Assembly: GCA_009377605.1 (NCBI GenBank)
Contig: WHTT01000029.1
Coordinates: 247-64,246 of the forward strand
Reading direction: 5' to 3'
Origin: Luteitalea sp.
GTDB taxonomy: Bacteria; Acidobacteriota; Vicinamibacteria; Vicinamibacterales; Vicinamibacteraceae
DNA: 64,000 nt
Shown: positions 1 to 64,000 of the stretch, piece by piece
Numbering within the stretch: the first letter of the stretch is position 1
How the letters are laid out: every line of letters begins with the position of its first letter
Notes under the pieces: model-generated
The model's input: the letters and a program-made list of their open reading frames with translations, nothing else
Database searches by the model: none
Told to the model about the DNA's origin: nothing
Position numbers and translations under genes: made by a program

Positions 1-142
1 GGTACCGGTCCGGCTGTGCCACGCCCTGTGGCACGCGACCTGGCGTGGCCGCGCAGGCCGCAGCACCGGCGAGCAGCAGAACCGCGCCGAGCCGGGCGAG
101 CGCCGACCGGCGCGGCGCGGCTCGCGTCGGTGTCAGAGTCAT
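1..142 (-). CDS. Lipoprotein, N-terminal part only (possibly BamD-like)
   Basis: An open frame starts at the ATG complementary to 140-142 and runs off the left edge (47 codons visible). The first residues are basic, then comes a hydrophobic stretch ending LLLAGAAAC, a lipobox-like sequence with the lipidated Cys near residue 30. After the Cys the sequence is small and Ala/Pro/Gly-rich. The start overlaps the stop of the epimerase gene by ATGA, so the two are probably co-transcribed. An outer-membrane assembly lipoprotein of the BamD/TPR type would fit the gene neighbourhood, but the domain that would prove it lies outside the window. Lipoprotein signal: fairly sure. BamD: a guess. Confidence 0.6.
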   Translation of the reverse strand, partial: MTLTPTRAAPRRSALARLGAVLLLAGAAACAATPGRVPQGVAQPDRY

Positions 143-1131
143 CCCTTGATCGCCTCGGGATGATCCGAGCCGCGCAAAGACTGGACGAGCGATTGCGAAA
201 TCGTGCTGAGCCATTGATACTCTGCGTGAAGTCCTTCTTCGAGGGTCGTCTCGGGTGAAAAGCCGAGCTCTTGGCGCGCGCGCGATGTGTCAGCGTACGT
301 ATCGCGCATGTCGCCTCGTTGCGCCGGAAGTCGCTCTATCTTCAGAGGTCTTCCCATCAGCTGCTCGATGAGGGCGAGAACCTGATTCACCGACACCCGA
401 GAGCCCCCGCCGACGTTGTAGACGCGTCCGGCGCCTCCACGGCTTGCGGCCGCCAGGGCCGCCGAAACGGCGTCGCCAACGAACGTGAAATCGCGCGTTT
501 GCTCGCCGTCGCCATACAGGGTGACGGCGCGCCCCTCGATGGCGGCCTTGAGAAAGCGGTGAAACGCCATGTCTGGTCGTTGCCGCGGCCCATAGACCGT
601 GAAGTAGCGGAGTGAGACAGCCGGGACGCCGTACGACTGGCAATACAGGTGGCACAGGTGCTCGGCAGCCAGCTTGCTCACACCATAGGGCGAGAGCGGC
701 TGGAGGCGCGCCTCTTCTCGCATGGGAATGGACGCCTCGTCACCGTATACCGACGAGGTGGACGCGTACACGAAACGCTCGAGCCGCACCACCGTACATG
801 CTTCGAGGAGGCGCTGCGTCGCGTCGATGTTGTCTCGAACATAGACGTCGAAGTCCCGTCCCCAACTCTTGCGAACGCCGGGCTGCGCCGCCATGTGGAA
901 GACGTGCGTCACGTCACGGAGCAGCGGCGCGAGCTCCGCATCCTGAAGTCGCGCTTCCTGGAGTTGGAACTTTGGATGCGCGTGGCAGGCGTGGAGGTTG
1001 GCCTCCTTGAGCGCCCGCGTATAGTAGTCGGTAAATGCATCGAGGCCAACGACTTCCGCCTCCTGCGCCAGCAGCCGCTCACACAGGTGCGATCCAATGA
1101 AGCCGGCCGCACCGGTCACGAGTGCCCTCAT
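139..1131 (-). CDS. NAD-dependent nucleotide-sugar epimerase/dehydratase
   Basis: Extended short-chain dehydrogenase/reductase of 330 residues, normal for UDP-sugar 4-epimerases. The NAD-binding GxxGxxG motif is at residues 7-13 (TGAAGFIG) and the catalytic Tyr149-x3-Lys153 (YGVSK) follows the STSSVYG segment that carries the catalytic Ser/Thr. The closest-looking group is UDP-glucuronate 4-epimerase (DYYTRALKEANL, RYFTVYGPRQRPDMA), so epimerisation of a UDP-sugar for surface polysaccharide is the best guess. The substrate cannot be read from sequence. The start overlaps the thioesterase stop by 4 bp and its own stop overlaps the next lipoprotein gene, indicating translational coupling. Confidence 0.85.
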   Translation of the reverse strand: MRALVTGAAGFIGSHLCERLLAQEAEVVGLDAFTDYYTRALKEANLHACHAHPKFQLQEARLQDAELAPLLRDVTHVFHMAAQPGVRKSWGRDFDVYVRDNIDATQRLLEACTVVRLERFVYASTSSVYGDEASIPMREEARLQPLSPYGVSKLAAEHLCHLYCQSYGVPAVSLRYFTVYGPRQRPDMAFHRFLKAAIEGRAVTLYGDGEQTRDFTFVGDAVSAALAAASRGGAGRVYNVGGGSRVSVNQVLALIEQLMGRPLKIERLPAQRGDMRDTYADTSRARQELGFSPETTLEEGLHAEYQWLSTISQSLVQSLRGSDHPEAIKG

Positions 1132-1523
1132 GCGAGCGCCTCACGAATTGTCCCGGGCAGGCGGCAGGGCCGCCGCTCACGGTCTAGTGGCGCGTGCACG
1201 GTACGGCCCGTGGCGGTCACCAGGCCGTCGGCGGTGCGGACGACCTGATAATCGAAGCCGACCCGGACGCGCGACACCACACGTCCCGCCGTGCGCACTT
1301 CCAACTCATCGTCATAGAAGCTCGGCCGGAGGTAGGCACAACTGGCTTCCAGCACCGGCAACGAGACTCCGTTCTCCTCCATATCGCGATAGGTCCACCC
1401 AAGCGTTCGGAGCAGCTCGCAGCGGCCGACCTCGAACCAGACGAAGTAGTTGGCGTAGTAGACCACGCCCATTTTGTCGGTCTCCGCATACCGCACGCGG
1501 ACCTTGGTGGCCCCTTCAACCAT
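1128..1523 (-). CDS. YbgC-like acyl-CoA thioesterase (hotdog fold)
   Basis: Small 4-hydroxybenzoyl-CoA thioesterase-family protein of about 131 residues. The hallmark YAETDKMGVVYYANY segment near the N-terminus contains the Asp that acts as catalytic residue in YbgC enzymes. Likely role: hydrolysis of short or medium acyl-CoA thioesters in the cytoplasm; in Proteobacteria the homologue sits in the tol-pal cluster. The ATG at 1521-1523 is preferred; a GTG three codons upstream (1530-1532) is also possible. Either start lies inside the 3' end of rpe, and the stop overlaps the epimerase start by 4 bp. Confidence 0.85.
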   Translation of the reverse strand: MVEGATKVRVRYAETDKMGVVYYANYFVWFEVGRCELLRTLGWTYRDMEENGVSLPVLEASCAYLRPSFYDDELEVRTAGRVVSRVRVGFDYQVVRTADGLVTATGRTVHAPLDRERRPCRLPGTIREALA

Positions 1524-2226
1524 GGGCGTCACCGGTCAGCAGGCTGTCGCGGTCGGACGCGGCGAGACCGCGTGTCGCCGATCGGCGGAGGGCCCTGGTT
1601 GCCTCGCCCGCGTCGTCGGTGCCAAAGATCGTCGTCCCGGCGATCAACACGTCGACGCCAGCATCGACGACGAGGGCGGCGTTGCTGGTATCGATACCAC
1701 CATCAATGGAGACCAGCGCGCGGCTTCCCGTTCGCTCGAGCAGGCCGCGCACCGCCCGTACTTTGGACGTGCTGCGGGGAATGAAGGCCTGTCCGCCGAA
1801 CCCGGGGTTCACCGACATGAGCAGCACGATGTCGAGATCGGCGGCCATTTCTTCGATCGCCGCGATCGGCGTCGAGGGGTTGAGCGCGACGCCGGCCCGG
1901 AGACCGAGCTCCTGAATTCGATGGACCGTGCGGTGCAGATGGGGCGTCGCCTCCACGTGCACGATGAGGTGATTCGCACCTGCTTCCGCGAATGCCTCCA
2001 GATAGCGATCTGGCTCGGTGATCATGAGGTGCACGTCGAGCGGAACGCGGGCCACGCGCTTGAGCGCCGCCACGACCGGCGGGCCAATCGTGATGTTCGG
2101 CACGAAATGGCCATCCATCACGTCCACGTGTATCCAATCGGCGCCTCCCTCCTCGGTCGCGCGGACCGCCTCGCCAAGCGCGGCGAAGTCGGCCGCCAGA
2201 ATAGAGGAGGCGATCCGCACGCTCAT
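1516..2226 (-). CDS. rpe: Ribulose-phosphate 3-epimerase
   Basis: Interconverts D-ribulose 5-phosphate and D-xylulose 5-phosphate in the pentose phosphate pathway. The 236-residue TIM barrel shows the family motifs in order: SSILAADFA at the N-terminus, HVDVMDGHFVPNITIG with metal-binding His and Asp, HLMI, MSVNPGFGGQ (phosphate and active-site loop) and the second catalytic Asp in SIDGGI. The frame stays open much further upstream, but homology begins exactly at the ATG complementary to 2224-2226, which overlaps the stop of the PASTA gene (ATGA), so that start is chosen. The 3' end overlaps the thioesterase start. Confidence 0.95.
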   Translation of the reverse strand: MSVRIASSILAADFAALGEAVRATEEGGADWIHVDVMDGHFVPNITIGPPVVAALKRVARVPLDVHLMITEPDRYLEAFAEAGANHLIVHVEATPHLHRTVHRIQELGLRAGVALNPSTPIAAIEEMAADLDIVLLMSVNPGFGGQAFIPRSTSKVRAVRGLLERTGSRALVSIDGGIDTSNAALVVDAGVDVLIAGTTIFGTDDAGEATRALRRSATRGLAASDRDSLLTGDAHG

Positions 2227-2945
2227 CGACTGACCTCCAAGGAGATCGCATCGCCAGGCGCAATCTGATAGCCGGCCTGCGGTGCCTGCCGCAACACGAT
2301 GCCGGGTGGGACGCCGGGATACTGATAGCTGTTGGTCTCCGCCACGCGAAAGCCGCGCGCCCGCAGCGCCTCGGCTGCGTTGGCGCTGACGGTTCCTATG
2401 AGATCTGGCATGACGTACGAGCGCCCTTGCTCGCCCTGATTCACGAGCAAAGCCACGCCGTCGCTGCGCTGGCCCGCTCCTGGCGCCTGCGCTATCACGC
2501 TGCCGACGGGATAATCGGCTGTCCTCACCACTGCGCCAGACAAGAGCTTCAGGCCGTCGCTTTCGACTCGCAGCGCCGCCGTTCGCTCTGGCGCACCGAC
2601 AAACGACGGGACGGCCCGTGCGCCCGTTCCCGCGCTCACCCACACGCGCACGCTCCGCGGCGGCCGCGTCCGCGTGCCGGCGGTAGGCTCCTGCGCCACG
2701 ATCACGCCTGCTGGCACCGCCGGGTCACGCCGTGCCTGTTCTTCGACCTTCAGCGGCAGGCCGAGGTCGGTCAGCGAACGGCTGGCCACATTGACCGTCC
2801 GGCCGACGAGGCTCGGCACCGCCACATCGCGTGAGCGGACCGCCAGGCGCATGGCAACGCCAAAGGAGATCACGAAGGCAGCCAGGAGGGCGGCTCCGAG
2901 TATGACAAACCGTCCCGCACCCCAGACACGCGTCGAGAGCGCCAT
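2223..2945 (-). CDS. Membrane-anchored PASTA-domain protein
   Basis: About 240 residues: one N-terminal transmembrane helix (about residues 10-32), then three consecutive PASTA-type repeats (about 40-108, 109-173 and 175-240), each with the xVPDL/xVPSxxG opening and a V..Q.P..G turn (for example VAQEPTAGTRT, IAQAPGAGQRS, LRQAPQAGYQI). PASTA domains elsewhere bind peptidoglycan fragments on penicillin-binding proteins and PknB-type kinases. Here no kinase or transpeptidase domain is attached. The ATG at 2943-2945 is preferred over an in-frame TTG one codon upstream. It lies directly upstream of rpe with a 4-bp overlap. A periplasmic cell-wall-sensing role is inference. Confidence 0.85.
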   Translation of the reverse strand: MALSTRVWGAGRFVILGAALLAAFVISFGVAMRLAVRSRDVAVPSLVGRTVNVASRSLTDLGLPLKVEEQARRDPAVPAGVIVAQEPTAGTRTRPPRSVRVWVSAGTGARAVPSFVGAPERTAALRVESDGLKLLSGAVVRTADYPVGSVIAQAPGAGQRSDGVALLVNQGEQGRSYVMPDLIGTVSANAAEALRARGFRVAETNSYQYPGVPPGIVLRQAPQAGYQIAPGDAISLEVSR

Positions 2946-2990
2946 CAAACTCTTGAATCTACTACAGGTTGCTGTGAATTGCCTAACGCC

Positions 2991-4517
2991 TTACATTGGC
3001 GGCACTTGGAGCTCGGGCAGCGGTCGGCCCGCAAACAGCCTGCGGCAAGGCCGTGCCATGAGGCGCGCCAGGCGCACCGAGCGACTGACACGTGCGCTGT
3101 CGGTCGCGATGCCCGTGTTGGCGTACATCTGCCGGTAGATCTTCGAGATGAGCACAAAGGTCAATCGCGCCTTCATGGAGCTGACAACCTGCGACCGGCC
3201 CCAGATGCTGCGCAGACTGTAGAAGCGGTCCCAGACTCTCTGCGTGCGCCGGCGGATCTCGTCTGGCGTCATGACGGGGTGCGGCACGTAGACCTTGGGC
3301 CGGAGGACCTGGGGTATGAGCCAGTGTCGCGTCACGGGCACGCCCCCGATGCGGTCAGGATCCGCGCCCTTCGACTTCTCCCACGTTGTGAAATCGATCG
3401 TGCCCGGAAAGGGCGTCAACATCACGAATTGCGCGAAGGTGAGATCGGCACGCTCGGCCACCGCAAGGCAGGCGTCGAACGTCTCTGGCTTGTCGCTCGG
3501 CAGGCCGAAGATGAACGAGCCGAGCACGTGCACACCGTGCTGGCGAAAGGCGCGCAGCCGCTCCACCAGCGCGTCGCCACTGGCGTTGAAGTCCTTGTAC
3601 ACGTCTTTCAGGCCCTCGGGCGTCACCGATTCGACGCCGACGAGCGCGCCTTTGATGTGCGCGCGCCGCATGGCCTCCAAGAACTCCGGATCTTCCGCCG
3701 CTTCCATGGTGATCTGCGTGAAGAAGACCGAGTCGTCCGGCAACCGCGCGAGCTGGGCCATCAGCTCGAACCGCTCTGCGCGCGCCGCTTGGAGCTGCTC
3801 GAGCTGTGCGGGATTGCTCCGTCGCGCGGCCATCCGCAGATCGGTCAACGTCACGGGATAGAAATTGTCGTCGGCCAGCGCAATGAAGCGGAAGCCCCGC
3901 CGGCGCAGGTCGACGATCTCCCGGATGATGCAGCCCCAATCGCGTTGACGAGGACGCTGGCCGTCGGTCCTCCAGACCGAGCAGAACGAGCAGTGCTTCG
4001 GGCAGCCGCGCACCGTCTGCACCGACGCCCACATATAGCGCCCGGCCGGCAGCAGCTCCCAACGGCCCGCGAGAAAACGATCGGGCTCGAGGCGTCCACC
4101 CTCGTACACGCGGGCAACAGCTCCTTTGGCACAGTCGCTCAGCACGGTCGACCAGATCTGGTCGCCATCGCCGGTCACGACCGCATGCGCACCGCCGAGC
4201 TGAAACGCCTCGTCTGGATAGAGCGTGGCATGGATGCCGCCAAAGACGACATGGGCGCCAGCCGCCCGCGCCGCGGCGCCCACCTCGTAGCCCCGCAAGG
4301 CATTACCGGTGTGAATCCCGATCCCGACAACGTCTCCCGCCTTCACGGATCCGGCGTCGAAGGGCTCGAGCGTTTCGTCGGCCAGAATTGGGGGACCGTA
4401 ACACTCAGGCGTGGCAGCGGCCAGCACATAGAGCCACCGCGGCGTGATGACGCCAATCCCGAACGAGACGTGGCTCGGATTGATGAGATGAATCGTCATT
4501 GAAGCGGCGGTCAGCAA
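2991..4517 (-). CDS. B12-binding-type radical SAM protein
   Basis: 508 residues. The N-terminal half resembles the cobalamin-binding Rossmann region (VVGIGIHTGNALRGYEVGAAARAAGAHVV followed by GG.H.T). It is followed by the radical SAM cluster motif Cys172-x3-Cys176-x2-Cys179 (RGCPKHCSFC) and a SAM-barrel segment (VGVESVTPEGL). This family includes hopanoid, bacteriochlorophyll and methylthiolation-type enzymes; the substrate is not predictable here. A TTG start at 4517 is chosen because an AAGGAG ribosome-binding site lies about 5 nt upstream; the first ATG is six codons further in and has no such site. It sits between rsmB/zinc ribbon and the PASTA-rpe block. Confidence 0.85.
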   Translation of the reverse strand: MLTAASMTIHLINPSHVSFGIGVITPRWLYVLAAATPECYGPPILADETLEPFDAGSVKAGDVVGIGIHTGNALRGYEVGAAARAAGAHVVFGGIHATLYPDEAFQLGGAHAVVTGDGDQIWSTVLSDCAKGAVARVYEGGRLEPDRFLAGRWELLPAGRYMWASVQTVRGCPKHCSFCSVWRTDGQRPRQRDWGCIIREIVDLRRRGFRFIALADDNFYPVTLTDLRMAARRSNPAQLEQLQAARAERFELMAQLARLPDDSVFFTQITMEAAEDPEFLEAMRRAHIKGALVGVESVTPEGLKDVYKDFNASGDALVERLRAFRQHGVHVLGSFIFGLPSDKPETFDACLAVAERADLTFAQFVMLTPFPGTIDFTTWEKSKGADPDRIGGVPVTRHWLIPQVLRPKVYVPHPVMTPDEIRRRTQRVWDRFYSLRSIWGRSQVVSSMKARLTFVLISKIYRQMYANTGIATDSARVSRSVRLARLMARPCRRLFAGRPLPELQVPPM

Positions 4518-4594
4518 GCATTCTCCTTGCTAGGTAGGGCGGATAGAGCCTGGCGCGACGGTCGCGGCGCGCCGGCCGTCAGGCCGCATCGCAC

Positions 4595-4792
4595 CTAATG
4601 TCCCGCCGGTCGCCGAAAGTCATAGCGGTTGCCTCCCAACCGTCGGCCTTGATTCCACACTTCGCCGCACGCCCGGCAGCGCCAATACGTCGACGGACCA
4701 ATGGTCTTGCTCGTGGTTACCAGATCTGTTGCGCCACAGGAAGGGCACGCGCTCGGCGGGCTGATGGTCTCTGAGTAAGTTGGCTGTTGCAT
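4595..4792 (-). CDS. Small zinc-ribbon protein
   Basis: A 65-residue protein with two CxxC knuckles, Cys16/Cys19 and Cys39/Cys42, spaced as in a one-domain zinc ribbon (PSCGATDL ... YWRCRACGEVW). Such ribbons bind nucleic acid or protein partners, but no specific function can be assigned. The ATG is complementary to 4790-4792. It lies in the minus-strand series between rsmB (183 bp upstream gap) and the radical SAM gene (77 bp downstream gap). Those gaps contain no other recognisable gene. The cysteine pattern supports a real gene rather than a chance frame. Confidence 0.7.
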   Translation of the reverse strand: MQQPTYSETISPPSACPSCGATDLVTTSKTIGPSTYWRCRACGEVWNQGRRLGGNRYDFRRPAGH

Positions 4793-4975
4793 CGGTCAAG
4801 TGTGCGAGGTTGCTCGTCGCCAGAGGCCCCACGGCCAGTCCCCGGCGAGATGACGAGCTTTGATGAGGGCTGGATAAGACCCTACACGAGGCGGGTCGGA
4901 GACAGGACTCAAGAAAGCCAGACTTCGCGCATTTTAGCACGCCCTCCATCTGAACTGGTCAGGAATCGTGCGCGG

Positions 4976-6373
4976 TCAGATTGCGCGCCTCATGACCGCC
5001 GCGAAGAACGCCTCGAGGCCATGCACGTGTGGGAGGGTATGAAAGAAGCCCTCCGCGTCGATGAGCGTTCGCATCGAGTCCGGCACCGGTAGGCTGTTCG
5101 CGCCTATCAATGCAAAGGATTCGTGCTCCGCGAGAAAGCGCGCCACGAGATCCTGGTTCTCTTCCGGCTCGCTCGAGCAGGTGGCGTACACCAGCCGCCC
5201 GCCTGGAGCGACAACCCGTGCCGCTTCGCGGAGCATCACACGCTGAGCTGCCGCAAAACGGATGAGATCGTCCGGCGTCCGCTTCCACCGAATGTCCGGG
5301 TCGCGGCGGATTGTTCCCAAGCCCGAGCAGGGCACGTCGAGCAGCACGCCCTGAAACAGCTCTCGAAACGGCAAGCCGCGTGTTAAATCGATTTGTACGA
5401 CCTGTACCCACTTGGTGCCCGCGCGGGCGAGTGTGTTCCGGAGCAACTGCACGCGCGCGCGCCTCGTGTCCGCTGCGACGATGAGCGACCCAGGCTCCAG
5501 TGCCGCTGCGAGTGCCAACGTCTTACCACCAGGTGAGGCACAGGCATCCAGCACCGGCGCCCTCTCCCCTGCGCAGGTGGCGGCGGCTGCGAGCACGCCG
5601 ACCGCCTGCGATGCTTCGTCCTGCACGGAGCAAGCGCCTTCCTCGAGGGGTGGTGTTCCGAGCGGGTGCCCAGCGGTAACGATCAGCGCCTCTGGCGCGT
5701 AGCGTCCGGGCTGCGTTGCAACGCCGTGAGCTTCGAGCGCCCTTGCCAAAGTAGCCGGCGTCGTGCGTAGCGGATTCGCGCGCAAGGTGAGCGGTGCACT
5801 GCGGTTGTTGAAGCTCGCGATCTCGGCGGCGGCCTGAAACCCGTAACGATCGAGCCAGCGCTCCATGAGCCACGCCGGGTGTGAGAGTGTGACCGCCAGA
5901 TGCTCCAGCGCGCGTTGCCGCCATCGGCGCGCCGCGCCGCTCGCTGATGGTGGCCGCAGTGGGGGGGCTGGTGGAAGGCCAGCGCCTCGCGTGACCGCGA
6001 TTTGGCGCAACGTGGCGTTGATGAACCCGGCGGCCCGTGGGTGATGCGCGCGCTTTACCAGGTCTACCGCTTCGTCGACCACGACTGCCGCCGGCACGCG
6101 TGTCAAGTGGAGGAGTTGGTACGCGCCAAGGCGGAGCACGTCGAGCGATGCAGTGTCGATGGCGTCGAGAGGACGTTTGGCGGCGCGGGTAATCAGGTAG
6201 TCGAGCGCGGCCTGCCAGCGAAGGACGCCGAGGGTGATCTCAGTAGTGAGGGCCCGATCGCGGGCGTCCGCCAGACCGTCGCGCTCGCGCGCCAAGGCAA
6301 TCGGCAGGTCGGTGCCCGTCTCGTGCACGCGACGGAGCGCACGCCACGCCGCCGAGCGAGCTGGAGCCGTCAT
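4976..6373 (-). CDS. rsmB: 16S rRNA (cytosine-967-C5)-methyltransferase
   Basis: RsmB/Sun family, 465 residues. An N-terminal NusB-like RNA-binding domain (about 1-140) is followed by a SAM-dependent methyltransferase domain with motif I DACASPGGKT, the motif IV Cys in DVPCSGLGT and the catalytic Cys of YATCS, the two-cysteine arrangement of m5C RNA methyltransferases. It methylates C967 of 16S rRNA. The start (complement of 6371-6373) overlaps the fmt stop by ATGA, and fmt itself overlaps def, giving the classical def-fmt-rsmB translation-maturation operon. Confidence 0.95.
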   Translation of the reverse strand: MTAPARSAAWRALRRVHETGTDLPIALARERDGLADARDRALTTEITLGVLRWQAALDYLITRAAKRPLDAIDTASLDVLRLGAYQLLHLTRVPAAVVVDEAVDLVKRAHHPRAAGFINATLRQIAVTRGAGLPPAPPLRPPSASGAARRWRQRALEHLAVTLSHPAWLMERWLDRYGFQAAAEIASFNNRSAPLTLRANPLRTTPATLARALEAHGVATQPGRYAPEALIVTAGHPLGTPPLEEGACSVQDEASQAVGVLAAAATCAGERAPVLDACASPGGKTLALAAALEPGSLIVAADTRRARVQLLRNTLARAGTKWVQVVQIDLTRGLPFRELFQGVLLDVPCSGLGTIRRDPDIRWKRTPDDLIRFAAAQRVMLREAARVVAPGGRLVYATCSSEPEENQDLVARFLAEHESFALIGANSLPVPDSMRTLIDAEGFFHTLPHVHGLEAFFAAVMRRAI

Positions 6374-7329
6374 GGGCGCCGACCGTTGAAACGAGCGCCC
6401 ACCTCCAGTCGTCGGCCCGCCAGGAAGTCTCTCGCCGCCATCGCCCGTCGTCCTTCCGGTTGCACCTCGAGCAAGTGTAGTGAGCTGTTGTCACCCGTAG
6501 CGACACGGAGCACATCGCGGTCCGCCTCGACGATGGTCCCGGGAGCGGCGTCAGTTGGAGCGGCGGGCCGAGTGCGTCGCATCATGAGTCGCTGACCGTG
6601 AAGAAACGAGAACGCGCCGGGCCATGGCTGCATCGCGCGCACATGGTTGTGGACGGCCAGCGCGGGTCGGCTCCAGTCGATGAGTCCTTCGTCTTTGCGC
6701 AAGCGCGGCGCGTAGGTCGCCTGTGTGTCATCTTGGGCCGTTTCGTCGACGGCTCCGGCGGCGAGTCGATCGACGGTCTCGCAGAGGAGGGAGGCGCCAA
6801 GTGTCGCGAGCGCCTGCTCGACGTCGCCACTCGTGTCCTCGGGGCCGATGGGATGCCGCCGCTGCGCGAGAGATGCCCCGGCGTCGAGTGCGCTGACCAC
6901 GCGCATGATCGTCACGCCGGTCTCGGCGTCGCCCGCGAGCACCGCTCGTTGGATCGGCGAGGCACCGCGGTAGCGTGGCAACAGTGATGCATGCACGTTG
7001 ATCAAGCCCAGGCGCGGGATGGTGAGGAGAACATCCGGTAGGAGCTTGCCATAAGCAGCAACGACGCCCAGATCCGGCTCGACCGATCGAGCCAGAGCCA
7101 GAAACGCATCGTCTTTGAGCTTGTCCGGCTGCCACACTGGAACGTCGTGTACGAGCGCCAGCGCCTTGATCGGCGAGGATCGGACGACCTGCCCGCGCCC
7201 CCGCGGTCGATCCGGTTGTGTGACCACACCGACGACCGGATGGCGGGATCGCAGCAGTCCCTCTAGCGTGGGTACGGCAAACGTTGGCGTTCCAAAGAAG
7301 ACGATACGGAGCCGCGGCTCATTTGCCAT
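6370..7329 (-). CDS. fmt: Methionyl-tRNA formyltransferase
   Basis: Formylates Met-tRNA(fMet) with 10-formyl-tetrahydrofolate to make the initiator tRNA. At 319 residues it is full length. The N-terminal formyltransferase core has IVFFGTPTFAVPTLEGLL, the folate-site segment INVHASLLPRYRGASPIQRA containing the catalytic His, and the conserved Asp in VSALDAGA. The C-terminal tRNA-binding OB-like domain is also present. It overlaps def upstream by 11 bp and rsmB downstream by 4 bp. It works with def, which later removes the formyl group. Confidence 0.96.
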   Translation of the reverse strand: MANEPRLRIVFFGTPTFAVPTLEGLLRSRHPVVGVVTQPDRPRGRGQVVRSSPIKALALVHDVPVWQPDKLKDDAFLALARSVEPDLGVVAAYGKLLPDVLLTIPRLGLINVHASLLPRYRGASPIQRAVLAGDAETGVTIMRVVSALDAGASLAQRRHPIGPEDTSGDVEQALATLGASLLCETVDRLAAGAVDETAQDDTQATYAPRLRKDEGLIDWSRPALAVHNHVRAMQPWPGAFSFLHGQRLMMRRTRPAAPTDAAPGTIVEADRDVLRVATGDNSSLHLLEVQPEGRRAMAARDFLAGRRLEVGARFNGRRP

Positions 7330-7846
7330 GCGCTCGCCACCACGTTCCCTTCCGTTGGAGCCGCTTCAAACGCCACATGATCGACCAGCGTGAAAGCCGC
7401 CTGAGCCGGTCGAGATACAGCGTGCCCTCCAGGTGGTCCAGCTCATGCTGGAGAACGCGGGCCAGCAGATTCGTCCCTTCGATCGTGCAAGGCTCACCGT
7501 GGCGGTTGAGCCCGCGGACGACGATTCGCCGTGGGCGGCTGACGCGCGCATCGAAGCCAGGCACGCTCAGACAGCCTTCGCGCTGGCGCTGAACGCCTTC
7601 CCTGGCCACGACCTCCGGATTTGCAAGCACCAGGATCTCGTGCGGGTTCCGGCCGATCGACAGATCGATGACCATCAAACGTAGCGGGGCTCCCACCTGA
7701 GGCGCCGCGAGCCCCACACCGGGTGCGGCGTGCACGGTCTCGATCATGCTGTCGACCAGCACCTGCAGCTCATCATCAAACGTCGTGACGGGCCCCGCTG
7801 GCGTATGCAGCATCGAGGCACCGTAGCGAAGGATGGGCTGCGTCAT
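7319..7846 (-). CDS. def: Peptide deformylase
   Basis: Removes the N-formyl group from nascent proteins. All three metal/active-site motifs are intact: GVGLAAPQVG (motif 1), EGCLSVPG (motif 2, Cys ligand) and QHELDHLEG (motif 3, two His ligands and the catalytic Glu). About 175 residues, normal for the family. The ATG at 7844-7846 is preferred; a TTG two codons upstream (7850-7852) is possible. The 5' side abuts the left arm of a 27-bp inverted repeat that separates it from aroC; the 3' end overlaps fmt. Confidence 0.96.
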   Translation of the reverse strand: MTQPILRYGASMLHTPAGPVTTFDDELQVLVDSMIETVHAAPGVGLAAPQVGAPLRLMVIDLSIGRNPHEILVLANPEVVAREGVQRQREGCLSVPGFDARVSRPRRIVVRGLNRHGEPCTIEGTNLLARVLQHELDHLEGTLYLDRLRRLSRWSIMWRLKRLQRKGTWWRAHGK

Positions 7847-7855
7847 GCTCAAAAA

Positions 7856-7982
7856 CAGTGACGAGTGACGAGTGACGAGTGACGAGCCGGCACGCGAGAC
7901 GCCGCGGGCTGCCGGCGTGGTCCATCGCTAGTGTCCTGAAACGTAGGATCTACCCTCACTCGTCACTCGTCACTCGTCACTG
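7856..7982. repeat. 27-bp perfect inverted repeat made of tandem GTGACGA words
   Basis: Left arm 7856-7882 and right arm 7956-7982 are exact reverse complements over 27 bp. Each arm is the word GTGACGA repeated about four times. The spacer is 73 nt. The right arm contains the last codons and stop of aroC (stop complement 7963-7965), and the left arm ends about 10 bp before def. A transcript would fold into a long hairpin, so a terminator or processing role between aroC and def is likely. The same word occurs at 56351-56393. Confidence 0.85.
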
Positions 7983-9204
7983 AATTCGTCACTGTTCTGG
8001 GCACGAAGCGCTCGCGCACGCGGTCACGGGCGGCGCCGTAGTGCCCTTGGATCTCGGTAATGGAATCGCCGCCAAACTTCTCGAGGAACGCGTCGGCGAC
8101 GACTAGGGCAACCATCGCCTCGCCGACACAAGCTGCCGCGGGCACTGCGCAGACATCGCTTCGTTCCACGGTCGCGGGGGAGGTCTCCATGGTTTCGAGA
8201 TCAACCGACTGCAGCGGCTTCATGAGGGTCGAGATGGGCTTCATATAGGCGGTGACCCGAAGATCTTCTCCGTTTGTCACACCGCCCTCGAGGCCTCCGG
8301 CGCGATTGGTCGGCCGCACGACGCCCATGTCTCCGTGCGTGAGCCGCTGGGCGCTCGGCAGCAGGATCTCATCGTGCACTTGCGAGCCTGGACGAGCGGC
8401 GGCTGTCGCGCCGAGGCCTATGCCTACCCCTTTGATGGCTGGAATCGACATGACCGCCTGTGCGAGACGGCCGTCCAACTTGCGATCCCAGTGGACGTGA
8501 CTGCCGAGACCGGGCGGCAAGCCGCGGGCCACGACCTCGAACGCACCACCGAGCGTATCGCCCGCCTCGCGCGCGCGATCGATCGCAGCAATCATGAGCG
8601 CTTCCACCGAGCTATCAACGCACCGCAAGGGCGCCTCGGCTGGTATCGCGACGATCTGCTCGAACGTCACGGCCAGCGGGTCGGACAGCGCGGCGTCACC
8701 AATGGCGAAGACGTGACTTGCCAGGCGCACGTCGAAGCGTGCCAAGAGCTGTCTTGCCAAGGCGCCTGCCGCCACGCGTGCCGCCGTTTCCCGGGCGCTC
8801 GCGCGCTCGAGGACATCGCGAATATCGGAGCGGTCGTACTTGAGCGCACCGGCGAGATCCGCATGGCCCGGCCGCGGGCGCGTGACCGCCGCGCGGCGTG
8901 CGCCAGTGGCATCTGCCGGTGCCTCAGCCGCTGCATGCATCGTGACCTGCCAGTTTGGCCAATCCCGATTCCGGATCAGGAGCGCAACCGGACTGCCGAG
9001 TGTTTCGCCCTTCCGCACGCCCGACAGAATCTCTGCCTGGTCGCTCTCGATCGCCATCCGGCGCCCACGACCATACCCGCCCTGCCGCGCCCGCAGATCC
9101 CGCGTGATCCCATCGGGATCCACGCGCAAACCGGCCGGCAGGCCCTCGATGATCACGACCAGCGCTTGTCCGTGCGACTCACCAGCTGTGAGAAATCGCA
9201 GCAT
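7963..9204 (-). CDS. aroC: Chorismate synthase
   Basis: Last step of the shikimate pathway: EPSP to chorismate using reduced FMN. 413 residues with the family signatures GESHG near the N-terminus ([11 protein letters not shown]), [24 protein letters not shown], an Arg/Ala-rich [15 protein letters not shown] helix and the C-terminal ITNGE-like GGVTNGEDL. The reading frame is open far upstream but homology starts at the ATG complementary to 9202-9204. The final residues (VTSDE) are encoded by the GTGACGA inverted-repeat arm, so the C-terminal tail and the stop codon come from the repeat. The rest of the aromatic pathway lies 12 kb away on the other strand. Confidence 0.95.
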
Positions 9205-9261
9205 TTCGAGGGAATTGTACACGAAGTTTTTGCAACATCTCGGCTCGTCGCGCGCACATGG

Positions 9262-12200
9262 ATGCTGAAACATCCCGTGATCTCGGCACCTCGCGACTCG
9301 TGGTCGCCCCGGAAGCGTTCTTGCACAGAGCGACGTGTGCCGCAGCTCCTTGCCGATCGTTTCGTCTGCGGACCGGGAGGTGAAGCGCTCGACCTCGCGA
9401 CCGGGCGGCGCGTCACTGTGTGTGCTCGCGTTGTCGTCGGCTCCAGGCGGGCAGCGTGGCGGGATCGGTGCGCCCGTCTCGCTCGACTGCGCCATCCTCA
9501 CCTCGTGCCGCTGGTGGATTGGGCCGAGTGTGGTCACGGCGATCGAGCATCGTGGCTCGAGTTCTACGCTGCCAGTGTTCCTGGACCAACAGACCCTACT
9601 GCGGCCGGCGTACACGCCCTCGCCAGCGCGTACGGGACACTTCACGGGTTGAAGCTCGCGGCTGGTGTATCTCCGTGGGGGCGCATCAGAACGTGGAACG
9701 GGCGTCTCGCCATGCTGCCAGACGAGATCACCGGTCTCGAGCTGGAAGAGCACGGAAACCGACGGGTAGAGATGGCCGAGCTCGAGGCGGCAACGCGGCT
9801 CGCGCACCTTCGAGCCGCTCCGTTGTGCGTGGGGCTACGGCTACAGATCGATCCACTCGTCGAAGGACTGGGCGAGACGCTGGACGCGTGGTCCGATCGG
9901 AAGCTCTGTGCCGTGGCACTCGAGGCGCCTCGCGGTGCGGGTCTCACCACCCTCCTCGCGCTCGTGGCCTCGGAAGCAAGACGACGTGGGTTTGTGCCGG
10001 TGTGCCCGTCAACGGCGCCGCTCGTCGAGACGCTCCCGGAGCTTCGAGGACGAACGCTGGTCCTGCTTGTCGATCCCTCGGCTACGCTCGGGACGAGCCC
10101 CTCGACCGCGCTCGGGACAGGCCCCTCGAGCAGCTCGCGCTCGCAAACACCACTGTTTCCCGGGCCGCTCGTGGCACGCTGGACCCGCGCAGGTCGTGCG
10201 GTCGCGTTGGTGACGGGACTCTGGAGCACCCGATCGACGCAACGGAGCCTTCGCCTGGCTGGCTGGTGTGGACGCGAGCTCGTCGGTGCTGTGGCTTGGC
10301 CGGCGCCAACGGTGCCAGGACAGATGCGCTTGGCCGTGGAGCAGGCCGCCCACCGTGCGACGGGCATCCCCGGACTCTTGATCAACGCCTTGCACACGGC
10401 CGGCTATTGGTGTGGGAGCGAAACGATGGAGACCTATGCACCTGCACGGCGCCACACACTGTTGGCTGCCGAGGACGCACGAGATTACGCTCCCGCACCA
10501 GAACCACCACCACCACGCGCGGGCGACTCGACGCCGCCGACCAAGGGTCGCTCGACACCCGTGGCTGCCGTCGATCGCCTGTCGGCGCGGGCGCGAGGGC
10601 AGATCGACCGCGCACGGGCGCTCTCGGCGCGAGGTCGCCGCACGCAGGCGATCGCGTTGCTCCGCGTCGCCCTTGGAACGCTGCGCCGCCGCGGTGCGGG
10701 CCTTGCTGTGGCGGACGCGGCGATGGCGCTTGGTGAGGCATTGGTCCGCCAAGGCAGCACCGAACGTGCGGTGACGCATTTTCGCGAAGCGGCCGACCTC
10801 TTTGCGGTGGAGCACTGCCTAGACCGCGCGAACGACGCAACGCGCGCCATGGGTGCAACCGAGACCGACGCCGGACGATTCGAGGTGGCCGAGCGTCTCT
10901 TGCGGGCGACAGAGCTCGATGCGGCCGGCCGGGGAGACGATCGGCGCTATGCGCTGGCACGCGTTGAATTGATGCGCTGCGCGTTTTGGCAGGCGCGGTT
11001 CACGCAGGTCGAAGAGCTCGCCGGCGCGCTTGCCACTGCCGCTGAGCCGGTTCGGACACGAGCGCTCGTGTACGAGGCGCTCGCCCTGATTGCACAGCAG
11101 CGGATTGTGCAGGCGGGGCAGGTCTTACGTGGCACGGCCGGCGCCGGCAGGCCTTTTGGACACGAGCCGGCAGAGCACGGTGCTGACCGCGTGGGGGAGT
11201 CAACGGCCCGATGGCAGGAATCGGATGGTCCATCGACCATGCGGCTCGAGACCGTCGAGTGGCACACGGCCCACGCCGTGCTCCAAACGCGCGTCAGCAA
11301 TCGCGATGCGGCGTTCGAGCACGTGCGTGCGGGTCTTGCCGCCGCCCGGGCAGCCGCACTTCCGCTCGCTGCGCTGACCTGTCGGGCAATGGCCTTGCGT
11401 GTTGCGGGTGCACTGGATGCACGCGCCGAAGCCAGGCGCGCGGCCAGAAGGCTGGCCCGAGCGCGTCGACTCCAGCTCCCTCCACTTGTGAGGGCCTGTG
11501 TCGACTATGCGCTTGCCTGCCATGGACCGGGTCAAGCCGCCTGCGGTGAGTCGCGGCGACGCGCGTGGGGTGAGCGAGCGGGAAGCCGCCCGAACGCCGC
11601 ACCACCCCGATCGTCGATCGTCATGGCGGTCAGCCGCGTACTCGACCCGCTCTTCGAGGGCTCCCCCGAAGAGCGGACGATGGCCGTGGCGCTCTCGGAC
11701 GTGTTGCGTGTCTGCGAGGACGCCAGTGACGAAGCCATGGGGCTCGATGCCATTTGCCGGTCACTCCGTCGTGAGCTCGATGCCTCAGCGGTCTTCATTG
11801 TCGGACGAGAGCCGCCCTCGGGCGCGATGGTCGGCGTCGGGCGACCTGGAAGGGCCGCGCTCGACACGTGCCGAAGCACGCTCGACGCGGGAGTCGCGCA
11901 GGGCTTGTCGGAAACCGCGTCCGGCCTGGTGGGCGCCGTTCCCGTGCGGACACATGGCGCCACGGTCGGCGCCCTCGGTGCCTGCTGGTCGTTGGGGGCG
12001 ACGCCCGACGGGCGCCGCGTTCTCGCGCTCCTGGCATCGGCGGCGGCCGCGAGCGCATCGCTGGTCTGGCTGTTGGTCGATCGGCAGGCGAGGCTGCCGG
12101 CCGTGCCGGAGAAAGGCGAGCAGTATGGGCTGCTCGGCGCGAGCCCTGCCATGGCGGAGCTACGTCACGCGGTGGCGCGCGCGGCGGCCGCTCCGTTTCC

Positions 12201-13047
12201 GGTGCTCGTTGAGGGAGAGAGCGGCAGCGGCAAGGAGCTCGTCGCGAGAGCCATCCATGCCGGAAGCCCCCGGCGGCTCCGTCGCTTTTGTCCGCTCAAC
12301 TGTGCGGCGCTGCCGGACGAGCTGCTCGACGCGGAGCTCTTTGGTCACACGCGCGGCGCCTTCACCGGCGCCCTCTCCGACCGTGCTGGCCTCTTCGAAG
12401 ACGCCGACGGAGGCTCGCTCTTCCTGGACGAAGTTGGTGAGCTCTCGCCACGCGGTCAGGCCAAGCTGCTGCGCACGATTCAGGAGGGTGAGGTGCGCCG
12501 CATCGGGGAGACGCTGCCGCGCCGCGTGGACGTCCGGATTGTGGCGGCATCGAATCGCTCACTGCAATCCACGGCCGATGAAGGCCGCTTCCGGCGCGAC
12601 CTCTTGTATCGGCTCGATGTCGTGCACATTGTGGCGCCGCCACTGCGAGAGCGCTCCGAAGATATCGCGGTGCTCGCGGCGCATTACTGGAGCCAGACCA
12701 CCCAGCGTGTTGGGAGCGCGGCGAGGCTGTTGCCTGCGACGGTGGCTGCGCTGGCGCGCTACGACTGGCCGGGCAACGTCCGCGAGCTTCAAAACGTTCT
12801 TGCGGCCCTCGCGGTCCGTGCGCCGTCACGCGGCCAGGTCGGGCCACGCCTTCTCCCCGACGCCATTGCCGCGCAGGCGGGAGCGGCGCACGCCGCGACG
12901 CTGGACGAGGCCCGACGCGCCTTCGAGGCGCGGTACGTGCGCGCAGCGCTTGCACGCACGGCCGGGTGCCGCGCCCGTGCCGCTCGCGAGCTTGGCTTGA
13001 CACGGCAGGGGCTTCAAAAGCTGATCGCGCGGCTGGGCATTGGGTAG
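9262..13047 (+). CDS. Giant sigma-54-dependent transcriptional activator
   Basis: About 1261 residues with several modules in order. Residues about 27-165 resemble a degenerate Ser/Thr-kinase N-lobe ([12 protein letters not shown]) without visible catalytic motifs. A degenerate P-loop (APRGAGLTT, about 228) and a Walker-B-like LVLLVDPS follow. About 440-750 is a TPR-type helical array and about 806-930 a GAF-like domain. The sigma-54 AAA+ module has Walker A GESGSGKE near 985, the sigma-54 contact loop GAFTGA near 1032, Walker [10 protein letters not shown] and [11 protein letters not shown] Fis-type helix-turn-helix closes the protein ([17 protein letters not shown]). It should activate sigma-54 promoters in response to an unknown signal. 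The ATG at 9262 is the first start clear of divergent aroC; a downstream GTG is possible. The stop TAG lies in the first unit of a tandem repeat. Confidence 0.88.
10075..10130 (+). repeat. Intragenic CCCTCG...CGCTCGGGAC repeat, two to three copies
   Basis: Inside the sigma-54 activator, 10075-10094 and 10099-10118 are 17/20 identical, and a third partial copy follows. Each begins CCCTCG and ends GCTCGGGAC. The segment encodes a low-complexity Ser/Thr/Gly/Pro linker that splits the protein just after the Walker-B-like strand. On the other strand it would read as SAVEG-type peptides. This looks like a dispersed palindromic repeat captured in frame by the gene. Confidence 0.6.
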
Positions 13048-13630
13048 GGGTCTAGGGGTCTAGGGGTCTAGGGGTCTAGGGGTCTAGGGGTCTAGGGATC
13101 TAGGGACCTAGGGATCTAGGGCACAGGGTGGCACGGGGCCGGGGAGGCGCGATATGCAGAGAGCGGCCATTCGCACGTTCAAGGATCTCGTCGTCTGGCA
13201 AAAGGCATTCCGTTTGGCGGTAGACGTGCACCAACTGACGAAGGACTTTCCGGCCGAGGAAAAATATGGCCTCAGCGCGGAGCTGCGCAAGACCGCCCGC
13301 TCGGTCACTTACAACATCGCAGAGGGACACAGGCGCGGCACCACGCCTGAGTACCTGCGCTTCCTCCGAATCGCCGCCGGCTCTGTTGCAGAATTGGAAA
13401 CACAGGTGCTCCTGGCTCGAGCACTTCGCTACTTCTCCGAGGATCAGGCAATACGTATGCTTGCTCTCCACGGCGATATCGAGCGAATGCTAGCCGCTCT
13501 GATAAACAAGCTGCGCGCCAAGCAAGCGCGATCGGTTGGATGCCGGCCTATTTAGACGACTCCTCCTTCGCCCTGCCCCTGGCCCCCCCTAGATCCCTAG
13601 GTCCCTAGATCCCTAGATCCCTAGGTCCCT
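13045..13630. repeat. TAGGGNNC tandem array and 31-bp perfect inverted repeat flanking an S23-like gene
   Basis: Nine tandem TAGGGGTC/TAGGGATC/TAGGGACC units run from 13045 to about 13121. Their last 31 bp (13091-13121) are exactly the reverse complement of 13587-13617, after which further CCCTAGRT units continue to about 13630. The 465-nt interior contains the four-helix-bundle gene 13154-13555. A transcript of the region would form one long stem closing over that gene. The left array starts at the stop codon of the sigma-54 activator (TAG 13045-13047) and the right side ends 8 bp from the stop of the TPR gene. Confidence 0.88.
13154..13555 (+). CDS. Four-helix-bundle protein (S23/IVS-encoded family)
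   Basis: 133 residues, all helical in appearance, with the family signature FKDLVVWQKAFRLAVDVHQLTKDFP at the N-terminus and LRKTARSVTYNIAEGHRRGTTPEYLRFLRIAAGSVAELETQ in the middle. Relatives are encoded inside intervening sequences of 23S rRNA in Leptospira and others (S23 protein), and the Avd accessory protein of diversity-generating retroelements shares the fold. Neither 23S rRNA nor reverse transcriptase is present here. The protein is basic and may bind nucleic acid, but its molecular role is unknown. The whole gene sits in the loop of a perfect 31-bp inverted repeat, which recalls the IVS stem. Confidence 0.85.
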   Translation: MQRAAIRTFKDLVVWQKAFRLAVDVHQLTKDFPAEEKYGLSAELRKTARSVTYNIAEGHRRGTTPEYLRFLRIAAGSVAELETQVLLARALRYFSEDQAIRMLALHGDIERMLAALINKLRAKQARSVGCRPI

Positions 13631-13637
13631 TGCCCCT

Positions 13638-15041
13638 TTACTCCTGCATCCGCGATGCCAGGCGGCGCAGCGCGGCGTCCTCCGGCTCCTTGGCAAGTGC
13701 CGCATACAGCATGCGCACTGCTTCATCTCGATGGCCGGCGGCCCAGTGAGCCTCGACCGCGCGCGCGACCAGTGACATGTCGTTAGGGCGAAGATGACGT
13801 GCCTCATCGAGCCACGCGGCTGCCGCTTCGTGATCCGATAGTCGCGTGGAGAGGTCGGCAAGGTGTGCGGCGCGCGCGGCGCGACCGTCGGGCCGCGTTG
13901 TCGGATCGAGCGCCTGCGCGCGTTCGAGTGCGGTTCGGGCAAGCGACCAGTCGCTGAGCTGTTCCGCAGCGCGGCCCAGGTCATCGAAGGCCGTCACGCT
14001 GGCGGGTGGCGTGGCGACCGCTCGCTGGAGGACTTCGACCGCCTGACGCGGGTTGTCGCCAAGGAGCCAGGCGCGCCCGAGCGCCGCCAGCGTGTCGCTC
14101 GTTTCTCGTCCTGTGCGGCGTTCGTCCGCTTCAGCGCGCTCGAGCCAGGCGAGCGCCTGCGTGCGCGCTCGTCCGTCCTCCGTGGCCGCTGCCTTTTCGA
14201 GCCAGGCGCTGCCTAGCGTTGTCATCACCTTCGTGTCGCGCGGGAATCGAGTGGACGCCTTGTCGAGGACCTCGATGGCTTGGTCGATCCGTCCAAGCCG
14301 TGTCAGCGCTCGGCCGAGCTCGACGGCATACTCTGGTTGCTGGGTCTGCTCCGCCAGCTGTTCGAGCTGGGTGACCTCCTCACCACCGCGTCCCAGCTGC
14401 CTGGCCGTGAGCGCAAGCTGGGCCCTGGCCTCTACGAGGCTCGCATCGCCTGCCAACGCCCGCCGAAATGCCTCAGAGCCTTCACGGAGTCTCTTTTGGT
14501 CGACCAAACAGAGGCCACGCAAGTAATGCGCTTCGGCCAGTCGTGGATCGAGCCTCGAGGCGCGTTGGGCGAGCTCGAGCGCGTCCGCGAGTCGGCCTGC
14601 TTGATACGTCGCCAGCGCGAGCTTGTATGTCATCGCTGGCGCACCCGCGTCGAGCTCGAGGCCCGTGCGGTAGTACTCCGCGGCGCGCTCATGGGAGCCC
14701 AGCTTCGTGCTGATGTCCCCGAGGCGCTCCAAGGGACGGACGGCGCCGCGATCCAGGCGTGCGGCTTCCCGAAAGTCGCGCAGCGCCGACGGAAAGCCCT
14801 GTGGGCCACCGAGCAAGTAGGCTTCGCCCCGCCGCAGGTATGCCACCATCGAGCTCCGTTTCAGCGCGATGGCGCCGCTCAGCGCCTCGATGGCCACGGC
14901 CGCGTCATGGTGGCGGAGCGCATTGGTGCCGCGAGCGAGCAGCCCCTGGTACGTACGCTCCCGCTGGATCGCGGTCGCAGCCAAGACCGCCGCGAAGCCC
15001 ACGGCGAGCAGGACGACGGTCAGGATGGAGCGGCGAGTCAT
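13638..15041 (-). CDS. Membrane-anchored TPR protein
   Basis: 467 residues: an N-terminal signal anchor (about 6-25, ILTVVLLAVGFAAVLAATA) followed by many tetratricopeptide repeats across the rest of the chain (for example AAEYYRTGLELDAGAPAMTYKLALATYQAGRLADALELAQRASRLDPRLAEAHYLRGLC). TPRs make protein-protein contacts; no enzymatic domain is seen. The start is the ATG complementary to 15039-15041, divergent from the ECF sigma factor across a 121-bp gap holding two palindromes. The stop abuts the CCCTAG repeat tract. Function unknown; a periplasmic scaffold is plausible. Confidence 0.8.
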   Translation of the reverse strand: MTRRSILTVVLLAVGFAAVLAATAIQRERTYQGLLARGTNALRHHDAAVAIEALSGAIALKRSSMVAYLRRGEAYLLGGPQGFPSALRDFREAARLDRGAVRPLERLGDISTKLGSHERAAEYYRTGLELDAGAPAMTYKLALATYQAGRLADALELAQRASRLDPRLAEAHYLRGLCLVDQKRLREGSEAFRRALAGDASLVEARAQLALTARQLGRGGEEVTQLEQLAEQTQQPEYAVELGRALTRLGRIDQAIEVLDKASTRFPRDTKVMTTLGSAWLEKAAATEDGRARTQALAWLERAEADERRTGRETSDTLAALGRAWLLGDNPRQAVEVLQRAVATPPASVTAFDDLGRAAEQLSDWSLARTALERAQALDPTTRPDGRAARAAHLADLSTRLSDHEAAAAWLDEARHLRPNDMSLVARAVEAHWAAGHRDEAVRMLYAALAKEPEDAALRRLASRMQE

Positions 15042-15052
15042 TGGGCCCGAGA

Positions 15053-15075
15053 CGGACGCCTCGGTGAGGCGTCCG
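15053..15075. repeat. Form-B palindrome (single)
   Basis: Ten-bp perfect arms (CGGACGCCTC / GAGGCGTCCG) around GGT, just upstream of the TPR gene start. Same family as the GCCTC/GAGGC palindromes at 16603, 32611, 37559, 47859 and 58147, but here without a form-A partner. Confidence 0.75.
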
Positions 15076-15095
15076 CACCAAACTACCTGTACAGG

Positions 15096-15127
15096 AACCT
15101 TTTAGGACACACCGGTGTCTAAAGGTT
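15096..15127. promoter_or_regulatory. Imperfect palindrome between divergent genes
   Basis: The stretch has an exact 10-bp core palindrome ACACCGGTGT (15109-15118), and its flanks AACCTTT and AAAGGTT are also complementary, with small bulges. It lies in the gap between the TPR gene and the ECF sigma gene. It could be an operator for one or both, or a hairpin; nothing in the sequence decides this. Confidence 0.35.
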
Positions 15128-15162
15128 TACAAGAGCATATCTTCAGCTGCTATTGTAGAAGG

Positions 15163-15789
15163 ATGGAGCGTCGAATGGCCGAGGGGCTCTCGGTCAAGCC
15201 AGTTGGCTTGGAGTGGGCGAGCAGCGGCGAAGTCGAAGCCGAGCTCGTAGCGCGGTGTCGGGCAGGGGACGAGCAGGCCTGCACGGCCCTCGTCGAGGCT
15301 CACCAGCGCATGGTGTACCAGCTTGCACTGCACCTGCTGGGGGAGCATGACGAAGCGCTGGACCTCTCGCAGGAAGTCTTCCTGCGCGTCTTCCGGACAT
15401 TGCCCTCGTTCCGGGGCCACGCCTCGCTGCGCACCTGGATCTACCGCATTGTCATCAACCAGGCGCGCAATCGGCAGCGCTGGTGGCGCCGACGGAAGCA
15501 ACGCGAGCAAGTGTCGCTCGACGACAATTTGCACCGCCTCCGTGAGGTGCCCGATCCGGACCGGGGCGACGATCCGGAGGCGACGGTGGAGCGGAAGGAA
15601 GTCGTCGAGTTCGTGTGGCGCGCGCTGGACCGGCTGCCCTTCGATCAGCGGACGGCGATTGTGTTGCGCGAGATCGATGGTCTGAGCTACGACGAGATTG
15701 CCTATTCGCTGGGGGTTGCGGTCGGGACCGTCAAGTCGCGGTTGGCCCGAGCGCGCCACCAGTTGCGAGAAGAACTGAGGGTCGCATGA
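15163..15789 (+). CDS. ECF-type RNA polymerase sigma factor
   Basis: About 208 residues with only sigma regions 2 and 4. Region 2 has DEALDLSQEVFLRVFRTLPSFRGHASLRTWIYRIVINQARNRQR (RpoE-like core-binding and -10 recognition). Region 4 has LPFDQRTAIVLREIDGLSYDEIAYSLGVAVGTVKSRLARARHQLREEL with a clear helix-turn-helix. ATGs at 15163 and 15175 are both possible; the purine-rich AAGGATGGAG favours 15175 as ribosome-binding context. Its stop overlaps the anti-sigma start (ATGA), the usual coupled pair. Confidence 0.93.
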   Translation: MERRMAEGLSVKPVGLEWASSGEVEAELVARCRAGDEQACTALVEAHQRMVYQLALHLLGEHDEALDLSQEVFLRVFRTLPSFRGHASLRTWIYRIVINQARNRQRWWRRRKQREQVSLDDNLHRLREVPDPDRGDDPEATVERKEVVEFVWRALDRLPFDQRTAIVLREIDGLSYDEIAYSLGVAVGTVKSRLARARHQLREELRVA

Positions 15790-16556
15790 ACGCGTTGTCC
15801 TGTGCGGACGTTGGCGAGCGGCTATCGGCCTTCCGCGACGGCGCGATGCCGATCGACGAGCAGCGAGCCGTGCGCGCGCATCTCTCCTCCTGCCCGGCGT
15901 GTGCCGGCGAGGTGGCGGCGTTCGACTCGGTCGGCACGCTCCTGCGCGCCTCCGTGCGCGCGCGGACGTCCGAACAGCAGGACGATCTGGCCAATCTTCC
16001 CATCCGTGTCGTGAGTCAGATTTCCGCCGAGCGCAACATGGCGTGGCCGAATCGGATGGGCCGGTTGTTCGAGGACTGGCACCTCGTGTGGGCCGGTCTC
16101 AGCGGGACGACCAGCGCCGCGCTGTGCTTATTGCTGGTCGCCCTTCTGTCGGCGGCCCTCTCGCCAGGGACGGACCGCAACCCGGTGTCGATTCGAGACG
16201 CAGAAGTGCTGCCGCAAGTGCTGGCGGGGTCGAGCACGGTCATGCCGGCGGCGCTCGTCTCGAGCGCGGTACAGGCGGGCGAGCTCGAGCTCGCCCTCTC
16301 CGGCGTGGTCACGCGCGAGGGACGACTCGCGAACCCGGAGCTGGTCAATGCGAGCTTCAGCGAAGAAGTCGCGCGGCTCATGATTCGTCAGCTGGCAGAG
16401 ACGCGCTTCGAGCCGGCGAGCCACAACGGTTCCCCCGTGGCCGTTCGCGTGGTGTGGCTGTTCTCGCGCACGACCGTGCGACCTCCGGCTCCCGCTGATA
16501 TCGGCAAGCCAGGCGCGAGCTTGGCGCCGCCTCTACACGACAACACCGCCGCCTGA
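15786..16556 (+). CDS. Zinc-finger anti-sigma factor with TonB-like C-terminal domain
   Basis: 256 residues. The N-terminal ZAS-type zinc site is His32-x3-Cys36-x2-Cys39 (AHLSSCPAC). One transmembrane helix spans about 103-125. The periplasmic part (about 165-235) resembles a TonB C-terminal domain (SGVVTREGRLANPELVNASFSEEVARLMIRQLAETRFEPASHNGSPVAVRVVWLF). The cytoplasmic part should hold the ECF sigma factor encoded immediately upstream (4-bp overlap) and the outer part could sense a periplasmic partner. The exact signal is unknown. The reading frame is open upstream but this ATG marks the start of homology. Confidence 0.85.
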   Translation: MNALSCADVGERLSAFRDGAMPIDEQRAVRAHLSSCPACAGEVAAFDSVGTLLRASVRARTSEQQDDLANLPIRVVSQISAERNMAWPNRMGRLFEDWHLVWAGLSGTTSAALCLLLVALLSAALSPGTDRNPVSIRDAEVLPQVLAGSSTVMPAALVSSAVQAGELELALSGVVTREGRLANPELVNASFSEEVARLMIRQLAETRFEPASHNGSPVAVRVVWLFSRTTVRPPAPADIGKPGASLAPPLHDNTAA

Positions 16557-16562
16557 GGGTAG

Positions 16563-16631
16563 GGCGCGTTCGTCGAATGCGCCGTCGAGATGTCTGGGTG
16601 AGGTAGGGCCGCCTCGGCGAGGCGGCCCTAC
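16563..16631. repeat. Form A (decayed) and form B palindrome pair
   Basis: 16563-16583 is a form-A palindrome (GGCGCGTTC-GTC-GAATGCGCC) with one arm mismatch. 16603-16631 is a perfect 13-bp-arm form B around GGC. The pair lies between the convergent anti-sigma and propeller genes, and the propeller stop (complement 16628-16630) falls in the last base pairs of form B. Probably acts as a bidirectional terminator. Confidence 0.8.
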
Positions 16632-18844
16632 TTGATGGAGAACTCGCTCGTGGCGATGTTGGCCATCGTGTCGCTGGCGCGCACGATGAGGCGTGTAGCT
16701 CCAGCCCCTTTCAGGCGAATCGCGTAGCGCTCGTCCGGCCCATCCGCGATGCCATCCGCAGGAAACGCTTCACGCCAGCTGAGCGCATCCGTGCTGTATT
16801 CGACGCGTTGGATGGGTGAATGCGCGTCCCGGACGATCAGGGACACGGTACCCGGGGCGTCCGATGATTTCGGATCACGCTCGATCGTTGGGGGAGTGTT
16901 GTCGATCTCGAACGGCACGCTCTCGCGCTCCACGCTCAGCGCGGTGTCCGGGGGGTTCGCGCCCTGATCGGAGGCAACAAGACGAACGACATACGTCCCG
17001 TCGGCGACCGACGATGTGTCCCAGGTGAAGAAAGCGTCGGTCTTGTTGTGCTCGATGGGCGTCCACTCTCTCTCGCCCGCACGGCGGAAGGACAAACCGT
17101 AGACGAGGGAGTCGTCGTCATCGTCGCGCGCCTGCCAGGCGAACGTCTGCAGCCCTTTCTGGTACAGCTTCCGGCCAAGGACGGTGCCGCCATCGGTTTC
17201 GGCGATGGAGGCTGCGGCCGCCCGCTGGCCGGCCGTCGCGCTGTCGAGTCCCGCCAGCTCGGTGTCGTTCATGGAGAACGGGCGTTGGAAGACCACGCCG
17301 GGCGGATGCACGGTCAGCGAGGTAATCTCCGGCCGGCGGTTGCGTGGCAGGTATGTCGTCGTGACGGATGTCAAGATGGGGCTGGCCGAGGCCGATCCTC
17401 TGAGCCGCGCGCGCCATTGAATGTAGCGGGCCGGAGGGCTTTCGATCGTCGAGCCGGTCGGCTTGCGGTACGGCGAGGACCAGTCACTCCACGTGGCGTC
17501 AGCGGTGCTGGTGTTGCCGGTACGGGTGGCCAGCTCCACGCGTGTACCGGGCGGTGTTTCGGCACGCCACCGGAGCGTGCCCCATCGCGCGGCCGTTTCT
17601 GCATCACGGACTTCGGAGACGAACGTGCCCTCGGTCGCGCGTGCCGTTGACATCCGAAAGATCTTGCCCGGGTTGGCCGTTGCAAGATAGACGGCGTCCC
17701 GTGTGGCCTCAATGCGCGTGACCTGCTCGGCCGCGGCGTGCGCGACCAACGCCGTCCGGACCGGGTCACCCTCGAGGCGGTAGACCTTGCCCTCGTTGCC
17801 CGTGGCCACGAGCAGGCTCCCACTGGGCTCCTCACGGACGTCGTAGGGAAGGTCGCTCTCCGATTCCCACACGCTGGACCACATGTCGTCGGGGCCGATG
17901 CGGTAAATGGCGCCTCGCGCTGCGCTTGGTGTGGCGTCCGGCTCTGGCTTCGCTTGGTCGGAGACGGCGCTCAGCGGCACCTCACCGACGCCTGTGACGA
18001 CAACGTCGGTGGTGACGGTTGGCACAGGCTGCTCCGAGGAGCTCTCCGTCGGGTCGGACTTCGATTCGGCTGGCGCCGACTTGCCGGTTGGATCCATGGC
18101 TGCTGCGTAGATCGTCCCGTCGCGCCCAAGGCGAATCGCCTGAATCTGTTTGAACGGCGAGTCGAGCAGCACGAACGCCTTCCCCGATGCGTCGATGCGG
18201 TACACACGGCCCGGTGAGGAGGTGCCGGCGAGCACGCGCCCCTTCTCATCGAGGGCCAACGCGGTCACATGCGCCGCTTTCGTGTCGTAGAATAGCGAGC
18301 CTTCGCCCTTCGCATTGATGCGATAGACCCGTCCCTTGTTACCGGTCGCCGCGTACACGGTTCCGTCTGCCGCCGCGGCCAACGCCCAGATGTACTTGTC
18401 GGGTGGATCGTAGACGGGAGCGCTGTCTTTCTCCCCTTTGACGCGGTAGATCCTGCCGTCCGGTGACGTGCCGACGAAGAGGCTGCCGTTCGGTGCACGG
18501 AGGACCGCGTGAACCTGGAGCTCTTGACTGTCGAAGAGAACCGTGGACTCGCCCGCTTGCGTTAGCCGCAGCACCTGCCCCTGATTGCCCGTGCCCGCCA
18601 GGAGTGCCCCGTCGGGTTCAACGTGCAGGTCCCAAATGAAGGGAGCTTGCGTCTCGCTGAGCACCTTGCTCGTCGGCCCAAGCGTCACACGACCATCACT
18701 GTCGACGACGACGTTGTCGACGTTGCCTTTCAGGAAGCCCGATTGATTGGCAACGGTCCAGAACTTGGGCTCTGAGGCGCCTACCACGGTGGCCAACGAG
18801 AGCACGAAGAGAAGAAGGAGCCAGTAATGCGCAGGACGTCTCAT
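16628..18844 (-). CDS. Secreted beta-propeller-type protein
   Basis: 738 residues from the ATG complementary to 18842-18844, which begins a clear signal peptide (LLLLFVLSLATVVGASE). The body has at least seven repeats of the type DGTVYAATGNKGRVYRI (LLAGTGNQGQVLRL, LFVGTSPDGRIYRV, LAGTSSPGRVYRI, VATGNEGKVYRL, LATANPGKIFRM), typical propeller blades. A Ser/Thr/Glu-rich linker and C-terminal beta-sandwich-like domains with a bacterial Ig-like look follow. No catalytic motif was found. Its stop lies in a form-B palindrome. The reading frame is open for 54 more codons upstream, but the signal peptide fixes the start. Adjacent to the S55 peptidase, so probably exported with it; function unknown. 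Confidence 0.8.
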   Translation of the reverse strand: MRRPAHYWLLLLFVLSLATVVGASEPKFWTVANQSGFLKGNVDNVVVDSDGRVTLGPTSKVLSETQAPFIWDLHVEPDGALLAGTGNQGQVLRLTQAGESTVLFDSQELQVHAVLRAPNGSLFVGTSPDGRIYRVKGEKDSAPVYDPPDKYIWALAAAADGTVYAATGNKGRVYRINAKGEGSLFYDTKAAHVTALALDEKGRVLAGTSSPGRVYRIDASGKAFVLLDSPFKQIQAIRLGRDGTIYAAAMDPTGKSAPAESKSDPTESSSEQPVPTVTTDVVVTGVGEVPLSAVSDQAKPEPDATPSAARGAIYRIGPDDMWSSVWESESDLPYDVREEPSGSLLVATGNEGKVYRLEGDPVRTALVAHAAAEQVTRIEATRDAVYLATANPGKIFRMSTARATEGTFVSEVRDAETAARWGTLRWRAETPPGTRVELATRTGNTSTADATWSDWSSPYRKPTGSTIESPPARYIQWRARLRGSASASPILTSVTTTYLPRNRRPEITSLTVHPPGVVFQRPFSMNDTELAGLDSATAGQRAAAASIAETDGGTVLGRKLYQKGLQTFAWQARDDDDDSLVYGLSFRRAGEREWTPIEHNKTDAFFTWDTSSVADGTYVVRLVASDQGANPPDTALSVERESVPFEIDNTPPTIERDPKSSDAPGTVSLIVRDAHSPIQRVEYSTDALSWREAFPADGIADGPDERYAIRLKGAGATRLIVRASDTMANIATSEFSIK

Positions 18845-18849
18845 AGGTT

Positions 18850-18931
18850 CTTGGTTCCCGGTTCTTGGTGCACCTAGTACGCCTCGCTGCTTCGGTACGC
18901 CAAAGCGCACCAGGAACCAAGCACCAAGGAC
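18850..18931. repeat. Imperfect inverted repeat of GGTTCTTGGT words
   Basis: The left part (about 18845-18874) repeats GGTTCTTGG twice; the right part (about 18909-18931) repeats the complement (CCAAGCACCAAGG). Roughly 80 percent complementary, so a degenerate member of the inverted tandem-word class. Fills most of the 92-bp gap between the S55 peptidase stop and the propeller start. Confidence 0.6.
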
Positions 18932-18936
18932 TTCCT

Positions 18937-20802
18937 TCAAGGCTCTCGGACGGTTAGCGACAGTCTTCGGTTGCCACTGACGACGTCTTGGGTGGCAATC
19001 TCCCATTCGCCGAGTGGAGCCTGCTCGAGCGACGAAACGCGGCTGCTGTTGCGCTCGCCATTGAGCACGGCCATGACGGAAGGGGGCAGCGCGGGCATCT
19101 TGCGTCCGTTGACGACGGCGCCGGGCGACGGGCTCATGAGGCGAACGTAGACACGATTGTTACGCCGCGCCTCGTTGAAGACGCGAATCATCTGGTCGAT
19201 GCTTTCGGCCTGCTGTGGGGATGGGGCGGTCCCATCCACCTTGGCCATTGCTTGCGCGTCCGCGACGACGAGAGACACGGCGCCGCGGGCAAACTCTGGA
19301 ATCTCGATCGTCAGCGTGCGGGCGATTTCCTCGCCGCGGTACGAGCGCGTCAGCACGTGGAGTCGAACGGTCTCGCCGGCGCGAGGCCGAGGGTTGTCCA
19401 CCCAAATGCGTTCGATGCTGGCGGTGCGCGGTTGCTCCGTGGAGGTGATGGTGAGCGTGACGGGCCCGATTTCGACCGGGGCCACGTCATTGCGCAGAAG
19501 CGCGTTGACCGGTCCCGCCACGTACATTGCGGCTCCCGTCGACGAGGTATCGCCCGCAAAGACATCGTCCAATTCGATCTCGCCGTGGCCGGCCACCTGG
19601 GCTTTGCCACGCACCGTGAACGTTGCGGCGCCGAACTCCCGCTCGTAGGACTGCAGTGTGTTCGCCACGGCAGCGAACGTGAGCAGGGGCGTGAGAAGTT
19701 GGTCGTTGACGAGATCGAAACGGAACGTGCGCGTTGGCACCTGCTCGCTCTCGAGCGTCAGCGCCAGGGGAACCAACTGGGGGCCCGGACCGAGTGAGCC
19801 TGCGATGGCGGTGGCTCGATCTTGGCGCACCCTCCCAATGACGTCGCCCATGCTGTCGATCTTGGTCGACTCCATGAGACTTGGCAGAATCGTGTGCACG
19901 TAGCTGCGCGTCATTGGGATGTCGACAGGCCCCAGATTCAAGAACGGGTGACCAAAGGCATACACGCGCTCCTTGTCCACGTAGGTGACGGTGCCGGAGG
20001 CGCCCAGGCTGAGGTCACCACGAATGAGGCTGAGACCAATGGCGTCACCCGGCTGCAGCGGGCCAAGCTTACGGGTTGGGGTCGCGTCTGCGGGCTGGCC
20101 GGTCACCGGCGTGAAGCCGGCAGAGGCGAACGCCGAGCTCAAGAGTCGCTCGGCCTCACCGCTGAAACCGCCCAACGTCAGCGGCGTCGCGATAGGGCGC
20201 AGCGCCACGCCGTAGCGTGTGGCTGTTTGTGGGGGAACCCCGAGCGCGCGAAGCTCCTCGGCGGATTGCGCAAATGGCCGCAGCCGGTCGAAGGTGTCCC
20301 TGAGCGCAGCAGCCAAGGCTTCGCGCGTCGTCGGCAGCTCGGCAAGCGCGCGGCGGGCGGCGGCCGGTCGGAAGGCGCCTCGTGCGGTGGCCTCGGTCAT
20401 TTCCTCGATGGGGGTGATGCCGGCAATCGGCTCCTTCGCAAAGTTGCCGAGCGCATAGGAGACGGCGCCGACCAGCCGACCGTCGATGAAGACGGGGCTG
20501 CCACTCATGCCGGCTACAACACCTGCTTGCGCGAGCGGGCCGCCCTCCAGCTTGACCAGAATGAGACGCCGCCTGGCACCGAGGACGTTCTCGAGAACAC
20601 CGAGGACCTGGACGCGAAACTCCGAGCGCGTCGCCCCCTGAAAGACCGAGACACCGGTGCCGCGCATGCCGGCCCGCACCTCACTCACCGGCATGAATGG
20701 CGTACGTGAGTCGAGTGGGGAAGAGGCCCTCACGGGCACCAGGGTGAGCCAGGCGCCAGCAAGTGCAGCGAGCACGGCTCCGAGAGCTCGAAAGGTAGTC
20801 AT
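18937..20802 (-). CDS. Secreted S55 (SpoIVB-type) serine peptidase-like protein
   Basis: 621 residues: signal peptide (about 1-26), then the SpoIVB/S55 domain with the nucleophile motif GMSGSPVF (Ser102 the likely nucleophile) and a GHPF motif (VYAFGHPFLNLG). The C-terminal third has no recognised domain. In Bacillus, SpoIVB is a sporulation signalling protease. Here no sporulation gene is present, so this is the broader non-sporulating S55 group, whose substrates are unknown. It lies upstream of the propeller gene on the same strand across a 92-bp repeat-filled gap. Catalytic identity is fairly sure; biological role is not. Confidence 0.82.
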   Translation of the reverse strand: MTTFRALGAVLAALAGAWLTLVPVRASSPLDSRTPFMPVSEVRAGMRGTGVSVFQGATRSEFRVQVLGVLENVLGARRRLILVKLEGGPLAQAGVVAGMSGSPVFIDGRLVGAVSYALGNFAKEPIAGITPIEEMTEATARGAFRPAAARRALAELPTTREALAAALRDTFDRLRPFAQSAEELRALGVPPQTATRYGVALRPIATPLTLGGFSGEAERLLSSAFASAGFTPVTGQPADATPTRKLGPLQPGDAIGLSLIRGDLSLGASGTVTYVDKERVYAFGHPFLNLGPVDIPMTRSYVHTILPSLMESTKIDSMGDVIGRVRQDRATAIAGSLGPGPQLVPLALTLESEQVPTRTFRFDLVNDQLLTPLLTFAAVANTLQSYEREFGAATFTVRGKAQVAGHGEIELDDVFAGDTSSTGAAMYVAGPVNALLRNDVAPVEIGPVTLTITSTEQPRTASIERIWVDNPRPRAGETVRLHVLTRSYRGEEIARTLTIEIPEFARGAVSLVVADAQAMAKVDGTAPSPQQAESIDQMIRVFNEARRNNRVYVRLMSPSPGAVVNGRKMPALPPSVMAVLNGERNSSRVSSLEQAPLGEWEIATQDVVSGNRRLSLTVREP

Positions 20803-20911
20803 TGAACAGGGCGCGAACGAGACGGCTCTTAGAGCCGTTATAGCATGAATTCACGGATGGGGTAGCGGGTCGCCACACGTGCGCGCCGGACGTGGTATTT
20901 CCACGCGGCCG

Positions 20912-20971
20912 ACAGGGTCCCTCTCCACAGGGTCCCTCTCCACAGGGTCCCTCTCCACAGGGTCCCTCTCC
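20912..20971 (+). repeat. Four exact 15-bp tandem repeats
   Basis: Unit ACAGGGTCCCTCTCC at 20912, 20927, 20942 and 20957, no mismatches. The unit itself contains the palindrome AGGGTCCCT. It ends 4 bp before the candidate -35 box of the aromatic leader, so copy number could affect upstream activator binding or spacing. No spacer or CRISPR architecture. Confidence 0.9.
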
Positions 20972-20974
20972 ACC

Positions 20975-21002
20975 TTGTCACCCCGTCACCGATTGTGATA
21001 GT
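20975..21002 (+). promoter_or_regulatory. Candidate promoter of the aromatic amino-acid operon
   Basis: TTGTCA (20975-20980), a 16-bp spacer and GATAGT (20997-21002). Transcription would start around 21008-21010, only a few nucleotides before the leader ORF ATG at 21015. The -10 match is modest, so this is the best candidate rather than a certain assignment. Confidence 0.35.
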
Positions 21003-21014
21003 TTCTATCGAACC

Positions 21015-21122
21015 ATGTTCGCGCCTTCGCGCTTCCGATTCCCGTTTGGCTACCGCCCCACGAGCTTTAGCGGCTCGTTTCGGTGGTGGTACCGAATCGT
21101 GGCCGGAGGGGTGGAGACCTAA
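21015..21122 (+). CDS. Aromatic amino-acid leader peptide (attenuator)
   Basis: A 35-codon ORF, start ATG 21015-21017, stop TAA 21120-21122. Ten of 35 residues are aromatic: Phe2, Phe7, Phe9, Phe11, Tyr13, Phe18, Phe22, Trp24, Trp25 and Tyr26. The tandem Trp codons (21084-21089) followed directly by Tyr are the classical mark of a control-codon block. The ORF is followed 49 nt later by a strong terminator and 86 nt later by aroDE and the trp genes. It encodes no product of its own; translation is meant to stall when charged aromatic tRNA is short. Having Phe, Tyr and Trp codons in one leader matches the mixed gene content of the operon. No strong ribosome-binding site is visible. Confidence 0.85.
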   Translation: MFAPSRFRFPFGYRPTSFSGSFRWWYRIVAGGVET

Positions 21123-21171
21123 ATCGCGCGCAGAACAGCAATACCGAAGCGCACGACTCACGAGCAAATCG

Positions 21172-21204
21172 AGCCCCTTCAGCCACCGGTTGAAGGGGCT
21201 TTTT
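21172..21204 (+). terminator. Attenuator terminator before aroDE
   Basis: Stem of AGCCCCTTCA (21172-21181) with TTGAAGGGGCT (21190-21200), loop about 8 nt, followed immediately by a T-tract (21200-21204): a textbook rho-independent terminator. GGAGGGG (21105-21111), lying 16 nt after the Trp-Trp-Tyr codons, can pair with CCCCTTC (21174-21180) of the 5' arm, forming the competing antiterminator. The 3' arm GAAGGGG also lies 10 nt before the aroDE ATG and can serve as its Shine-Dalgarno sequence, so folding could block translation too. Confidence 0.85.
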
Positions 21205-21208
21205 CATT

Positions 21209-22693
21209 ATGGGCTTACCAGCGCGCTTGTGCGGGACGGTGACGGCAGCCACGGTCCAGGACCTTCGTCGCGCCCGCGACGAGGTCGGTCCCCTCGTGGA
21301 CTTGGTCGAGCTGCGCCTGGACGGCGTCCAGGAGCCGGAAGTCGCGGCGGTCCTCGCAGGGCGGCAGCGGCCTGTCGTCGTTTCGTGTCGTCCGGTCTGG
21401 GAGGGTGGACAGTTCGAGGGGCCGGAGGAAGCGCGCGAGCAACTGCTCACCGCTGCGCTGACCGGTGGGGCGGAGTTCGTGGACGTGGAATGGCGCGCCT
21501 CGTTTCGAGAGCGCCTTCTGGAGCGCGATCCGTCGCGCGTGGTGGTGTCGTTCCACGACTTCGAAGGCGTGCCGGCCGATCTTGCCGCCCTGGTCCAGGC
21601 CATGGCTGACAGCCGAGCCGCGGTGGTGAAGGTCGCCGTACGGGTAGAGCGGCTGGCGAGCCTCCTTCCACTCCTGGCGCTCGGCGAGCAATATCGCGAT
21701 CGCGGTGTGGTCGTCATCGGCATGGGCGTCGCGGGTGTGCCGAGCCGGGTGCTCGCCGCTCGCTTCGGCTCGCGCTGGACGTATGGCGGAGAAGGCGTCG
21801 CCCCAGGTCAGCTGCCGGTCGCTCGTCTGCGCGAGGAGTTTCGCCTCGACCGGATCACGCGCGCGTCGACGATCTACGCCGTTGTTGGATGCCCGGTCGG
21901 CCATTCGCTCTCGCCTGCGATGCACAACGCGGCGTTCGCGGAGCTGGGCATCGACGCCGCGTACGTCCCCTGTGAATCGCCGGACTTCGATGACTTCCTG
22001 ACCTTTGCCGAAGCCATGGACCTTCGTGGCTGCAGCGTGACGGCGCCGTTCAAGCGATCAGCGCTTGCGGCCGCCGCTTCTCGCTCTGCGTTGGCCGAAC
22101 AACTCGGTGTCGCGAACACCTTGCGGCGCAGCCGAGATGGCTGGGAGGCGCGCAACACGGACGTGGAGGGGTTTCTCGCGCCGCTTCGAGCGCGCCACTC
22201 GTTACAGGGGATCGCTGCGTCGGTCCTCGGCGGCGGTGGCGCCGCCCGCGCCGTGGTCGCGGGTCTGGTCGGCGAAGGCGTGGAGGTCACCGTCCACGCG
22301 CGGCGGCGCGAGCAGGCGGAAGCCGTGGCTGCCTTTGGGGCTCGCGTTGGCGGCTGGCCGCCGCAACCGGACGGCTGGGACTTACTCGTCAATGCGACCC
22401 CAGTCGGGACCTGGCCCCAAGTCGATGCGCTCCCGCTGTCTACGGCGTGCCTCCGCGGATCGCCGCCGGCGCCGGCGGACGCCGGCCGGCCCGGGCGGAT
22501 CGTCTACGACCTCGTGACGAACCCGCAGGAGACACGGCTGCTGCGCGAGGCACAGGCGCACGGGCACGAGACGATTCCGGGGCTCGAGATGCTCGTGGTG
22601 CAGGCCGCGCGCCAGTGTGAGTGGTGGACCGGCCGGCCCGCGCCGGTCGAGGCCATGCGGGAGGCGGCGCTCCGGCGCCTTCGAGCGGAGTGA
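21209..22693 (+). CDS. aroDE: Fused 3-dehydroquinate dehydratase / shikimate dehydrogenase
   Basis: 494-residue bifunctional enzyme for steps 3 and 4 of the shikimate pathway. Residues about 5-215 are a type I dehydroquinate dehydratase with Glu34 (VELRLD), His116 (SFHDFEG) and the Schiff-base Lys141 (VVKVAVRV). From about 222 comes shikimate dehydrogenase: GHSLSPAMHNAAF (shikimate-binding Ser residues), VTAPFK with the catalytic Lys (His of the usual VTIPHK replaced by Phe), NTDVEGF with the catalytic Asp, and the Gly-rich NADP-binding LGGGGAAR. The domain order matches plant DHD/SHD. First structural gene after the attenuator; next gene trpE starts 5 bp after its stop. Confidence 0.95.
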   Translation: MGLPARLCGTVTAATVQDLRRARDEVGPLVDLVELRLDGVQEPEVAAVLAGRQRPVVVSCRPVWEGGQFEGPEEAREQLLTAALTGGAEFVDVEWRASFRERLLERDPSRVVVSFHDFEGVPADLAALVQAMADSRAAVVKVAVRVERLASLLPLLALGEQYRDRGVVVIGMGVAGVPSRVLAARFGSRWTYGGEGVAPGQLPVARLREEFRLDRITRASTIYAVVGCPVGHSLSPAMHNAAFAELGIDAAYVPCESPDFDDFLTFAEAMDLRGCSVTAPFKRSALAAAASRSALAEQLGVANTLRRSRDGWEARNTDVEGFLAPLRARHSLQGIAASVLGGGGAARAVVAGLVGEGVEVTVHARRREQAEAVAAFGARVGGWPPQPDGWDLLVNATPVGTWPQVDALPLSTACLRGSPPAPADAGRPGRIVYDLVTNPQETRLLREAQAHGHETIPGLEMLVVQAARQCEWWTGRPAPVEAMREAALRRLRAE

Positions 22694-22698
22694 CGACG

Positions 22699-24183
22699 AT
22701 GAAGCAGACCACCTTCGAGGAGTTCGTCGACCTGGCGCGCCGCGGCACCTTCGTGCCGGTGTGCCGCGAGCGCCTCGCCGACCTCCTCACGCCGGTCTCC
22801 GCATTCCTCCGCGTCGCTGAGCACGCCGATTACGCGTTCCTGCTCGAGAGCGTGGAAGGCGGTGAGCAGGTCGCGCGCTACTCGTTTCTCGGCAAGGATC
22901 CGTTCGTGGTATTGCGTGCCCGGAACGGGCGCACACTCCTCGAGAAGGCTGGGAGCACGACAGCGGTCGACAAGCCATTCATCGAGGCGCTGCGCGGGCT
23001 CATGGCGGAGTATCGCGCGCCGTTCGTGCCGGGCCTTCCGCGATTCACGGGCGGCGCGGTGGGGTATGTGAGCTACGATGCCGTGCGCTGGTTCGAGCCC
23101 TCTCTGGAGCATGCATGGGCACGGGCTACGCAGGAGCCGAGCGAGGAAGACGAAGCGGCGTTCATGCTGTTCGACACGGTGCTGGCATTCGATCATGTCA
23201 AGCATCGAATCCTGCTGATTGCCAACGCGCGAATCACCCCGAGCGAGAGCCTCGAGACGCTGTACCAGTTCGCCTGCGCGCGCCTGGATTTTCTCGAGCG
23301 CGAGCTGGATCGTTACGCCTCGCAGCCGGCGTCTCGCAACGCTCCCGCGCCGGTCGTGAACGCGCGCCTCACACGGGAGGCGTACGAGGCGGCCGTGTGC
23401 ACGGCGAAAGAGTACATCGCGGCGGGCGATGCCTATCAGATCGTGCCGTCGCAGCGATTCGACGTCGAGGTGGCGGTAGATCCCTTCAACGTGTACCGCG
23501 CGCTGCGTTACGTCAATCCGTCGCCCTACATGTTCTTCGTGCGGCTTGGTGAGCTCTCGATCGTTGGCTCCTCGCCAGAGATGTTGGTGCGGGTCGAGGG
23601 TCGCCGTGCGGCCACACACCCCATTGCCGGCACGCGGCCGCGCGGCCGCACCGATGAGGAAGACCTGCGCTTGGCGGAGGAGCTGAAGCGAGACGAGAAA
23701 GAGCGCGCCGAGCACGTGATGCTCGTCGATCTGGGACGCAACGATCTGGGGCGTGTGTGCGACTACGGCACGGTGCGGGTGCCCATCTACATGGCGCTCG
23801 AGCGCTATTCGCACGTCATGCACCTCGTCTCGCGCGTCGAGGGCCAGCTCGCCGACGATCAGGATTGCCTCGACGCACTCGTGGCCTGCTTCCCAGCCGG
23901 CACGGTCACTGGCGCGCCGAAGATCCGCGCGATGGAGATCATCTCAGAGCTGGAACCGACCCGGCGGGGGATCTATGCCGGCGCGGTGGGCTATCTGGAC
24001 TTCGCCGGAAACCTCGATTGCTGCATTGCAATCAGAACGATTGCGATGCGCAACGGCATCGCTCAGGTTCAAGCCGGGGGGGGCGTCGTGGCGGATTCCA
24101 ACCCGGCGATGGAGTACGAGGAATCGTGTAATAAGGCGCAAGCGTTGTTCCATGCCCTCGAGCTCGCACAGCGTATGACTTAG
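22699..24183 (+). CDS. trpE: Anthranilate synthase component I
   Basis: Converts chorismate plus ammonia to anthranilate, the first committed Trp step. 494 residues. The N-terminal LLES motif (48-51) forms the tryptophan feedback site. The C-terminal chorismate-binding domain is complete: PIAGTRPRGRTDEED, LVDLGRNDLGRV, GTVTGAPKIRAMEIISELEP, and GGGVVADSNPAMEYEE. So the enzyme should be Trp-inhibited as well as under attenuation. Starts at the ATG 5 bp after aroDE; the open frame further upstream overlaps aroDE and is not used. Its stop is followed at once by the arm of an inverted repeat. Confidence 0.97.
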   Translation: MKQTTFEEFVDLARRGTFVPVCRERLADLLTPVSAFLRVAEHADYAFLLESVEGGEQVARYSFLGKDPFVVLRARNGRTLLEKAGSTTAVDKPFIEALRGLMAEYRAPFVPGLPRFTGGAVGYVSYDAVRWFEPSLEHAWARATQEPSEEDEAAFMLFDTVLAFDHVKHRILLIANARITPSESLETLYQFACARLDFLERELDRYASQPASRNAPAPVVNARLTREAYEAAVCTAKEYIAAGDAYQIVPSQRFDVEVAVDPFNVYRALRYVNPSPYMFFVRLGELSIVGSSPEMLVRVEGRRAATHPIAGTRPRGRTDEEDLRLAEELKRDEKERAEHVMLVDLGRNDLGRVCDYGTVRVPIYMALERYSHVMHLVSRVEGQLADDQDCLDALVACFPAGTVTGAPKIRAMEIISELEPTRRGIYAGAVGYLDFAGNLDCCIAIRTIAMRNGIAQVQAGGGVVADSNPAMEYEESCNKAQALFHALELAQRMT

Positions 24184-24332
24184 AAGGTTCGAGGTTCGAG
24201 GTGCGAGGTTCGAGGTGAGGGGAAACCAGCGTGGAAGCCTCGAACTTTCGACCTTCAACGTCGGAATTCAACCCGTGCAGCGTCGACTTTGCACATTTAA
24301 CCTTGAACCTCGAACCTTGAACCTCGAACCTT
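24184..24332. repeat. Inverted tandem-word repeat between trpE and trpG
   Basis: Left arm 24184-24217 (AAGGTTCGAGGTTCGAGG words) and right arm 24299-24332 (AACCTCGAACCTT words) are complementary at 30 of 34 positions, spacer 81 nt. The left arm begins right after the trpE TAG; the right arm ends directly against the trpG ATG. A transcript would form a long stem that buries the trpG start, and there is no separate Shine-Dalgarno sequence. Confidence 0.8.
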
Positions 24333-24920
24333 ATGGTTCTCCTGATCGACAACTACGATTCGTTCACGTTCAACCTGGCGCAGTACCTCGGAGAGCTGGG
24401 CGCGGAGCTCCGTGTCACGCGGAACGACCAGATAACGCTCGATGAGGTTGCAGCGCTGCGGCCGGAGCACATCGTGATATCGCCAGGACCGGGACGGCCC
24501 GAGCATGCCGGCATCACGGTGGAGCTCGTCAAGCGCTTCGCCCCGACTGTACCGATGTTGGGCGTCTGCTTGGGGCACCAAGCGATGGGGCTGGCATTTG
24601 GTGGGCGCGTGGTGCCGGCCGCCCGTCTCATGCACGGCAAGACTTCGCTCGTGGCGCACGATGGCCAGGGCGTCTTTCGCGGGCTCGATCGCACGTTCGT
24701 GGCCGCCCGCTACCACTCGCTGACCGTGTCCACCACAGAGGTTCCGGAGTCGCTCGTCGTCACGGCGAGCACCGTCGACGATCAGACGATGATGGGCTTG
24801 CGGCACCGCGTGTATCCCATGTACGGGGTGCAGTTCCACCCGGAGTCGGTGCTGACCGATGTCGGCAGGCGCATTTTGAGAAACTTCCTCGAGATCAGCA
24901 ATGTTCCGCACGCTGCTTGA
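24333..24920 (+). CDS. trpG: Anthranilate synthase component II (glutamine amidotransferase)
   Basis: Class I glutamine amidotransferase that supplies ammonia to TrpE. 195 residues. Oxyanion region VISPGPGRPEHAG, nucleophile Cys79 in GVCLGHQ, catalytic His169 and Glu171 in VQFHPES. N-terminal LLIDNYDSFTFNL is characteristic of TrpG/PabA. A single amidotransferase may serve both anthranilate and p-aminobenzoate synthesis; no pabB is seen in the window. The ATG abuts the arm of an inverted repeat and the 3' end overlaps trpD by 20 bp. Confidence 0.96.
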   Translation: MVLLIDNYDSFTFNLAQYLGELGAELRVTRNDQITLDEVAALRPEHIVISPGPGRPEHAGITVELVKRFAPTVPMLGVCLGHQAMGLAFGGRVVPAARLMHGKTSLVAHDGQGVFRGLDRTFVAARYHSLTVSTTEVPESLVVTASTVDDQTMMGLRHRVYPMYGVQFHPESVLTDVGRRILRNFLEISNVPHAA

Positions 24921-25923
24921 ACAACTTCTGCGGCACGAGGACCTGACGACCGACGCGACCGAGGCGGCGATGGCCACGATCATGCGCGGCGAGGCGGGTG
25001 CGGCGACGATCGCTGGCTTCCTCGTGGCCCTGCGTGCGAAGGGGGAGCGGCCGGCCGAGCTCGTGGGCCTGGCGCGTGCCATGCGGGCCGCTGCCGTGCC
25101 ACTCTCCTCGCGGGTCGACGACGCGTTCGACACCTGCGGCACCGGCGGTGATGGAACCGGCACGATCAACGTGTCGTCGTTGACGGCGCTCGTGGTGGCC
25201 GCCGCCGGCGTGCCGGTGGCCAAGCACGGCAACCGCTCGGTCTCGAGCCAGTGTGGCAGTGCAGATGTGTTCGAGGCGCTTGGCGTGCGGATCGGGGCAC
25301 CGCCCGCCGTGGTGGAGCGAAGCCTCCGCACGGCCGGCATCGCGTTCTTCTTTGCACCGACGTTTCATCCGGCGATGCGGCACGCGACGCCCGTGCGCAA
25401 AGAGCTCGGCGTCCGGAGCGCCTTCAACCTGCTCGGACCGTTGACCAATCCCGCGGGCGCGCGCCGCCAGCTCGTCGGCGTGCCCCGGCCAGAATTGACG
25501 GAGCTCGTCGCGCGGACGCTCGGGCTCTTGGGGTCCGATCACGTGTGGGTGGTGCATGCGGCGGACGGCCTGGACGAGTTGTCGACAACCGGATATTCGA
25601 AAGTCTCCGAGTGCCGGCACGGGGTGATGCGGACCTTCTATGTGCACCCTGCTGACTTCGGCTTGCCGAAAGGGCAGCTCACGGATCTGACCGGTGGCGA
25701 TGCAGCGACCAATGCCGCGATTGCTCGCGCGGTCCTCGAAGGGCAGGTCGGACCGGCGCGCGATATCGTGCTGTTGAACGCGGGGGCCGCGCTGTTCATT
25801 GCGGGTCGTGCGGCATCGTTACAACAAGGCATCCAGATGGCTGCCAACGCACTCGACGAGAGACGCGCAGCCGTGGTCTTGGATCGCATGGTCGAAGCAT
25901 CCCACGACGACGGTGAACGATGA
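24901..25923 (+). CDS. trpD: Anthranilate phosphoribosyltransferase
   Basis: Transfers phosphoribose from PRPP to anthranilate. 340 residues, with the PRPP-binding DTCGTGGDGTGTINVSSL, KHGNRSVSSQCGSADVFEALG and RSAFNLLGPLTNP signatures complete. Starts inside trpG (20-bp overlap) and its last codons overlap the trpC start by ATGA. It is a separate gene, not fused to trpG as in enterics. Confidence 0.97.
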   Translation: MFRTLLEQLLRHEDLTTDATEAAMATIMRGEAGAATIAGFLVALRAKGERPAELVGLARAMRAAAVPLSSRVDDAFDTCGTGGDGTGTINVSSLTALVVAAAGVPVAKHGNRSVSSQCGSADVFEALGVRIGAPPAVVERSLRTAGIAFFFAPTFHPAMRHATPVRKELGVRSAFNLLGPLTNPAGARRQLVGVPRPELTELVARTLGLLGSDHVWVVHAADGLDELSTTGYSKVSECRHGVMRTFYVHPADFGLPKGQLTDLTGGDAATNAAIARAVLEGQVGPARDIVLLNAGAALFIAGRAASLQQGIQMAANALDERRAAVVLDRMVEASHDDGER

Positions 25924-26750
25924 TGCGTCAGAGTAACGCTAGCCTCCTGTCCACGGTCGTTGCCGCGACCAAGCGCATCGTCGAGGGCCGCGCGGCGCGC
26001 CGGCCCTGCGCAGTGCTGGACGCGGAGGCGCCGGTGCGTCTGCCGAGGAGCAGGTCGTTCGTCGAAGCGCTGACCAAGGCAGACCGCGTCAATGTCATTG
26101 CCGAGTGCAAGCGGCGATCGCCAGCACGTGGCCTTCTCCGCAACGCGTACGACGCCGCGGCCATCGCAGACGAGTACGAGGCCGCGGGCGCGGCAGCCAT
26201 TTCTGTTCTCACGGAGCCAACGTTCTTCGACGGTCACCCTGACCATCTCACTGCAGTACGTGAGACCGTGACCGTGCCAGTCCTGCGCAAGGACTTCATC
26301 GTCGATGCGTATCAACTGCACGAAGCGCGGGCCATGGGCGCCGACGCGGTGTTGCTCATCGTGGCTGCGCTCGACGAGCCCGCGCTCACGAGCCTGCTGG
26401 GCGAGGCGCAGACGCTTGGATTGGCGGCGCTGGTCGAGGTGCACGACGAGGTCGAGCTGACTACCGCGTTGTCGGCCGGGGCCTCCATCATCGGCGTGAA
26501 CAATCGAAATCTCCAGACGCTCGAGGTCTCGCTCGATGTCGCGGAACGTCTGATCGACGAGATCCCGGACGATCGTGTCGCCGTCGCGGAGAGTGGTCTG
26601 CGCACCGGCACCGATCTCGGGCGCCTACGGGAGCGAGGCTACGACGCGTTCCTCGTCGGCGAGCGGTTCATGACGGCGCCGAGTCCGGGTCGCGCGCTCG
26701 CGGAGGTGATCGACGAGGCGACCGCGCTCACTGGGAGGGAGAGCCGGTGA
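25920..26750 (+). CDS. trpC: Indole-3-glycerol-phosphate synthase
   Basis: Ring closure and decarboxylation of CdRP. 276-residue TIM barrel with the family motifs VIAECKRRSPARG (catalytic Lys), VLTEPTFFDG, VPVLRKDFIVDAYQ (catalytic Lys), NNRNLQTLEV, VAVAESGLRT and FLVGERFM. The start overlaps trpD (ATGA), and its stop overlaps the GTG start of trpF. Not fused to trpF, unlike E. coli. Confidence 0.96.
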   Translation: MMRQSNASLLSTVVAATKRIVEGRAARRPCAVLDAEAPVRLPRSRSFVEALTKADRVNVIAECKRRSPARGLLRNAYDAAAIADEYEAAGAAAISVLTEPTFFDGHPDHLTAVRETVTVPVLRKDFIVDAYQLHEARAMGADAVLLIVAALDEPALTSLLGEAQTLGLAALVEVHDEVELTTALSAGASIIGVNNRNLQTLEVSLDVAERLIDEIPDDRVAVAESGLRTGTDLGRLRERGYDAFLVGERFMTAPSPGRALAEVIDEATALTGRESR

Positions 26751-27415
26751 GCCGCGCCGCTCGCGCAAACGTGGCCAACGAACCGCTCTTCCAGAGCGCG
26801 AGCGTTGCCGTCAAGATATGCGGCGTGACACGGCCGCAGGACGCCGCCCTCGCGGCAGCGCTCGGCGCGTCGGCGATTGGACTCGTGTTTTGGCCGAACA
26901 GCCCGCGTGCCGTGACGATGCCGCAGGCAAGAAGCATCGTCGACGCGGTGCCCCCGTTCACGACCGTGGTTGGCGTCTTCGTGGACCAACCGATGGAAGA
27001 GGTGATTCGGATGGCGGTCAGCTTGGGCTTGGGCGCGGTCCAATTACACGGGCACGAAAGCGTCGATCACCTGCAGCGGATTCCGTGCCGCGTCATCAAG
27101 GCGCTCGACGTCGGCGAGTACGCCACGAGCGAGTGGGTGAGTGCTCCAAGAGAGCGCGTGACGATCTTGCTGGATGCCATCGATCCGGTACGGCGCGGCG
27201 GCACGGGGCAGCAAATCGATTGGAGGGCTGCCGCGCGCATCGCCGGTCAACGCCGCGTCATCCTCTCCGGCGGTCTTCGACCGGACAACGTCGCGGAGGC
27301 GATTGGAGCGGTGCGGCCGTACGCGGTCGATGTGGCGTCTGGCGTCGAGCGCGCGCCAGGCGTCAAGGACCACGATCGCATGCGCGCGTTCATGGATGCC
27401 GTGTGTAGGCCCTAA
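26747..27415 (+). CDS. trpF: Phosphoribosylanthranilate isomerase
   Basis: Amadori rearrangement of PRA to CdRP. 222 residues; catalytic Cys in [12 protein letters not shown], catalytic Asp in ILLDAI, phosphate-binding [10 protein letters not shown] and [17 protein letters not shown] start in a GTGA overlap with trpC. About 20 residues precede the usual first strand, a short N-terminal extension or a sign that translation starts slightly later. Confidence 0.95.
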
Positions 27416-27434
27416 GTCGGGCACGGAGATCAGC

Positions 27435-28697
27435 ATGTCCAACGACACCACCGTGATGGCGACGCCAGGGCCGGTCTTTGCCCGGCGCGATCCGGACGAG
27501 CGCGGATACTTCGGACCGTTCGGAGGGCGCTTCGTGCCCGAGACGTTGGTCGCCCCCATTGCGGAGCTCACGGACGCGTACCTCGCCGTGCGGCGGGACG
27601 GAACGTTTCGCGAGGAGCTGATGCGGCTGTTTCACGAGTATGCCGGCCGTCCCACGCCGCTCCACGAGGCGCGGCGGTTTGCTGCCGAGTGCGGCGACGC
27701 GCGTATCGTCCTCAAGCGGGAGGACCTCGCGCATACCGGAGCGCACAAGATCAACAACGCGCTCGGCCAAGCGCTGCTCGCCGTGCGCATGGGCAAGCGG
27801 CGCATCGTGGCGGAGACCGGCGCCGGCCAACATGGCGTGGCCACGGCAACGGTCTGTGCGCTACTCGGCCTCGAGTGCGACATCTACATGGGCGCCGAGG
27901 ACATGCGCCGGCAGGCGCTCAACGTGTTTCGCATGGAGCTGTTGGGCGCCTCGGTGCATCGCGTCGATGCGGGGAGCTGCACGCTCAAGGACGCGATCAA
28001 CGAAGCCATGCGCGACTGGGTGACCAATGTTCGCCACACGCACTACCTGCTGGGGTCGGTGCTTGGGCCACATCCATATCCGTTGATGGTTCGCGAGTTC
28101 CAATCGGTCATTGGCCAGGAAGCACGCGAGCAGTGTCTGGCACGGTTCGGCCGGCTGCCAGACGCCGTGGTGGCCTGCGTGGGAGGAGGCAGCAATGCGC
28201 TGGGGATCTTCGATGCGTTCATCGAGGACGTGTCGGTGCGCCTGATTGGCGTCGAGGCTGGCGGCACTGCCATCAGCCCAGGCCGGCATGCGGCGCGGTT
28301 TGCGGGCGGTGCGCCTGGTGTTCTGCAAGGTACCAGGACGCTGCTGCTCCAGGACGATCACGGCAACATCGAGCTCACACACTCCATTTCGGCGGGCCTC
28401 GATTACCCGGCAGTCGGCCCCGAGCATGCGTGGCTCGCGGCGCAGGGACGCGCCGAGTATCGGTACGCCAGCGACGACGAAGCGCTGGAGGCGTTCTTGG
28501 CGCTCGGTAAGCTCGAAGGGATCTTACCAGCGCTCGAGTCGTCGCATGCGCTGGCGGCCGTGCGGGCGATCGGACAGGAGGGCGGCCGGGGCGCATTGAT
28601 TCTCGTGAACCTGTCCGGGCGCGGCGACAAGGACGTTCAGTCCGTGCAGCGGGCCTTGGCCACACGCCGGCGCGAGACAGAGGAGGTGGGTCGGTGA
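27435..28697 (+). CDS. trpB: Tryptophan synthase beta chain
   Basis: Condenses indole with serine using PLP. 420 residues: [14 protein letters not shown] near the N-terminus, PLP lysine Lys105 in [26 protein letters not shown], and the phosphate-binding [12 protein letters not shown]. All points to the main TrpB1 type that pairs with TrpA. The ATG at 27435 has a GGAG box 6 nt upstream; the frame is open further upstream inside trpF but homology starts here. Its stop overlaps the trpA GTG. Confidence 0.97.
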
Positions 28698-29500
28698 GTC
28701 AGCGGATCGCCGAGACGTTCGCGCGTCTCAAGGTGGAGCGACGTTGCGGGCTCGTCGCCTTTATCACGGCTGGCGATCCCGATCGCGCGCGCACGGCCGG
28801 CGTGCTGCGCGCGGTAGATGCGGGGGGCGCCGATGTGATCGAGATCGGGGTCCCGTTCTCGGACCCGCTCGCTGACGGTCCGATCATCCAGCGCGCCTCG
28901 GAGCGGGCGCTGGCCGCCGGGATGACGCTTTCCGCGACACTCGAGTTGATCGGCGAGCAGCGCGCGGCCGTCCGCGCGCCAATCGTGCTCTTCACGTACG
29001 CCAACCCGGTCGTGCGCATGGGTGTGGCACCGTTCGCGGCACGCGCGGCTGACGTCGGCGTCGATGGCGTGCTGCTCGTCGACGTGCCGATCGAAGAGGC
29101 AGCGCCGTTCCATGAAGCGTTGTCCTCGGCCCAGCTCGATCCGATCTGCCTCGTCAGCCCAACGACCAGCGACGATCGGATCCGCCGCTCGGCCGAGGCC
29201 GGCCGCGGCTTCCTGTATGCGATCTCACGCCTCGGCGTGACAGGTATGCGGGATCGGATCGCCGCAGAGGCGCAAGCGCTCGTCGGCCGCATCCGGCAGC
29301 AGACGACGATGCCCGTTGCCGTGGGGTTTGGTTTATCCCGGCCCGAGCACGTCCATGAGGTCGGCGGCTGGGCGGACGCGGCCGTCGTGGGTAGCGCGCT
29401 GGTGGCGGAGGTGGCCAACCATGCAGATGCACCGGCGCTCGAAGCACGCGTGAGCGAGTTCGTGCGCTGGCTCCGCAATGGAAGCGAGCCAACGGCATGA
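28694..29500 (+). CDS. trpA: Tryptophan synthase alpha chain
   Basis: Cleaves indole-3-glycerol phosphate and passes indole to TrpB. 268 residues with the catalytic pair Glu50 and Asp61 in [15 protein letters not shown], loop 6 residues SRLGVTGMR and phosphate-binding [14 protein letters not shown] start in a GTGA overlap with trpB; stop overlaps the chorismate mutase start (ATGA). Confidence 0.97.
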
Positions 29501-29823
29501 GCATTGACGAGCTCAGGCGCGCGATCGATGCCATTGACGAGCGACTCGTCCGGCTGCTCAACCGGCGCGCGAGCTGCGCCCTGCAGGTAGGACGTTTCAA
29601 GAAAGAAGCGGGGTTGGATATCTACCAGCCGGATCGCGAGCATGACGTGCTCGAGCACGTCCGTCGCCGTAATGATGGCCCGCTCGACGATGCTGCGATC
29701 ACGCGGCTGTTCGAGCGGATCATCGACGAGAACCGGCGACTCGAACGGGTGGTCCACGAGGGGCTCACCCCGGACACGGCCGAGCCAAACGGCCTTGCGG
29801 ATGCGTTGGACACGAACGATTAA
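29497..29823 (+). CDS. Chorismate mutase (AroQ type)
   Basis: 108 residues, a stand-alone all-helical AroQ chorismate mutase: IDELRRAIDAIDERLVRLLNRRASCALQVGRFKKEAG..YQPDREHDVLEHV..., carrying the conserved Arg in LRRAID, the Arg/Lys of the middle helix and the C-terminal IIDENR. Converts chorismate to prephenate and so opens the Phe/Tyr branch. It overlaps trpA by 4 bp, placing the branch-point enzyme in the same transcript as the Trp genes. Confidence 0.93.
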   Translation: MSIDELRRAIDAIDERLVRLLNRRASCALQVGRFKKEAGLDIYQPDREHDVLEHVRRRNDGPLDDAAITRLFERIIDENRRLERVVHEGLTPDTAEPNGLADALDTND

Positions 29824-29874
29824 GGGAGAACGGGGACTGTCTCCGTTTCCGATTGGCTCCCAGGGAGAAGAATC

Positions 29875-30924
29875 ATGGTGGTCGTCATGCAAGAACGAGC
29901 GAGCGAAGATCAAGTCCAGAAGGTCATCGCGCAACTGGTCGAGATGGGATACGACGTGCACCGATCGACGGGTGCGCTGCGCACGGTCATTGGCGCGGTC
30001 GGCAACAATCGCAAGGCGGATCCGCGGCTCGTCGAGGTGCTCGACGGCGTCCGTGAAGTGCTGCGGATTACCGAGCCGTACAAGTTGGCGAGCCGCACGT
30101 TCAGGCCAGAGAACACGATTGTCAACGTCGGCGACGTCCGCATAGGTGGCGACGAGGTGGTCGTGATGGCCGGGCCATGCTCGGCGGAGAACGAGCAGCA
30201 GGTCATGTCGGCGGCAGCCGCGGTGAAACGCGGTGGCGGCAAGATCCTGCGGGGTGGCGCGTTCAAGCCGCGCACATCGCCCTACAGCTTCCAGGGCCTC
30301 GGTGAGGAGGGGCTGCGGCTGCTCGGCTCGGCGGCCAAGGAGCACGACCTGCAGCTCGTCTCGGAGGTCATGGACGCGAGTCAGATCGAGCTCTTGGAGC
30401 GCTACGTCGACATCTATCAGGTTGGCGCCCGCAACATGCAGAACTTCACGCTCCTGCGCGAGCTCGGCCGCGTACGCAAACCGGTGCTGCTCAAGCGCGG
30501 GATCTCCGCCACCATCGAGGAGCTGCTGCTCTCCGCGGAGTATGTGCTCGCAGGTGGCAATATGGAGGTCATCCTCTGCGAGCGTGGTATCCGCACGTTC
30601 GAGAGCTACACGCGGAACACGCTCGATATCTCGGCCATCCCCGTCGTGAAGAAGCTGAGTCACCTTCCCATTTTCGTCGACCCAAGCCATGGCACGGGGC
30701 GACGGGACAAGGTCGCGCCCATGGCGCGAGCAGCCGTTGCTGCAGGTGCCGATGGCCTGCTCATCGAGGTTCACTGTGACCCGGATCACGCGCTCAGCGA
30801 CGGCGCCCAGTCGCTCTATCCCACGCAGTTCGATCGTTTGATGGCAGAGCTCCGAATCATTGCGCCGGCCATTGGGCGTAGCATCTGTTTGGAGCCGGTC
30901 GCCCGCCGCGGCTGGGGGCAGTGA
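29875..30924 (+). CDS. aroF: DAHP synthase (type I, KDO8P-synthase-like group)
   Basis: First step of the shikimate pathway: PEP plus erythrose 4-phosphate to DAHP. 349 residues. An N-terminal ferredoxin-like domain (about 1-80) as in the Thermotoga enzyme, where it mediates Phe/Tyr feedback, is followed by the barrel with [42 protein letters not shown] and [12 protein letters not shown] metal and substrate motifs. ATG at 29875 with a purine-rich upstream tract; a second ATG four codons later is possible. The stop TGA runs into an inverted repeat arm. Confidence 0.95.
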
Positions 30925-31091
30925 GGTTTGAGGTTCGAGGTTCGAAGTTCGAGGTTGAGTGCAGGGCTGGAAGTTGGGGTTACGTTGGAGGTTCGAGGTT
31001 GCAGGTTCGCGACGCGCCGAGGCGATCGACGCTAGCCCCAAAGCGTTCGCACTCCCCCAACCTCGAACCTCAAACCTCGAACCTCGAACCT
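30924..31091. repeat. Inverted tandem-word repeat between aroF and tyrA
   Basis: Left arm 30924-30957 and right arm 31058-31091 pair at 31 of 34 positions; both are built from GAGGTTCGA / TCGAACCTC words, the same word as at 24184-24332. Spacer 100 nt. The left arm starts on the last base of the aroF stop; the right arm ends 37 bp before tyrA. Confidence 0.8.
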
Positions 31092-31128
31092 TTAAGACCT
31101 GCCCCGGTGTCACACCCTTTCTGAAGCG

Positions 31129-32565
31129 ATGTTTCGGCGCCTTGCGATCGTTGGGTTCGGCCTGATCGGTGGGTCGCTCGGTCTGGCCGTGCGCCGTGCC
31201 TGGCCCGACTGCGAGGTCGTCGCGATCGAGCGAGCCGATGCACCTGAGATGCCGGCGGCGCGGAGCGCCGGCTTTCATGTGGCGTCTGAGCTGGCTGCGG
31301 TCACGGGCGCCGACGTCACGGTGCTCGCAACGCCCGTCGCCCAGAACATCGCGTTGCTCGAGCCGCTGACCGCCCATCTCTCGGGAAACGCGGTCGTCAC
31401 CGACGTTGGCAGCACGAAGCGTGCGATCCTCGCCGCCGCCCAGGCGCTGCATCGGCCGTACGCGTTTGTTGGTGGCCATCCCCTCGCGGGCGACGCGCCA
31501 GGCGGTTTCGACCGCGCGCGCGCCGACCTCTTCGCGGGCAAGCCGTGGCTGCTGACGCCGCTGCCCGGTGAGGCGCAGAGCGCCGCTGTGGCCTCCATCG
31601 CAGCCCTGGCTGCCGGCATCGAGGCATATCCCCGACTGGTGGATGCGCAGGAGCACGATCGGCTGATGGCATACGTGAGTCATCTGCCGCAGTTGGTGGC
31701 CAGTGCGCTGATGCACACGATCGGCTCCGCGCTCGGCGGCACACACGACCTCGCGTTGTCGGGCACAGGTCTGCTCGACACCACGCGGCTCGCGGCCAGT
31801 CCCGCCTCCGTCTGGATTGACATTCTGCAGACGAATGCGGATGAGATCGGCCGGGCGGTCGAGGCGTTCGTGCACGCGGTGACCGGGGCTCATCCGGAGA
31901 ATGCAGACTCGTCGGCGTTGCGCGGGCTCCTCGAGAGCGGCAACGATTGGCGGCGCACGCTCGAATCGCGTATTGCCTTCCAGTCAAACGTCCCAACTCA
32001 AACAGCCGCACCTGCGTGGGAGCCCAGGCCTCCCGCCAGCGGACGCGGTCGTAGGAGGGTGGTGGCCACCCGGTTCTACCTCGAAATGACCTCTCCTGAC
32101 GCCCTCAAGCCGGCAGCGCTGAACGACGCCTCGGCATGCGTAGAGCAGATACGCAACGGCCCACCATCGTTCTACCGCTATCTGTATCGAGAGGTCGGCC
32201 GCCGGTACCACTGGCGCGAGCGCTACGACTGGAACGACGAGCGCATCGGTCGGCACCTCGCTCGACCTGGACTCGAGCTGTGGCTGCTGCGGGTCGGGGG
32301 AGCCCCCGCGGGGTTCTTCGAGCTGAGAAGTGCTGATGACGGCAACACGGAGATTGCGTACTTTGGGCTGCTCGAGGAGTTCATCGGCCGGGGTTATGGC
32401 AAGGGGCTGCTCACTGCGGCCGCGAAGGCGGGATGGGCTGCGGGGGCGCGCCGGTTGTGGGTCCACACGTGCTCGCTCGACCACCCGGCGGCGCTACGCA
32501 ACTACTTCGCGCGAGGCTTCACGCTGTATCACCAGGAAGAATACGAGGCTTGGTTGCCAGGGTAG
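31129..32565 (+). CDS. tyrA: Prephenate dehydrogenase fused to a GNAT acetyltransferase
   Basis: 478 residues. Residues 1-about 285 are prephenate/arogenate dehydrogenase: GFGLIGGSLG NAD motif, DVGSTK, GGHPLAGDAPGGF with the catalytic His, and EHDRLMAYVSHLPQ. This makes hydroxyphenylpyruvate for Tyr. A Pro/Arg/Ala-rich linker (about 285-312) leads to a GNAT-type acetyltransferase (about 313-478) with the acetyl-CoA loop RGYGKGLL. This domain combination is unusual. The linker DNA contains two small palindromes (32018-32034 and 32057-32071), so the fusion may have arisen by repeat insertion that removed a stop. What the acetyltransferase acts on is unknown. Last gene of the aromatic operon. 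Confidence 0.9.
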   Translation: MFRRLAIVGFGLIGGSLGLAVRRAWPDCEVVAIERADAPEMPAARSAGFHVASELAAVTGADVTVLATPVAQNIALLEPLTAHLSGNAVVTDVGSTKRAILAAAQALHRPYAFVGGHPLAGDAPGGFDRARADLFAGKPWLLTPLPGEAQSAAVASIAALAAGIEAYPRLVDAQEHDRLMAYVSHLPQLVASALMHTIGSALGGTHDLALSGTGLLDTTRLAASPASVWIDILQTNADEIGRAVEAFVHAVTGAHPENADSSALRGLLESGNDWRRTLESRIAFQSNVPTQTAAPAWEPRPPASGRGRRRVVATRFYLEMTSPDALKPAALNDASACVEQIRNGPPSFYRYLYREVGRRYHWRERYDWNDERIGRHLARPGLELWLLRVGGAPAGFFELRSADDGNTEIAYFGLLEEFIGRGYGKGLLTAAAKAGWAAGARRLWVHTCSLDHPAALRNYFARGFTLYHQEEYEAWLPG

Positions 32566-32571
32566 GAGCAC

Positions 32572-32631
32572 GGCGCGTTCGGCGAACGCGCCCTACCATC
32601 GTGGCGGTAGGGACGCCTCGCCGAGGCGTCC
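32572..32631. repeat. Form A plus form B palindrome pair after tyrA
   Basis: Form A at 32572-32592 (GGCGCGTTC-GGC-GAACGCGCC, perfect 9-bp arms) and form B at 32611-32631 (GGACGCCTC-GCC-GAGGCGTCC, perfect). Lies 7 bp after the tyrA stop and before the JAMM peptidase gene, a plausible end for the aromatic operon transcript. Confidence 0.85.
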
Positions 32632-32661
32632 GCCCCCACGACACGTGAATGTACCCCGACG

Positions 32662-33180
32662 ATGCCGCATGAGGAAGCGAGCACCAAGCGCCAGGGACCG
32701 CGCGTGAGCGTGGCGCGGCAGGTGATCGAACGAATCACCGAGCATGCAAGGGCTGAGTGGCCAAACGAGTGCTGCGGTCTGATCCTGGGGACCGACGAGC
32801 GTATCGACGAGGCCGTCCCGGCCCGCAATCTCCAGGCCTCGTCGTCTCGCTTTCTCGTTGACCCGGCGGATCATCTCGCCGCAGTTCGGCGAGCGCGAGC
32901 AACTGGGCGTCGTGTCGTGGGCGCGTACCATTCTCATCCCAATACGCCGCCGGTGCCGTCTCCACGAGACCTCGAAGAAGCGAGCTACACGGAGTTCGTC
33001 TACCTTATCTGCGGCCCCGTGTGGCAGCACGATCAGGGCCCCATCGCGGTGCGGGCTTGGCGCCTCGCGAGCGAGCCGCCCGCCCTAGCTTGTCCGCCGG
33101 AGCGCGAAGCGCGAACGTGGAACGTTGGGTCTACAGGCTTCGTGGAGGTTCAGCTCGTCGTTATCGGCGAGAACGCTTGA
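32662..33180 (+). CDS. JAMM/MPN+ metalloprotease-like protein
   Basis: 172 residues with the JAMM zinc site: Glu36 (NECCGLILG), His90-Ser-His92, Ser100 and Asp103 in GAYHSHPNTPPVPSPRD. Prokaryotic members release ubiquitin-like or sulfur-carrier proteins or process peptides; the partner carrier protein is not encoded nearby, so the substrate is unknown. The catalytic set is complete, so activity is likely. Separated from tyrA by a palindrome pair; followed by a hairpin and a convergent gene. Confidence 0.85.
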   Translation: MPHEEASTKRQGPRVSVARQVIERITEHARAEWPNECCGLILGTDERIDEAVPARNLQASSSRFLVDPADHLAAVRRARATGRRVVGAYHSHPNTPPVPSPRDLEEASYTEFVYLICGPVWQHDQGPIAVRAWRLASEPPALACPPEREARTWNVGSTGFVEVQLVVIGENA

Positions 33181-33183
33181 GAA

Positions 33184-33219
33184 CCCCGACACTCGACGCC
33201 TTTGGGTCAAGTGTCGGGG
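33184..33219. terminator. Hairpin between convergent genes
   Basis: Perfect 10-bp stem CCCCGACACT (33184-33193) with AGTGTCGGGG (33210-33219), 16-nt loop, no T-tract. Lies 3 bp after the JAMM gene stop and before the end of the convergent PKD-like gene; likely a bidirectional transcription end. Confidence 0.6.
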
Positions 33220-33257
33220 CTCGCAAGATGGTAGGGCGCGGCAGGGAGGCAGTCTGT

Positions 33258-33716
33258 TCACCAAGGGTTGCCTGGATCACGAAGTCCCGACCGTACCTGG
33301 ACCGCCGTGCTGGCAGATCCGACCACGCGGCTGCCGCGCTTCAACCGAAACACAATGCGGTAGTTACCTGCTGTCTGATAGATGTGCGTTGTCCTGTAGC
33401 GACGCGTGATCTCGCTCTTCCTTTGCTCGTAAGGATCGCAATCGGATCGCAGCTCGGAGCTCGTCTCGTCTCCCCAATCCCACTCGATGGCCGGACAATA
33501 GAACCTCTCGTAATCGTCCGGGCCTCCCTTGACCTCGACCGAGAGGCGAATCTCCGCGGGCGCGAAGCCCACCTGCGGCGTGGCCTTGAGCGCGAGCGCC
33601 GGCCGCTCGTCGTCGCGCGCCTCGGCCAGGATAGGGTGCTGGACCAGTGCTATGACCGCTAACCAGGCGGCCGCGAGGGAAGCCACCAACGCGAATAGCC
33701 GGGATATCCAGGGCAT
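33258..33716 (-). CDS. Small secreted PKD-like protein
   Basis: 152 residues: an N-terminal signal or anchor segment (about 5-30), then a beta-sandwich-like stretch with PKD hallmarks: a WDWGDE turn (AIEWDWGDETSSE) and a Y..AG.Y.V.... ending (HIYQTAGNYRIVFRLKRG). PKD domains mediate extracellular binding. No enzymatic part is present. It is transcribed away from pepA, with 95 bp between the two starts. Function unknown. Confidence 0.7.
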   Translation of the reverse strand: MPWISRLFALVASLAAAWLAVIALVQHPILAEARDDERPALALKATPQVGFAPAEIRLSVEVKGGPDDYERFYCPAIEWDWGDETSSELRSDCDPYEQRKSEITRRYRTTHIYQTAGNYRIVFRLKRGSRVVGSASTAVQVRSGLRDPGNPW

Positions 33717-33798
33717 GGCGTCCGTTCTTTCACCAAATGTGCTGAGCGCGCCAATCGTAGCGCCTCCGAGCCGAGGTGAGCAAGAGCTGCGCCCTGGT

Positions 33799-33804
33799 TA
33801 TAAT
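33799..33804 (+). promoter_or_regulatory. TATAAT box of a leaderless pepA promoter
   Basis: A perfect -10 hexamer TATAAT ends 7 nt before the pepA ATG (33812). The expected transcription start falls on or next to the A of the ATG, and no ribosome-binding site fits between them, so pepA is probably a leaderless mRNA. No good -35 box is seen. Confidence 0.6.
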
Positions 33805-33811
33805 CGGGCGC

Positions 33812-35326
33812 ATGGCTAGTCAGACCCGCCTCTCGTTGTCGGTGACAGGCGCCACTCCACGCCTCGTCACCACCGATCTCATAGTCCTCCCTGTCTTTGT
33901 CGACGACGCAGGCGCCGACCTTGCGCAGTGGAACGATGCGTCCGGTGGAGAGCTCGCGCGCCTCAGGGGGAACCAGGAGATACGCGGCAAGCTTTACGAG
34001 ACGCATTGGCTTCACGTCGATGATGCCAACTGGCGCTGCCGGCGGGTGCTGGTGATGGGCGCGGGCCCTCGGAACCAGCTCACGCTCGAGCGGACGAGAC
34101 GTCTGGCGACCGCGGCCGGCTTGCTGGCGCGCAGGCAGCGCATTGGGCGGCTTGCCTTGGTACAGCGTGGCCCGCTCGATCGACAGGCCTGCGCCCAAGC
34201 CCTGGCCGAGGGCCTCGTGCTTGCAAGCTTCCAGACGGATCCCTACAAGACGCGCGAACGGGACCAGGGCGCGTTGCGCGAGGCGGCCATTATCGCCGAT
34301 GGTGAGGAAAAGAGCGTGACGGCAGCTGCTGAGCGCGGCGTGGTCCTTGGCGAGGCGACCAACCTCGCACGGGGGCTGTCGAACGAACCGTCCAATTTGC
34401 TGACACCCCGCAGCTTCGCCGAGCGTGCGCACGAGCTGCTGGCGAACAGGGGTCTCGCCATCGACGTGCTCGACGAGAGTCGCATTCAAGAGTTGGGTAT
34501 GGGGCTCATGGCTGGCGTGTCTCGAGGGAGCGTCGAGCCGCCGTGCGTGTTGGTCGTGAGATACACGCCGCCGGAAACTGTGAGCGATGCCGTGCTCGGC
34601 TTGGTAGGAAAGGGGGTCACCTTTGATACTGGCGGTGTCTCGATCAAGCCAGCGGATGGCATGGACAAGATGAAGCACGACATGGCCGGCGGCGCGTCGG
34701 TTCTGGCAGCGCTCCACGCCGTGGCGCAGCTGCAGCCGCCGGTATCGGTCGTCGGCGTGATACCGGCCACGGAGAACATGGTCGGCGGGCGCGCGATCAA
34801 GCCAGGCGACGTGCTGCGAAGCGCGACCGGCAAGACCGTAGAAGTACTCAACACGGATGCCGAGGGCCGCCTGATTCTCGCAGATGCGTTGTGGTACGCG
34901 CGTGAGCTGGGCGCCACACACCTGGTCGACGTGGCCACACTCACGGGAGCCTGCGTCGTCGCGCTGGGACGCACGACGAGCGGTTTGTTTGGACAACCGG
35001 CTTCGTGGGTCGAGCTCGTTCGAGAGACCGGGGAGCACGCCGGCGATCGGCTATGGCCGATGCCGTTGTTCGAGGACTACACGGAGCTGCTCGAGAGTGA
35101 GATTGCCGACCTCCAGAACATCGGCGGCCGAGCGGCTGGGGCGATTACAGCCGCCGCATTTCTGAAGGAGTTCACGGGCGGGCTGCCGTGGGCACATCTG
35201 GACATTGCCGGCACGGCCTGGGCGGATGACGCCACACCGTATCAGCCCAAGGGGGCAACCGGCGTGGCCGTGCGAACGCTTGCAGAGCTCACGCTGACGA
35301 GCGGTCGGTTTCCCGCTACAACTTGA
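33812..35326 (+). CDS. pepA: Leucyl aminopeptidase (M17)
   Basis: Removes N-terminal residues from peptides using two metal ions; forms hexamers in the family. 504 residues, with the signature NTDAEGRL (VEVLNTDAEGRLILADAL), the metal-binding GKGVTFDTGGVSIKPADGMDKMKHDMAG (catalytic Lys and Asp) and an AGAITAAAFLKEF C-terminal segment. The ATG at 33812 is chosen because it directly follows a TATAAT box at leaderless spacing; an in-frame ATG 12 codons upstream would need a transcript starting before that box. The stop overlaps the convergent small membrane protein by 11 bp. Confidence 0.95.
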   Translation: MASQTRLSLSVTGATPRLVTTDLIVLPVFVDDAGADLAQWNDASGGELARLRGNQEIRGKLYETHWLHVDDANWRCRRVLVMGAGPRNQLTLERTRRLATAAGLLARRQRIGRLALVQRGPLDRQACAQALAEGLVLASFQTDPYKTRERDQGALREAAIIADGEEKSVTAAAERGVVLGEATNLARGLSNEPSNLLTPRSFAERAHELLANRGLAIDVLDESRIQELGMGLMAGVSRGSVEPPCVLVVRYTPPETVSDAVLGLVGKGVTFDTGGVSIKPADGMDKMKHDMAGGASVLAALHAVAQLQPPVSVVGVIPATENMVGGRAIKPGDVLRSATGKTVEVLNTDAEGRLILADALWYARELGATHLVDVATLTGACVVALGRTTSGLFGQPASWVELVRETGEHAGDRLWPMPLFEDYTELLESEIADLQNIGGRAAGAITAAAFLKEFTGGLPWAHLDIAGTAWADDATPYQPKGATGVAVRTLAELTLTSGRFPATT

Positions 35327-35540
35327 GCTGGACGAACTCGGTCTCGACGCTGCGATGACGGTCCCGCCAGCGCTTGACGCTGACGACAATGACCCCTAGT
35401 ACTGCCCCGGCGACGAGCGCGCCGACCAGCAGCAGCCCCGCCAAGCCAAGCGATCCCACCAAGACGTCGGCCACGCCAGTCTGCGTGCTGGGCGGCGGCA
35501 CCTCTCTCACGACGATGGGCGTATGCGGCTGTCCACCCAT
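35316..35540 (-). CDS. Small single-pass membrane protein
   Basis: 74 residues with one strong transmembrane helix (about 28-54, VLVGSLGLAGLLLVGALVAGAVLGVIVV) followed by a basic segment (VKRWRDRHRS), so a Nin-Cout or similar small anchor. ATG complementary to 35538-35540 with AGGGG just upstream; starts 18 bp after the amidase stop on the same strand, so likely co-transcribed with it. No homology recognised. Confidence 0.6.
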   Translation of the reverse strand: MGGQPHTPIVVREVPPPSTQTGVADVLVGSLGLAGLLLVGALVAGAVLGVIVVSVKRWRDRHRSVETEFVQLKL

Positions 35541-35558
35541 ACCCCTATTATCGCTCGA

Positions 35559-37508
35559 CTACTGCTCGGCGAGCGTGCCGGTCGACTTGAGCGAGCGCTG
35601 GTAGCGCAGGACGCCGTCGCGCAAGGCCTCGGCGATCCGCTGGCGGTAGGCGGAGGTCTTGAGCAGGCCCGCTTCCTGCCGGTTACTCACAAACGCAATC
35701 TCGGCGAGGATGGCGGGCATCTCCGCGCCAATCAGCACGACGAATGGGGCGCGCTTGACGCCGCGATCCGGCACCTCGTGATTCGCAGCACGCGCACCGC
35801 TGACCATCGCGGCCTGCACCATCCTGGCAAGATCGCGTGACTCGTCGAGCTTGTTATTCAGCGCGATGGCTTCCACGATATTGGGCAGATCCTGCATCCG
35901 CTGTGCGGACGTGGCGTTCTCGCGCGCAGCCACTTCCTCGGCATCCTTGTCGGAGGCGAAGTCCAATACGTAGGTCTCGATGCCGCTCGCGCTGCGGTTC
36001 GGGCTCGCATTGGCATGGATCGAGACGAAGAGGTCTGCCTTATTGCGAGTCGCTATGGGGGCGCGCTCTTCGAGATCGATGAATTCGTCGGCGCGTCGTG
36101 TCAGCACCACATCGACTCCGCCCTGCTTCAGCAGTTGCTCCAGACGGAGGGCAACATCGAGCACGAGCTCGGATTCGACGACACCATTCGACCTCGTGCC
36201 TGGGTCGTGCCCACCGTGGCCCGGGTCGATGACCACGCGCGCGATGCCCAGGCCAAGCTGCCGGGACATCGAGAAGCGCCCGCTGCCGTTGACTTCGGGC
36301 ACCGCCGGCGCGTCGAGGCTACCGACACCCGGCGCGTCGCGGGTGGTAGGCAGATCTGGGGCGGCGGTGGTTGCCGGAGCAGGCTCGCTGGCCCTTGGAG
36401 CTTCCTCCGTCCCGTTCGTCCTGCTTTCTGGAACCTCAGTCGGCGGCGGCGGATCCGGCGAGGAAGCCGCGACATCTGTTGGTGCCTCGACGGCCGGGGT
36501 CTCGACCGTGGTCGGCTCGGCGCGCGCCATCTCGGCTGCTCGTGGGCCGACCGCTGGAAACGGCTGCGGCACGTTTCCTGGCTCCTGCTTGCTGGAGCTT
36601 CCCGCTCCATCGGCGTTTGCCTCGGCCGAGCGGGGCAGGGGCGGGCTCCCCACCTTGGCGTCGCCGGGCTGCGGAAAGCCCCCTCCGGTATCATGCGACG
36701 CGACCGCGTCAGGTCGTTGCAGGTCGATGACCAGTCGAAACGGGTTCGACATGGCTGACACTCGATGTTGCACCTTGTCTGCGAGCTCGAGGACGACGCG
36801 TGTGACATCCTTGCCGCGCGTGCCCACGCGCACCTCACGCAGGATGTCTTCGTGGTCATCGGAGCGCAGCGTTTCTCGAAGCGCCTCACCCGGCCTCACG
36901 CCTTGCAAATCGACGAACACCCGTGGTGGATTGCCCAGCGTATCCTGGTGAAACGTGAACTCGCGATCCAACTCGACCGTCACACGAACCGCGTCTGGCA
37001 GGTTGGTACGCTCGATGCCGCGCACCGTTGCAAGTGCAGTTGGCGCTGAGCTACCAGCCAGCCTGGGTGTCGGGCGCTCGTCATCCGTGTCGTCCTCTTC
37101 CCCCCGCCGTGCGTTGCGGCTGCCGTCGGCCTCGCGAAGACGTGCGCTGGCCTCCGATTCGAGGGAGCTCGACGGATACTCGCGAACCATCCACTCGAGC
37201 ATCTTGATGCCCGCTTCACGATCCTCGGCATGTTCGTAATGGCGATATGCCTCGAGCGCGAGCAGGCCGCCGTTGTAGAGGGCATTGTCGGCGTACCCGC
37301 TCCTCGGATACCGCCGCGCGATCTGTTCGTAGGCGCGCACCGTGGCCCGCAGTTGCGACAAGGGTGGCGCACGACGAGTGTTCCTGAGGCTCTTCTCGCG
37401 CGCGAGCGCGCGCCCGTACCTCGTCTTGGCTGACTGCGCCGCCAGTTCGGCCGGCACGGCCATCAGCGCCGCAACAGCTAGAGCAATGACAACTCTGCGG
37501 ATGGGCAT
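35559..37508 (-). CDS. N-acetylmuramoyl-L-alanine amidase (AMIN + Amidase_3)
   Basis: 649 residues, exported (signal peptide about 1-24). In order: a helical TPR-like segment, an AMIN domain (about 165-270, VRVTVELDREFTFHQDTLGNPPRVFVDLQGV), a long Pro/Glu/Ala/Ser linker, then a zinc amidase with VVIDPGHGGHDPG (His ligand), VVESELVLDVA (Glu ligand), FVSIHANAS (His ligand) and PAILAEIAFVSN (catalytic Glu). Cleaves peptide stems from peptidoglycan, typically for daughter-cell separation. The next gene on the strand upstream is ftsK, fitting a division context, but a palindrome pair separates them. Confidence 0.9.
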   Translation of the reverse strand: MPIRRVVIALAVAALMAVPAELAAQSAKTRYGRALAREKSLRNTRRAPPLSQLRATVRAYEQIARRYPRSGYADNALYNGGLLALEAYRHYEHAEDREAGIKMLEWMVREYPSSSLESEASARLREADGSRNARRGEEDDTDDERPTPRLAGSSAPTALATVRGIERTNLPDAVRVTVELDREFTFHQDTLGNPPRVFVDLQGVRPGEALRETLRSDDHEDILREVRVGTRGKDVTRVVLELADKVQHRVSAMSNPFRLVIDLQRPDAVASHDTGGGFPQPGDAKVGSPPLPRSAEANADGAGSSSKQEPGNVPQPFPAVGPRAAEMARAEPTTVETPAVEAPTDVAASSPDPPPPTEVPESRTNGTEEAPRASEPAPATTAAPDLPTTRDAPGVGSLDAPAVPEVNGSGRFSMSRQLGLGIARVVIDPGHGGHDPGTRSNGVVESELVLDVALRLEQLLKQGGVDVVLTRRADEFIDLEERAPIATRNKADLFVSIHANASPNRSASGIETYVLDFASDKDAEEVAARENATSAQRMQDLPNIVEAIALNNKLDESRDLARMVQAAMVSGARAANHEVPDRGVKRAPFVVLIGAEMPAILAEIAFVSNRQEAGLLKTSAYRQRIAEALRDGVLRYQRSLKSTGTLAEQ

Positions 37509-37532
37509 AGCCTCACATCCGTTTCCGGGTAG

Positions 37533-37579
37533 GGCGCGTTCGCCGAACGCGCCGTAGCGGACGCCTCGGCGAGGCGTCC
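37533..37579. repeat. Form A plus form B palindrome pair between ftsK and amidase
   Basis: Form A 37533-37553 (GGCGCGTTC-GCC-GAACGCGCC) and form B 37559-37579 (GGACGCCTC-GGC-GAGGCGTCC), both with perfect 9-bp arms. Located 4 bp before the end of ftsK and 24 bp upstream of the amidase start; a likely terminator for ftsK. Confidence 0.85.
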
Positions 37580-37583
37580 CTAC

Positions 37584-39929
37584 TTATCGCACTTGGGCAT
37601 CCACCTGATCGAAGTAGTCCTTCGGCACCAATACTTCACGTGCCTTGCCGCCCGATCCGGTTGACACGAGCCCCTCGGCTTCCATCATGTCTACGAGACG
37701 CGCCGCACGACTGAAGCCAATGCGCAGGCGGCGCTGGAGGTACGAGATCGACGCCTGTCCGCTCTGCACGACGATGCGCGCTGCCTCGTCGTACAGGTCG
37801 TCTTTCTCGAAGCCGCCTATCGCCTCGATCTTCTTCTCGTCTTCGGTAATCGTGTCGTCGTAAATGGGCTGTCCCTGCTTGCGCAGGTAACTCGCGAGCC
37901 GCGCGCTCTCTTGCTCGGAGATGTACGGTCCGTGCAGGCGCACGACGCGCGAGCTCGCCGGTGGCAGAAACAGCATGTCTCCCTTGCCCAGCAGCTGCTC
38001 GGCGCCGTTACAGTCGAGAATCGTGCGGGAATCGGTCTTCGACGAGACGCGAAACGAGATCCGTGCCGGCAGGTTTGCCTTGATCAACCCGGTGATGACG
38101 TCCACGGACGGACGCTGCGTGGCCAGGATCAGATGGATGCCCACGGCACGGGCCATCTGCGCGAGGCGACAGATCGACTCTTCGACCTCGTTCGAGGCCA
38201 CCATCATCAGATCGGCGAGCTCGTCGATGATGACCACCACGAATGGGAGCGTCCGGGGGAGCTCACCGGTTTGCGGATCCGGCTTCGCCTCGCCGGAGGC
38301 AAGCATGTTGCGCAAGTTCCTGTTGAACTGCTCGACATTGCGTACACCTTGCGCGGCGAGCGTCTTGTATCGCTCTTCCATTTCGCGCACCGCCCAGCGC
38401 AGCGCGTTGGCCGCCAGCTTCGCGTCGACCACGACCGGTGTGAGCAGGTGTGGAATGCCCTCGTACATGCCCAACTCGAGCCGCTTCGGGTCGATCATGA
38501 TGAACCGCACGTCTTCCGGGCTGGCCCTATAGAGGATGCTGGTGATCATCCCGTTGAGGCCGACGGACTTGCCGGTTCCGGTGGATCCGGCGATCAGCAA
38601 GTGCGGCATGGTGGCGAGGTCGGCGACCGTGGGCTCACCGTGAATCGACTTCCCCAGCGCCAGCGTGAGCTTCGAGCTGGAGCGGCGGTACGGCTCGGCC
38701 TCGAGCAGGTCTCGGAGCGAGATCTGCTCGCGCTGCGCGTTTGGTATCTGAATACCGACCGTCGACTTGCCGGGGATTCGGTCGATGAGCACCGACTCGG
38801 CGCGCATGGCAAGGCAGAGATCTTCGGAGAGGCCAGTGACCTTGGCGTACTTGACGCCCGCATCAGGCTTGAACTCGAAGGTCGTCACGACGGGGCCGGG
38901 ATGGATTTGCACGACATTGCCTTCGACCGCGAACTCCCGGCACTTGTCCTCCAGCAGCCGCGCAGCTTCCATCAGCTCACGCTCGTCGATCTTGCGCTCT
39001 TCCGCAGGGCTGTCGAGCAGGGCGAGCGGCGGCAGGGTGAAGTCGCCCTTGCGGCGCTCGGCCGGCGCTTTGCTCAGGGGCTCCGGCTCACTGAGCGGCA
39101 GCGGCGGCGTGCTGATGCGCACCGCTGCCTTTCTCGGCTCGGCCCGTGCCTCCCGCACGGGCTCGCGCGGCGGCGCGACACGACGATTCTCTGCGCGTGC
39201 CTCGGCCGGACTGGCCGAGGACGCCTCGGCTCCAGCGCCTCGACGGACCGTCCGCAGCACCTCGTCTGGCTTGGCGCCCTTCTCGATGTGCTTGCGAATC
39301 ACCTCGCGGGCCTGTTGCTGCCGGCGCCGCTCATCCCGCCAGGCGTTCACTCGCTCGCGCCAGGCTCGCCACTGGGCGCCGACATGTTCGAACGTCCACA
39401 GCAGCACCGCGCCGAGCGACATCTGCGTCACCATCATGACGCCGAGGAAGAGCAGCGTGACGACGAGCACCACCGCGCCCGTGCGATTGAACAGGCTCTT
39501 GAACGCCGCGGCGAGCGCCGCACCCAAGTACCCGCCTGGGGGCACGTTGCGCGCACCGACGCTCAACGTATCGAAGGTGAGGCTGAGCAGCGCCGCGACG
39601 CAGGTAATGAGCACCAACGCGCCGAGCACCTTGGTATAGCCGGCGGTCAGCGTGCGGCACCAGAAGTAGTGCCAACCAGCGACCACGAGCACGAGCGGGA
39701 TCAGATACGACGCGTGGCCGAACGATTGAAACGACAGCTCGGAGAGAAACGCACCCACGTGACCGGCGAAGTTCGCCACCGGGCGCTCCGGCCCGGAGTA
39801 GAAGAACCATGCCGGGTCGCTGGGCACATAGCTCGCCAGCGCGATGAGCCAAATGACCGCCGCGCCGAACAGCGACATGCCCATGACCTCACTGAGCCGA
39901 CGAGTGATCACGGAAGACGACACGTTCAA
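37584..39929 (-). CDS. ftsK: DNA translocase FtsK/SpoIIIE
   Basis: 781 residues: about four N-terminal transmembrane helices (residues about 15-200), a short charged linker, then the RecA-like motor with Walker A GSTGTGKSV and Walker B VVIIDELADLMM. The C-terminal winged-helix gamma domain (SISYLQRRLRIGFSRAARLVDMMEAEGLV) reads chromosome-orienting sequences. Pumps DNA at the division septum. Starts with TTG (complement 39927-39929) in a TTGA overlap with rnj; an ATG 15 codons further is the alternative. Confidence 0.94.
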   Translation of the reverse strand: MNVSSSVITRRLSEVMGMSLFGAAVIWLIALASYVPSDPAWFFYSGPERPVANFAGHVGAFLSELSFQSFGHASYLIPLVLVVAGWHYFWCRTLTAGYTKVLGALVLITCVAALLSLTFDTLSVGARNVPPGGYLGAALAAAFKSLFNRTGAVVLVVTLLFLGVMMVTQMSLGAVLLWTFEHVGAQWRAWRERVNAWRDERRRQQQAREVIRKHIEKGAKPDEVLRTVRRGAGAEASSASPAEARAENRRVAPPREPVREARAEPRKAAVRISTPPLPLSEPEPLSKAPAERRKGDFTLPPLALLDSPAEERKIDERELMEAARLLEDKCREFAVEGNVVQIHPGPVVTTFEFKPDAGVKYAKVTGLSEDLCLAMRAESVLIDRIPGKSTVGIQIPNAQREQISLRDLLEAEPYRRSSSKLTLALGKSIHGEPTVADLATMPHLLIAGSTGTGKSVGLNGMITSILYRASPEDVRFIMIDPKRLELGMYEGIPHLLTPVVVDAKLAANALRWAVREMEERYKTLAAQGVRNVEQFNRNLRNMLASGEAKPDPQTGELPRTLPFVVVIIDELADLMMVASNEVEESICRLAQMARAVGIHLILATQRPSVDVITGLIKANLPARISFRVSSKTDSRTILDCNGAEQLLGKGDMLFLPPASSRVVRLHGPYISEQESARLASYLRKQGQPIYDDTITEDEKKIEAIGGFEKDDLYDEAARIVVQSGQASISYLQRRLRIGFSRAARLVDMMEAEGLVSTGSGGKAREVLVPKDYFDQVDAQVR

Positions 39930-41587
39930 ATCTCCATGACGACGGGGACAATCAGCGGACGCCGCCCCGAACGGCGTCGAAAGAGTCGTTGCAGCTCGGT
40001 CCGTATCTTCTCCTTGATCAGCCCAATGTCAGTGCGTTCCTCGACGCTCGCGCTGGCGACCACCTCTTGCACGATCCCTCCCGCTCCACGCACCAGCGGC
40101 TCGGTGACATCGTCCAGCACCACGCCACGTGTGATGACCTCCGGCACGCCCTCCAACGTCCCGGATTGCCGGCTGATCGCCAGCACCAGCACGACCAAGC
40201 CATCGCCCGCGAGATGGCGTCGATCGCGCAGCACCTGATCTTCGACCTCACCAGTCAGCGTTCCATCGATGAGCACACGGCCCACGGAGACCTTGTCGGC
40301 GATCGTGGCGCCATTCTCGTCGAACCGGACGACATCGCCGTTGTCGGCAAGGACGACGGTCGAGTGATTCCCCGTGACTTGTGTCGCGACGCGCGCGTGT
40401 CTCGCGAGCTGCCGGTACTCGCCGTGGATGGGAATGAAGTACCGCGGCCGCACCAGCGACAGCATGAGCTTCAGCTCGTCGGCACTACCATGACCGGACA
40501 CGTGGACGTGCTTGAGGCCCTCGTAGATGACCTCGGCGCCGCGCGACGCGATGTGGTTCATCACGCGTCCAATCGCACGCTCGTTGCCCGGGATCGCGCG
40601 TGCCGAGAAGACGACCGTGTCTCCCTCGGTCAGCCGCACGTGCCGATTGTCGTCGATCGCGATGCGCGACAGGGCAGCGAACGGTTCTCCTTGGGAGCCG
40701 GTTGTCAGGCACACCACGTCGCCAGCCGGGTGATTCTTGACCTCGCTGTCGCGAATAGCTTCACCTGCGGGCACTTTGAGATATCCGAGCCGCGTGCCAA
40801 TCTCCGAGCTCTCGACGACACCGCGTCCAAGGAACGCCACCTTGCGCTCGAACTGGGCGGCAAGGTCGATGATGACCTGCATACGATACAAGCTCGAAGA
40901 GAAGAGCGCGACAACGATCTTGCCCTCGGTGGCGGTGAAGATCTCTTCGAACGCGTCCACCACGTCGAGCTCCGACCCTGCAAATCCCGAACGGTCGACG
41001 TTCGTGCTGTCCCCGAGCAGTGCGAGCACGCCTTCACTGCCCAACTGTGCGAAGCGATGGATGTCGAAGTGCTCACCATCGATCGGCGTCTGGTCGATCT
41101 TGAAGTCGCCGGTGTGAACGATGATGCCCTGCGGCGTGTGGATGGCCAGCGCCATGCAATCCGGCATGCTGTGCGTCACGCGCAGGAACTCGACGCGAAA
41201 TGGTCCGATCTCGACGATCTGGCGCGGGCGCACGGGGATCAGCCGGTCGCGCGCGTCGATGCGATGCTCGGCGAGCTTGGGCTGGAGGAGCGCCAGGGCC
41301 AGCGGCGTGCTGTAGATCGGGCCGTCGATGTGACGGAACACGAACGGCACGGCACCAATGTGATCTTCGTGCCCGTGCGTTAGGATGAGCGCATCCAACC
41401 GGCGCCCCCGCTCTTGGAGCGAGGCGAGGTCCGGAATGATCAAGTCGACGCCCAAGAGCTCCGGCTCTGGAAACATGACGCCCGCGTCGATGCCGATCGT
41501 CGTGTCGCCGCACGAGATCGTCAGCATGTTCATGCCGAACTCGCGGAGTCCTCCCAACGCAACGACATCGACAACTGGCACACTCAT
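39926..41587 (-). CDS. rnj: Ribonuclease J
   Basis: Metallo-beta-lactamase/beta-CASP RNase, 553 residues, with 5'-to-3' exo- and endonuclease activity in mRNA decay. Zinc motif LTHGHEDHIGA, HTGDFKID, the beta-CASP segment (SARAIPGNERAI), and HVSGHGSADELKLML. It is preceded by a 260-bp structured leader and a TATAAT promoter inside the end of rsmA; its stop overlaps the ftsK start. Confidence 0.95.
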   Translation of the reverse strand: MSVPVVDVVALGGLREFGMNMLTISCGDTTIGIDAGVMFPEPELLGVDLIIPDLASLQERGRRLDALILTHGHEDHIGAVPFVFRHIDGPIYSTPLALALLQPKLAEHRIDARDRLIPVRPRQIVEIGPFRVEFLRVTHSMPDCMALAIHTPQGIIVHTGDFKIDQTPIDGEHFDIHRFAQLGSEGVLALLGDSTNVDRSGFAGSELDVVDAFEEIFTATEGKIVVALFSSSLYRMQVIIDLAAQFERKVAFLGRGVVESSEIGTRLGYLKVPAGEAIRDSEVKNHPAGDVVCLTTGSQGEPFAALSRIAIDDNRHVRLTEGDTVVFSARAIPGNERAIGRVMNHIASRGAEVIYEGLKHVHVSGHGSADELKLMLSLVRPRYFIPIHGEYRQLARHARVATQVTGNHSTVVLADNGDVVRFDENGATIADKVSVGRVLIDGTLTGEVEDQVLRDRRHLAGDGLVVLVLAISRQSGTLEGVPEVITRGVVLDDVTEPLVRGAGGIVQEVVASASVEERTDIGLIKEKIRTELQRLFRRRSGRRPLIVPVVMEI

Positions 41588-41840
41588 TGACAGCTCAAGC
41601 CAGAGCGATCGTCCACGCTCAGCGGACGACCATAGTCACCCCACGATCACACCTGTCGTCTGCATCGCACGACGAGCTCCGTGCGTCGCGACAGTCGTGG
41701 ACGTGGTGCGCCGCCGAGCAGCCCGGGTGGGCAACCCCCGTGGCGCGGGGTAGGCTGCAGCAAGGCTGGGAACCTGGCAGACACCCCTTTCAGGCCCTGG
41801 GCTTGCCTGTAGACAGGCAGGGTCAAGCGGGCGAATTATA
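41588..41840 (-). promoter_or_regulatory. Promoter and structured 5' leader of rnj
   Basis: A TATAAT box lies at complement 41835-41840; no good -35 is seen, and the start would be near 41828. The leader of about 240 nt is rich in hairpins: TGCCTG/CAGGCA (41804-41819), CCCCG/CGGGG around 41735-41750 and an outer CAGCC/GGCTG pairing. No coding frame or known RNA motif (SRP, 6S, RNase P) was recognised. RNase mRNAs in other bacteria are autoregulated through such leaders. Confidence 0.45.
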
Positions 41841-41847
41841 GCACAGC

Positions 41848-42750
41848 TCACGCAAGCCTGTAGCTTCGCGACAGCCGTGCAAGCTCCGCCAGTTCTAGGG
41901 TTTCCGGTCGACGACCACCGTCGAGGTTGGCACGCGCGAGGATAAAGGGAACCGCATAGCGGTCGGGGACGCTCCTCGATTTCGGACGACCACGTCCGGC
42001 CGGCGCCTCGGGGCCCGAGGCCGAAAACGAGGGCTGTTCCCGAACGCTATGCCGTTCCATTTCGCGGAGGGCGTTGGCGAGCGTCTTGCGCCGGTGGAGG
42101 AAGAGGCCACGGACGAGGTGAACGAAGTGAGGGTAGTCGCCGACAGCCACCGCATCCTCGCGGAAACGCAGGCGAACGAGCGCGGAGTGCACGCGCGGCG
42201 CTGGCCGGAATGCCCCGGGGGGCAACGTCAGCACGTAGTCGACCTCTGCTTGAAGCTGGGTCAGGATGCCCAAAGGGCCCCAGGTGCGATGCCCGGGACG
42301 GGCGGCGAGCCGGTCGGCAACCTCGCGTTGGAGCATCAGGACCGCGTCGACAAGGAGGCCGTCGCGCGCGAGCGCCAACAACCGAAAGAGGATCGGTGTG
42401 GCGACGTTGTACGGTAAGTTCGCGGCCACACGATAGGTGCGTGAGCGCTCTCGCCACTCATCGATGGGCGTTTCGAGGAAGTCCCCAACAACGACACGGA
42501 CGTTGGGAAGCGCCGCATCCGTGAGCTCCGCCCCGAGGTCCCAATCGATTTCCACGGCGACAATCGAGTGGCAGCGCGCTGCGAGCGCCGCCGTTAGCGC
42601 ACCACGCCCAGGGCCAATCTCGAGAAACCTCTCCTCGGGCCGCGGTGCGATTGCGGCGACGACTTTCAGCACCCACTGCGGCTCGAGAAAGTGCTGCCCG
42701 AAACGCTTGCGCGCCGGCCGCCGTGACAATCGGGGTGGCACGCGAGTCAC
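41848..42750 (-). CDS. rsmA: 16S rRNA dimethyladenosine transferase
   Basis: KsgA family; dimethylates A1518 and A1519 of 16S rRNA. 300 residues: KRFGQHFLEPQWVL at the N-terminus, SAM motif EIGPGRGALT, and the NLPYN motif (VAANLPYNVATPILF) of N6-adenine methyltransferases, followed by a C-terminal helical domain. GTG start in a GTGA overlap with the upstream metallopeptidase gene. Confidence 0.95.
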   Translation of the reverse strand: MTRVPPRLSRRPARKRFGQHFLEPQWVLKVVAAIAPRPEERFLEIGPGRGALTAALAARCHSIVAVEIDWDLGAELTDAALPNVRVVVGDFLETPIDEWRERSRTYRVAANLPYNVATPILFRLLALARDGLLVDAVLMLQREVADRLAARPGHRTWGPLGILTQLQAEVDYVLTLPPGAFRPAPRVHSALVRLRFREDAVAVGDYPHFVHLVRGLFLHRRKTLANALREMERHSVREQPSFSASGPEAPAGRGRPKSRSVPDRYAVPFILARANLDGGRRPETLELAELARLSRSYRLA

Positions 42751-43148
42751 TTCATCTCCTCACCGCGCCAGAACCGAGCCTCGATGGCTTCGATTTCCTC
42801 TTCACTCAGGCCGAAATAGTGACCAATCTCATGGATCAGCGTTTCGGCGATCGCTACCGTGAGGTCTTCCTGATCGATGCTGTCCGCCTCGAGAGGCAAT
42901 TGATAGAGCGTGATCTGATCGGGCAATCGGTTGCCTTCGGCCCAGGTGCGTTCAACCAGCGGCGTGCCCTGGTAAAGCCCGTACAGCGTGTCGTCCGCGC
43001 CAAGGTCCATCTCGTCGAGCAGATCTTCGTCTGGTTCGTCCTCGACAACGATGGCGATGTTGACCATCGCCTCGCGAAAGTGGCGTGGGATGCGCAGTAG
43101 GGCTCGTTCGACGAGCTGGTCGAAGCGCCGCCGACTGACGTGAGTCAC
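42747..43148 (-). CDS. Minimal zincin-type metallopeptidase
   Basis: 133 residues from a GTG at 43146-43148 that overlaps the nth stop (GTGA). Carries the zincin motif HEIGHYFG (TLIHEIGHYFGLSEEEIEAIEARFW) near the C-terminus and the family's acidic DEPDEDLLDEMDLGADDTLYGLYQGTPLVER stretch. Such minimal MMP-like proteins are widespread and mostly uncharacterised. The frame is open 28 codons further upstream inside nth, but the family start and the overlap favour this GTG. Both zinc histidines and the catalytic Glu are present. Confidence 0.8.
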   Translation of the reverse strand: MTHVSRRRFDQLVERALLRIPRHFREAMVNIAIVVEDEPDEDLLDEMDLGADDTLYGLYQGTPLVERTWAEGNRLPDQITLYQLPLEADSIDQEDLTVAIAETLIHEIGHYFGLSEEEIEAIEARFWRGEEMK

Positions 43149-43855
43149 GGCCGTGGTCGCGGAGAGGTTGCGGGCGCGGCGGTGCGCCGTGGTGGCGCGC
43201 CAGCCGCGCGCTCGCCGCGGGCGAACAGACAAATGTCGTTCAGGGTGCAGTCGGAACAGAGCGGCCGCGGACGGCAGATCCGTCGTCCGTGCAGGATCAA
43301 CAGATCCGATAGCCGTGTCCAGTCCTTCCGTGGCGCCCCTGCCATCAGCTCTTGCTCGACCGACTCCGCCGTCGTGCCGGTCGCAAGACCGATGCGCGGC
43401 GCAACGCGGAGCACATGTCGATCAACGGCTAGACCGTACGGCGTCTTGAAGGCGTGGCCGAGGACGACGTTCGCCGTCTTCCGGCCGACCCCCGGCAGCT
43501 CGACGAGCTCCTCCATCCGGGACGGTACGTCGGCGTGATGCCGTTCGACGACAGCTCCTGCCATGGCAACGATGGTTCGTGACTTGGCACGAAAGAACCC
43601 CGTGGCGCGAATGAGCGGCTCGAGGGTCTCCGGCTTCACACGCGCGAGCGCCCGGGCGTCTGGGTACCGTGCGAAGAGCGCCGGCGTCACCTCATTGACC
43701 CGCCGGTCAGTCGATTGCGCCGACAGGATAGTGGCCACGAGCAGCTGGAACGGCGTCGAGTAGTGTAGCTCGGTGTCGGCGTCGGGATACAGCTTGGTGA
43801 GCCGAGCGACCACCTGGCGCGCCGACGGTGGCTGGCCGGAAGCAAGTCGCGGCAT
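43145..43855 (-). CDS. nth: Endonuclease III (DNA glycosylase/AP lyase)
   Basis: Base-excision repair of oxidised pyrimidines. 236 residues: HhH motif LPGVGRKTANVVLG with the catalytic Lys, VDRHVLR with the catalytic Asp, and a C-terminal [4Fe-4S] loop with four Cys in CRPRPLCSDCTLNDIC (C-x6-C-x2-C-x5-C). The ATG at 43853-43855 is chosen; a TTG 14 codons upstream lies next to a repeat tract and is less likely. The stop overlaps the metallopeptidase start. Confidence 0.95.
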   Translation of the reverse strand: MPRLASGQPPSARQVVARLTKLYPDADTELHYSTPFQLLVATILSAQSTDRRVNEVTPALFARYPDARALARVKPETLEPLIRATGFFRAKSRTIVAMAGAVVERHHADVPSRMEELVELPGVGRKTANVVLGHAFKTPYGLAVDRHVLRVAPRIGLATGTTAESVEQELMAGAPRKDWTRLSDLLILHGRRICRPRPLCSDCTLNDICLFARGERAAGAPPRRTAAPATSPRPRP

Positions 43856-43898
43856 GGGCTCGATCGTAGCGGGAAGGTCGCATGGGGGCAAGGACAAG

Positions 43899-44063
43899 GG
43901 ATCAAGGGATCAAGGGGTCAAGGAATCGAGGGGTCAGGGGGTCGAGGGTAGAGGACGGGGTTGTTCAAACGCACAGGTTTCGCGTCGGACGTGGCAGCAG
44001 CCCGACGGCTACTCGGATCAGCGATGCACCCTTTCCCTTGACCCCTTGACCCCTTGACCCCTT
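43899..44063. repeat. Inverted tandem GGGTCAAG words between nth and a phosphatase gene
   Basis: The left tract (43899-43946) repeats GATCAAGG/GGTCAAGG/GTCGAGG; the right tract (44035-44063) is CCCCTTGAC repeated three to four times. Partly complementary (about 16 of 19 in the best stretch). The right arm ends 3 bp from the phosphatase stop codon. Another member of the inverted tandem-word class. Confidence 0.75.
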
Positions 44064-44066
44064 CTG

Positions 44067-46952
44067 CTACTGGGCGCGGACAACGACGAGGGTTTGATCA
44101 TCGAACGGCGTGCGCCCTGCAGAGAAGGCATCTAGCTCCAGCAGCAGGCGCTCGACGATAGCCGTGGCGGAGGCGCCGTTATGGCTGGCTGTGCGAAAGG
44201 CAGTGATCACGCGCTCCTCGCCAAACTGCGCATCGAGCGTGTCACCACACTCGGTCACGCCGTCGGTAATGAGGAGAAAGGCATCGCCGGCAGCGTATTC
44301 CACCTCGGCTTGCGCCAGCTCCGCCGCAAACACAGCTCGCGGCGAAAGCCCGAAGCCGATGCCGCGCGGCAGCAACGACTGCACATTGCCGGTGGCCTTC
44401 TCGAAGTGGTAGAGCGGAAGGTGACCAGCACGGGTGAGGAGGAGGCGGCGTGTCGTCGTGTCGAAGAACGCCCCCAACGCCGTCACGAACCAGCGCTTCT
44501 CGAGATCCGACAACAAGAGGTCGTTCGCGCGCACGAAGAGCTCGCATGGTGCCAGATCGAAGCTGTGGAGCGACCGCAGAATCCCCTGGACCTTCGACAT
44601 GTAGAACGCGGCCGATGTCCCCTTACCGCTGACGTCCCCGACGACGATGCCCAAGCGATTCGGTGGGTTGGTCAAGTAGTCGAAGAAATCGCCGCCCACC
44701 TCCAACGCGGGCACCGACCGCGCGGCGACGTCGAGACCGTCGACACGGGGCGTCGTCTGAGGCAGCGACGCCATTTGAATGCGGCGGGCCAGCTCGAGCT
44801 CGTGCTTCAAGCGCTCCTGCTCGGCCACCCGGTCATACAGAAAGGCGTTCTCGATGGCGACCCCGGCCTGCGCGGCGACCGCGTCGATGAACTCGAAATC
44901 GTCGCTCGTAAAGGCGGATTCCGCCTGCTTTTCGCCGAGGAGCAGGACGCCGACGACGGCGTCATCGTGGCGAATCGGGTACAGGTGTTGGATGCGCGCA
45001 GCCTCCAGTGGCCGGCGAAGTCGCGGAATCGCGTACTCCGCATGCACCTCTCGCTCCGCCTTCTGCACCGCCTGGAGCGCGTCGTCGCCAACATGGCTCG
45101 CCAGCGCCTGCCATTCCTCTGCCGAGAGGCCACGAGCCTCGCGGGGGATCACCAACTGGGTGCCCCGGACCAGAATGACGGCGCTACGCTTGAGCGGTAG
45201 CAAACGGTCGACACCCGCGACGAGCTCGGCGGCAAGCTCATCCCGCGAGACCCGCGTGGCCAGCACACGGCCCAGGCCCCGGACGACCACACGGTAGTCC
45301 ACGTCCTTCCGGTAGAAGCGCGCATCGATGACGCGCTGTCCCCGCCGCCGAACACTCCGGAGACCAAAGGTCAGCGCGACCGCAGCGATCATCAGCAAGG
45401 CACGCTCCAATGCCGCCCGCTCTTCAGCTTGCTCAGGGGCATCGACGACCTGGACGGATTGTGCGGAGAAGCGGATGTTCGGGATCGGCATGGCGATTTG
45501 AGCGAGCTGCCACACCGCCGACACACCGACGGCGACGACGATGAGCGTCCAGGCTGTGCTGGCAGCGACATACGCAACGTTGCGCCGTACCCGCAGGTTC
45601 AGCTCGAGCAGACGGTACCTGGCAATGACGTACAGATTGACAAACGGCACTGCCACCAGCGCGGCTGCCAGAAACCCCGGGCCGAACCGGCCCTGTCCGA
45701 ACGAGCCGAGCCACACGACGCCGAGCGCGATGCCGATGAGCGTCAGGTTTCGAAGGCGGACGAGCGGCCGCATGATCTCCGCCTCGTTCGCGCTGCGATC
45801 GCGATTCGTGCGCCAGGTCACGAGGCAGCCGAGCAGCAGCATGAAGGCGAGGGCAATGAACGTGCGGGCCATGAAGGTCACCAGGTCGGCCCGGCTCGCG
45901 AGAGGAACGGCGGCAGCGAGAACGGCACAGCCGTACACCACGGGCAGCGCCCACCGCCGCGCCCGAAGCAACGGTCGTTCACGCGGGAAGTACTGAACCG
46001 AATGCACCCAGACCGCAATCCCGACAAACAGCGCGGCCTGAAACAACAGGTCGAGCCCGAAATGGAAGGCTGAGGACGAGATGTAGGGACGCGTCCAGGC
46101 GACGGTCAGCGCGTAGCCGATGAGGAGAAACGCGAGCCCGCGGTATCGTGCTGCCGGAATGTGTGGACGGGCAAGCGCAAGGAACGCTCCCAGCAGCATC
46201 CACAGAACACCCGCCACGACGATGGCCAGAAACCCGAACGTGAATTGTAGCGAGACGGGCCGAACGTGCAGCGTCCGTGCGTTACTTCGTCGAAGGATGT
46301 CGTAGTCGATAGCGCGTCCGGGCTCAGCACCGCGAATGAGGCTATCGGCGCCATCCCGATTCGAGAACGGCTGACCGTTGATGCGGATGATGAGGTCGCC
46401 CACCTGCATGCCGGCGCGATCCGAGGTGCCACCGGCAGCCAACGTAGTCACGATGAGGGATGGGCCGACGTCGTTCACCGCCTCGCCGAGCGCCGCCGGC
46501 GGCACGTAGAGCGCCACAGCCCCGCGTACCGGTGGCCGGAGCGCCATCACTTCGACCGGATCGGTCTGCTTGGCGAGGGCCCTCGTAACGTCGCGCTCGG
46601 AGTGGACGCTGACCTCACCGACTTCCACAACGAGGTCACCTGGCTCGAGGCTCGAGCCCTGCTGGGCTCGACCTGCCCCGAACCCGGTATACAAGTACGA
46701 ACCCCCCGGTGCCGGAGCGTCGGGCGGCGCGGGAGCGGCTGCAACACGCTTCCCGACGTGCGCGGTGGAGAATGCGCCAACGAAATCGTGGTCGGCGAGC
46801 GCCTGCTTGCCGAACTGTACGACGGTGACGACCGAGAGAACGAAGAATAGGAGCGCTAGCCCGCCGGTGAGGAAGCGAAGGCGCCGCCGCATCCGAGTTC
46901 GCCCCTGGAAGGTCTCGAGGTAGCGATCGAGCCTCTCCAGCACGTCTGTCAT
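44067..46952 (-). CDS. Membrane PDZ-GAF-SpoIIE protein phosphatase
   Basis: 961 residues. An N-terminal transmembrane helix (about 26-48), a periplasmic PDZ-like domain (about 165-250, DRAGMQVGDLIIRINGQPF), six or more transmembrane helices (about 255-510), a GAF domain (about 600-740, VGVLLLGEKQ...AQAGVAIENA) and a C-terminal SpoIIE/PP2C phosphatase (about 765-961, VGGDFFDY, IVVGDVSGKGTSAAF, LITDGVTE). Metal-binding Asp residues are present. This layout suggests an envelope sensor that dephosphorylates an anti-anti-sigma partner; no such partner gene is in the window. Confidence 0.88.
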   Translation of the reverse strand: MTDVLERLDRYLETFQGRTRMRRRLRFLTGGLALLFFVLSVVTVVQFGKQALADHDFVGAFSTAHVGKRVAAAPAPPDAPAPGGSYLYTGFGAGRAQQGSSLEPGDLVVEVGEVSVHSERDVTRALAKQTDPVEVMALRPPVRGAVALYVPPAALGEAVNDVGPSLIVTTLAAGGTSDRAGMQVGDLIIRINGQPFSNRDGADSLIRGAEPGRAIDYDILRRSNARTLHVRPVSLQFTFGFLAIVVAGVLWMLLGAFLALARPHIPAARYRGLAFLLIGYALTVAWTRPYISSSAFHFGLDLLFQAALFVGIAVWVHSVQYFPRERPLLRARRWALPVVYGCAVLAAAVPLASRADLVTFMARTFIALAFMLLLGCLVTWRTNRDRSANEAEIMRPLVRLRNLTLIGIALGVVWLGSFGQGRFGPGFLAAALVAVPFVNLYVIARYRLLELNLRVRRNVAYVAASTAWTLIVVAVGVSAVWQLAQIAMPIPNIRFSAQSVQVVDAPEQAEERAALERALLMIAAVALTFGLRSVRRRGQRVIDARFYRKDVDYRVVVRGLGRVLATRVSRDELAAELVAGVDRLLPLKRSAVILVRGTQLVIPREARGLSAEEWQALASHVGDDALQAVQKAEREVHAEYAIPRLRRPLEAARIQHLYPIRHDDAVVGVLLLGEKQAESAFTSDDFEFIDAVAAQAGVAIENAFLYDRVAEQERLKHELELARRIQMASLPQTTPRVDGLDVAARSVPALEVGGDFFDYLTNPPNRLGIVVGDVSGKGTSAAFYMSKVQGILRSLHSFDLAPCELFVRANDLLLSDLEKRWFVTALGAFFDTTTRRLLLTRAGHLPLYHFEKATGNVQSLLPRGIGFGLSPRAVFAAELAQAEVEYAAGDAFLLITDGVTECGDTLDAQFGEERVITAFRTASHNGASATAIVERLLLELDAFSAGRTPFDDQTLVVVRAQ

Positions 46953-46998
46953 TGTCTGCCTCGGCGAGTGGCGCTGTCGTTGTCGAGGGAGCCCGCGC

Positions 46999-47019
46999 GG
47001 CGCGTTCGGCGAACGCGCC
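46999..47019. repeat. Form-A palindrome (single)
   Basis: GGCGCGTTC-GGC-GAACGCGCC, perfect 9-bp arms, in the 87-bp gap between the phosphatase start and the Tat-exported gene stop. No form-B partner here. Confidence 0.85.
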
Positions 47020-47039
47020 CTACCTTCCCCGGGAGGGCC

Positions 47040-47744
47040 CTACTCCGCAGCCTCGTGGCCATCAGGATGCGGGCAGCCCGGATAGCTCTGGAAGAACATG
47101 TTGCCGGTCCAACCCAGCTCCTTCATTCCCGCCTCGGATGAGTAGTGGGCGCCCGCCACCCAGCCCTTGATGTGATCGACGTGATCACGCAGCGTGCGCA
47201 TGGGCCGCTCTGGCGGAGAAGGTGGCATCACAGGATCCCCTTTTTTCCAAGGCCTTGGTCCCGGCTGACCTGACGCTTGCGTGAACGCCTCCTCCAGAAG
47301 GGCGACCTGCTCCGCCTCACCTAAATCCTTGAACGGCCCCTGGTGACGCGAGATTGCAAAGCCGTCGATGGCGCCGAGCGCCGTCAGGAACTCCTGCTGT
47401 GCGCTGGGGGCCTCCACTGCGAGCGCCGCGTCGATGAACCGATCCGATTCCGTTGCCACGGCGCCCGGCACGATGAGCTCGGCAAGCACGGAGAGCGTCG
47501 CAAACTGGTGCGGGTCGAGGAACTCTCGTTCGGACGCCTTGGTGGTAGTGGGCGTGGATGATCGCCCGGCCACGTGCTGCTGCACTGGATGCCCCTCGGC
47601 CACGAGCGGCAGTGCAAAGCTCCCGCCAAGCCCAGCGGCCAGACCTTGGAGGGCGACACGGCGCGTCACACCTGCTCGCTCGCTGGCATGATCGGTCGAC
47701 ACGTGGGACGGGACCGCATCCGGCATGTGCGACGACTTATTCAT
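47040..47744 (-). CDS. Tat-exported gluconate 2-dehydrogenase subunit 3-like protein
   Basis: 234 residues. The ATG at 47742-47744 has a strong AGGAGG site 6 nt upstream, which fixes the start although the frame extends a further 50 codons. The N-terminus has a twin-arginine-type motif (TRRVALQGLAAGLGGSFALPL). The body resembles the gluconate 2-dehydrogenase subunit 3 family (FATLSVLAELIVPGA, ESDRFIDAAL). The usual partner flavoprotein (GMC oxidoreductase) is not next to it, so this copy is an orphan here and its partner is unknown. Confidence 0.78.
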   Translation of the reverse strand: MNKSSHMPDAVPSHVSTDHASERAGVTRRVALQGLAAGLGGSFALPLVAEGHPVQQHVAGRSSTPTTTKASEREFLDPHQFATLSVLAELIVPGAVATESDRFIDAALAVEAPSAQQEFLTALGAIDGFAISRHQGPFKDLGEAEQVALLEEAFTQASGQPGPRPWKKGDPVMPPSPPERPMRTLRDHVDHIKGWVAGAHYSSEAGMKELGWTGNMFFQSYPGCPHPDGHEAAE

Positions 47745-47818
47745 AAGTCCTCCTGCGAGACAGCGATGTGGCGGAAATCTCCGCGAGCTTAGCATTGCCG
47801 GAACGAGGCTGACAAGAC

Positions 47819-47912
47819 GGCGCGTTCGGCGAACGCGCCCTACCATCGTCGTAGGTAGGGACGCCTCGCCGAGGCGTCCGTCCGGTAGAGACACCTCGCC
47901 GAGGCGCCCGTC
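47819..47912. repeat. Form A plus form B palindromes with a third decayed copy
   Basis: Form A 47819-47839 and form B 47859-47879, both perfect, then a decayed form-B copy (CACCTC-GCC-GAGGCG, around 47892-47908). Fills the gap between the dinB stop and the downstream Tat-exported gene. Confidence 0.8.
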
Positions 47913-49077
47913 AGCTCACTCGTCGCGTCAGCGTGCGATCTCCAGCGGCCAGCAAAATCCGTTCGAGCTCACGAAAGCCACGCGTGGTGGGCGCTCGTGA
48001 CCGACATCGAGACGGCAGATCGCGGCCGGCAAACAACGAAGGCTGTGCATCGCCGTGGCAGAGCGACGACGCCCGGACCGATAACCTGGTGACCGAGCGT
48101 GACCAGCCGAGTGCACGGTGGAGCGCCGTCACCGCCGCTCCCGCGAGCATCGTCGGACTCGACGCGGCCGGCGTCACGCTGATCATGCCCGTGTACCTGG
48201 CCTGGGCGATATCGACGACACGCACCGTCAATTGCCGCGCGAGCAATCGACGTGTGCCCAGCTGGGAGGCGAGATCCCGTGCAAGCTCACGCACGCGACC
48301 GGCCAGGGCAGCGGCGTCCATGAATGCACCGTCGAGCGTTGCTTGAACCGAGACCCCGCGAGGGCAGACGGACCCGACGACCGCCCGATCGTCATCCCCG
48401 GACGCAAGCCGCCGCCAGAGCACGAGATCGGTCGACGCGGCGACAGCGTCATCCGACAGACCTGCGAGATCCCCGATGGTCTCGGCTCCACGTGAGATCA
48501 ACGACGCACGCAACGACTCTGGCAGGCCGGACAGCAGCTCAATGGCAAGCGGTGCCAGAAAGCGCCGGTCGTAGCCGGGTAACACATAGAGGAGTCCCGA
48601 GGGGCGCGCCAAACGAGAGGCCACCCGCGCGGTAATCTTCGACACGCCAATTCCACACGACGCTGCAATCTGCAGCTCATCTCGCAACGCCTCCTGAATG
48701 GCTTCCGTCGCGACGACGAGCCCACCGACGCCCGACCGGAGGCTCGCCGCGTCCACATAGGCCTCGTCCAGCGAGAGCCACTCGACGCGCGTAAAGGCCT
48801 TGCGGAGGATGGCGTCAGCGGCGTCGGCAACTTCTCCATACGCTTCGAGATCTCCGGGGAGGAAGTGTGCAGCCGGGCAGCGCTGAGCCGCGTCGCACAG
48901 CCGCAGGCCAACGTACACGCCAGCCGACCGCGCCTCTGCCGAGACCGCCGCCACACGTCCCGTGCCGTCCCGACGTCCGCCAATCACGAGCGGCTGCCCC
49001 CGGAGCTCCGGCTGACGCGCACGTTCAACGGCAACGAAAAAACCGTTCAGGTCGACGTGGAGAATCTGCCGCGCCAT
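47911..49077 (-). CDS. dinB: Y-family DNA polymerase (DinB / Pol IV type)
   Basis: Error-prone translesion polymerase, 388 residues from the ATG at 49075-49077 (a TTG two codons upstream is possible). Catalytic carboxylates in ILHVDLNGFFVAVE and SLDEAYVD; helix-hairpin-helix GIGVSKITARVASRLARP; the little-finger domain follows. The usual HVDMDAFF reads HVDLNGFF, a small deviation. It lies 49 bp downstream of lexA on the same strand, the expected SOS pairing. The stop sits beside a palindrome cluster. Confidence 0.9.
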   Translation of the reverse strand: MARQILHVDLNGFFVAVERARQPELRGQPLVIGGRRDGTGRVAAVSAEARSAGVYVGLRLCDAAQRCPAAHFLPGDLEAYGEVADAADAILRKAFTRVEWLSLDEAYVDAASLRSGVGGLVVATEAIQEALRDELQIAASCGIGVSKITARVASRLARPSGLLYVLPGYDRRFLAPLAIELLSGLPESLRASLISRGAETIGDLAGLSDDAVAASTDLVLWRRLASGDDDRAVVGSVCPRGVSVQATLDGAFMDAAALAGRVRELARDLASQLGTRRLLARQLTVRVVDIAQARYTGMISVTPAASSPTMLAGAAVTALHRALGWSRSVTRLSVRASSLCHGDAQPSLFAGRDLPSRCRSRAPTTRGFRELERILLAAGDRTLTRRVS

Positions 49078-49094
49078 TTTCAAAGAGTTACTGT

Positions 49095-49111
49095 ACCGAT
49101 GTCGGTGTCAA
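49095..49111 (-). promoter_or_regulatory. Possible dinB operator next to a -35 box
   Basis: TTGACA (complement 49106-49111) is followed at once by the palindrome ACCGACATCGGT (complement 49095-49106) between the lexA stop and dinB. The -10 (TAACTC at a 15-bp spacing) is poor. The palindrome could be a LexA site, but the same sequence was not found at the lexA promoter. Confidence 0.3.
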
Positions 49112-49126
49112 TGCCGGTTGCTAGCG

Positions 49127-49732
49127 CTAGTATCGGCGCATCACGCCAATGACGACGCCCTGAATCTCCACGTTGTCGGCTGAGACGAGAATCGGCTTCA
49201 TCATCGGGTTGGCCGGTTGCAAACGAATCTGGCCATCCTCACGGTAGAACTTCTTGAGCGTCGCCTCCGAGCCGTTGAGCAGCGCGATGACCATCTCGCC
49301 GTTCTCGGCGGTCTTCCGGTCTTCGACGATGACGAAGTCGCCATCGCGAATATGCTCATCGATCATCGAGTCGCCCCTGACACGCAACACATACGTTTCT
49401 TGCCGGCCCACGAACGTGTGGGGTACTGCGAAACCTTCGTTCGTCGCGATAGCCTCAATCGGGGCTCCCGCTGCAACATATCCAAGCAACGGCAGCTCGA
49501 CGACACGATCGCTCACGCGAGTTGGCATGAGCTCGACGGAGCGGCTGCGATTCCACATCCGCTTGATGCAGCCCTTCTCCTGCAGGTTGGTCAAATGTTT
49601 GTGAACCGTCGCAAGCGACGACAGCCCAAATCGGCGTCCGACTTCCTCGAGGCTCGGCGCATAGCCATGCTGCTGGATGAACTCGTGGAGGAAGTCGAGG
49701 ATCTCGCGCTGGCGTTTGGTGAGCGGCTGCAC
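49127..49732 (-). CDS. lexA: LexA repressor
   Basis: SOS repressor, 201 residues. N-terminal winged helix (LTKRQREILDFLHEFIQQHGYAPSLEEVGRRFGLSSLATVHKHLTNL) binds DNA; the cleavage site Ala-Gly lies in GYVAAGAPIEA, and the Ser/Lys dyad is in RVRGDSMIDEHI (Ser) and MVIALLNG... (Lys of ATLKKF region). Starts with GTG (49730-49732) 4 nt after GGAGG. Transcribed from a consensus-like promoter 60 bp upstream. Confidence 0.95.
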   Translation of the reverse strand: MQPLTKRQREILDFLHEFIQQHGYAPSLEEVGRRFGLSSLATVHKHLTNLQEKGCIKRMWNRSRSVELMPTRVSDRVVELPLLGYVAAGAPIEAIATNEGFAVPHTFVGRQETYVLRVRGDSMIDEHIRDGDFVIVEDRKTAENGEMVIALLNGSEATLKKFYREDGQIRLQPANPMMKPILVSADNVEIQGVVIGVMRRY

Positions 49733-49778
49733 GGGCCCTCCTTTTACGTCGTGACAGATGGTCTGCCGGTCCGTTCCC

Positions 49779-49820
49779 GCACGATGCGAGTATGATATGC
49801 AAACAAAAAGCGAAAGTCAA
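49779..49820 (-). promoter_or_regulatory. lexA promoter with a candidate operator
   Basis: -35 TTGACT (complement 49815-49820), 17-bp spacer, -10 TATCAT (complement 49792-49797): near consensus. The expected start overlaps the palindrome CGCA-TCG-TGCG (49779-49789), a candidate operator. No known LexA box (CTGT-N8-ACAG or GAAC-N4-GTTC) is seen. Confidence 0.6.
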
Positions 49821-49880
49821 CAGGAAGGATTCAGGAATCACGTGGTACACTTGACCTCGCTCGGTTGCGAGACTTGCAAG

Positions 49881-50498
49881 ATGAAGAGACACGTGTCGGT
49901 ACGTTCTGTGCTCGTCGCGCTGGGGTGCATGCTGCTCGCTGGCTCCGTGGCGAATGGTGACAACGCACCAACACCGGCGGATGCCGAGCGCCTGCAGGCC
50001 AAGATCCTCTCCATCGCCACGTATGGCGCTGCCCGCTCGCGCGACGCACAGCTCACGCCCATTAGCGAGCGCGAGTGCAACGCATTCTTTCACTATCGCA
50101 TGGCGGAGAGCTTGCCCGCAGGCCTGACGGATCCATCGCTGCGGATGCTCGGGAGCAGCCGTCTCGCCGCGTCGGCGGTGGTCGATCTGGATGCGGTGCG
50201 CGCTAGTCGTACGAAGGGCGGAAGCGACTGGCTCGACCCTATTAATCTCCTCTCTGGAAAGCTGCCGGCGACAGCGCAAGGGACGTTGCACACGCGCGAC
50301 GGCGTTGGGCAATTCCAGCTGGAATCTGCGGAGATTGGCGGTGTCGCTGTGCCGAAGAGTCTGCTTCAGCAAATTATCGCCTACTACTCGCAAACGGCGG
50401 AGAATCCCGGCGGCTTCGACTTAGAGACGCCCTTCCAGCTGCCCTCCGGCATTCGCGAGATTCGCCTCGGCGCCGGCGAAGCGATCGTCGTCCAGTAG
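49881..50498 (+). CDS. Secreted protein of unknown function
   Basis: 205 residues from the ATG at 49881, where a signal peptide begins (MKRHVSVRSVLVALGCMLLAGSVANG). The mature part has no recognised domain; it contains a repeated-beta look (LPATAQGTLHTRDGVGQFQLESAEIGGVAVPKSLLQQI) reminiscent of lipid- or polymer-binding periplasmic proteins, but this is only an impression. Divergent from lexA (149 bp between starts), followed by recG 10 bp after its stop. Confidence 0.6.
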   Translation: MKRHVSVRSVLVALGCMLLAGSVANGDNAPTPADAERLQAKILSIATYGAARSRDAQLTPISERECNAFFHYRMAESLPAGLTDPSLRMLGSSRLAASAVVDLDAVRASRTKGGSDWLDPINLLSGKLPATAQGTLHTRDGVGQFQLESAEIGGVAVPKSLLQQIIAYYSQTAENPGGFDLETPFQLPSGIREIRLGAGEAIVVQ

Positions 50499-50508
50499 AC
50501 CTCGAACC

Positions 50509-52635
50509 TTGAAACTCAGCCTGTCGACGTCAGTCGAGGTGTTGACCGGAGTGGGCCCGCGGCGCGTGGCGGAGCTGGCGCGCGTGGGCATCGTCACCCT
50601 CGATGACTTCTTGCTCCGCTTCCCGCTGCGCTACGAAGACCGTAGTCGTCTCGTCCCTCTTGCGCAGCTCGAAGCAGGTCGAACCAGCACTGTCGCCGGC
50701 ACGATTGCACGGTGTGGCCTGCGACCGACACGCCGGCCCGGATTCACGATCTTCGAAGCGGTCATTCACGATCGCAGCGGACGTGCTCGTGCGCTCTGGT
50801 TCAACCAACGCTTCCTGCGCGATGTGTTGCGCCGCGGACAGCAGGTCGTGTTGTACGGCAAGGTGGAATCGACGCCGTCGGGCACGCAGCTCACCAACCC
50901 TGACTATGAGGTCCTCGCCGAGGCGGGCGAGGTTGAAGCGCTCGGTGTCGAGCCCAAGCCATCCATTCACCACGGGCGCATCGTGCCGGTGTACGAGCGC
51001 GTCGGATCGCTGACTGCGCGCATCCAACGCGACTTGGTGCACCAAGCACTCGAGCGTCTCGAGGAGCCGCCCGATGATCCGCCCAATGATCCCCTGCCAC
51101 GCCCTGTCTGCGAGGAAATGGCGCTCCCTGCGCGCCGCGAGGCCCTGTGGCACACGCACTTCCCGCCCGACGATACCGACCTGGACACACTGAATCGATT
51201 TCGAACGCCCGGGCAAGTCCGGCTGATCTTCGAGGAGTTCTTCGTCTTCCAGCTTGGCCTGGCGCTGCGCCGGCGTGAGCGCCAAGGTGAGGCGAAGCCC
51301 CACGCCATTCGCGTCGACGCTAGTGTGCGCAGCGCGGCCCGCTCGGTGCTGCCGTTCAAGCTCACTGCCGGACAACGTGCCGCGCTGGCAGAGATCGTCG
51401 AGGATTTGCAGCGGCCCGAGCCGATGCACCGCCTGCTCCAGGGAGACGTCGGCGTCGGCAAGACCGTGGTTGCCGCGCTGGCTGCCGTTGTCGTGATGGA
51501 GAACGGCTTGCAGGTCGCCCTGATGGCACCGACCGAGCTGCTGGCGGAGCAGCACGCTCGCACGCTCACGCAATTGCTGCAGCCGACGCGATTCTCGGTC
51601 AGGCTCGTGACGGGCTCCCTGAATGCCGCCGAGCGCCGGGTGCGGCTGGCCGCCGTCGCGTCGGGCGAAGCCGCGCTCGTTATCGGCACCCACGCGCTGC
51701 TCGAAGAGCCGGTCACGTTCAAGCAGCTCGCGTTCGTCGTGATCGACGAGCAACACCGCTTCGGTGTGTTGCAGCGCGCGCGGCTACGCGAGAAGGGCGT
51801 GTTGCCCGACGTGCTCGTCATGACGGCCACACCCATTCCTCGCACACTTGCCCTGACCGTCTATGGCGACCTCGACGTGTCGACGATACGTGACCGACCA
51901 CCGGGTCGGCAGCCGGTGAAGACCACCGTGCGGCCCGAATCGCGTCGCGACGCCGCGCACGCCTTCATTCGTCACGAGCTTACGCGAGGCCGACAAGCGT
52001 ACATCGTGTACCCGCTGGTGGAGGAGAGTGAGAAGATCGACGTGAGAGCCGCTGCTGCAATGGCAGACACCTTACAGCAGGACGTGTTCCCCGAGTATCG
52101 TGTCGGCTTGGTGCATGGGCGCCTGCCGGCAGAGGACAAGGGTCGCGTGATGACGACCTTCGCGCAAGGTGAGATAGACGTGCTCGTTTCGACGACGGTC
52201 GTCGAGGTCGGCGTCGACGTGCCAAACGCCACCTCGATGCTGGTCGAGCACGCCGAGCGCTTTGGGCTGGCGCAGCTTCATCAGCTTCGTGGGCGCGTAG
52301 GCCGGGGTGCCGAGGCGTCGCACTGCATTCTGCTCTATCAGAGTCCGCTGTCCGACGATGCGCGTGCTCGCCTCAAGACCATTGCCGCGACCGAGGACGG
52401 GTTTCTGATTGCGGAGAAAGATCTCGAGCTGCGCGGTCCCGGCGATCTCTTCGGCACACGACAGGCTGGGCTTCCAACGCTCAGAGTTGGAGACCTCGTC
52501 CGCGATCGGGATCTCCTGCTGCGCGCTCACGCGACGGCCCAGGTGTGGGCCGGCACGCTCACCAACCTCTCTGCCGCGCGCCGCTCGGTCGACGAGGCTT
52601 GGCAGCGTCGCTTTGGCCTGGTCGGCATCTCGTAG
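50509..52635 (+). CDS. recG: ATP-dependent DNA helicase RecG
   Basis: Replication-fork and Holliday-junction branch migration helicase, 708 residues. N-terminal wedge domain (GVGPRRVAELARVGIVTLDDFLLRFPLRYED), then motor motifs: LLQGDVGVGKTVVA (Walker A), the RecG-specific VIDEQHRFGV (motif II), TATPIPRTLA (motif III) and the C-terminal QLRGRVGRG. TTG start at 50509 just after a CTCGAACCTT fragment of the repeat word used elsewhere; no nearby in-frame ATG fits homology. Confidence 0.94.
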   Translation: MKLSLSTSVEVLTGVGPRRVAELARVGIVTLDDFLLRFPLRYEDRSRLVPLAQLEAGRTSTVAGTIARCGLRPTRRPGFTIFEAVIHDRSGRARALWFNQRFLRDVLRRGQQVVLYGKVESTPSGTQLTNPDYEVLAEAGEVEALGVEPKPSIHHGRIVPVYERVGSLTARIQRDLVHQALERLEEPPDDPPNDPLPRPVCEEMALPARREALWHTHFPPDDTDLDTLNRFRTPGQVRLIFEEFFVFQLGLALRRRERQGEAKPHAIRVDASVRSAARSVLPFKLTAGQRAALAEIVEDLQRPEPMHRLLQGDVGVGKTVVAALAAVVVMENGLQVALMAPTELLAEQHARTLTQLLQPTRFSVRLVTGSLNAAERRVRLAAVASGEAALVIGTHALLEEPVTFKQLAFVVIDEQHRFGVLQRARLREKGVLPDVLVMTATPIPRTLALTVYGDLDVSTIRDRPPGRQPVKTTVRPESRRDAAHAFIRHELTRGRQAYIVYPLVEESEKIDVRAAAAMADTLQQDVFPEYRVGLVHGRLPAEDKGRVMTTFAQGEIDVLVSTTVVEVGVDVPNATSMLVEHAERFGLAQLHQLRGRVGRGAEASHCILLYQSPLSDDARARLKTIAATEDGFLIAEKDLELRGPGDLFGTRQAGLPTLRVGDLVRDRDLLLRAHATAQVWAGTLTNLSAARRSVDEAWQRRFGLVGIS

Positions 52636-52689
52636 CGCAGGCCTTTAGGCCTGCCAGCGCCGCAATGGGCAGGCCTGAAGGCCTGCGCT
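52634..52689. repeat. Nested palindrome downstream of recG
   Basis: Two 22-bp arms (52634-52655 and 52668-52689) are reverse complements with one mismatch and a 12-nt spacer. Each arm is itself palindromic (GCAGGCCT / AGGCCTGC). It begins within the recG stop codon (TAG 52633-52635) and ends 26 bp before rsmD. A likely terminator; different in sequence from forms A and B. Confidence 0.85.
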
Positions 52690-52715
52690 ACTGCGGCTAG
52701 CGCAAGAACCCTGAG

Positions 52716-53270
52716 ATGCGCGTAATTGCGGGACGCTTCAAGGGCCGGACGCTCGCAGGGCCCAAGCGAGCCGGGCTTCGACCAACGTCCGATCGGCTCC
52801 GTGAAACGCTGTTCAACATCCTGGCGCCGGAGCTTCCTGGTGCGCGGCTCCTGGACGGCTACGCCGGGACGGGCGCCGTCGGTATCGAGGCGTTGAGCCG
52901 TGGTGCTGCGCACGTCGTGTTCGTGGAGCGAGATCGACAAGCTCTGGCGCTCATCCAGCAGAACTTGGGGCGCTGCGGTGTGACCGAGCGCTATACTATC
53001 GTGAGCCGGGACGCGCGGGAGGCGAGTACCGATCCCGCCCTTCAGCACTTCGATATCGTCTTCCTGGACCCGCCGTACGATCTCCCGGACGCGGATCGCG
53101 CGCTCGACGTCGCCAGCGGTCTCGTGGCGCCCGGGGGACTCCTGGTCTTCGAGCACGCGGCGCGACGTGACGTGCCTCGAGCGGTGGGCCGCCTGATTCG
53201 ACGCCGGCAGGTGCGTGCGGGTGACAGTATGCTGACGTTCTACAAACCGGCTGAAGAGGAGCGGCAGTGA
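52716..53270 (+). CDS. rsmD: 16S rRNA (guanine-966-N2)-methyltransferase
   Basis: 184 residues, RsmD family. MRVIAGRFKGRTL and RPTSDRLRETLFNIL at the N-terminus, SAM motif LLDGYAGTGAVGIEALSRGA (usual LFAGSG reads LDGYAGTG), and the catalytic DPPY motif (FLDPPYDLPDA). Overlaps coaD by GTGA; the rsmD-coaD pair is conserved in many bacteria. Confidence 0.94.
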   Translation: MRVIAGRFKGRTLAGPKRAGLRPTSDRLRETLFNILAPELPGARLLDGYAGTGAVGIEALSRGAAHVVFVERDRQALALIQQNLGRCGVTERYTIVSRDAREASTDPALQHFDIVFLDPPYDLPDADRALDVASGLVAPGGLLVFEHAARRDVPRAVGRLIRRRQVRAGDSMLTFYKPAEEERQ

Positions 53271-53767
53271 GCGGTGGGCGGGACGCCGCGTCCAGGCAGC
53301 TGGCTATTTGTCCCGGCTCGTTCGACCCGTTGACCAACGGCCATGTGGACATGGTCCGGCGTGCCGCTCGGCTCTTCGAGCGCGTCGTGATCGCGGTGCT
53401 CATCCACCCCGAGAAGTCACCCTTGTTCAGCGTGGAGCACCGTGTGACGATGGCCCGCGAGGTCTTTCACGATCAGCCGGAGGTCGAGGTCGATGCCTTC
53501 GAGGGGCTGCTCGTGGAGTACGCGCGGCGCCGGGGCGCAGAGGTCGTGGTGCGCGGGCTCCGCGCGGTCTCCGACTTCGAGTACGAGAGGCAGATGGCGC
53601 ACATGAACCGCCAGCTCGAGCCGGCGCTCGAGACCATATTCATGATGCCGAGCACAGCGCATACCTACCTGAGCTCACGGCTGATCAAGGAGATTCATCG
53701 CCTGGGCGGCGACGTATCGCCGTTTGTCCCGCCCACGGTTCAGAAACACCTGTTGAGAGGACACTGA
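53267..53767 (+). CDS. coaD: Phosphopantetheine adenylyltransferase
   Basis: Penultimate step of coenzyme A synthesis. 166 residues; PGSFDPLTNGHVDMVRRA (nucleotide-binding TxGH), HPEKSPLFSVEHRVTMA, RGLRAVSDFEYERQMAHMNR and the C-terminal YLSSRLIKEIHRLGGD. GTG start overlapping rsmD; the first residues (about 10) are an N-terminal extension ahead of the family start. The stop overlaps the aminotransferase ATG by 1 bp (TGATG). Confidence 0.95.
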   Translation: MSGGRDAASRQLAICPGSFDPLTNGHVDMVRRAARLFERVVIAVLIHPEKSPLFSVEHRVTMAREVFHDQPEVEVDAFEGLLVEYARRRGAEVVVRGLRAVSDFEYERQMAHMNRQLEPALETIFMMPSTAHTYLSSRLIKEIHRLGGDVSPFVPPTVQKHLLRGH

Positions 53768-54969
53768 TGCTTGCCACTCGCATGACGCGGATTTCTTCGT
53801 CACCCACCATGAAAGGGCTGGTTGCGGCGCAGCGGCTGCGCCAAGCTGGCTACGATGTCGTCGACTTGAGCGCAGGGGAGCCGGACTTTCCGACGCCGGA
53901 TCATGTCAAGGCGGCTGCCCACACCGCCATCGACGCCAACCTGACCAAGTACACGCCCAATACCGGCGTCCCAGAGCTCAAGAACGCCATCGCCGCCAGC
54001 TATAAGCGGGACTACGGGGTCGAGTACAGTGGTGCGGAAATCATCGTGACGGCCGGCGGCAAGCAGGCGCTCGTCAACACGGCCCTCTCGCTGTTCGACG
54101 AAGGAGACGAGGTCGTTACCCACGCACCTGGCTGGCCGACGATCTTCGAGCAGATCAAGTTTTGTGGTGCGACACCGGTCATCGTGCGCACGCGATCGGA
54201 GGAGGGGTTCACGCTCACCGCAGACGCCGTGCTCGAGGCGCTCACGCCCCGCACCAAGGCGATTGTCATCAACTCGCCCTGCAATCCGACCGGCGCCATC
54301 ATCACCGAGGCGGAGATGATCCGCATCGCCGACGAGGCCGCACGCCGCGGTATCTGGATCGTGTTGGATCTCTGCTACGAGAAGCTGATTTATGACCCGC
54401 AGCCGCACAATCTGCCGAAGATCCTCGCCGAGCGGATGCGCGACCATACGATCATCACCGGCACGGCGTCCAAGACATACGCCATGACGGGATGGCGCTG
54501 CGGTTGGGCGCTGGGACCACGGGAGGCGATTGCCGCGTGTGGCGCGCTGCAGAGCCACTCCACCTCGAATGTCTGCTCGATCACCCAACAGGCGGTCATC
54601 TCCGCACTGACTGGGCCACAAGACTGCGTCACCGAGATGCTGGACGAGTACCGTCGCCGACGGGATCTCGTGTGGGATCTCATCACGGCGGATTCGCGAG
54701 TCCGTTGCGTGAAGCCCGCAGGCGCGTTTTACCTGTTCGTCGATGTGTCGGATCTCCTGTCTCCCGATGGTCTGCGGACATCGGCGGCGCTGGCCGACAC
54801 CCTCCTGGAACAGCAGCACGTCGTCGTGACCGCCGGCGAGGGCTTCGACGCCCCTGGCTTCCTCCGCTTGTCGTATGCGACGTCCGAGGAAAGACTCCGC
54901 GAAGCGGCGAAGCGGTTTCACGAGTTCGTAGATACGACGGCCAAGAGCGTGCCCGCCGCCCGCGCCTAA
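53767..54969 (+). CDS. PLP-dependent class I/II aminotransferase (aspartate-type)
   Basis: 400 residues, fold-type I aminotransferase of the thermophilic AspAT (subgroup Ib) type: DLSAGEPDFPTPDHV, KYTPNTGVPELKNAIAASY, NSPCNPTGAI, the PLP lysine in TASKTYAMTGWRCGW and the C-terminal Arg-containing FLRLSYATSEERL. Likely substrate aspartate, possibly also aromatic keto acids; the sequence does not tell these apart. The frame is open 150 codons upstream inside coaD, but the TGATG overlap with coaD fixes the start. Confidence 0.88.
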   Translation: MLATRMTRISSSPTMKGLVAAQRLRQAGYDVVDLSAGEPDFPTPDHVKAAAHTAIDANLTKYTPNTGVPELKNAIAASYKRDYGVEYSGAEIIVTAGGKQALVNTALSLFDEGDEVVTHAPGWPTIFEQIKFCGATPVIVRTRSEEGFTLTADAVLEALTPRTKAIVINSPCNPTGAIITEAEMIRIADEAARRGIWIVLDLCYEKLIYDPQPHNLPKILAERMRDHTIITGTASKTYAMTGWRCGWALGPREAIAACGALQSHSTSNVCSITQQAVISALTGPQDCVTEMLDEYRRRRDLVWDLITADSRVRCVKPAGAFYLFVDVSDLLSPDGLRTSAALADTLLEQQHVVVTAGEGFDAPGFLRLSYATSEERLREAAKRFHEFVDTTAKSVPAARA

Positions 54970-56363
54970 TGGAGCTCGCGCAAGAGTTTGTCTCTTCACT
55001 GGAGGCGATCGTCGGTCCAGCGCACGTGCGGCAGGACGTCACCGCGCGAGAGGCGTACGGCGTGGACGCGCTTCGGAAAGGCCGGCCCGCCGACGCCGTT
55101 GTGCTGCCCGGATCGACCCCTGAGGTGGCAGCGCTCCTGCGTTTGTGCGACCAGGCGCGGGTCCCGGTCGTCCCCCGGGGCGGCGGCACGGGCTACACGG
55201 GCGGTGCCGTTCCCGTCCGTGGGGGGCTCGTCTTGTCACTCGAGCGCCTCAACCGCATCCTCGAGATCGATGAGCTGAACTTGCTCGCCGTGGTCGAGCC
55301 CAACGTGATCACCGCAGACTTGCAGAATGCGGTCGAGCGCGTTGGGCTCTTCTATCCGCCGGATCCCGCCAGCCTGCACCAGTCCACGATTGGCGGCAAC
55401 GTCGCCGAGTGTGCCGGCGGGCCACGCGCGTTCAAGTACGGCGTGACCAAACGCTACGTCCTCGGGCTCGAAGCAGTGCTGCCGACCGGTGAGATCATCA
55501 CCACGGGTGGCAAGTCGGTGAAGAACGTCGTGGGTTACGACGTGACCCAGTTGCTCGCGGGATCCGAGGGGACGCTCGCAGTGATCACCAGGGTCATCCT
55601 GCGCCTGGTGCCCAAACCGCCGAAACAGGCCGACGTTCGCGCCGCGTTTCCGACGATCCAGAGCGCCATCGATGGCGTGACCCGGTTGCTGCGGGCGCGC
55701 GTGGTGCCTGCGGCCCTCGAGCTCATCGACGGGGATTCCTTGGCCGCGGTGGCCGCGCATCGCGGCGCGACGACGCTGGCACCGTCCGGTACGAGCGCGA
55801 TGTTGCTCATCCAGGTGGATGGGCTCGCGTCGGCGGTGGAGGAGGAGCTCGAGCGCGTGGCGGCCTCGTGCCGCGACGCCGGCGCGACGGAGGTCCGCCT
55901 GGCGCGCGACGCGGCCGAGCGTGACGAGCTCTGGCGGCATCGGCGCGAGCTGTCGTCGTCGCTCCGGTCGCTCGCGCCGCTCAAGATCAATCACGATGTC
56001 GTGGTGCCGAAGGGACGCATTCCAGAGCTCTTCGATCTGGTGAGCCGGCTGCGTGCAGAGAGCGCCCTTCGAATTCCATGCTTTGGACACGTGGGTGATG
56101 GCAACATCCATGTGAACATCCTCGTCGATCCGGCCGATCCCGCCGCGATGGCTCGCGCAGATCGCGCGGAGCGGGCTTTGTTCGAGGGCGTGGTCGCGCT
56201 CGAGGGATCCATCAGCGGCGAGCATGGGATTGGCTTCGCCAAGGCGAAGTACCTCGGCCTCGAGCTCGCACCACCGGAGATTGCACTGATGAGGCGTCTC
56301 AAGCAGGCCTTCGATCCGCACAATATTTTGAATCCAGGGAAGATCTTTCTCAGTGACGAGTGA
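54969..56363 (+). CDS. FAD-linked oxidase, glycolate oxidase GlcD-like
   Basis: 464 residues, PCMH-type FAD-binding and FAD-linked oxidase C-terminal domains. VVPRGGGTGYTGGAVPV and NVVGYDVTQLLAGSEGTLAVIT are FAD-binding motifs; the C-terminal CFGHVGDGNIHVNI and SGEHGIGFAK are the catalytic-side signatures shared by GlcD and D-lactate dehydrogenases. Substrate glycolate or D-lactate cannot be decided. No GlcE or GlcF is next to it. ATG overlaps the aminotransferase stop (TAATG). The last codons and stop (ending SDE) come from a GTGACGA repeat arm, as in aroC. Confidence 0.88.
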   Translation: MELAQEFVSSLEAIVGPAHVRQDVTAREAYGVDALRKGRPADAVVLPGSTPEVAALLRLCDQARVPVVPRGGGTGYTGGAVPVRGGLVLSLERLNRILEIDELNLLAVVEPNVITADLQNAVERVGLFYPPDPASLHQSTIGGNVAECAGGPRAFKYGVTKRYVLGLEAVLPTGEIITTGGKSVKNVVGYDVTQLLAGSEGTLAVITRVILRLVPKPPKQADVRAAFPTIQSAIDGVTRLLRARVVPAALELIDGDSLAAVAAHRGATTLAPSGTSAMLLIQVDGLASAVEEELERVAASCRDAGATEVRLARDAAERDELWRHRRELSSSLRSLAPLKINHDVVVPKGRIPELFDLVSRLRAESALRIPCFGHVGDGNIHVNILVDPADPAAMARADRAERALFEGVVALEGSISGEHGIGFAKAKYLGLELAPPEIALMRRLKQAFDPHNILNPGKIFLSDE

Positions 56364-56393
56364 CGAAGTCACTGATGTCGTCACTCGTCACTG
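56351..56393. terminator. Bidirectional hairpin of GTGACGA words
   Basis: Perfect 16-bp arms at 56351-56366 and 56378-56393 with an 11-nt loop. Both converging genes end inside it: the flavoprotein stop at 56361-56363 and the GT39 stop at complement 56388-56390. The same word builds the 27-bp inverted repeat at 7856-7982. Confidence 0.85.
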
Positions 56394-58082
56394 ATTGGTG
56401 ACCAACAACACCGTCTCCAAATCCTCTGCAGGATCCGGCCAGAGAAGCGTTCCTATGCGGACGGCTGAGGGGTTGAAGTAGAGCACCTCGCCGAGACGAC
56501 GAACACGAATGCCGTGCTTGGCTTGAAGCGCCGCCAAGTCGTCCTCCGAGACGACACAGAGGACTGGCTTGGGCGAACGAAGAAACTCCGCTACCGCTGC
56601 GGTACTGATGAGATCCGTTTGGCGCACGCCCGTATAGAAGATGAGATTGCGCACCAGTACCCGGTATGTCCCGGACCGTTCGTTCCGCTGGTGGGCAGCC
56701 TTGTAAAGGGCTGCCATCCGCTGGACCGGTTCGAGACCAGCCGCCGACGCAATCGAGTACTGCAGCGACAAGAAGGTGATCACGGAAGCGGCGGCCAGCG
56801 TCGTGGGAAGCAGCCAGCGCCGACGCAGCCAAGCAGCCACGAGCACTGCCACACCCGCCACAACAATCGCGGCCGTTCCCTCGTGGCTCAACGAAGGGTT
56901 GAGCGCAAACAGCAGTGGGCTGGCACGCTGCAGCAAGCCCGCGAGAAGGAGCAGGCTGAAAGAGACCAGCGTGCCGCACACGGCAAGCGGGACGTGCCGC
57001 TTCGTCGCGTCGGTCGAATCGGTGAGACGCGCGATGAGCGAGCGCGCCACGATGAGCGCCAGCGGAGGCAGGACGGGAAGGATGTAGCGTGGTTGCTTGC
57101 CAATGGAGAGCGAATAGAAGATGAGCGGCACCGCCGACCAGAGCACTAACCGCCACGCACCGCTGGTCAGGCGTCGCTCTCGTCTCACGACGATCTGCAG
57201 GAATGACGGGCCCCACAACAATAGGAAGGGCGACCAGGGCATCAGCCCGCCGAGCACGATCGGGCCGTAGAACCAGAGCGACCGTGGCTCGTTGTACCGG
57301 TCTGTCGCAAAGCGCTCCAGATTCTCACTGACGAAGAAGCGATCCAGGTATGCGAACCCGTGGACCTCGGTCATGGCCACATACCACGGTGCGGCCACGA
57401 TCACGAAGACGAGCGCCGCGAGCAGCAGGTCACGGCGAGACGGCCAGCGGTAGTGCCACGGCACGCCCTGGCCATAGCGCTCCCGCCAGGCGATGGCGGC
57501 AACCGTCATCACCGGAAGCGCGACGCCGACAGGACCCTTTGTGAGAACGGCGAGTCCCAAGGCGAGGGCGCCGACGAGCAGCCAACCGCGGCGCGCGGCG
57601 GGGCGGATCGGCTCGTCACGGTAACGCGCATCCAGCGCTTCGATGAGCGCCCACGTCGCGAGGGTGATGAAGAGCGCGAGAGGAAGATCCGGCAGCGCAG
57701 CGCGGCCAAAGGTGAACGCACCGAAGCTCGTCGCCACGATGACGCCCGCAAGTGCGGCTGTGGGCGGGTCGAACCAGCGCCGGCCGCACAGATACGTGAG
57801 GAGCGCCAAACAGAGGCCGGAGAGCGCCGAGGGGAAGCGAGCAGCCGCTTCGGTGACACCAGCTACCTTGTAGGTGAGCGCCGCAAGCCAATAGTAGAGG
57901 ATTGGCTTCTGGAAGCGGTGCTCGTAGTTGTAGCGTGGCGTGAGCCAATCGCCCGACTCGACCATCTCGCGTGCGGCTTCGGCGTAGTACGCTTCATCCG
58001 AATCGCCGATGGCACCTCGTCCGAGCCCGGCAAAGAAGGTGAGACCGCCCAGGGCGAGGAGGATGACAAGATGTCGCAACAC
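56388..58082 (-). CDS. GT39-family membrane glycosyltransferase
   Basis: 564 residues with about 10-12 transmembrane helices. The PMT/ArnT signature near the N-terminus, GDSDEAYYAEAAREMVESGDWLTPRYNYEHRFQKPILYYWL, contains the catalytic-loop Asp-Glu (DSDE) and the FxKPPLxYW-like motif. Such enzymes transfer a sugar from a polyprenyl phosphate donor to protein or lipid in the periplasm. The acceptor is unknown. The stop falls inside the hairpin shared with the convergent flavoprotein gene; the start is divergent to rho, with a palindrome pair between. Confidence 0.88.
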   Translation of the reverse strand: MLRHLVILLALGGLTFFAGLGRGAIGDSDEAYYAEAAREMVESGDWLTPRYNYEHRFQKPILYYWLAALTYKVAGVTEAAARFPSALSGLCLALLTYLCGRRWFDPPTAALAGVIVATSFGAFTFGRAALPDLPLALFITLATWALIEALDARYRDEPIRPAARRGWLLVGALALGLAVLTKGPVGVALPVMTVAAIAWRERYGQGVPWHYRWPSRRDLLLAALVFVIVAAPWYVAMTEVHGFAYLDRFFVSENLERFATDRYNEPRSLWFYGPIVLGGLMPWSPFLLLWGPSFLQIVVRRERRLTSGAWRLVLWSAVPLIFYSLSIGKQPRYILPVLPPLALIVARSLIARLTDSTDATKRHVPLAVCGTLVSFSLLLLAGLLQRASPLLFALNPSLSHEGTAAIVVAGVAVLVAAWLRRRWLLPTTLAAASVITFLSLQYSIASAAGLEPVQRMAALYKAAHQRNERSGTYRVLVRNLIFYTGVRQTDLISTAAVAEFLRSPKPVLCVVSEDDLAALQAKHGIRVRRLGEVLYFNPSAVRIGTLLWPDPAEDLETVLLVTNQ

Positions 58083-58110
58083 GCCGGCCGATCATCTTAC
58101 ACGATGCTAG

Positions 58111-58189
58111 GGCGCGTTCGCCGAACGCGGCGTCCGGATGCGGCGCCACGAAGGTACGGCCGCCTCGGCGAGGCGGCCGTACCTTCGTG
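58111..58189. repeat. Form A and an extended 20-bp-arm form B
   Basis: 58111-58131 is a form-A palindrome with one arm mismatch. 58147-58189 has perfect 20-bp arms (outer part CACGAAGGTACGG) around GGC, the longest palindrome of this family in the window. Located between the divergent GT39 and rho genes, 23 bp upstream of the rho -35 box. Confidence 0.85.
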
Positions 58190-58211
58190 CTTGTACCCAA
58201 CGGGTCTTGCG

Positions 58212-58240
58212 TTGACAGCGTAGAAGGCCGGTTTTATACT
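58212..58240 (+). promoter_or_regulatory. rho promoter
   Basis: TTGACA (58212-58217), exactly 17 bp, TATACT (58235-58240): near-perfect housekeeping sigma promoter. Transcription should start near 58247, giving an 84-nt 5' UTR before the rho ATG at 58331. Confidence 0.8.
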
Positions 58241-58330
58241 GCAAGAACGTAGGGTAGACACCCCAACCCGAACCCTTGGACATGGTGCGGTACCCCGCCG
58301 CGCCCGAATGCTGCTCGGTTCCAATCACAC

Positions 58331-59713
58331 ATGCCACCCAATCAGAAGCGCACATCGGCGCGGAATTCGACTGAATCTACGCAGACAACGGTCGAGACCG
58401 TGCCAGCCGCCGACACTGCCGAGACCGCCGCAGCACCCGCGCGGCGAGAAGGCGAGACCTTGCACATTGCGGAGCTGAAGGACATGAGCATCCAGCGGCT
58501 CACGCACGTGGCAAAAGATCTCAACGTGCCGGGCGCGACCGGTATGCGCAAGCAGGAGCTCATCTTCCAGATCCTGAAGGCGCAGACCGAGCAGAGCGGC
58601 TACATCTTTTCCGAAGGGGTGCTAGAGGTGCTGCCGGACGGTTTTGGCTTCTTGCGCGCACCCGACTACAACTACCTGCCAGGTCCGGACGACATCTACG
58701 TCTCGCCGTCACAGATTCGTAAGTTCGATCTGCAGACGGGCGACACGATCTCGGGCCAGATTCGCCCGCCCAAGGAAGGAGAGCGCTACTTCGCTCTCAT
58801 CAAGGTGGAAGCGGTCAACTTCGAGCCACCCGAGCAGGCGCGCGAGAAGATCTTCTTCGAGAACCTGACGCCGCTCTATCCGGAGCAACGCTTCAAGCTG
58901 GAGACGGAGACCGAGAATCTGTCGTCGCGCGTCATGGACCTCATGACGCCGATTGGCAAAGGGCAGCGCGGGCTCATTGTCTCGGCGCCTCGCACCGGCA
59001 AGACGATGCTCTTGCAGAATATCGCGCAGTCGGTGACGACCAACCACCCGGAGGTCTACCTGATCGTGCTGCTCATCGATGAGCGCCCCGAAGAGGTGAC
59101 CGACATGCAGCGTTCGGTCAAGGGCGAGGTCATCAGCTCGACCTTCGATGAGCCGGCCCAGCGCCACGTGCAAGTGGCCGAGATGGTCATCGAGAAGGCG
59201 AAGCGTCTCGTCGAGCACCGGAAGGATGTGCTCATCCTGCTCGACTCGGTCACCCGGCTCGCGCGCGCCTATAACAGCGTGGTCCCGCCGTCGGGCAAGG
59301 TACTCTCGGGCGGCGTCGACAGCAACGCGCTTCAAAAGCCGAAGCGCTTCTTTGGCGCGGCGCGCAACATCGAGGAGGGAGGCTCGCTCACGATTATCGC
59401 GACCGCGCTCATCGACACCGGCTCGCGTATGGACGAGGTCATCTTCGAGGAGTTCAAGGGCACCGGTAACATGGAGATTCACCTCGACCGGAAGCTCTCC
59501 GACCGGCGCGTATTTCCCGCGATCGACATGCAGAAGAGCGGAACCCGAAAGGAAGAGCTCTTGCTCCCAAAGGAAGATCTGCAGCGGATCTGGGTGCTGC
59601 GCAAGGTGCTCAACCCGCTCTCGCCCGTCGAAGCCATGGAGCTGCTCATCGACAAGATGGGGAAGACCAAGGACAATCCGGAGTTTCTCGGGTCGATGCA
59701 GCGAGGTGGTTAG
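58331..59713 (+). CDS. rho: Transcription termination factor Rho
   Basis: 460 residues. An extended Thr/Ala-rich N-terminal segment (about 1-40) precedes the RNA-binding N-domain ([34 protein letters not shown]) and cold-shock-like domain ([20 protein letters not shown]). The motor has Walker [13 protein letters not shown] (bicyclomycin/ATP site), Walker [13 protein letters not shown], the Q-loop and R-loop ([29 protein letters not shown]). Hexameric RNA translocase that ends transcription. Strong promoter 90 bp upstream. Confidence 0.97.
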
Positions 59714-59785
59714 GATAGGAATCAGGATTCAGGAATCAGGAAACACAACTCGGGGCTCAAAACTCAGAACTCAAGACTCAGAAGA
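59714..59785 (+). repeat. Short direct-word tract after rho
   Basis: 72 bp between rho and the CDGSH gene, made of repeated words CAGGAATCAGGA/TTCAGG and ACTCA(A/G)AACTCAGAA. No inverted partner is seen, so it is the one-sided form of the tandem-word repeats. No gene. Confidence 0.5.
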
Positions 59786-60028
59786 ATGTCCGTCACTATC
59801 AAGGTTCGTGAGAACGGTCCGTATCTCGTGGATGGAGACGACGTCAAGGTCGTCGATTGGAACGGTCACGAGTACCCGCTTGCCAAGATCCCGTTTGCCC
59901 TCTGTCGCTGCGGTCAATCGCACCGGCGGCCGTTTTGCGACGGTAGCCACCGAGGCTGCGAGTTCCAGGCGGCTGAAGCGGCCCCTACACCACCTGCTGA
60001 CGAGTCCCCGCTTCCCACCACGGAGTAG
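59786..60028 (+). CDS. CDGSH-type iron-sulfur protein
   Basis: 80 residues with the CDGSH cluster motif C-x-C-x2-S-x3-P-x-C-D-G-S-H complete in CRCGQSHRRPFCDGSH, the mitoNEET-type [2Fe-2S] ligand set (three Cys and one His). Typical single-domain size. These proteins handle electron or cluster transfer; the partner is unknown. The C-terminal tail is Pro/Ala-rich. Start at ATG 59786 after a tandem-word tract. Confidence 0.88.
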   Translation: MSVTIKVRENGPYLVDGDDVKVVDWNGHEYPLAKIPFALCRCGQSHRRPFCDGSHRGCEFQAAEAAPTPPADESPLPTTE

Positions 60029-60089
60029 CCGCGTTGCACTAAAGTAAGAGACGACGATCCTGGTGTCTGCCCAGGTCGACAGGTGAATC

Positions 60090-60752
60090 ATGACCTTGCG
60101 AGTAGTCATAAGTCTGGTGCTGGCTGGCCTTCTGCTATCCGGCGCTGCAAGCCCGATCGTCCGCGGTCAGACGCCTCCGGACGACCCGGCGCAAGCGCCT
60201 CGACAAAGCTCGGCGCAAGGGATGCCAGACTTCTCAGGGCGTTGGGTTCTGGAGGAAGTCGACCAGCCCGGCGCGCCAAGGGGCGGCTTCGCGCCCGGCG
60301 AGGGGTATGGCCCCCCCGGCGGCGGACGCTTCGGCGGCAGGCCTCCAGAGGAGAATGTCGACGACCCAGCACGCCGGCGTGCAATGCCCCCCATGGAGAA
60401 AGGGGCTATCGTGACCCTCACGCAGAGTGAGACCGAGCTCGTCATGAAGTTCGGTAGCCACGAACGGGTGTACACGCTCCGCGCTGCCAAGGGTGAGGCC
60501 GGGCCGCAATCTGAAGAGGCGACACGCAAGGCGGAGCCGCGCAAGGGAAAGAGTCGGACCTACTGGGACGGCACGAGCCTGGTGACCGAGATCGAAGAAT
60601 CGTTCGAGACGCCCCGAGAAGAAACGGTGACCGTTACCTCGCGCGAAGTCCGCACGCTCTCGAACGAAGGGAAGACAATGACAGTGGAGACGACGCTGAA
60701 GACACCGCGCCGCACGCACACAGTCACGCAGACCTTCAGGCGCCGTCGGTAA
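60090..60752 (+). CDS. Secreted protein with Gly/Pro-rich segment
   Basis: 220 residues: signal peptide (about 1-26), an FSGRWVLEE motif that opens many acidobacterial secreted proteins, a Gly/Pro/Arg-rich stretch (about 62-86) and a C-terminal beta-rich region (TYWDGTSLVTEIEESF...). No recognised catalytic site. Preceded by AGGTG 6 nt before the ATG. The stop TAA (60750-60752) overlaps the left arm of a 24-bp inverted repeat. Confidence 0.7.
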   Translation: MTLRVVISLVLAGLLLSGAASPIVRGQTPPDDPAQAPRQSSAQGMPDFSGRWVLEEVDQPGAPRGGFAPGEGYGPPGGGRFGGRPPEENVDDPARRRAMPPMEKGAIVTLTQSETELVMKFGSHERVYTLRAAKGEAGPQSEEATRKAEPRKGKSRTYWDGTSLVTEIEESFETPREETVTVTSREVRTLSNEGKTMTVETTLKTPRRTHTVTQTFRRRR

Positions 60753-60904
60753 GGGTGATGGGGTGATGGGGTGACAAGGTGACAAGGTGACAAGGTGAAC
60801 GGGTAGCTCGAGCGATCGAAGCGAGCATCGGACGACCTGGAAGCCTCGCCCGCCTTGCACCCGATGCTCGAATCACCCCATCACCCCATCACCCCATCAC
60901 CCTT
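60751..60904. repeat. 24-bp perfect inverted repeat of GGGTGAT words between convergent genes
   Basis: Left arm 60751-60774 and right arm 60881-60904 are exact complements, built from GGGTGATG. The left side continues into GACAAGGT tandem words to about 60800. The left arm overlaps the stop of the secreted-protein gene and the right arm ends 1 bp before the clpB stop. Likely a bidirectional terminator. Confidence 0.88.
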
Positions 60905-60905
60905 C

Positions 60906-63515
60906 TCAAGCCGGAACCGCCTCTGCCCGCTCGAAGACGAGCCCTCCGCCGCGTGCATCCACGCGGACCGTGTCGCCCTGGCTGAATTCGCTCTGGAGCA
61001 CTTGCATCGCCAAGGGATCCAGCACGAGCCGCTGAATTGTGCGCTTGAGCGGACGTGCGCCGTAGGTTGGATCGTAGCCCTGCTCGAGCAACACACTCTT
61101 TGCCGCGTCGGTCAGGTCGACGTGGATCTTTCGTTCCTCCAGCCGTGCGAGGAGCCGCGTCACTTGGATCTCGATGATCCGCTTGAGGTGCTCGCGACCC
61201 AGCGGATGGAACACAATCACCTCGTCGATACGATTGAGCAGCTCGGGCCTGAAGTGCGTGCGGACCGCATCCATGATCTGGCCGCGAACACCCTCTCCGA
61301 GCGCGCCGTCGCTCATCGCCTGCTCGGCGATGAGGTGGCTCCCCAGGTTGGACGTCATGATGACGATCGTGTTCTTGAAGTCCACCCTCCGCCCGCGCCC
61401 GTCGGTGAGCCGGCCATCATCGAGGAGCTGCAGCAGCACGTTCAGCACCTCGGCGTGCGCCTTCTCGATCTCGTCGAGCAACACGACGGCGTACGGTCGT
61501 CGTCTCACGGCTTCGGTGAGCTGGCCTGCCTCCTCGTAACCGACGTAACCCGGCGGTGCCCCGATCAGCCGAGACACCGTGTGCTTCTCCTGGTACTCGG
61601 ACATGTCGATCCGAGCCATGGCGTGCTCGTCATCGAACAGGAACTCCGCCAAGGCGCGGCCGAGCTCCGTCTTGCCCACGCCCGTAGGCCCGAGGAACAG
61701 GAAGCTGCCCAGCGGGCGGTTGGGATCCTGTAATCCCGCCCGCGCGCGGCGGATCGCGCTTGCGACGGCGGTGATGGCTTCGTCTTGGCCGACGACCCGC
61801 TGGTGCAATCGCTCCTCCATCTTCACGAGCTTTTGAATCTCACCTTCCATCAGGCGGCTGACGGGAACCCCGCTCCAGCGGCTGACGACCTCGGCGATGT
61901 CCTCCTCGTCCACCTCCTCTTTGAGCATCCTTAGCGCGCCCTGGAGCGTCTGGAGACGCGCTTCCTCTTCCCCGAGACGCTTCTCCAGGTCGGGCAACCG
62001 GCCATACTGCAGCTCGGACGCCAGCGTGTAGTCTCCAACACGCTGCGCGTGCTCGATGTCGTGCCGAACCTGCTCGATATCCTCCTTGACCTTGCGCGCC
62101 GCCTGAATGGCCTCCTTCTCCTGCGTCCAGTGACTCTGCAGGCGGTTGCGCTCCTCCTTGAGATCCGCGAGCTCCTTTTCCAGCTTCGTCAGCCGCTCGC
62201 GCGACGCCGCATCCGTCTCCTTGCGCAGCGCCTCTCGCTCGATCTCGAGCTGCATCACGCGCCGCTCGACCTCGTCGAGCTCCACTGGCATCGAGTCGAT
62301 TTCCATGCGCAGCTTCGATGCCGCCTCGTCGACCAGATCGATGGCCTTGTCGGGTAGAAAGCGATCGGCGATATAGCGATTCGACAGGACGGCTGCAGAG
62401 ACCAGCGCCGAGTCTTTTAGCCGGACACCGTGGTGAATCTCGTATCGCTCACGCAAGCCGCGAAGAATGCTGATGGTTGCTTCAACGCTGGGCGGTTCCA
62501 CCAGCACCGGCTGGAAGCGCCGCTCCAAGGCGGCGTCCTTCTCGATGTGCTTCCGGTACTCATCCAGCGTCGTCGCGCCGATCGCGTGGAGCTCGCCACG
62601 AGCCAACATTGGCTTCAACATGTTCGAGGCGTCGATGGCGCCCTCCGCTGCGCCCGCGCCAACCACGGTGTGCAGCTCGTCGATGAAGAGCACGATGTCG
62701 CCCTCCGAGCGCGTGATCTCGCTGAGCACCGCCTTCAGCCGCTCCTCGAACTCCCCGCGGTACTTGGCCCCGGCGACCAGCGCGCCCATGTCGAGCGCGA
62801 TGATCCGCTTCTCCTTGAGCCCCTCGGGCACGTCACGGCGGACGATGCGCTGCGCGAGGCCCTCGACGATGGCCGTCTTGCCGACGCCCGGCTCGCCGAT
62901 GAGCACCGGATTGTTCTTCGTCCGCCGCGACAGCACTTGGACGACGCGCCGAATCTCTTCGTCACGACCGATCACCGGGTCGAGCTTACCTTGGCGCGCG
63001 GCTGCCGTGAGGTCGCGGCCGTATCGCTCGAGCGCTTGATACTTGCCCTCAGGGCTCTGGTCTGTGACGCGCTGTGTGCCGCGCACCTGTGCCAGGGCCT
63101 CGAAGACGCCTTCATAGGTGACGCCCCGCTTCTTCAGCAGGTCGGCTGCTGCCGAGCGACCGGACTCCGCCGAGATTGCCAGGAGGAGATGCTCGGTGCT
63201 GATGTAGTCATCGCGCAGGCGCTTGGCTTCGTTCTCGGCGGCCTGTCCAATCTTCCGAAACCTCGGCGATAGGCCGACTTGCGTGCCGCCGTAGGCCTTG
63301 GGCAGCTTCTCCAGCGCAGCGGTGACGTCGTCCGCGACGAGCGCCGGATCGACACCGAGCTTGCGCAGCACGGATGGCACGATGCCTCCTTGCTGTGTGA
63401 CGAGCCCAACGAGCAAGTGTTCTGGCTCGATCTGCGGATGGCTCTCCCGCTCCGCCAGCTGTTGCGATGTCAGGACCGCCTCTTGGGCTTTCTCGGTATA
63501 GCGGTTCAAGTTCAT
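60906..63515 (-). CDS. clpB: Chaperone ClpB (Hsp100 disaggregase)
   Basis: 869 residues, full length. N-domain ([35 protein letters not shown]), first AAA+ with [13 protein letters not shown], a coiled-coil middle domain (about 410-530), second AAA+ with [20 protein letters not shown], and a C-terminal small domain. No ClpP-binding IGF loop is seen, so it is ClpB and not ClpA/ClpC. Works with the DnaK/DnaJ system; a DnaJ-type gene lies 55 bp upstream on the same strand. Confidence 0.96.
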
Positions 63516-63570
63516 GGTTGCCTCGTTCGCCTGACCTAAAGGTCGGGCCTACACGACCTATGTCGAAATC

Positions 63571-64000
63571 TCAGACGGGCGACACCTTCTTGTTCTGCGC
63601 AAGCGCCACGAGCGCTTCGTAGTGCGCACGCTCTTCATCTGTCAGCGCGCGCGGCACCTGGATGTCGACGACGGCATACAGGTCGCCCCGATCATCGGTG
63701 CTCCCGACCGCGGGCATGCCATGTCCGCGCACCCGCATGCGCTGGCCGCTCTGCGTCCCCGCCGGCACACGCAGTCGCACTGGGCGGCCCGCGAGTGTTG
63801 GTACCTCGACCTCGCCGCCGACGACCGCAGTCGTCACCGGGACGGAAGCCTTCACGTAGAGATCCCGCTCCCGGCGCTCGAACCGTGCGTCCGGTGCGAT
63901 GCGGATCCGCAGATATAAATCGCCGGCGCGCTGGCCGCCTCCTCCACGTTCACCCTCGCCGCTCACCCGCAACCGCGCTCCCTCCCTCACGCCTGCCGGG
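63571..64000 (-). CDS. DnaJ-type chaperone, C-terminal part (cut by window edge)
   Basis: About 143 C-terminal codons, in frame to the right edge. The sequence (PAGVREGARLRVSGEGE, GDLYLRIRIAPDARFERRERDLYVKASVPVTTAVVGGEVEVPTLAGRPVRLRVPAGTQSGQRMRVRGHGMP) is the substrate-binding C-terminal domain of DnaJ/CbpA co-chaperones. The J domain and any zinc fingers lie outside the window, so DnaJ and CbpA cannot be told apart. Located directly upstream of clpB on the same strand, giving a DnaJ-ClpB disaggregation pair. Confidence 0.85.
   Translation of the reverse strand, partial: PAGVREGARLRVSGEGERGGGGQRAGDLYLRIRIAPDARFERRERDLYVKASVPVTTAVVGGEVEVPTLAGRPVRLRVPAGTQSGQRMRVRGHGMPAVGSTDDRGDLYAVVDIQVPRALTDEERAHYEALVALAQNKKVSPV

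Follow-up and report, generated by a model that had tools for sequence, protein, structure and literature searches.

Leader peptides with codons for more than one amino acid are known, and the thr attenuator, for instance, is multivalent, with both Thr and Ile codons. A multivalent attenuator is also named for the ilvGEDA operon of E. coli in the title of an early report (Lawther & Hatfield 1980, title cited in PMC3783181). Both share with the locus described here the presence of codons for several operon products in one leader, and both set a precedent for an OR gate in logic, but they serve the branched-chain or Thr pathways and no sequence relation is known. The E. coli trp attenuator (trpL, Yanofsky; Rfam Trp_leader) resembles it in the tandem Trp codons, the mutually exclusive antiterminator and terminator, the promoter-proximal position and an operon with trpE. 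Unlike trpL, the conserved block here includes Tyr, the operon adds aroDE, chorismate mutase (CM), DAHP synthase and tyrA, the antiterminator arm lies within the end of the open reading frame (ORF), and the start codon is near the predicted transcription start. In C. glutamicum, the AroR leader 5′ of aroF carries Phe-Tyr-Phe and no Trp, with a response to Phe and no effect of Tyr (Neshat 2014), and the trp operon has a separate trpL leader, both as far as the account in PMC11802643 goes. AroR thus also places several kinds of aromatic codon before an aromatic-pathway operon, whereas the present leader contains Trp. Attenuators of Acidobacteria had no assigned function in a survey of 2010 (PMC2965389).

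An Rfam search of the element, at the gathering score and at E-values up to 5, gave no match to a leader family, T-box or riboswitch. Moreover, a literature search covering mostly papers outside subscription access returned no described Trp/Tyr or His/Trp/Tyr leader and no paper joining leader peptide, attenuation, trp operon and Acidobacteria. The mechanism class is a known one, while the Trp/Tyr and His/Trp/Tyr codon combinations look new. The original prediction of an undescribed multi-signal attenuator has to be narrowed accordingly, as multivalent leaders exist (ilvGEDA, AroR), and it stands in that neither this codon combination nor its presence in Acidobacteriota seems to have been described.

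The leader region and the operon in the window

The window (the whole stretch of DNA that was analysed, 64,000 nucleotides) contains a leader ORF whose direct translation is MFAPSRFRFPFGYRPTSFSGSFRWWYRIVAGGVET, followed by a stop codon. Ten of the 35 codons are aromatic, namely 6 Phe, 2 Tyr and 2 adjacent Trp (W24-W25-Y26), exactly as had been predicted; His codons are absent. An intrinsic terminator (21171-21201), with a 14-pair stem, a 3-nt loop and a T tract, lies 8 nt 5′ of the aroDE ATG. It is followed by 11 genes, assigned by Pfam and homology in the order aroDE, trpE, trpG, trpD, trpC, trpF, trpB, trpA, chorismate mutase, DAHP synthase and tyrA, so that the arrangement of a terminator and then aroDE-trp-aroQ-aroF-tyrA 3′ of the leader was likewise borne out. 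The gene pheA is found outside the operon, elsewhere in the same genome, and a search for a Phe leader before it found none. A GNAT acetyltransferase domain is fused in frame to tyrA, and a GNAT stretch after tyrA was also observed in relatives of the family.

Features of the leader region and of the aromatic operon in the window
Feature	Coordinates	Strand	Evidence
Promoter-like site, TTGTCA-16-GATAGT (alternative -10 TAGTTT, 20999-21004)	20975-21002	+	1 found vs 0.1 expected
Leader-peptide ORF, 35 codons	21015-21122	+	No Shine-Dalgarno seen; homologous leaders in relatives
Control block W24-W25-Y26 (TGG TGG TAC)	21084-21092	+	Kind conserved across the order; modelled stalls here leave region 2 free
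Region 2 (GGCCGGAGGGG), putative 5′ arm of the antiterminator, within the end of the leader ORF	21101-21111	+	Pairs with terminator 5′ arm
Region 3 (GAGCCCCTTCAGCC), terminator 5′ arm, common to the antiterminator	21171-21184	+	Terminator and helix tests
Region 4 (GGTTGAAGGGGCTT plus T's), terminator 3′ arm and T tract	21188-21205	+	Terminator tests
aroDE, 3-dehydroquinase/shikimate dehydrogenase fusion, first structural gene	21209-22693	+	Pfam
trpE, trpG, trpD, trpC, trpF, trpB, trpA	22693-29500	+	Pfam and homology
Chorismate mutase (CM_2)	29497-29823	+	Pfam
DAHP synthase (aroF)	29875-30924	+	Pfam
tyrA (prephenate dehydrogenase) with C-terminal GNAT domain	31129-32565	+	Pfam

The promoter-like site ends 12 nt 5′ of the leader ATG, and the transcription start predicted from it (about 21009-21011) is only 4-6 nt 5′ of that codon. 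No transcription start downstream of 21092, which the original prediction had named as counter-evidence, is indicated, the promoter-like site being 5′ of the ORF. A sigma-70-like site scoring at least 9/12 was present at the matching place in 58 of 77 relatives, compared to 3.6% of shuffles. In about half of the relatives the first in-frame start appeared at most 9 nt after the predicted transcription start, and a Shine-Dalgarno-like string preceded the leader start in only 3 of 57. Translation of the leader is probably leaderless, or nearly so, given the closeness of both starts and the rarity of Shine-Dalgarno-like strings. Overall, the distance from the predicted transcription start to the leader start codon was mostly 0-15 nt in the window and its relatives.

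Further upstream, the neighbouring gene (18937-20802) is on the opposite strand and points away from the operon. Just 5′ of the promoter, a 53-bp element (about 20865-20917) was observed, of which eight more copies with 81-92% identity occur elsewhere in the genome; it looks like a small dispersed repeat. Between this element and the promoter (about 20918-20974), a 15-bp unit, CAGGGTCCCTCTCCA, is repeated in tandem about four times; it was not seen in L002, a relative of the same genus.

Conservation of the element across the order

The comparison set comprised the genome of the window and 148 others from the same genus, family and order, the order being the one to which Luteitalea belongs (GTDB Vicinamibacterales, phylum Acidobacteriota); of these 149 genomes, 138 had the aroDE protein. 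Nearly all the relatives had, 5′ of aroDE, a short ORF that contains a Trp/Tyr block and then a terminator. The same-genus leader was MRDGVRAGLVFRYRATSFSGSFWRWYRFRAGGADT, and the leaders of other families ended in SAWWWYW, TWWYWCPAGEADRSV, AWRWYWSTTEEASAVA or ASYWWWYRTATEGAAGV. Hence the absence of the ORF or of its aromatic codons in relatives, also listed beforehand as counter-evidence, was not what was found, the Trp/Tyr leader being order-wide. A covariance model (R1) built from the elements of 78 relatives matched, at E ≤ 0.001, 132 of the 149 genomes, 90 of the 97 good ones and 77 of 80 genera, 5′ of aroDE-trpEGDCFBA-CM-aroF-tyrA; the building members match by construction, and more than 50 of the 132 matched genomes were not used in building. 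Each genome had a single site, the extra matches being the reverse strand of the same palindrome. Furthermore, tyrA was present in every operon of the order that was seen to its end. In the phylum sample, R1 matched all 30 genomes of the order and gave only weak matches elsewhere. Read one by one, three of these (G225, G385 and G210) appear to be genuine leaders, and three others (G402, G324 and G297) were rejected, with no operon genes nearby and no convincing leader. In G385 (L319/L410), a leader of the Trp/Tyr type ending in AASWWWYRRVSGGRVAC was observed before a distant trpB-like gene and a DAHP synthase, on a different operon. Another weak match, in G273 (L325, about 150-220), corresponded to a leader of branched-chain type, MTPPAVLVLLVLVLILVTQGAN, before a terminator.

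Leaders were chosen by their Trp codons alone, to keep the count of Tyr free of selection bias. A Tyr codon was found within positions -2 to +6 of the first Trp in 75 of 78 leaders, and this was seen in each of the 12 leader-bearing families. When the 200 nt preceding each terminator were dinucleotide-shuffled, 17% of the shuffles had two Trp codons among five and 0.5% had three, and only 9.5% of the two-Trp shuffles also had a Tyr codon in the cluster. The aromatic leader ORF of the window is thus not due to chance. Trp occupied more positions of the cluster than any other residue (213 of 624, vs. 91 for Tyr), and Tyr made up 15% of the cluster vs. 1.4% of the leader codons that precede it. 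A total of 41 patterns of W, Y and F were seen among the 78 leaders, in which the place of Tyr shifted (YWWW, WYWYW, WWY, WWWY, WRWYW), and both Tyr codons were used (TAT:TAC, 59:35). The bias was confined to one frame, with frequencies in the three frames of 0.303, 0.003 and 0.016 for W, and 0.134, 0.000 and 0.019 for Y. The shifting place, the use of both codons and the single-frame bias together favour codon identity, rather than an invariant RNA pair or peptide, as what is conserved.

Phe enrichment is lineage-specific, involving the family of the window and some others, rather than order-wide. In that family, codons -18 to -3 were Phe in 13 of 80 cases (16%), compared to about 3% off-frame and 3.3% in the proteins of the window, and the Phe signal before the cluster was strong also in f6 and f2; it was 3.8% in f14 and 0.8% in f8. 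Across the order, Phe before the cluster reached 6.7% in-frame vs. 3.2-3.7% off-frame. Within the cluster, Phe was found in 29 of 78 leaders (18% in the null), and in family f8 it lay inside or just after the cluster in 11 of 15. At least one Phe codon was present in positions -18 to +6 in 69 of 78 leaders. In the sister species, the window codons F11, F18 and F22 are kept, and F2, F7 and F9 are not.

The predicted folds were also conserved. The terminator sequence was nearly constant among relatives (GCCTCTTCAGCC...GGTTGAAGAGGC), and the end of the ORF held a segment complementary to its 5′ arm (GAAGAGGC, GGAGAGGC and GAGGGGGC in relatives, GGAGGGG in the window). Tested as a named helix, the antiterminator was paired in 97.9% of 623 cells, of which 23 had changed on both sides vs. 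8.4 in shuffles, and a shift of the partner by 1-3 columns lowered pairing to 45-62%. For the terminator helix, 95.4% of cells were paired, with 28 changes on both sides vs. 7.4 in shuffles; in both helices these counts are uncorrected for relatedness. In an alignment-free comparison, the terminator arm paired best with a leader segment +8 to +36 nt past the first Trp codon in 76 of 78 leaders (37% in a null of shuffled arms), and the median energy of the arm with its best leader partner was -18.7 kcal/mol vs. -12.6 in the null. The RNAalifold consensus on the alignment showed only the terminator, the antiterminator being absent from the consensus fold. Two mutually exclusive predicted folds are supported by covariation.

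In a simple model, a ribosome was placed at each codon in turn and the RNA 3′ of it was folded up to region 3. The probability that region 3 is sequestered was 0.94 for modelled stalls at codons 0 to +2, 0.55 at +5 and 0.30 at +12, a drop that would place the Trp/Tyr block immediately on the 5′ side of the point where stalling stops helping. Stalls far upstream of this block also gave antitermination in the model, and a Phe input is therefore compatible with it. With free upstream RNA, the model gave no general case of a region 1 sequestering region 2.

Codon content and operon content elsewhere in the phylum

Outside the order, family f41 included operons with and without tyrA after trpA. Where tyrA was present, the leaders were GYYWYWRWASYY (G320), GYDYWYWRG (G333) and GYRWCWWR (G403), and where it was not they were NWHWWRR (G396), CSWRR (G375), LWCWRR (G313), MWCWRR (G228), LWCWRG (G262) and QWRWRG (G183). 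Thus, Tyr appeared in the cluster in 3 of 3 leaders with tyrA vs. 0 of 6 without it, a contrast that may represent one or two events, since the six genomes without tyrA belong to one genus. Two further operons with tyrA had the leaders RYYYWWYM (G204) and NNYFWCWYRQ (G158). Trp-only leaders (WWWW, WWW, WCWRR) occur elsewhere in the phylum. In G403, two copies of trpE (L376 and L385) were observed, with a separate Trp/Tyr leader before each (NYWYWRG and GYRWCWWR, respectively).

In family f16 of a sister order, the operon is aroDE-(ThiF)-hisZ-G-D-C-B-H-A-F-IE-trpE-G-D-C-F-B-A, to which some members add CM-aroF. Its leaders (L351-L361, L393-L402, e.g. L353), such as MTIVRRWRATVHHHRYHA and MRIERWRPTFHHHRHYD, had 2-5 His and 1-2 Trp codons in 10 of 10 cases, and Tyr and Phe were each present in 7 leaders. 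One member, G426, had neither Tyr nor Phe in its leader, and CM-aroF was not found in it. These His-rich leaders before his genes are similar to hisL attenuators; unlike hisL, they mix His with Trp and Tyr/Phe before a single aroDE-his-trp operon, and they are a possible His/Trp/Tyr multi-signal attenuator.

By operon, the leader classes would be Trp only for trp, Trp and Tyr for trp plus tyrA, and His, Trp and Tyr/Phe for aroDE-his-trp-CM-aroF (about 18 kb). Codon content seems to follow operon content as a tendency, with few independent events. Such tracking is not strict, because six genomes outside the order (G213, G242, G168, G243, G271 and G292) had Tyr codons with no tyrA seen in the operon.

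Proposed mechanism and alternative explanations

We consider the element to be a ribosome-mediated, multivalent attenuator of transcription that reads Trp and Tyr, with a probability of roughly three in four. This reading is based on the order-wide conservation, the covarying terminator and antiterminator and the promoter 5′ of the ORF, all of which strongly support the attenuation by ribosome stalling at control codons that had been proposed. The sequence presents cognate control codons, exclusive conserved folds, a promoter on the 5′ side and structural genes directly 3′, and the control codons are conserved for more than one operon product (Trp and Tyr). RNA polymerase would begin a few nucleotides 5′ of the leader ATG, and a ribosome would translate the leader during its synthesis. 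With both Trp-tRNA and Tyr-tRNA charged, the ribosome would pass W-W-Y and cover region 2 in the last part of the ORF, regions 3 and 4 would form the terminator and transcription would end 5′ of aroDE. If either charged tRNA were scarce, the ribosome would stall at its codon in the block, leaving region 2 (which starts about 17 nt after the first Trp codon) free to pair with region 3, so that no terminator would form. The genes of the common pathway and of the Trp and Tyr branches would then be read, the leader acting as an OR gate for scarcity. From the sequence we infer stalling for uncharged tRNA, readthrough, coupling, the Trp/Tyr OR logic and the sufficiency of a Tyr shortage alone, and Phe may be a third, lineage-specific input.

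An ordinary trp attenuator, sensing Trp-tRNA alone and using Tyr for slowing, peptide chemistry or RNA structure, would fit the predominance of Trp in the cluster and the Tyr codons before some operons without tyrA. The Tyr codon of AroR in C. glutamicum, without a response to Tyr in the account of PMC11802643, also speaks for it and is the main reason for caution on Tyr as a signal. On the other hand, Tyr was found in 75 of 78 clusters, in shifting places and with both codons, its presence or absence in f41 went with that of tyrA, and the phylum does have Trp-only leaders elsewhere, which makes sensing of Trp alone rather improbable. A stronger form nested in the Trp and Tyr reading, in which Phe, Tyr and Trp are read alike, is possible and we hold it only tentatively. 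In its favour are the 16% of Phe in the family of the window, the 69 of 78 leaders with Phe in -18 to +6, the position of Phe in or just after the cluster in f8, the upstream stalls that antiterminate in the folding model and the fact that chorismate mutase and DAHP synthase serve Phe too. Against it, Phe before the cluster falls to 3.8% in f14 and 0.8% in f8, the sister species has only three of the six Phe codons and pheA sits elsewhere in the genome. The claim that all three aromatic amino acids are read consequently holds for Trp and Tyr, conserved order-wide, and is weakened for Phe, enriched in some families only and with pheA not in the operon.

Two explanations dispense with the sensing of tRNA charging altogether. 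Bulky aromatic residues, such as those of this leader, are typical of some arrest peptides, and a nascent-peptide arrest device (TnaC/SecM-like) would stall the ribosome through the peptide itself. Unlike in arrest peptides of the TnaC type, no fixed-residue motif was found, as W, Y and F differ freely in order and number from leader to leader (41 patterns among the 78), and what stays constant is the composition and the spacing to region 2, so that this device is very improbable. Even less credible is a chance ORF before a constitutive terminator insulating the operon. A strong terminator could insulate by itself, but the conservation, the frame-specific codon bias and the covarying antiterminator are at odds with this, and there would be no transcript for it to stop, as the upstream gene is on the other strand and faces away.

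If the Trp and Tyr attenuator is correct, a single device would stand before the whole aromatic supra-operon across an entire order. It is about an even chance that, in Acidobacteriota, the control codons have been re-written with the gain or loss of operon branches (Trp; Trp and Tyr; His, Trp and Tyr/Phe), a single short peptide then acting as an OR gate for scarcity of two to four amino acids from separate pathways. The codons seem to track the genes, His included, and these leaders would offer a natural series for studying the evolution of multi-signal regulation, in which the make-up of an operon could be predicted from a 30-residue peptide.
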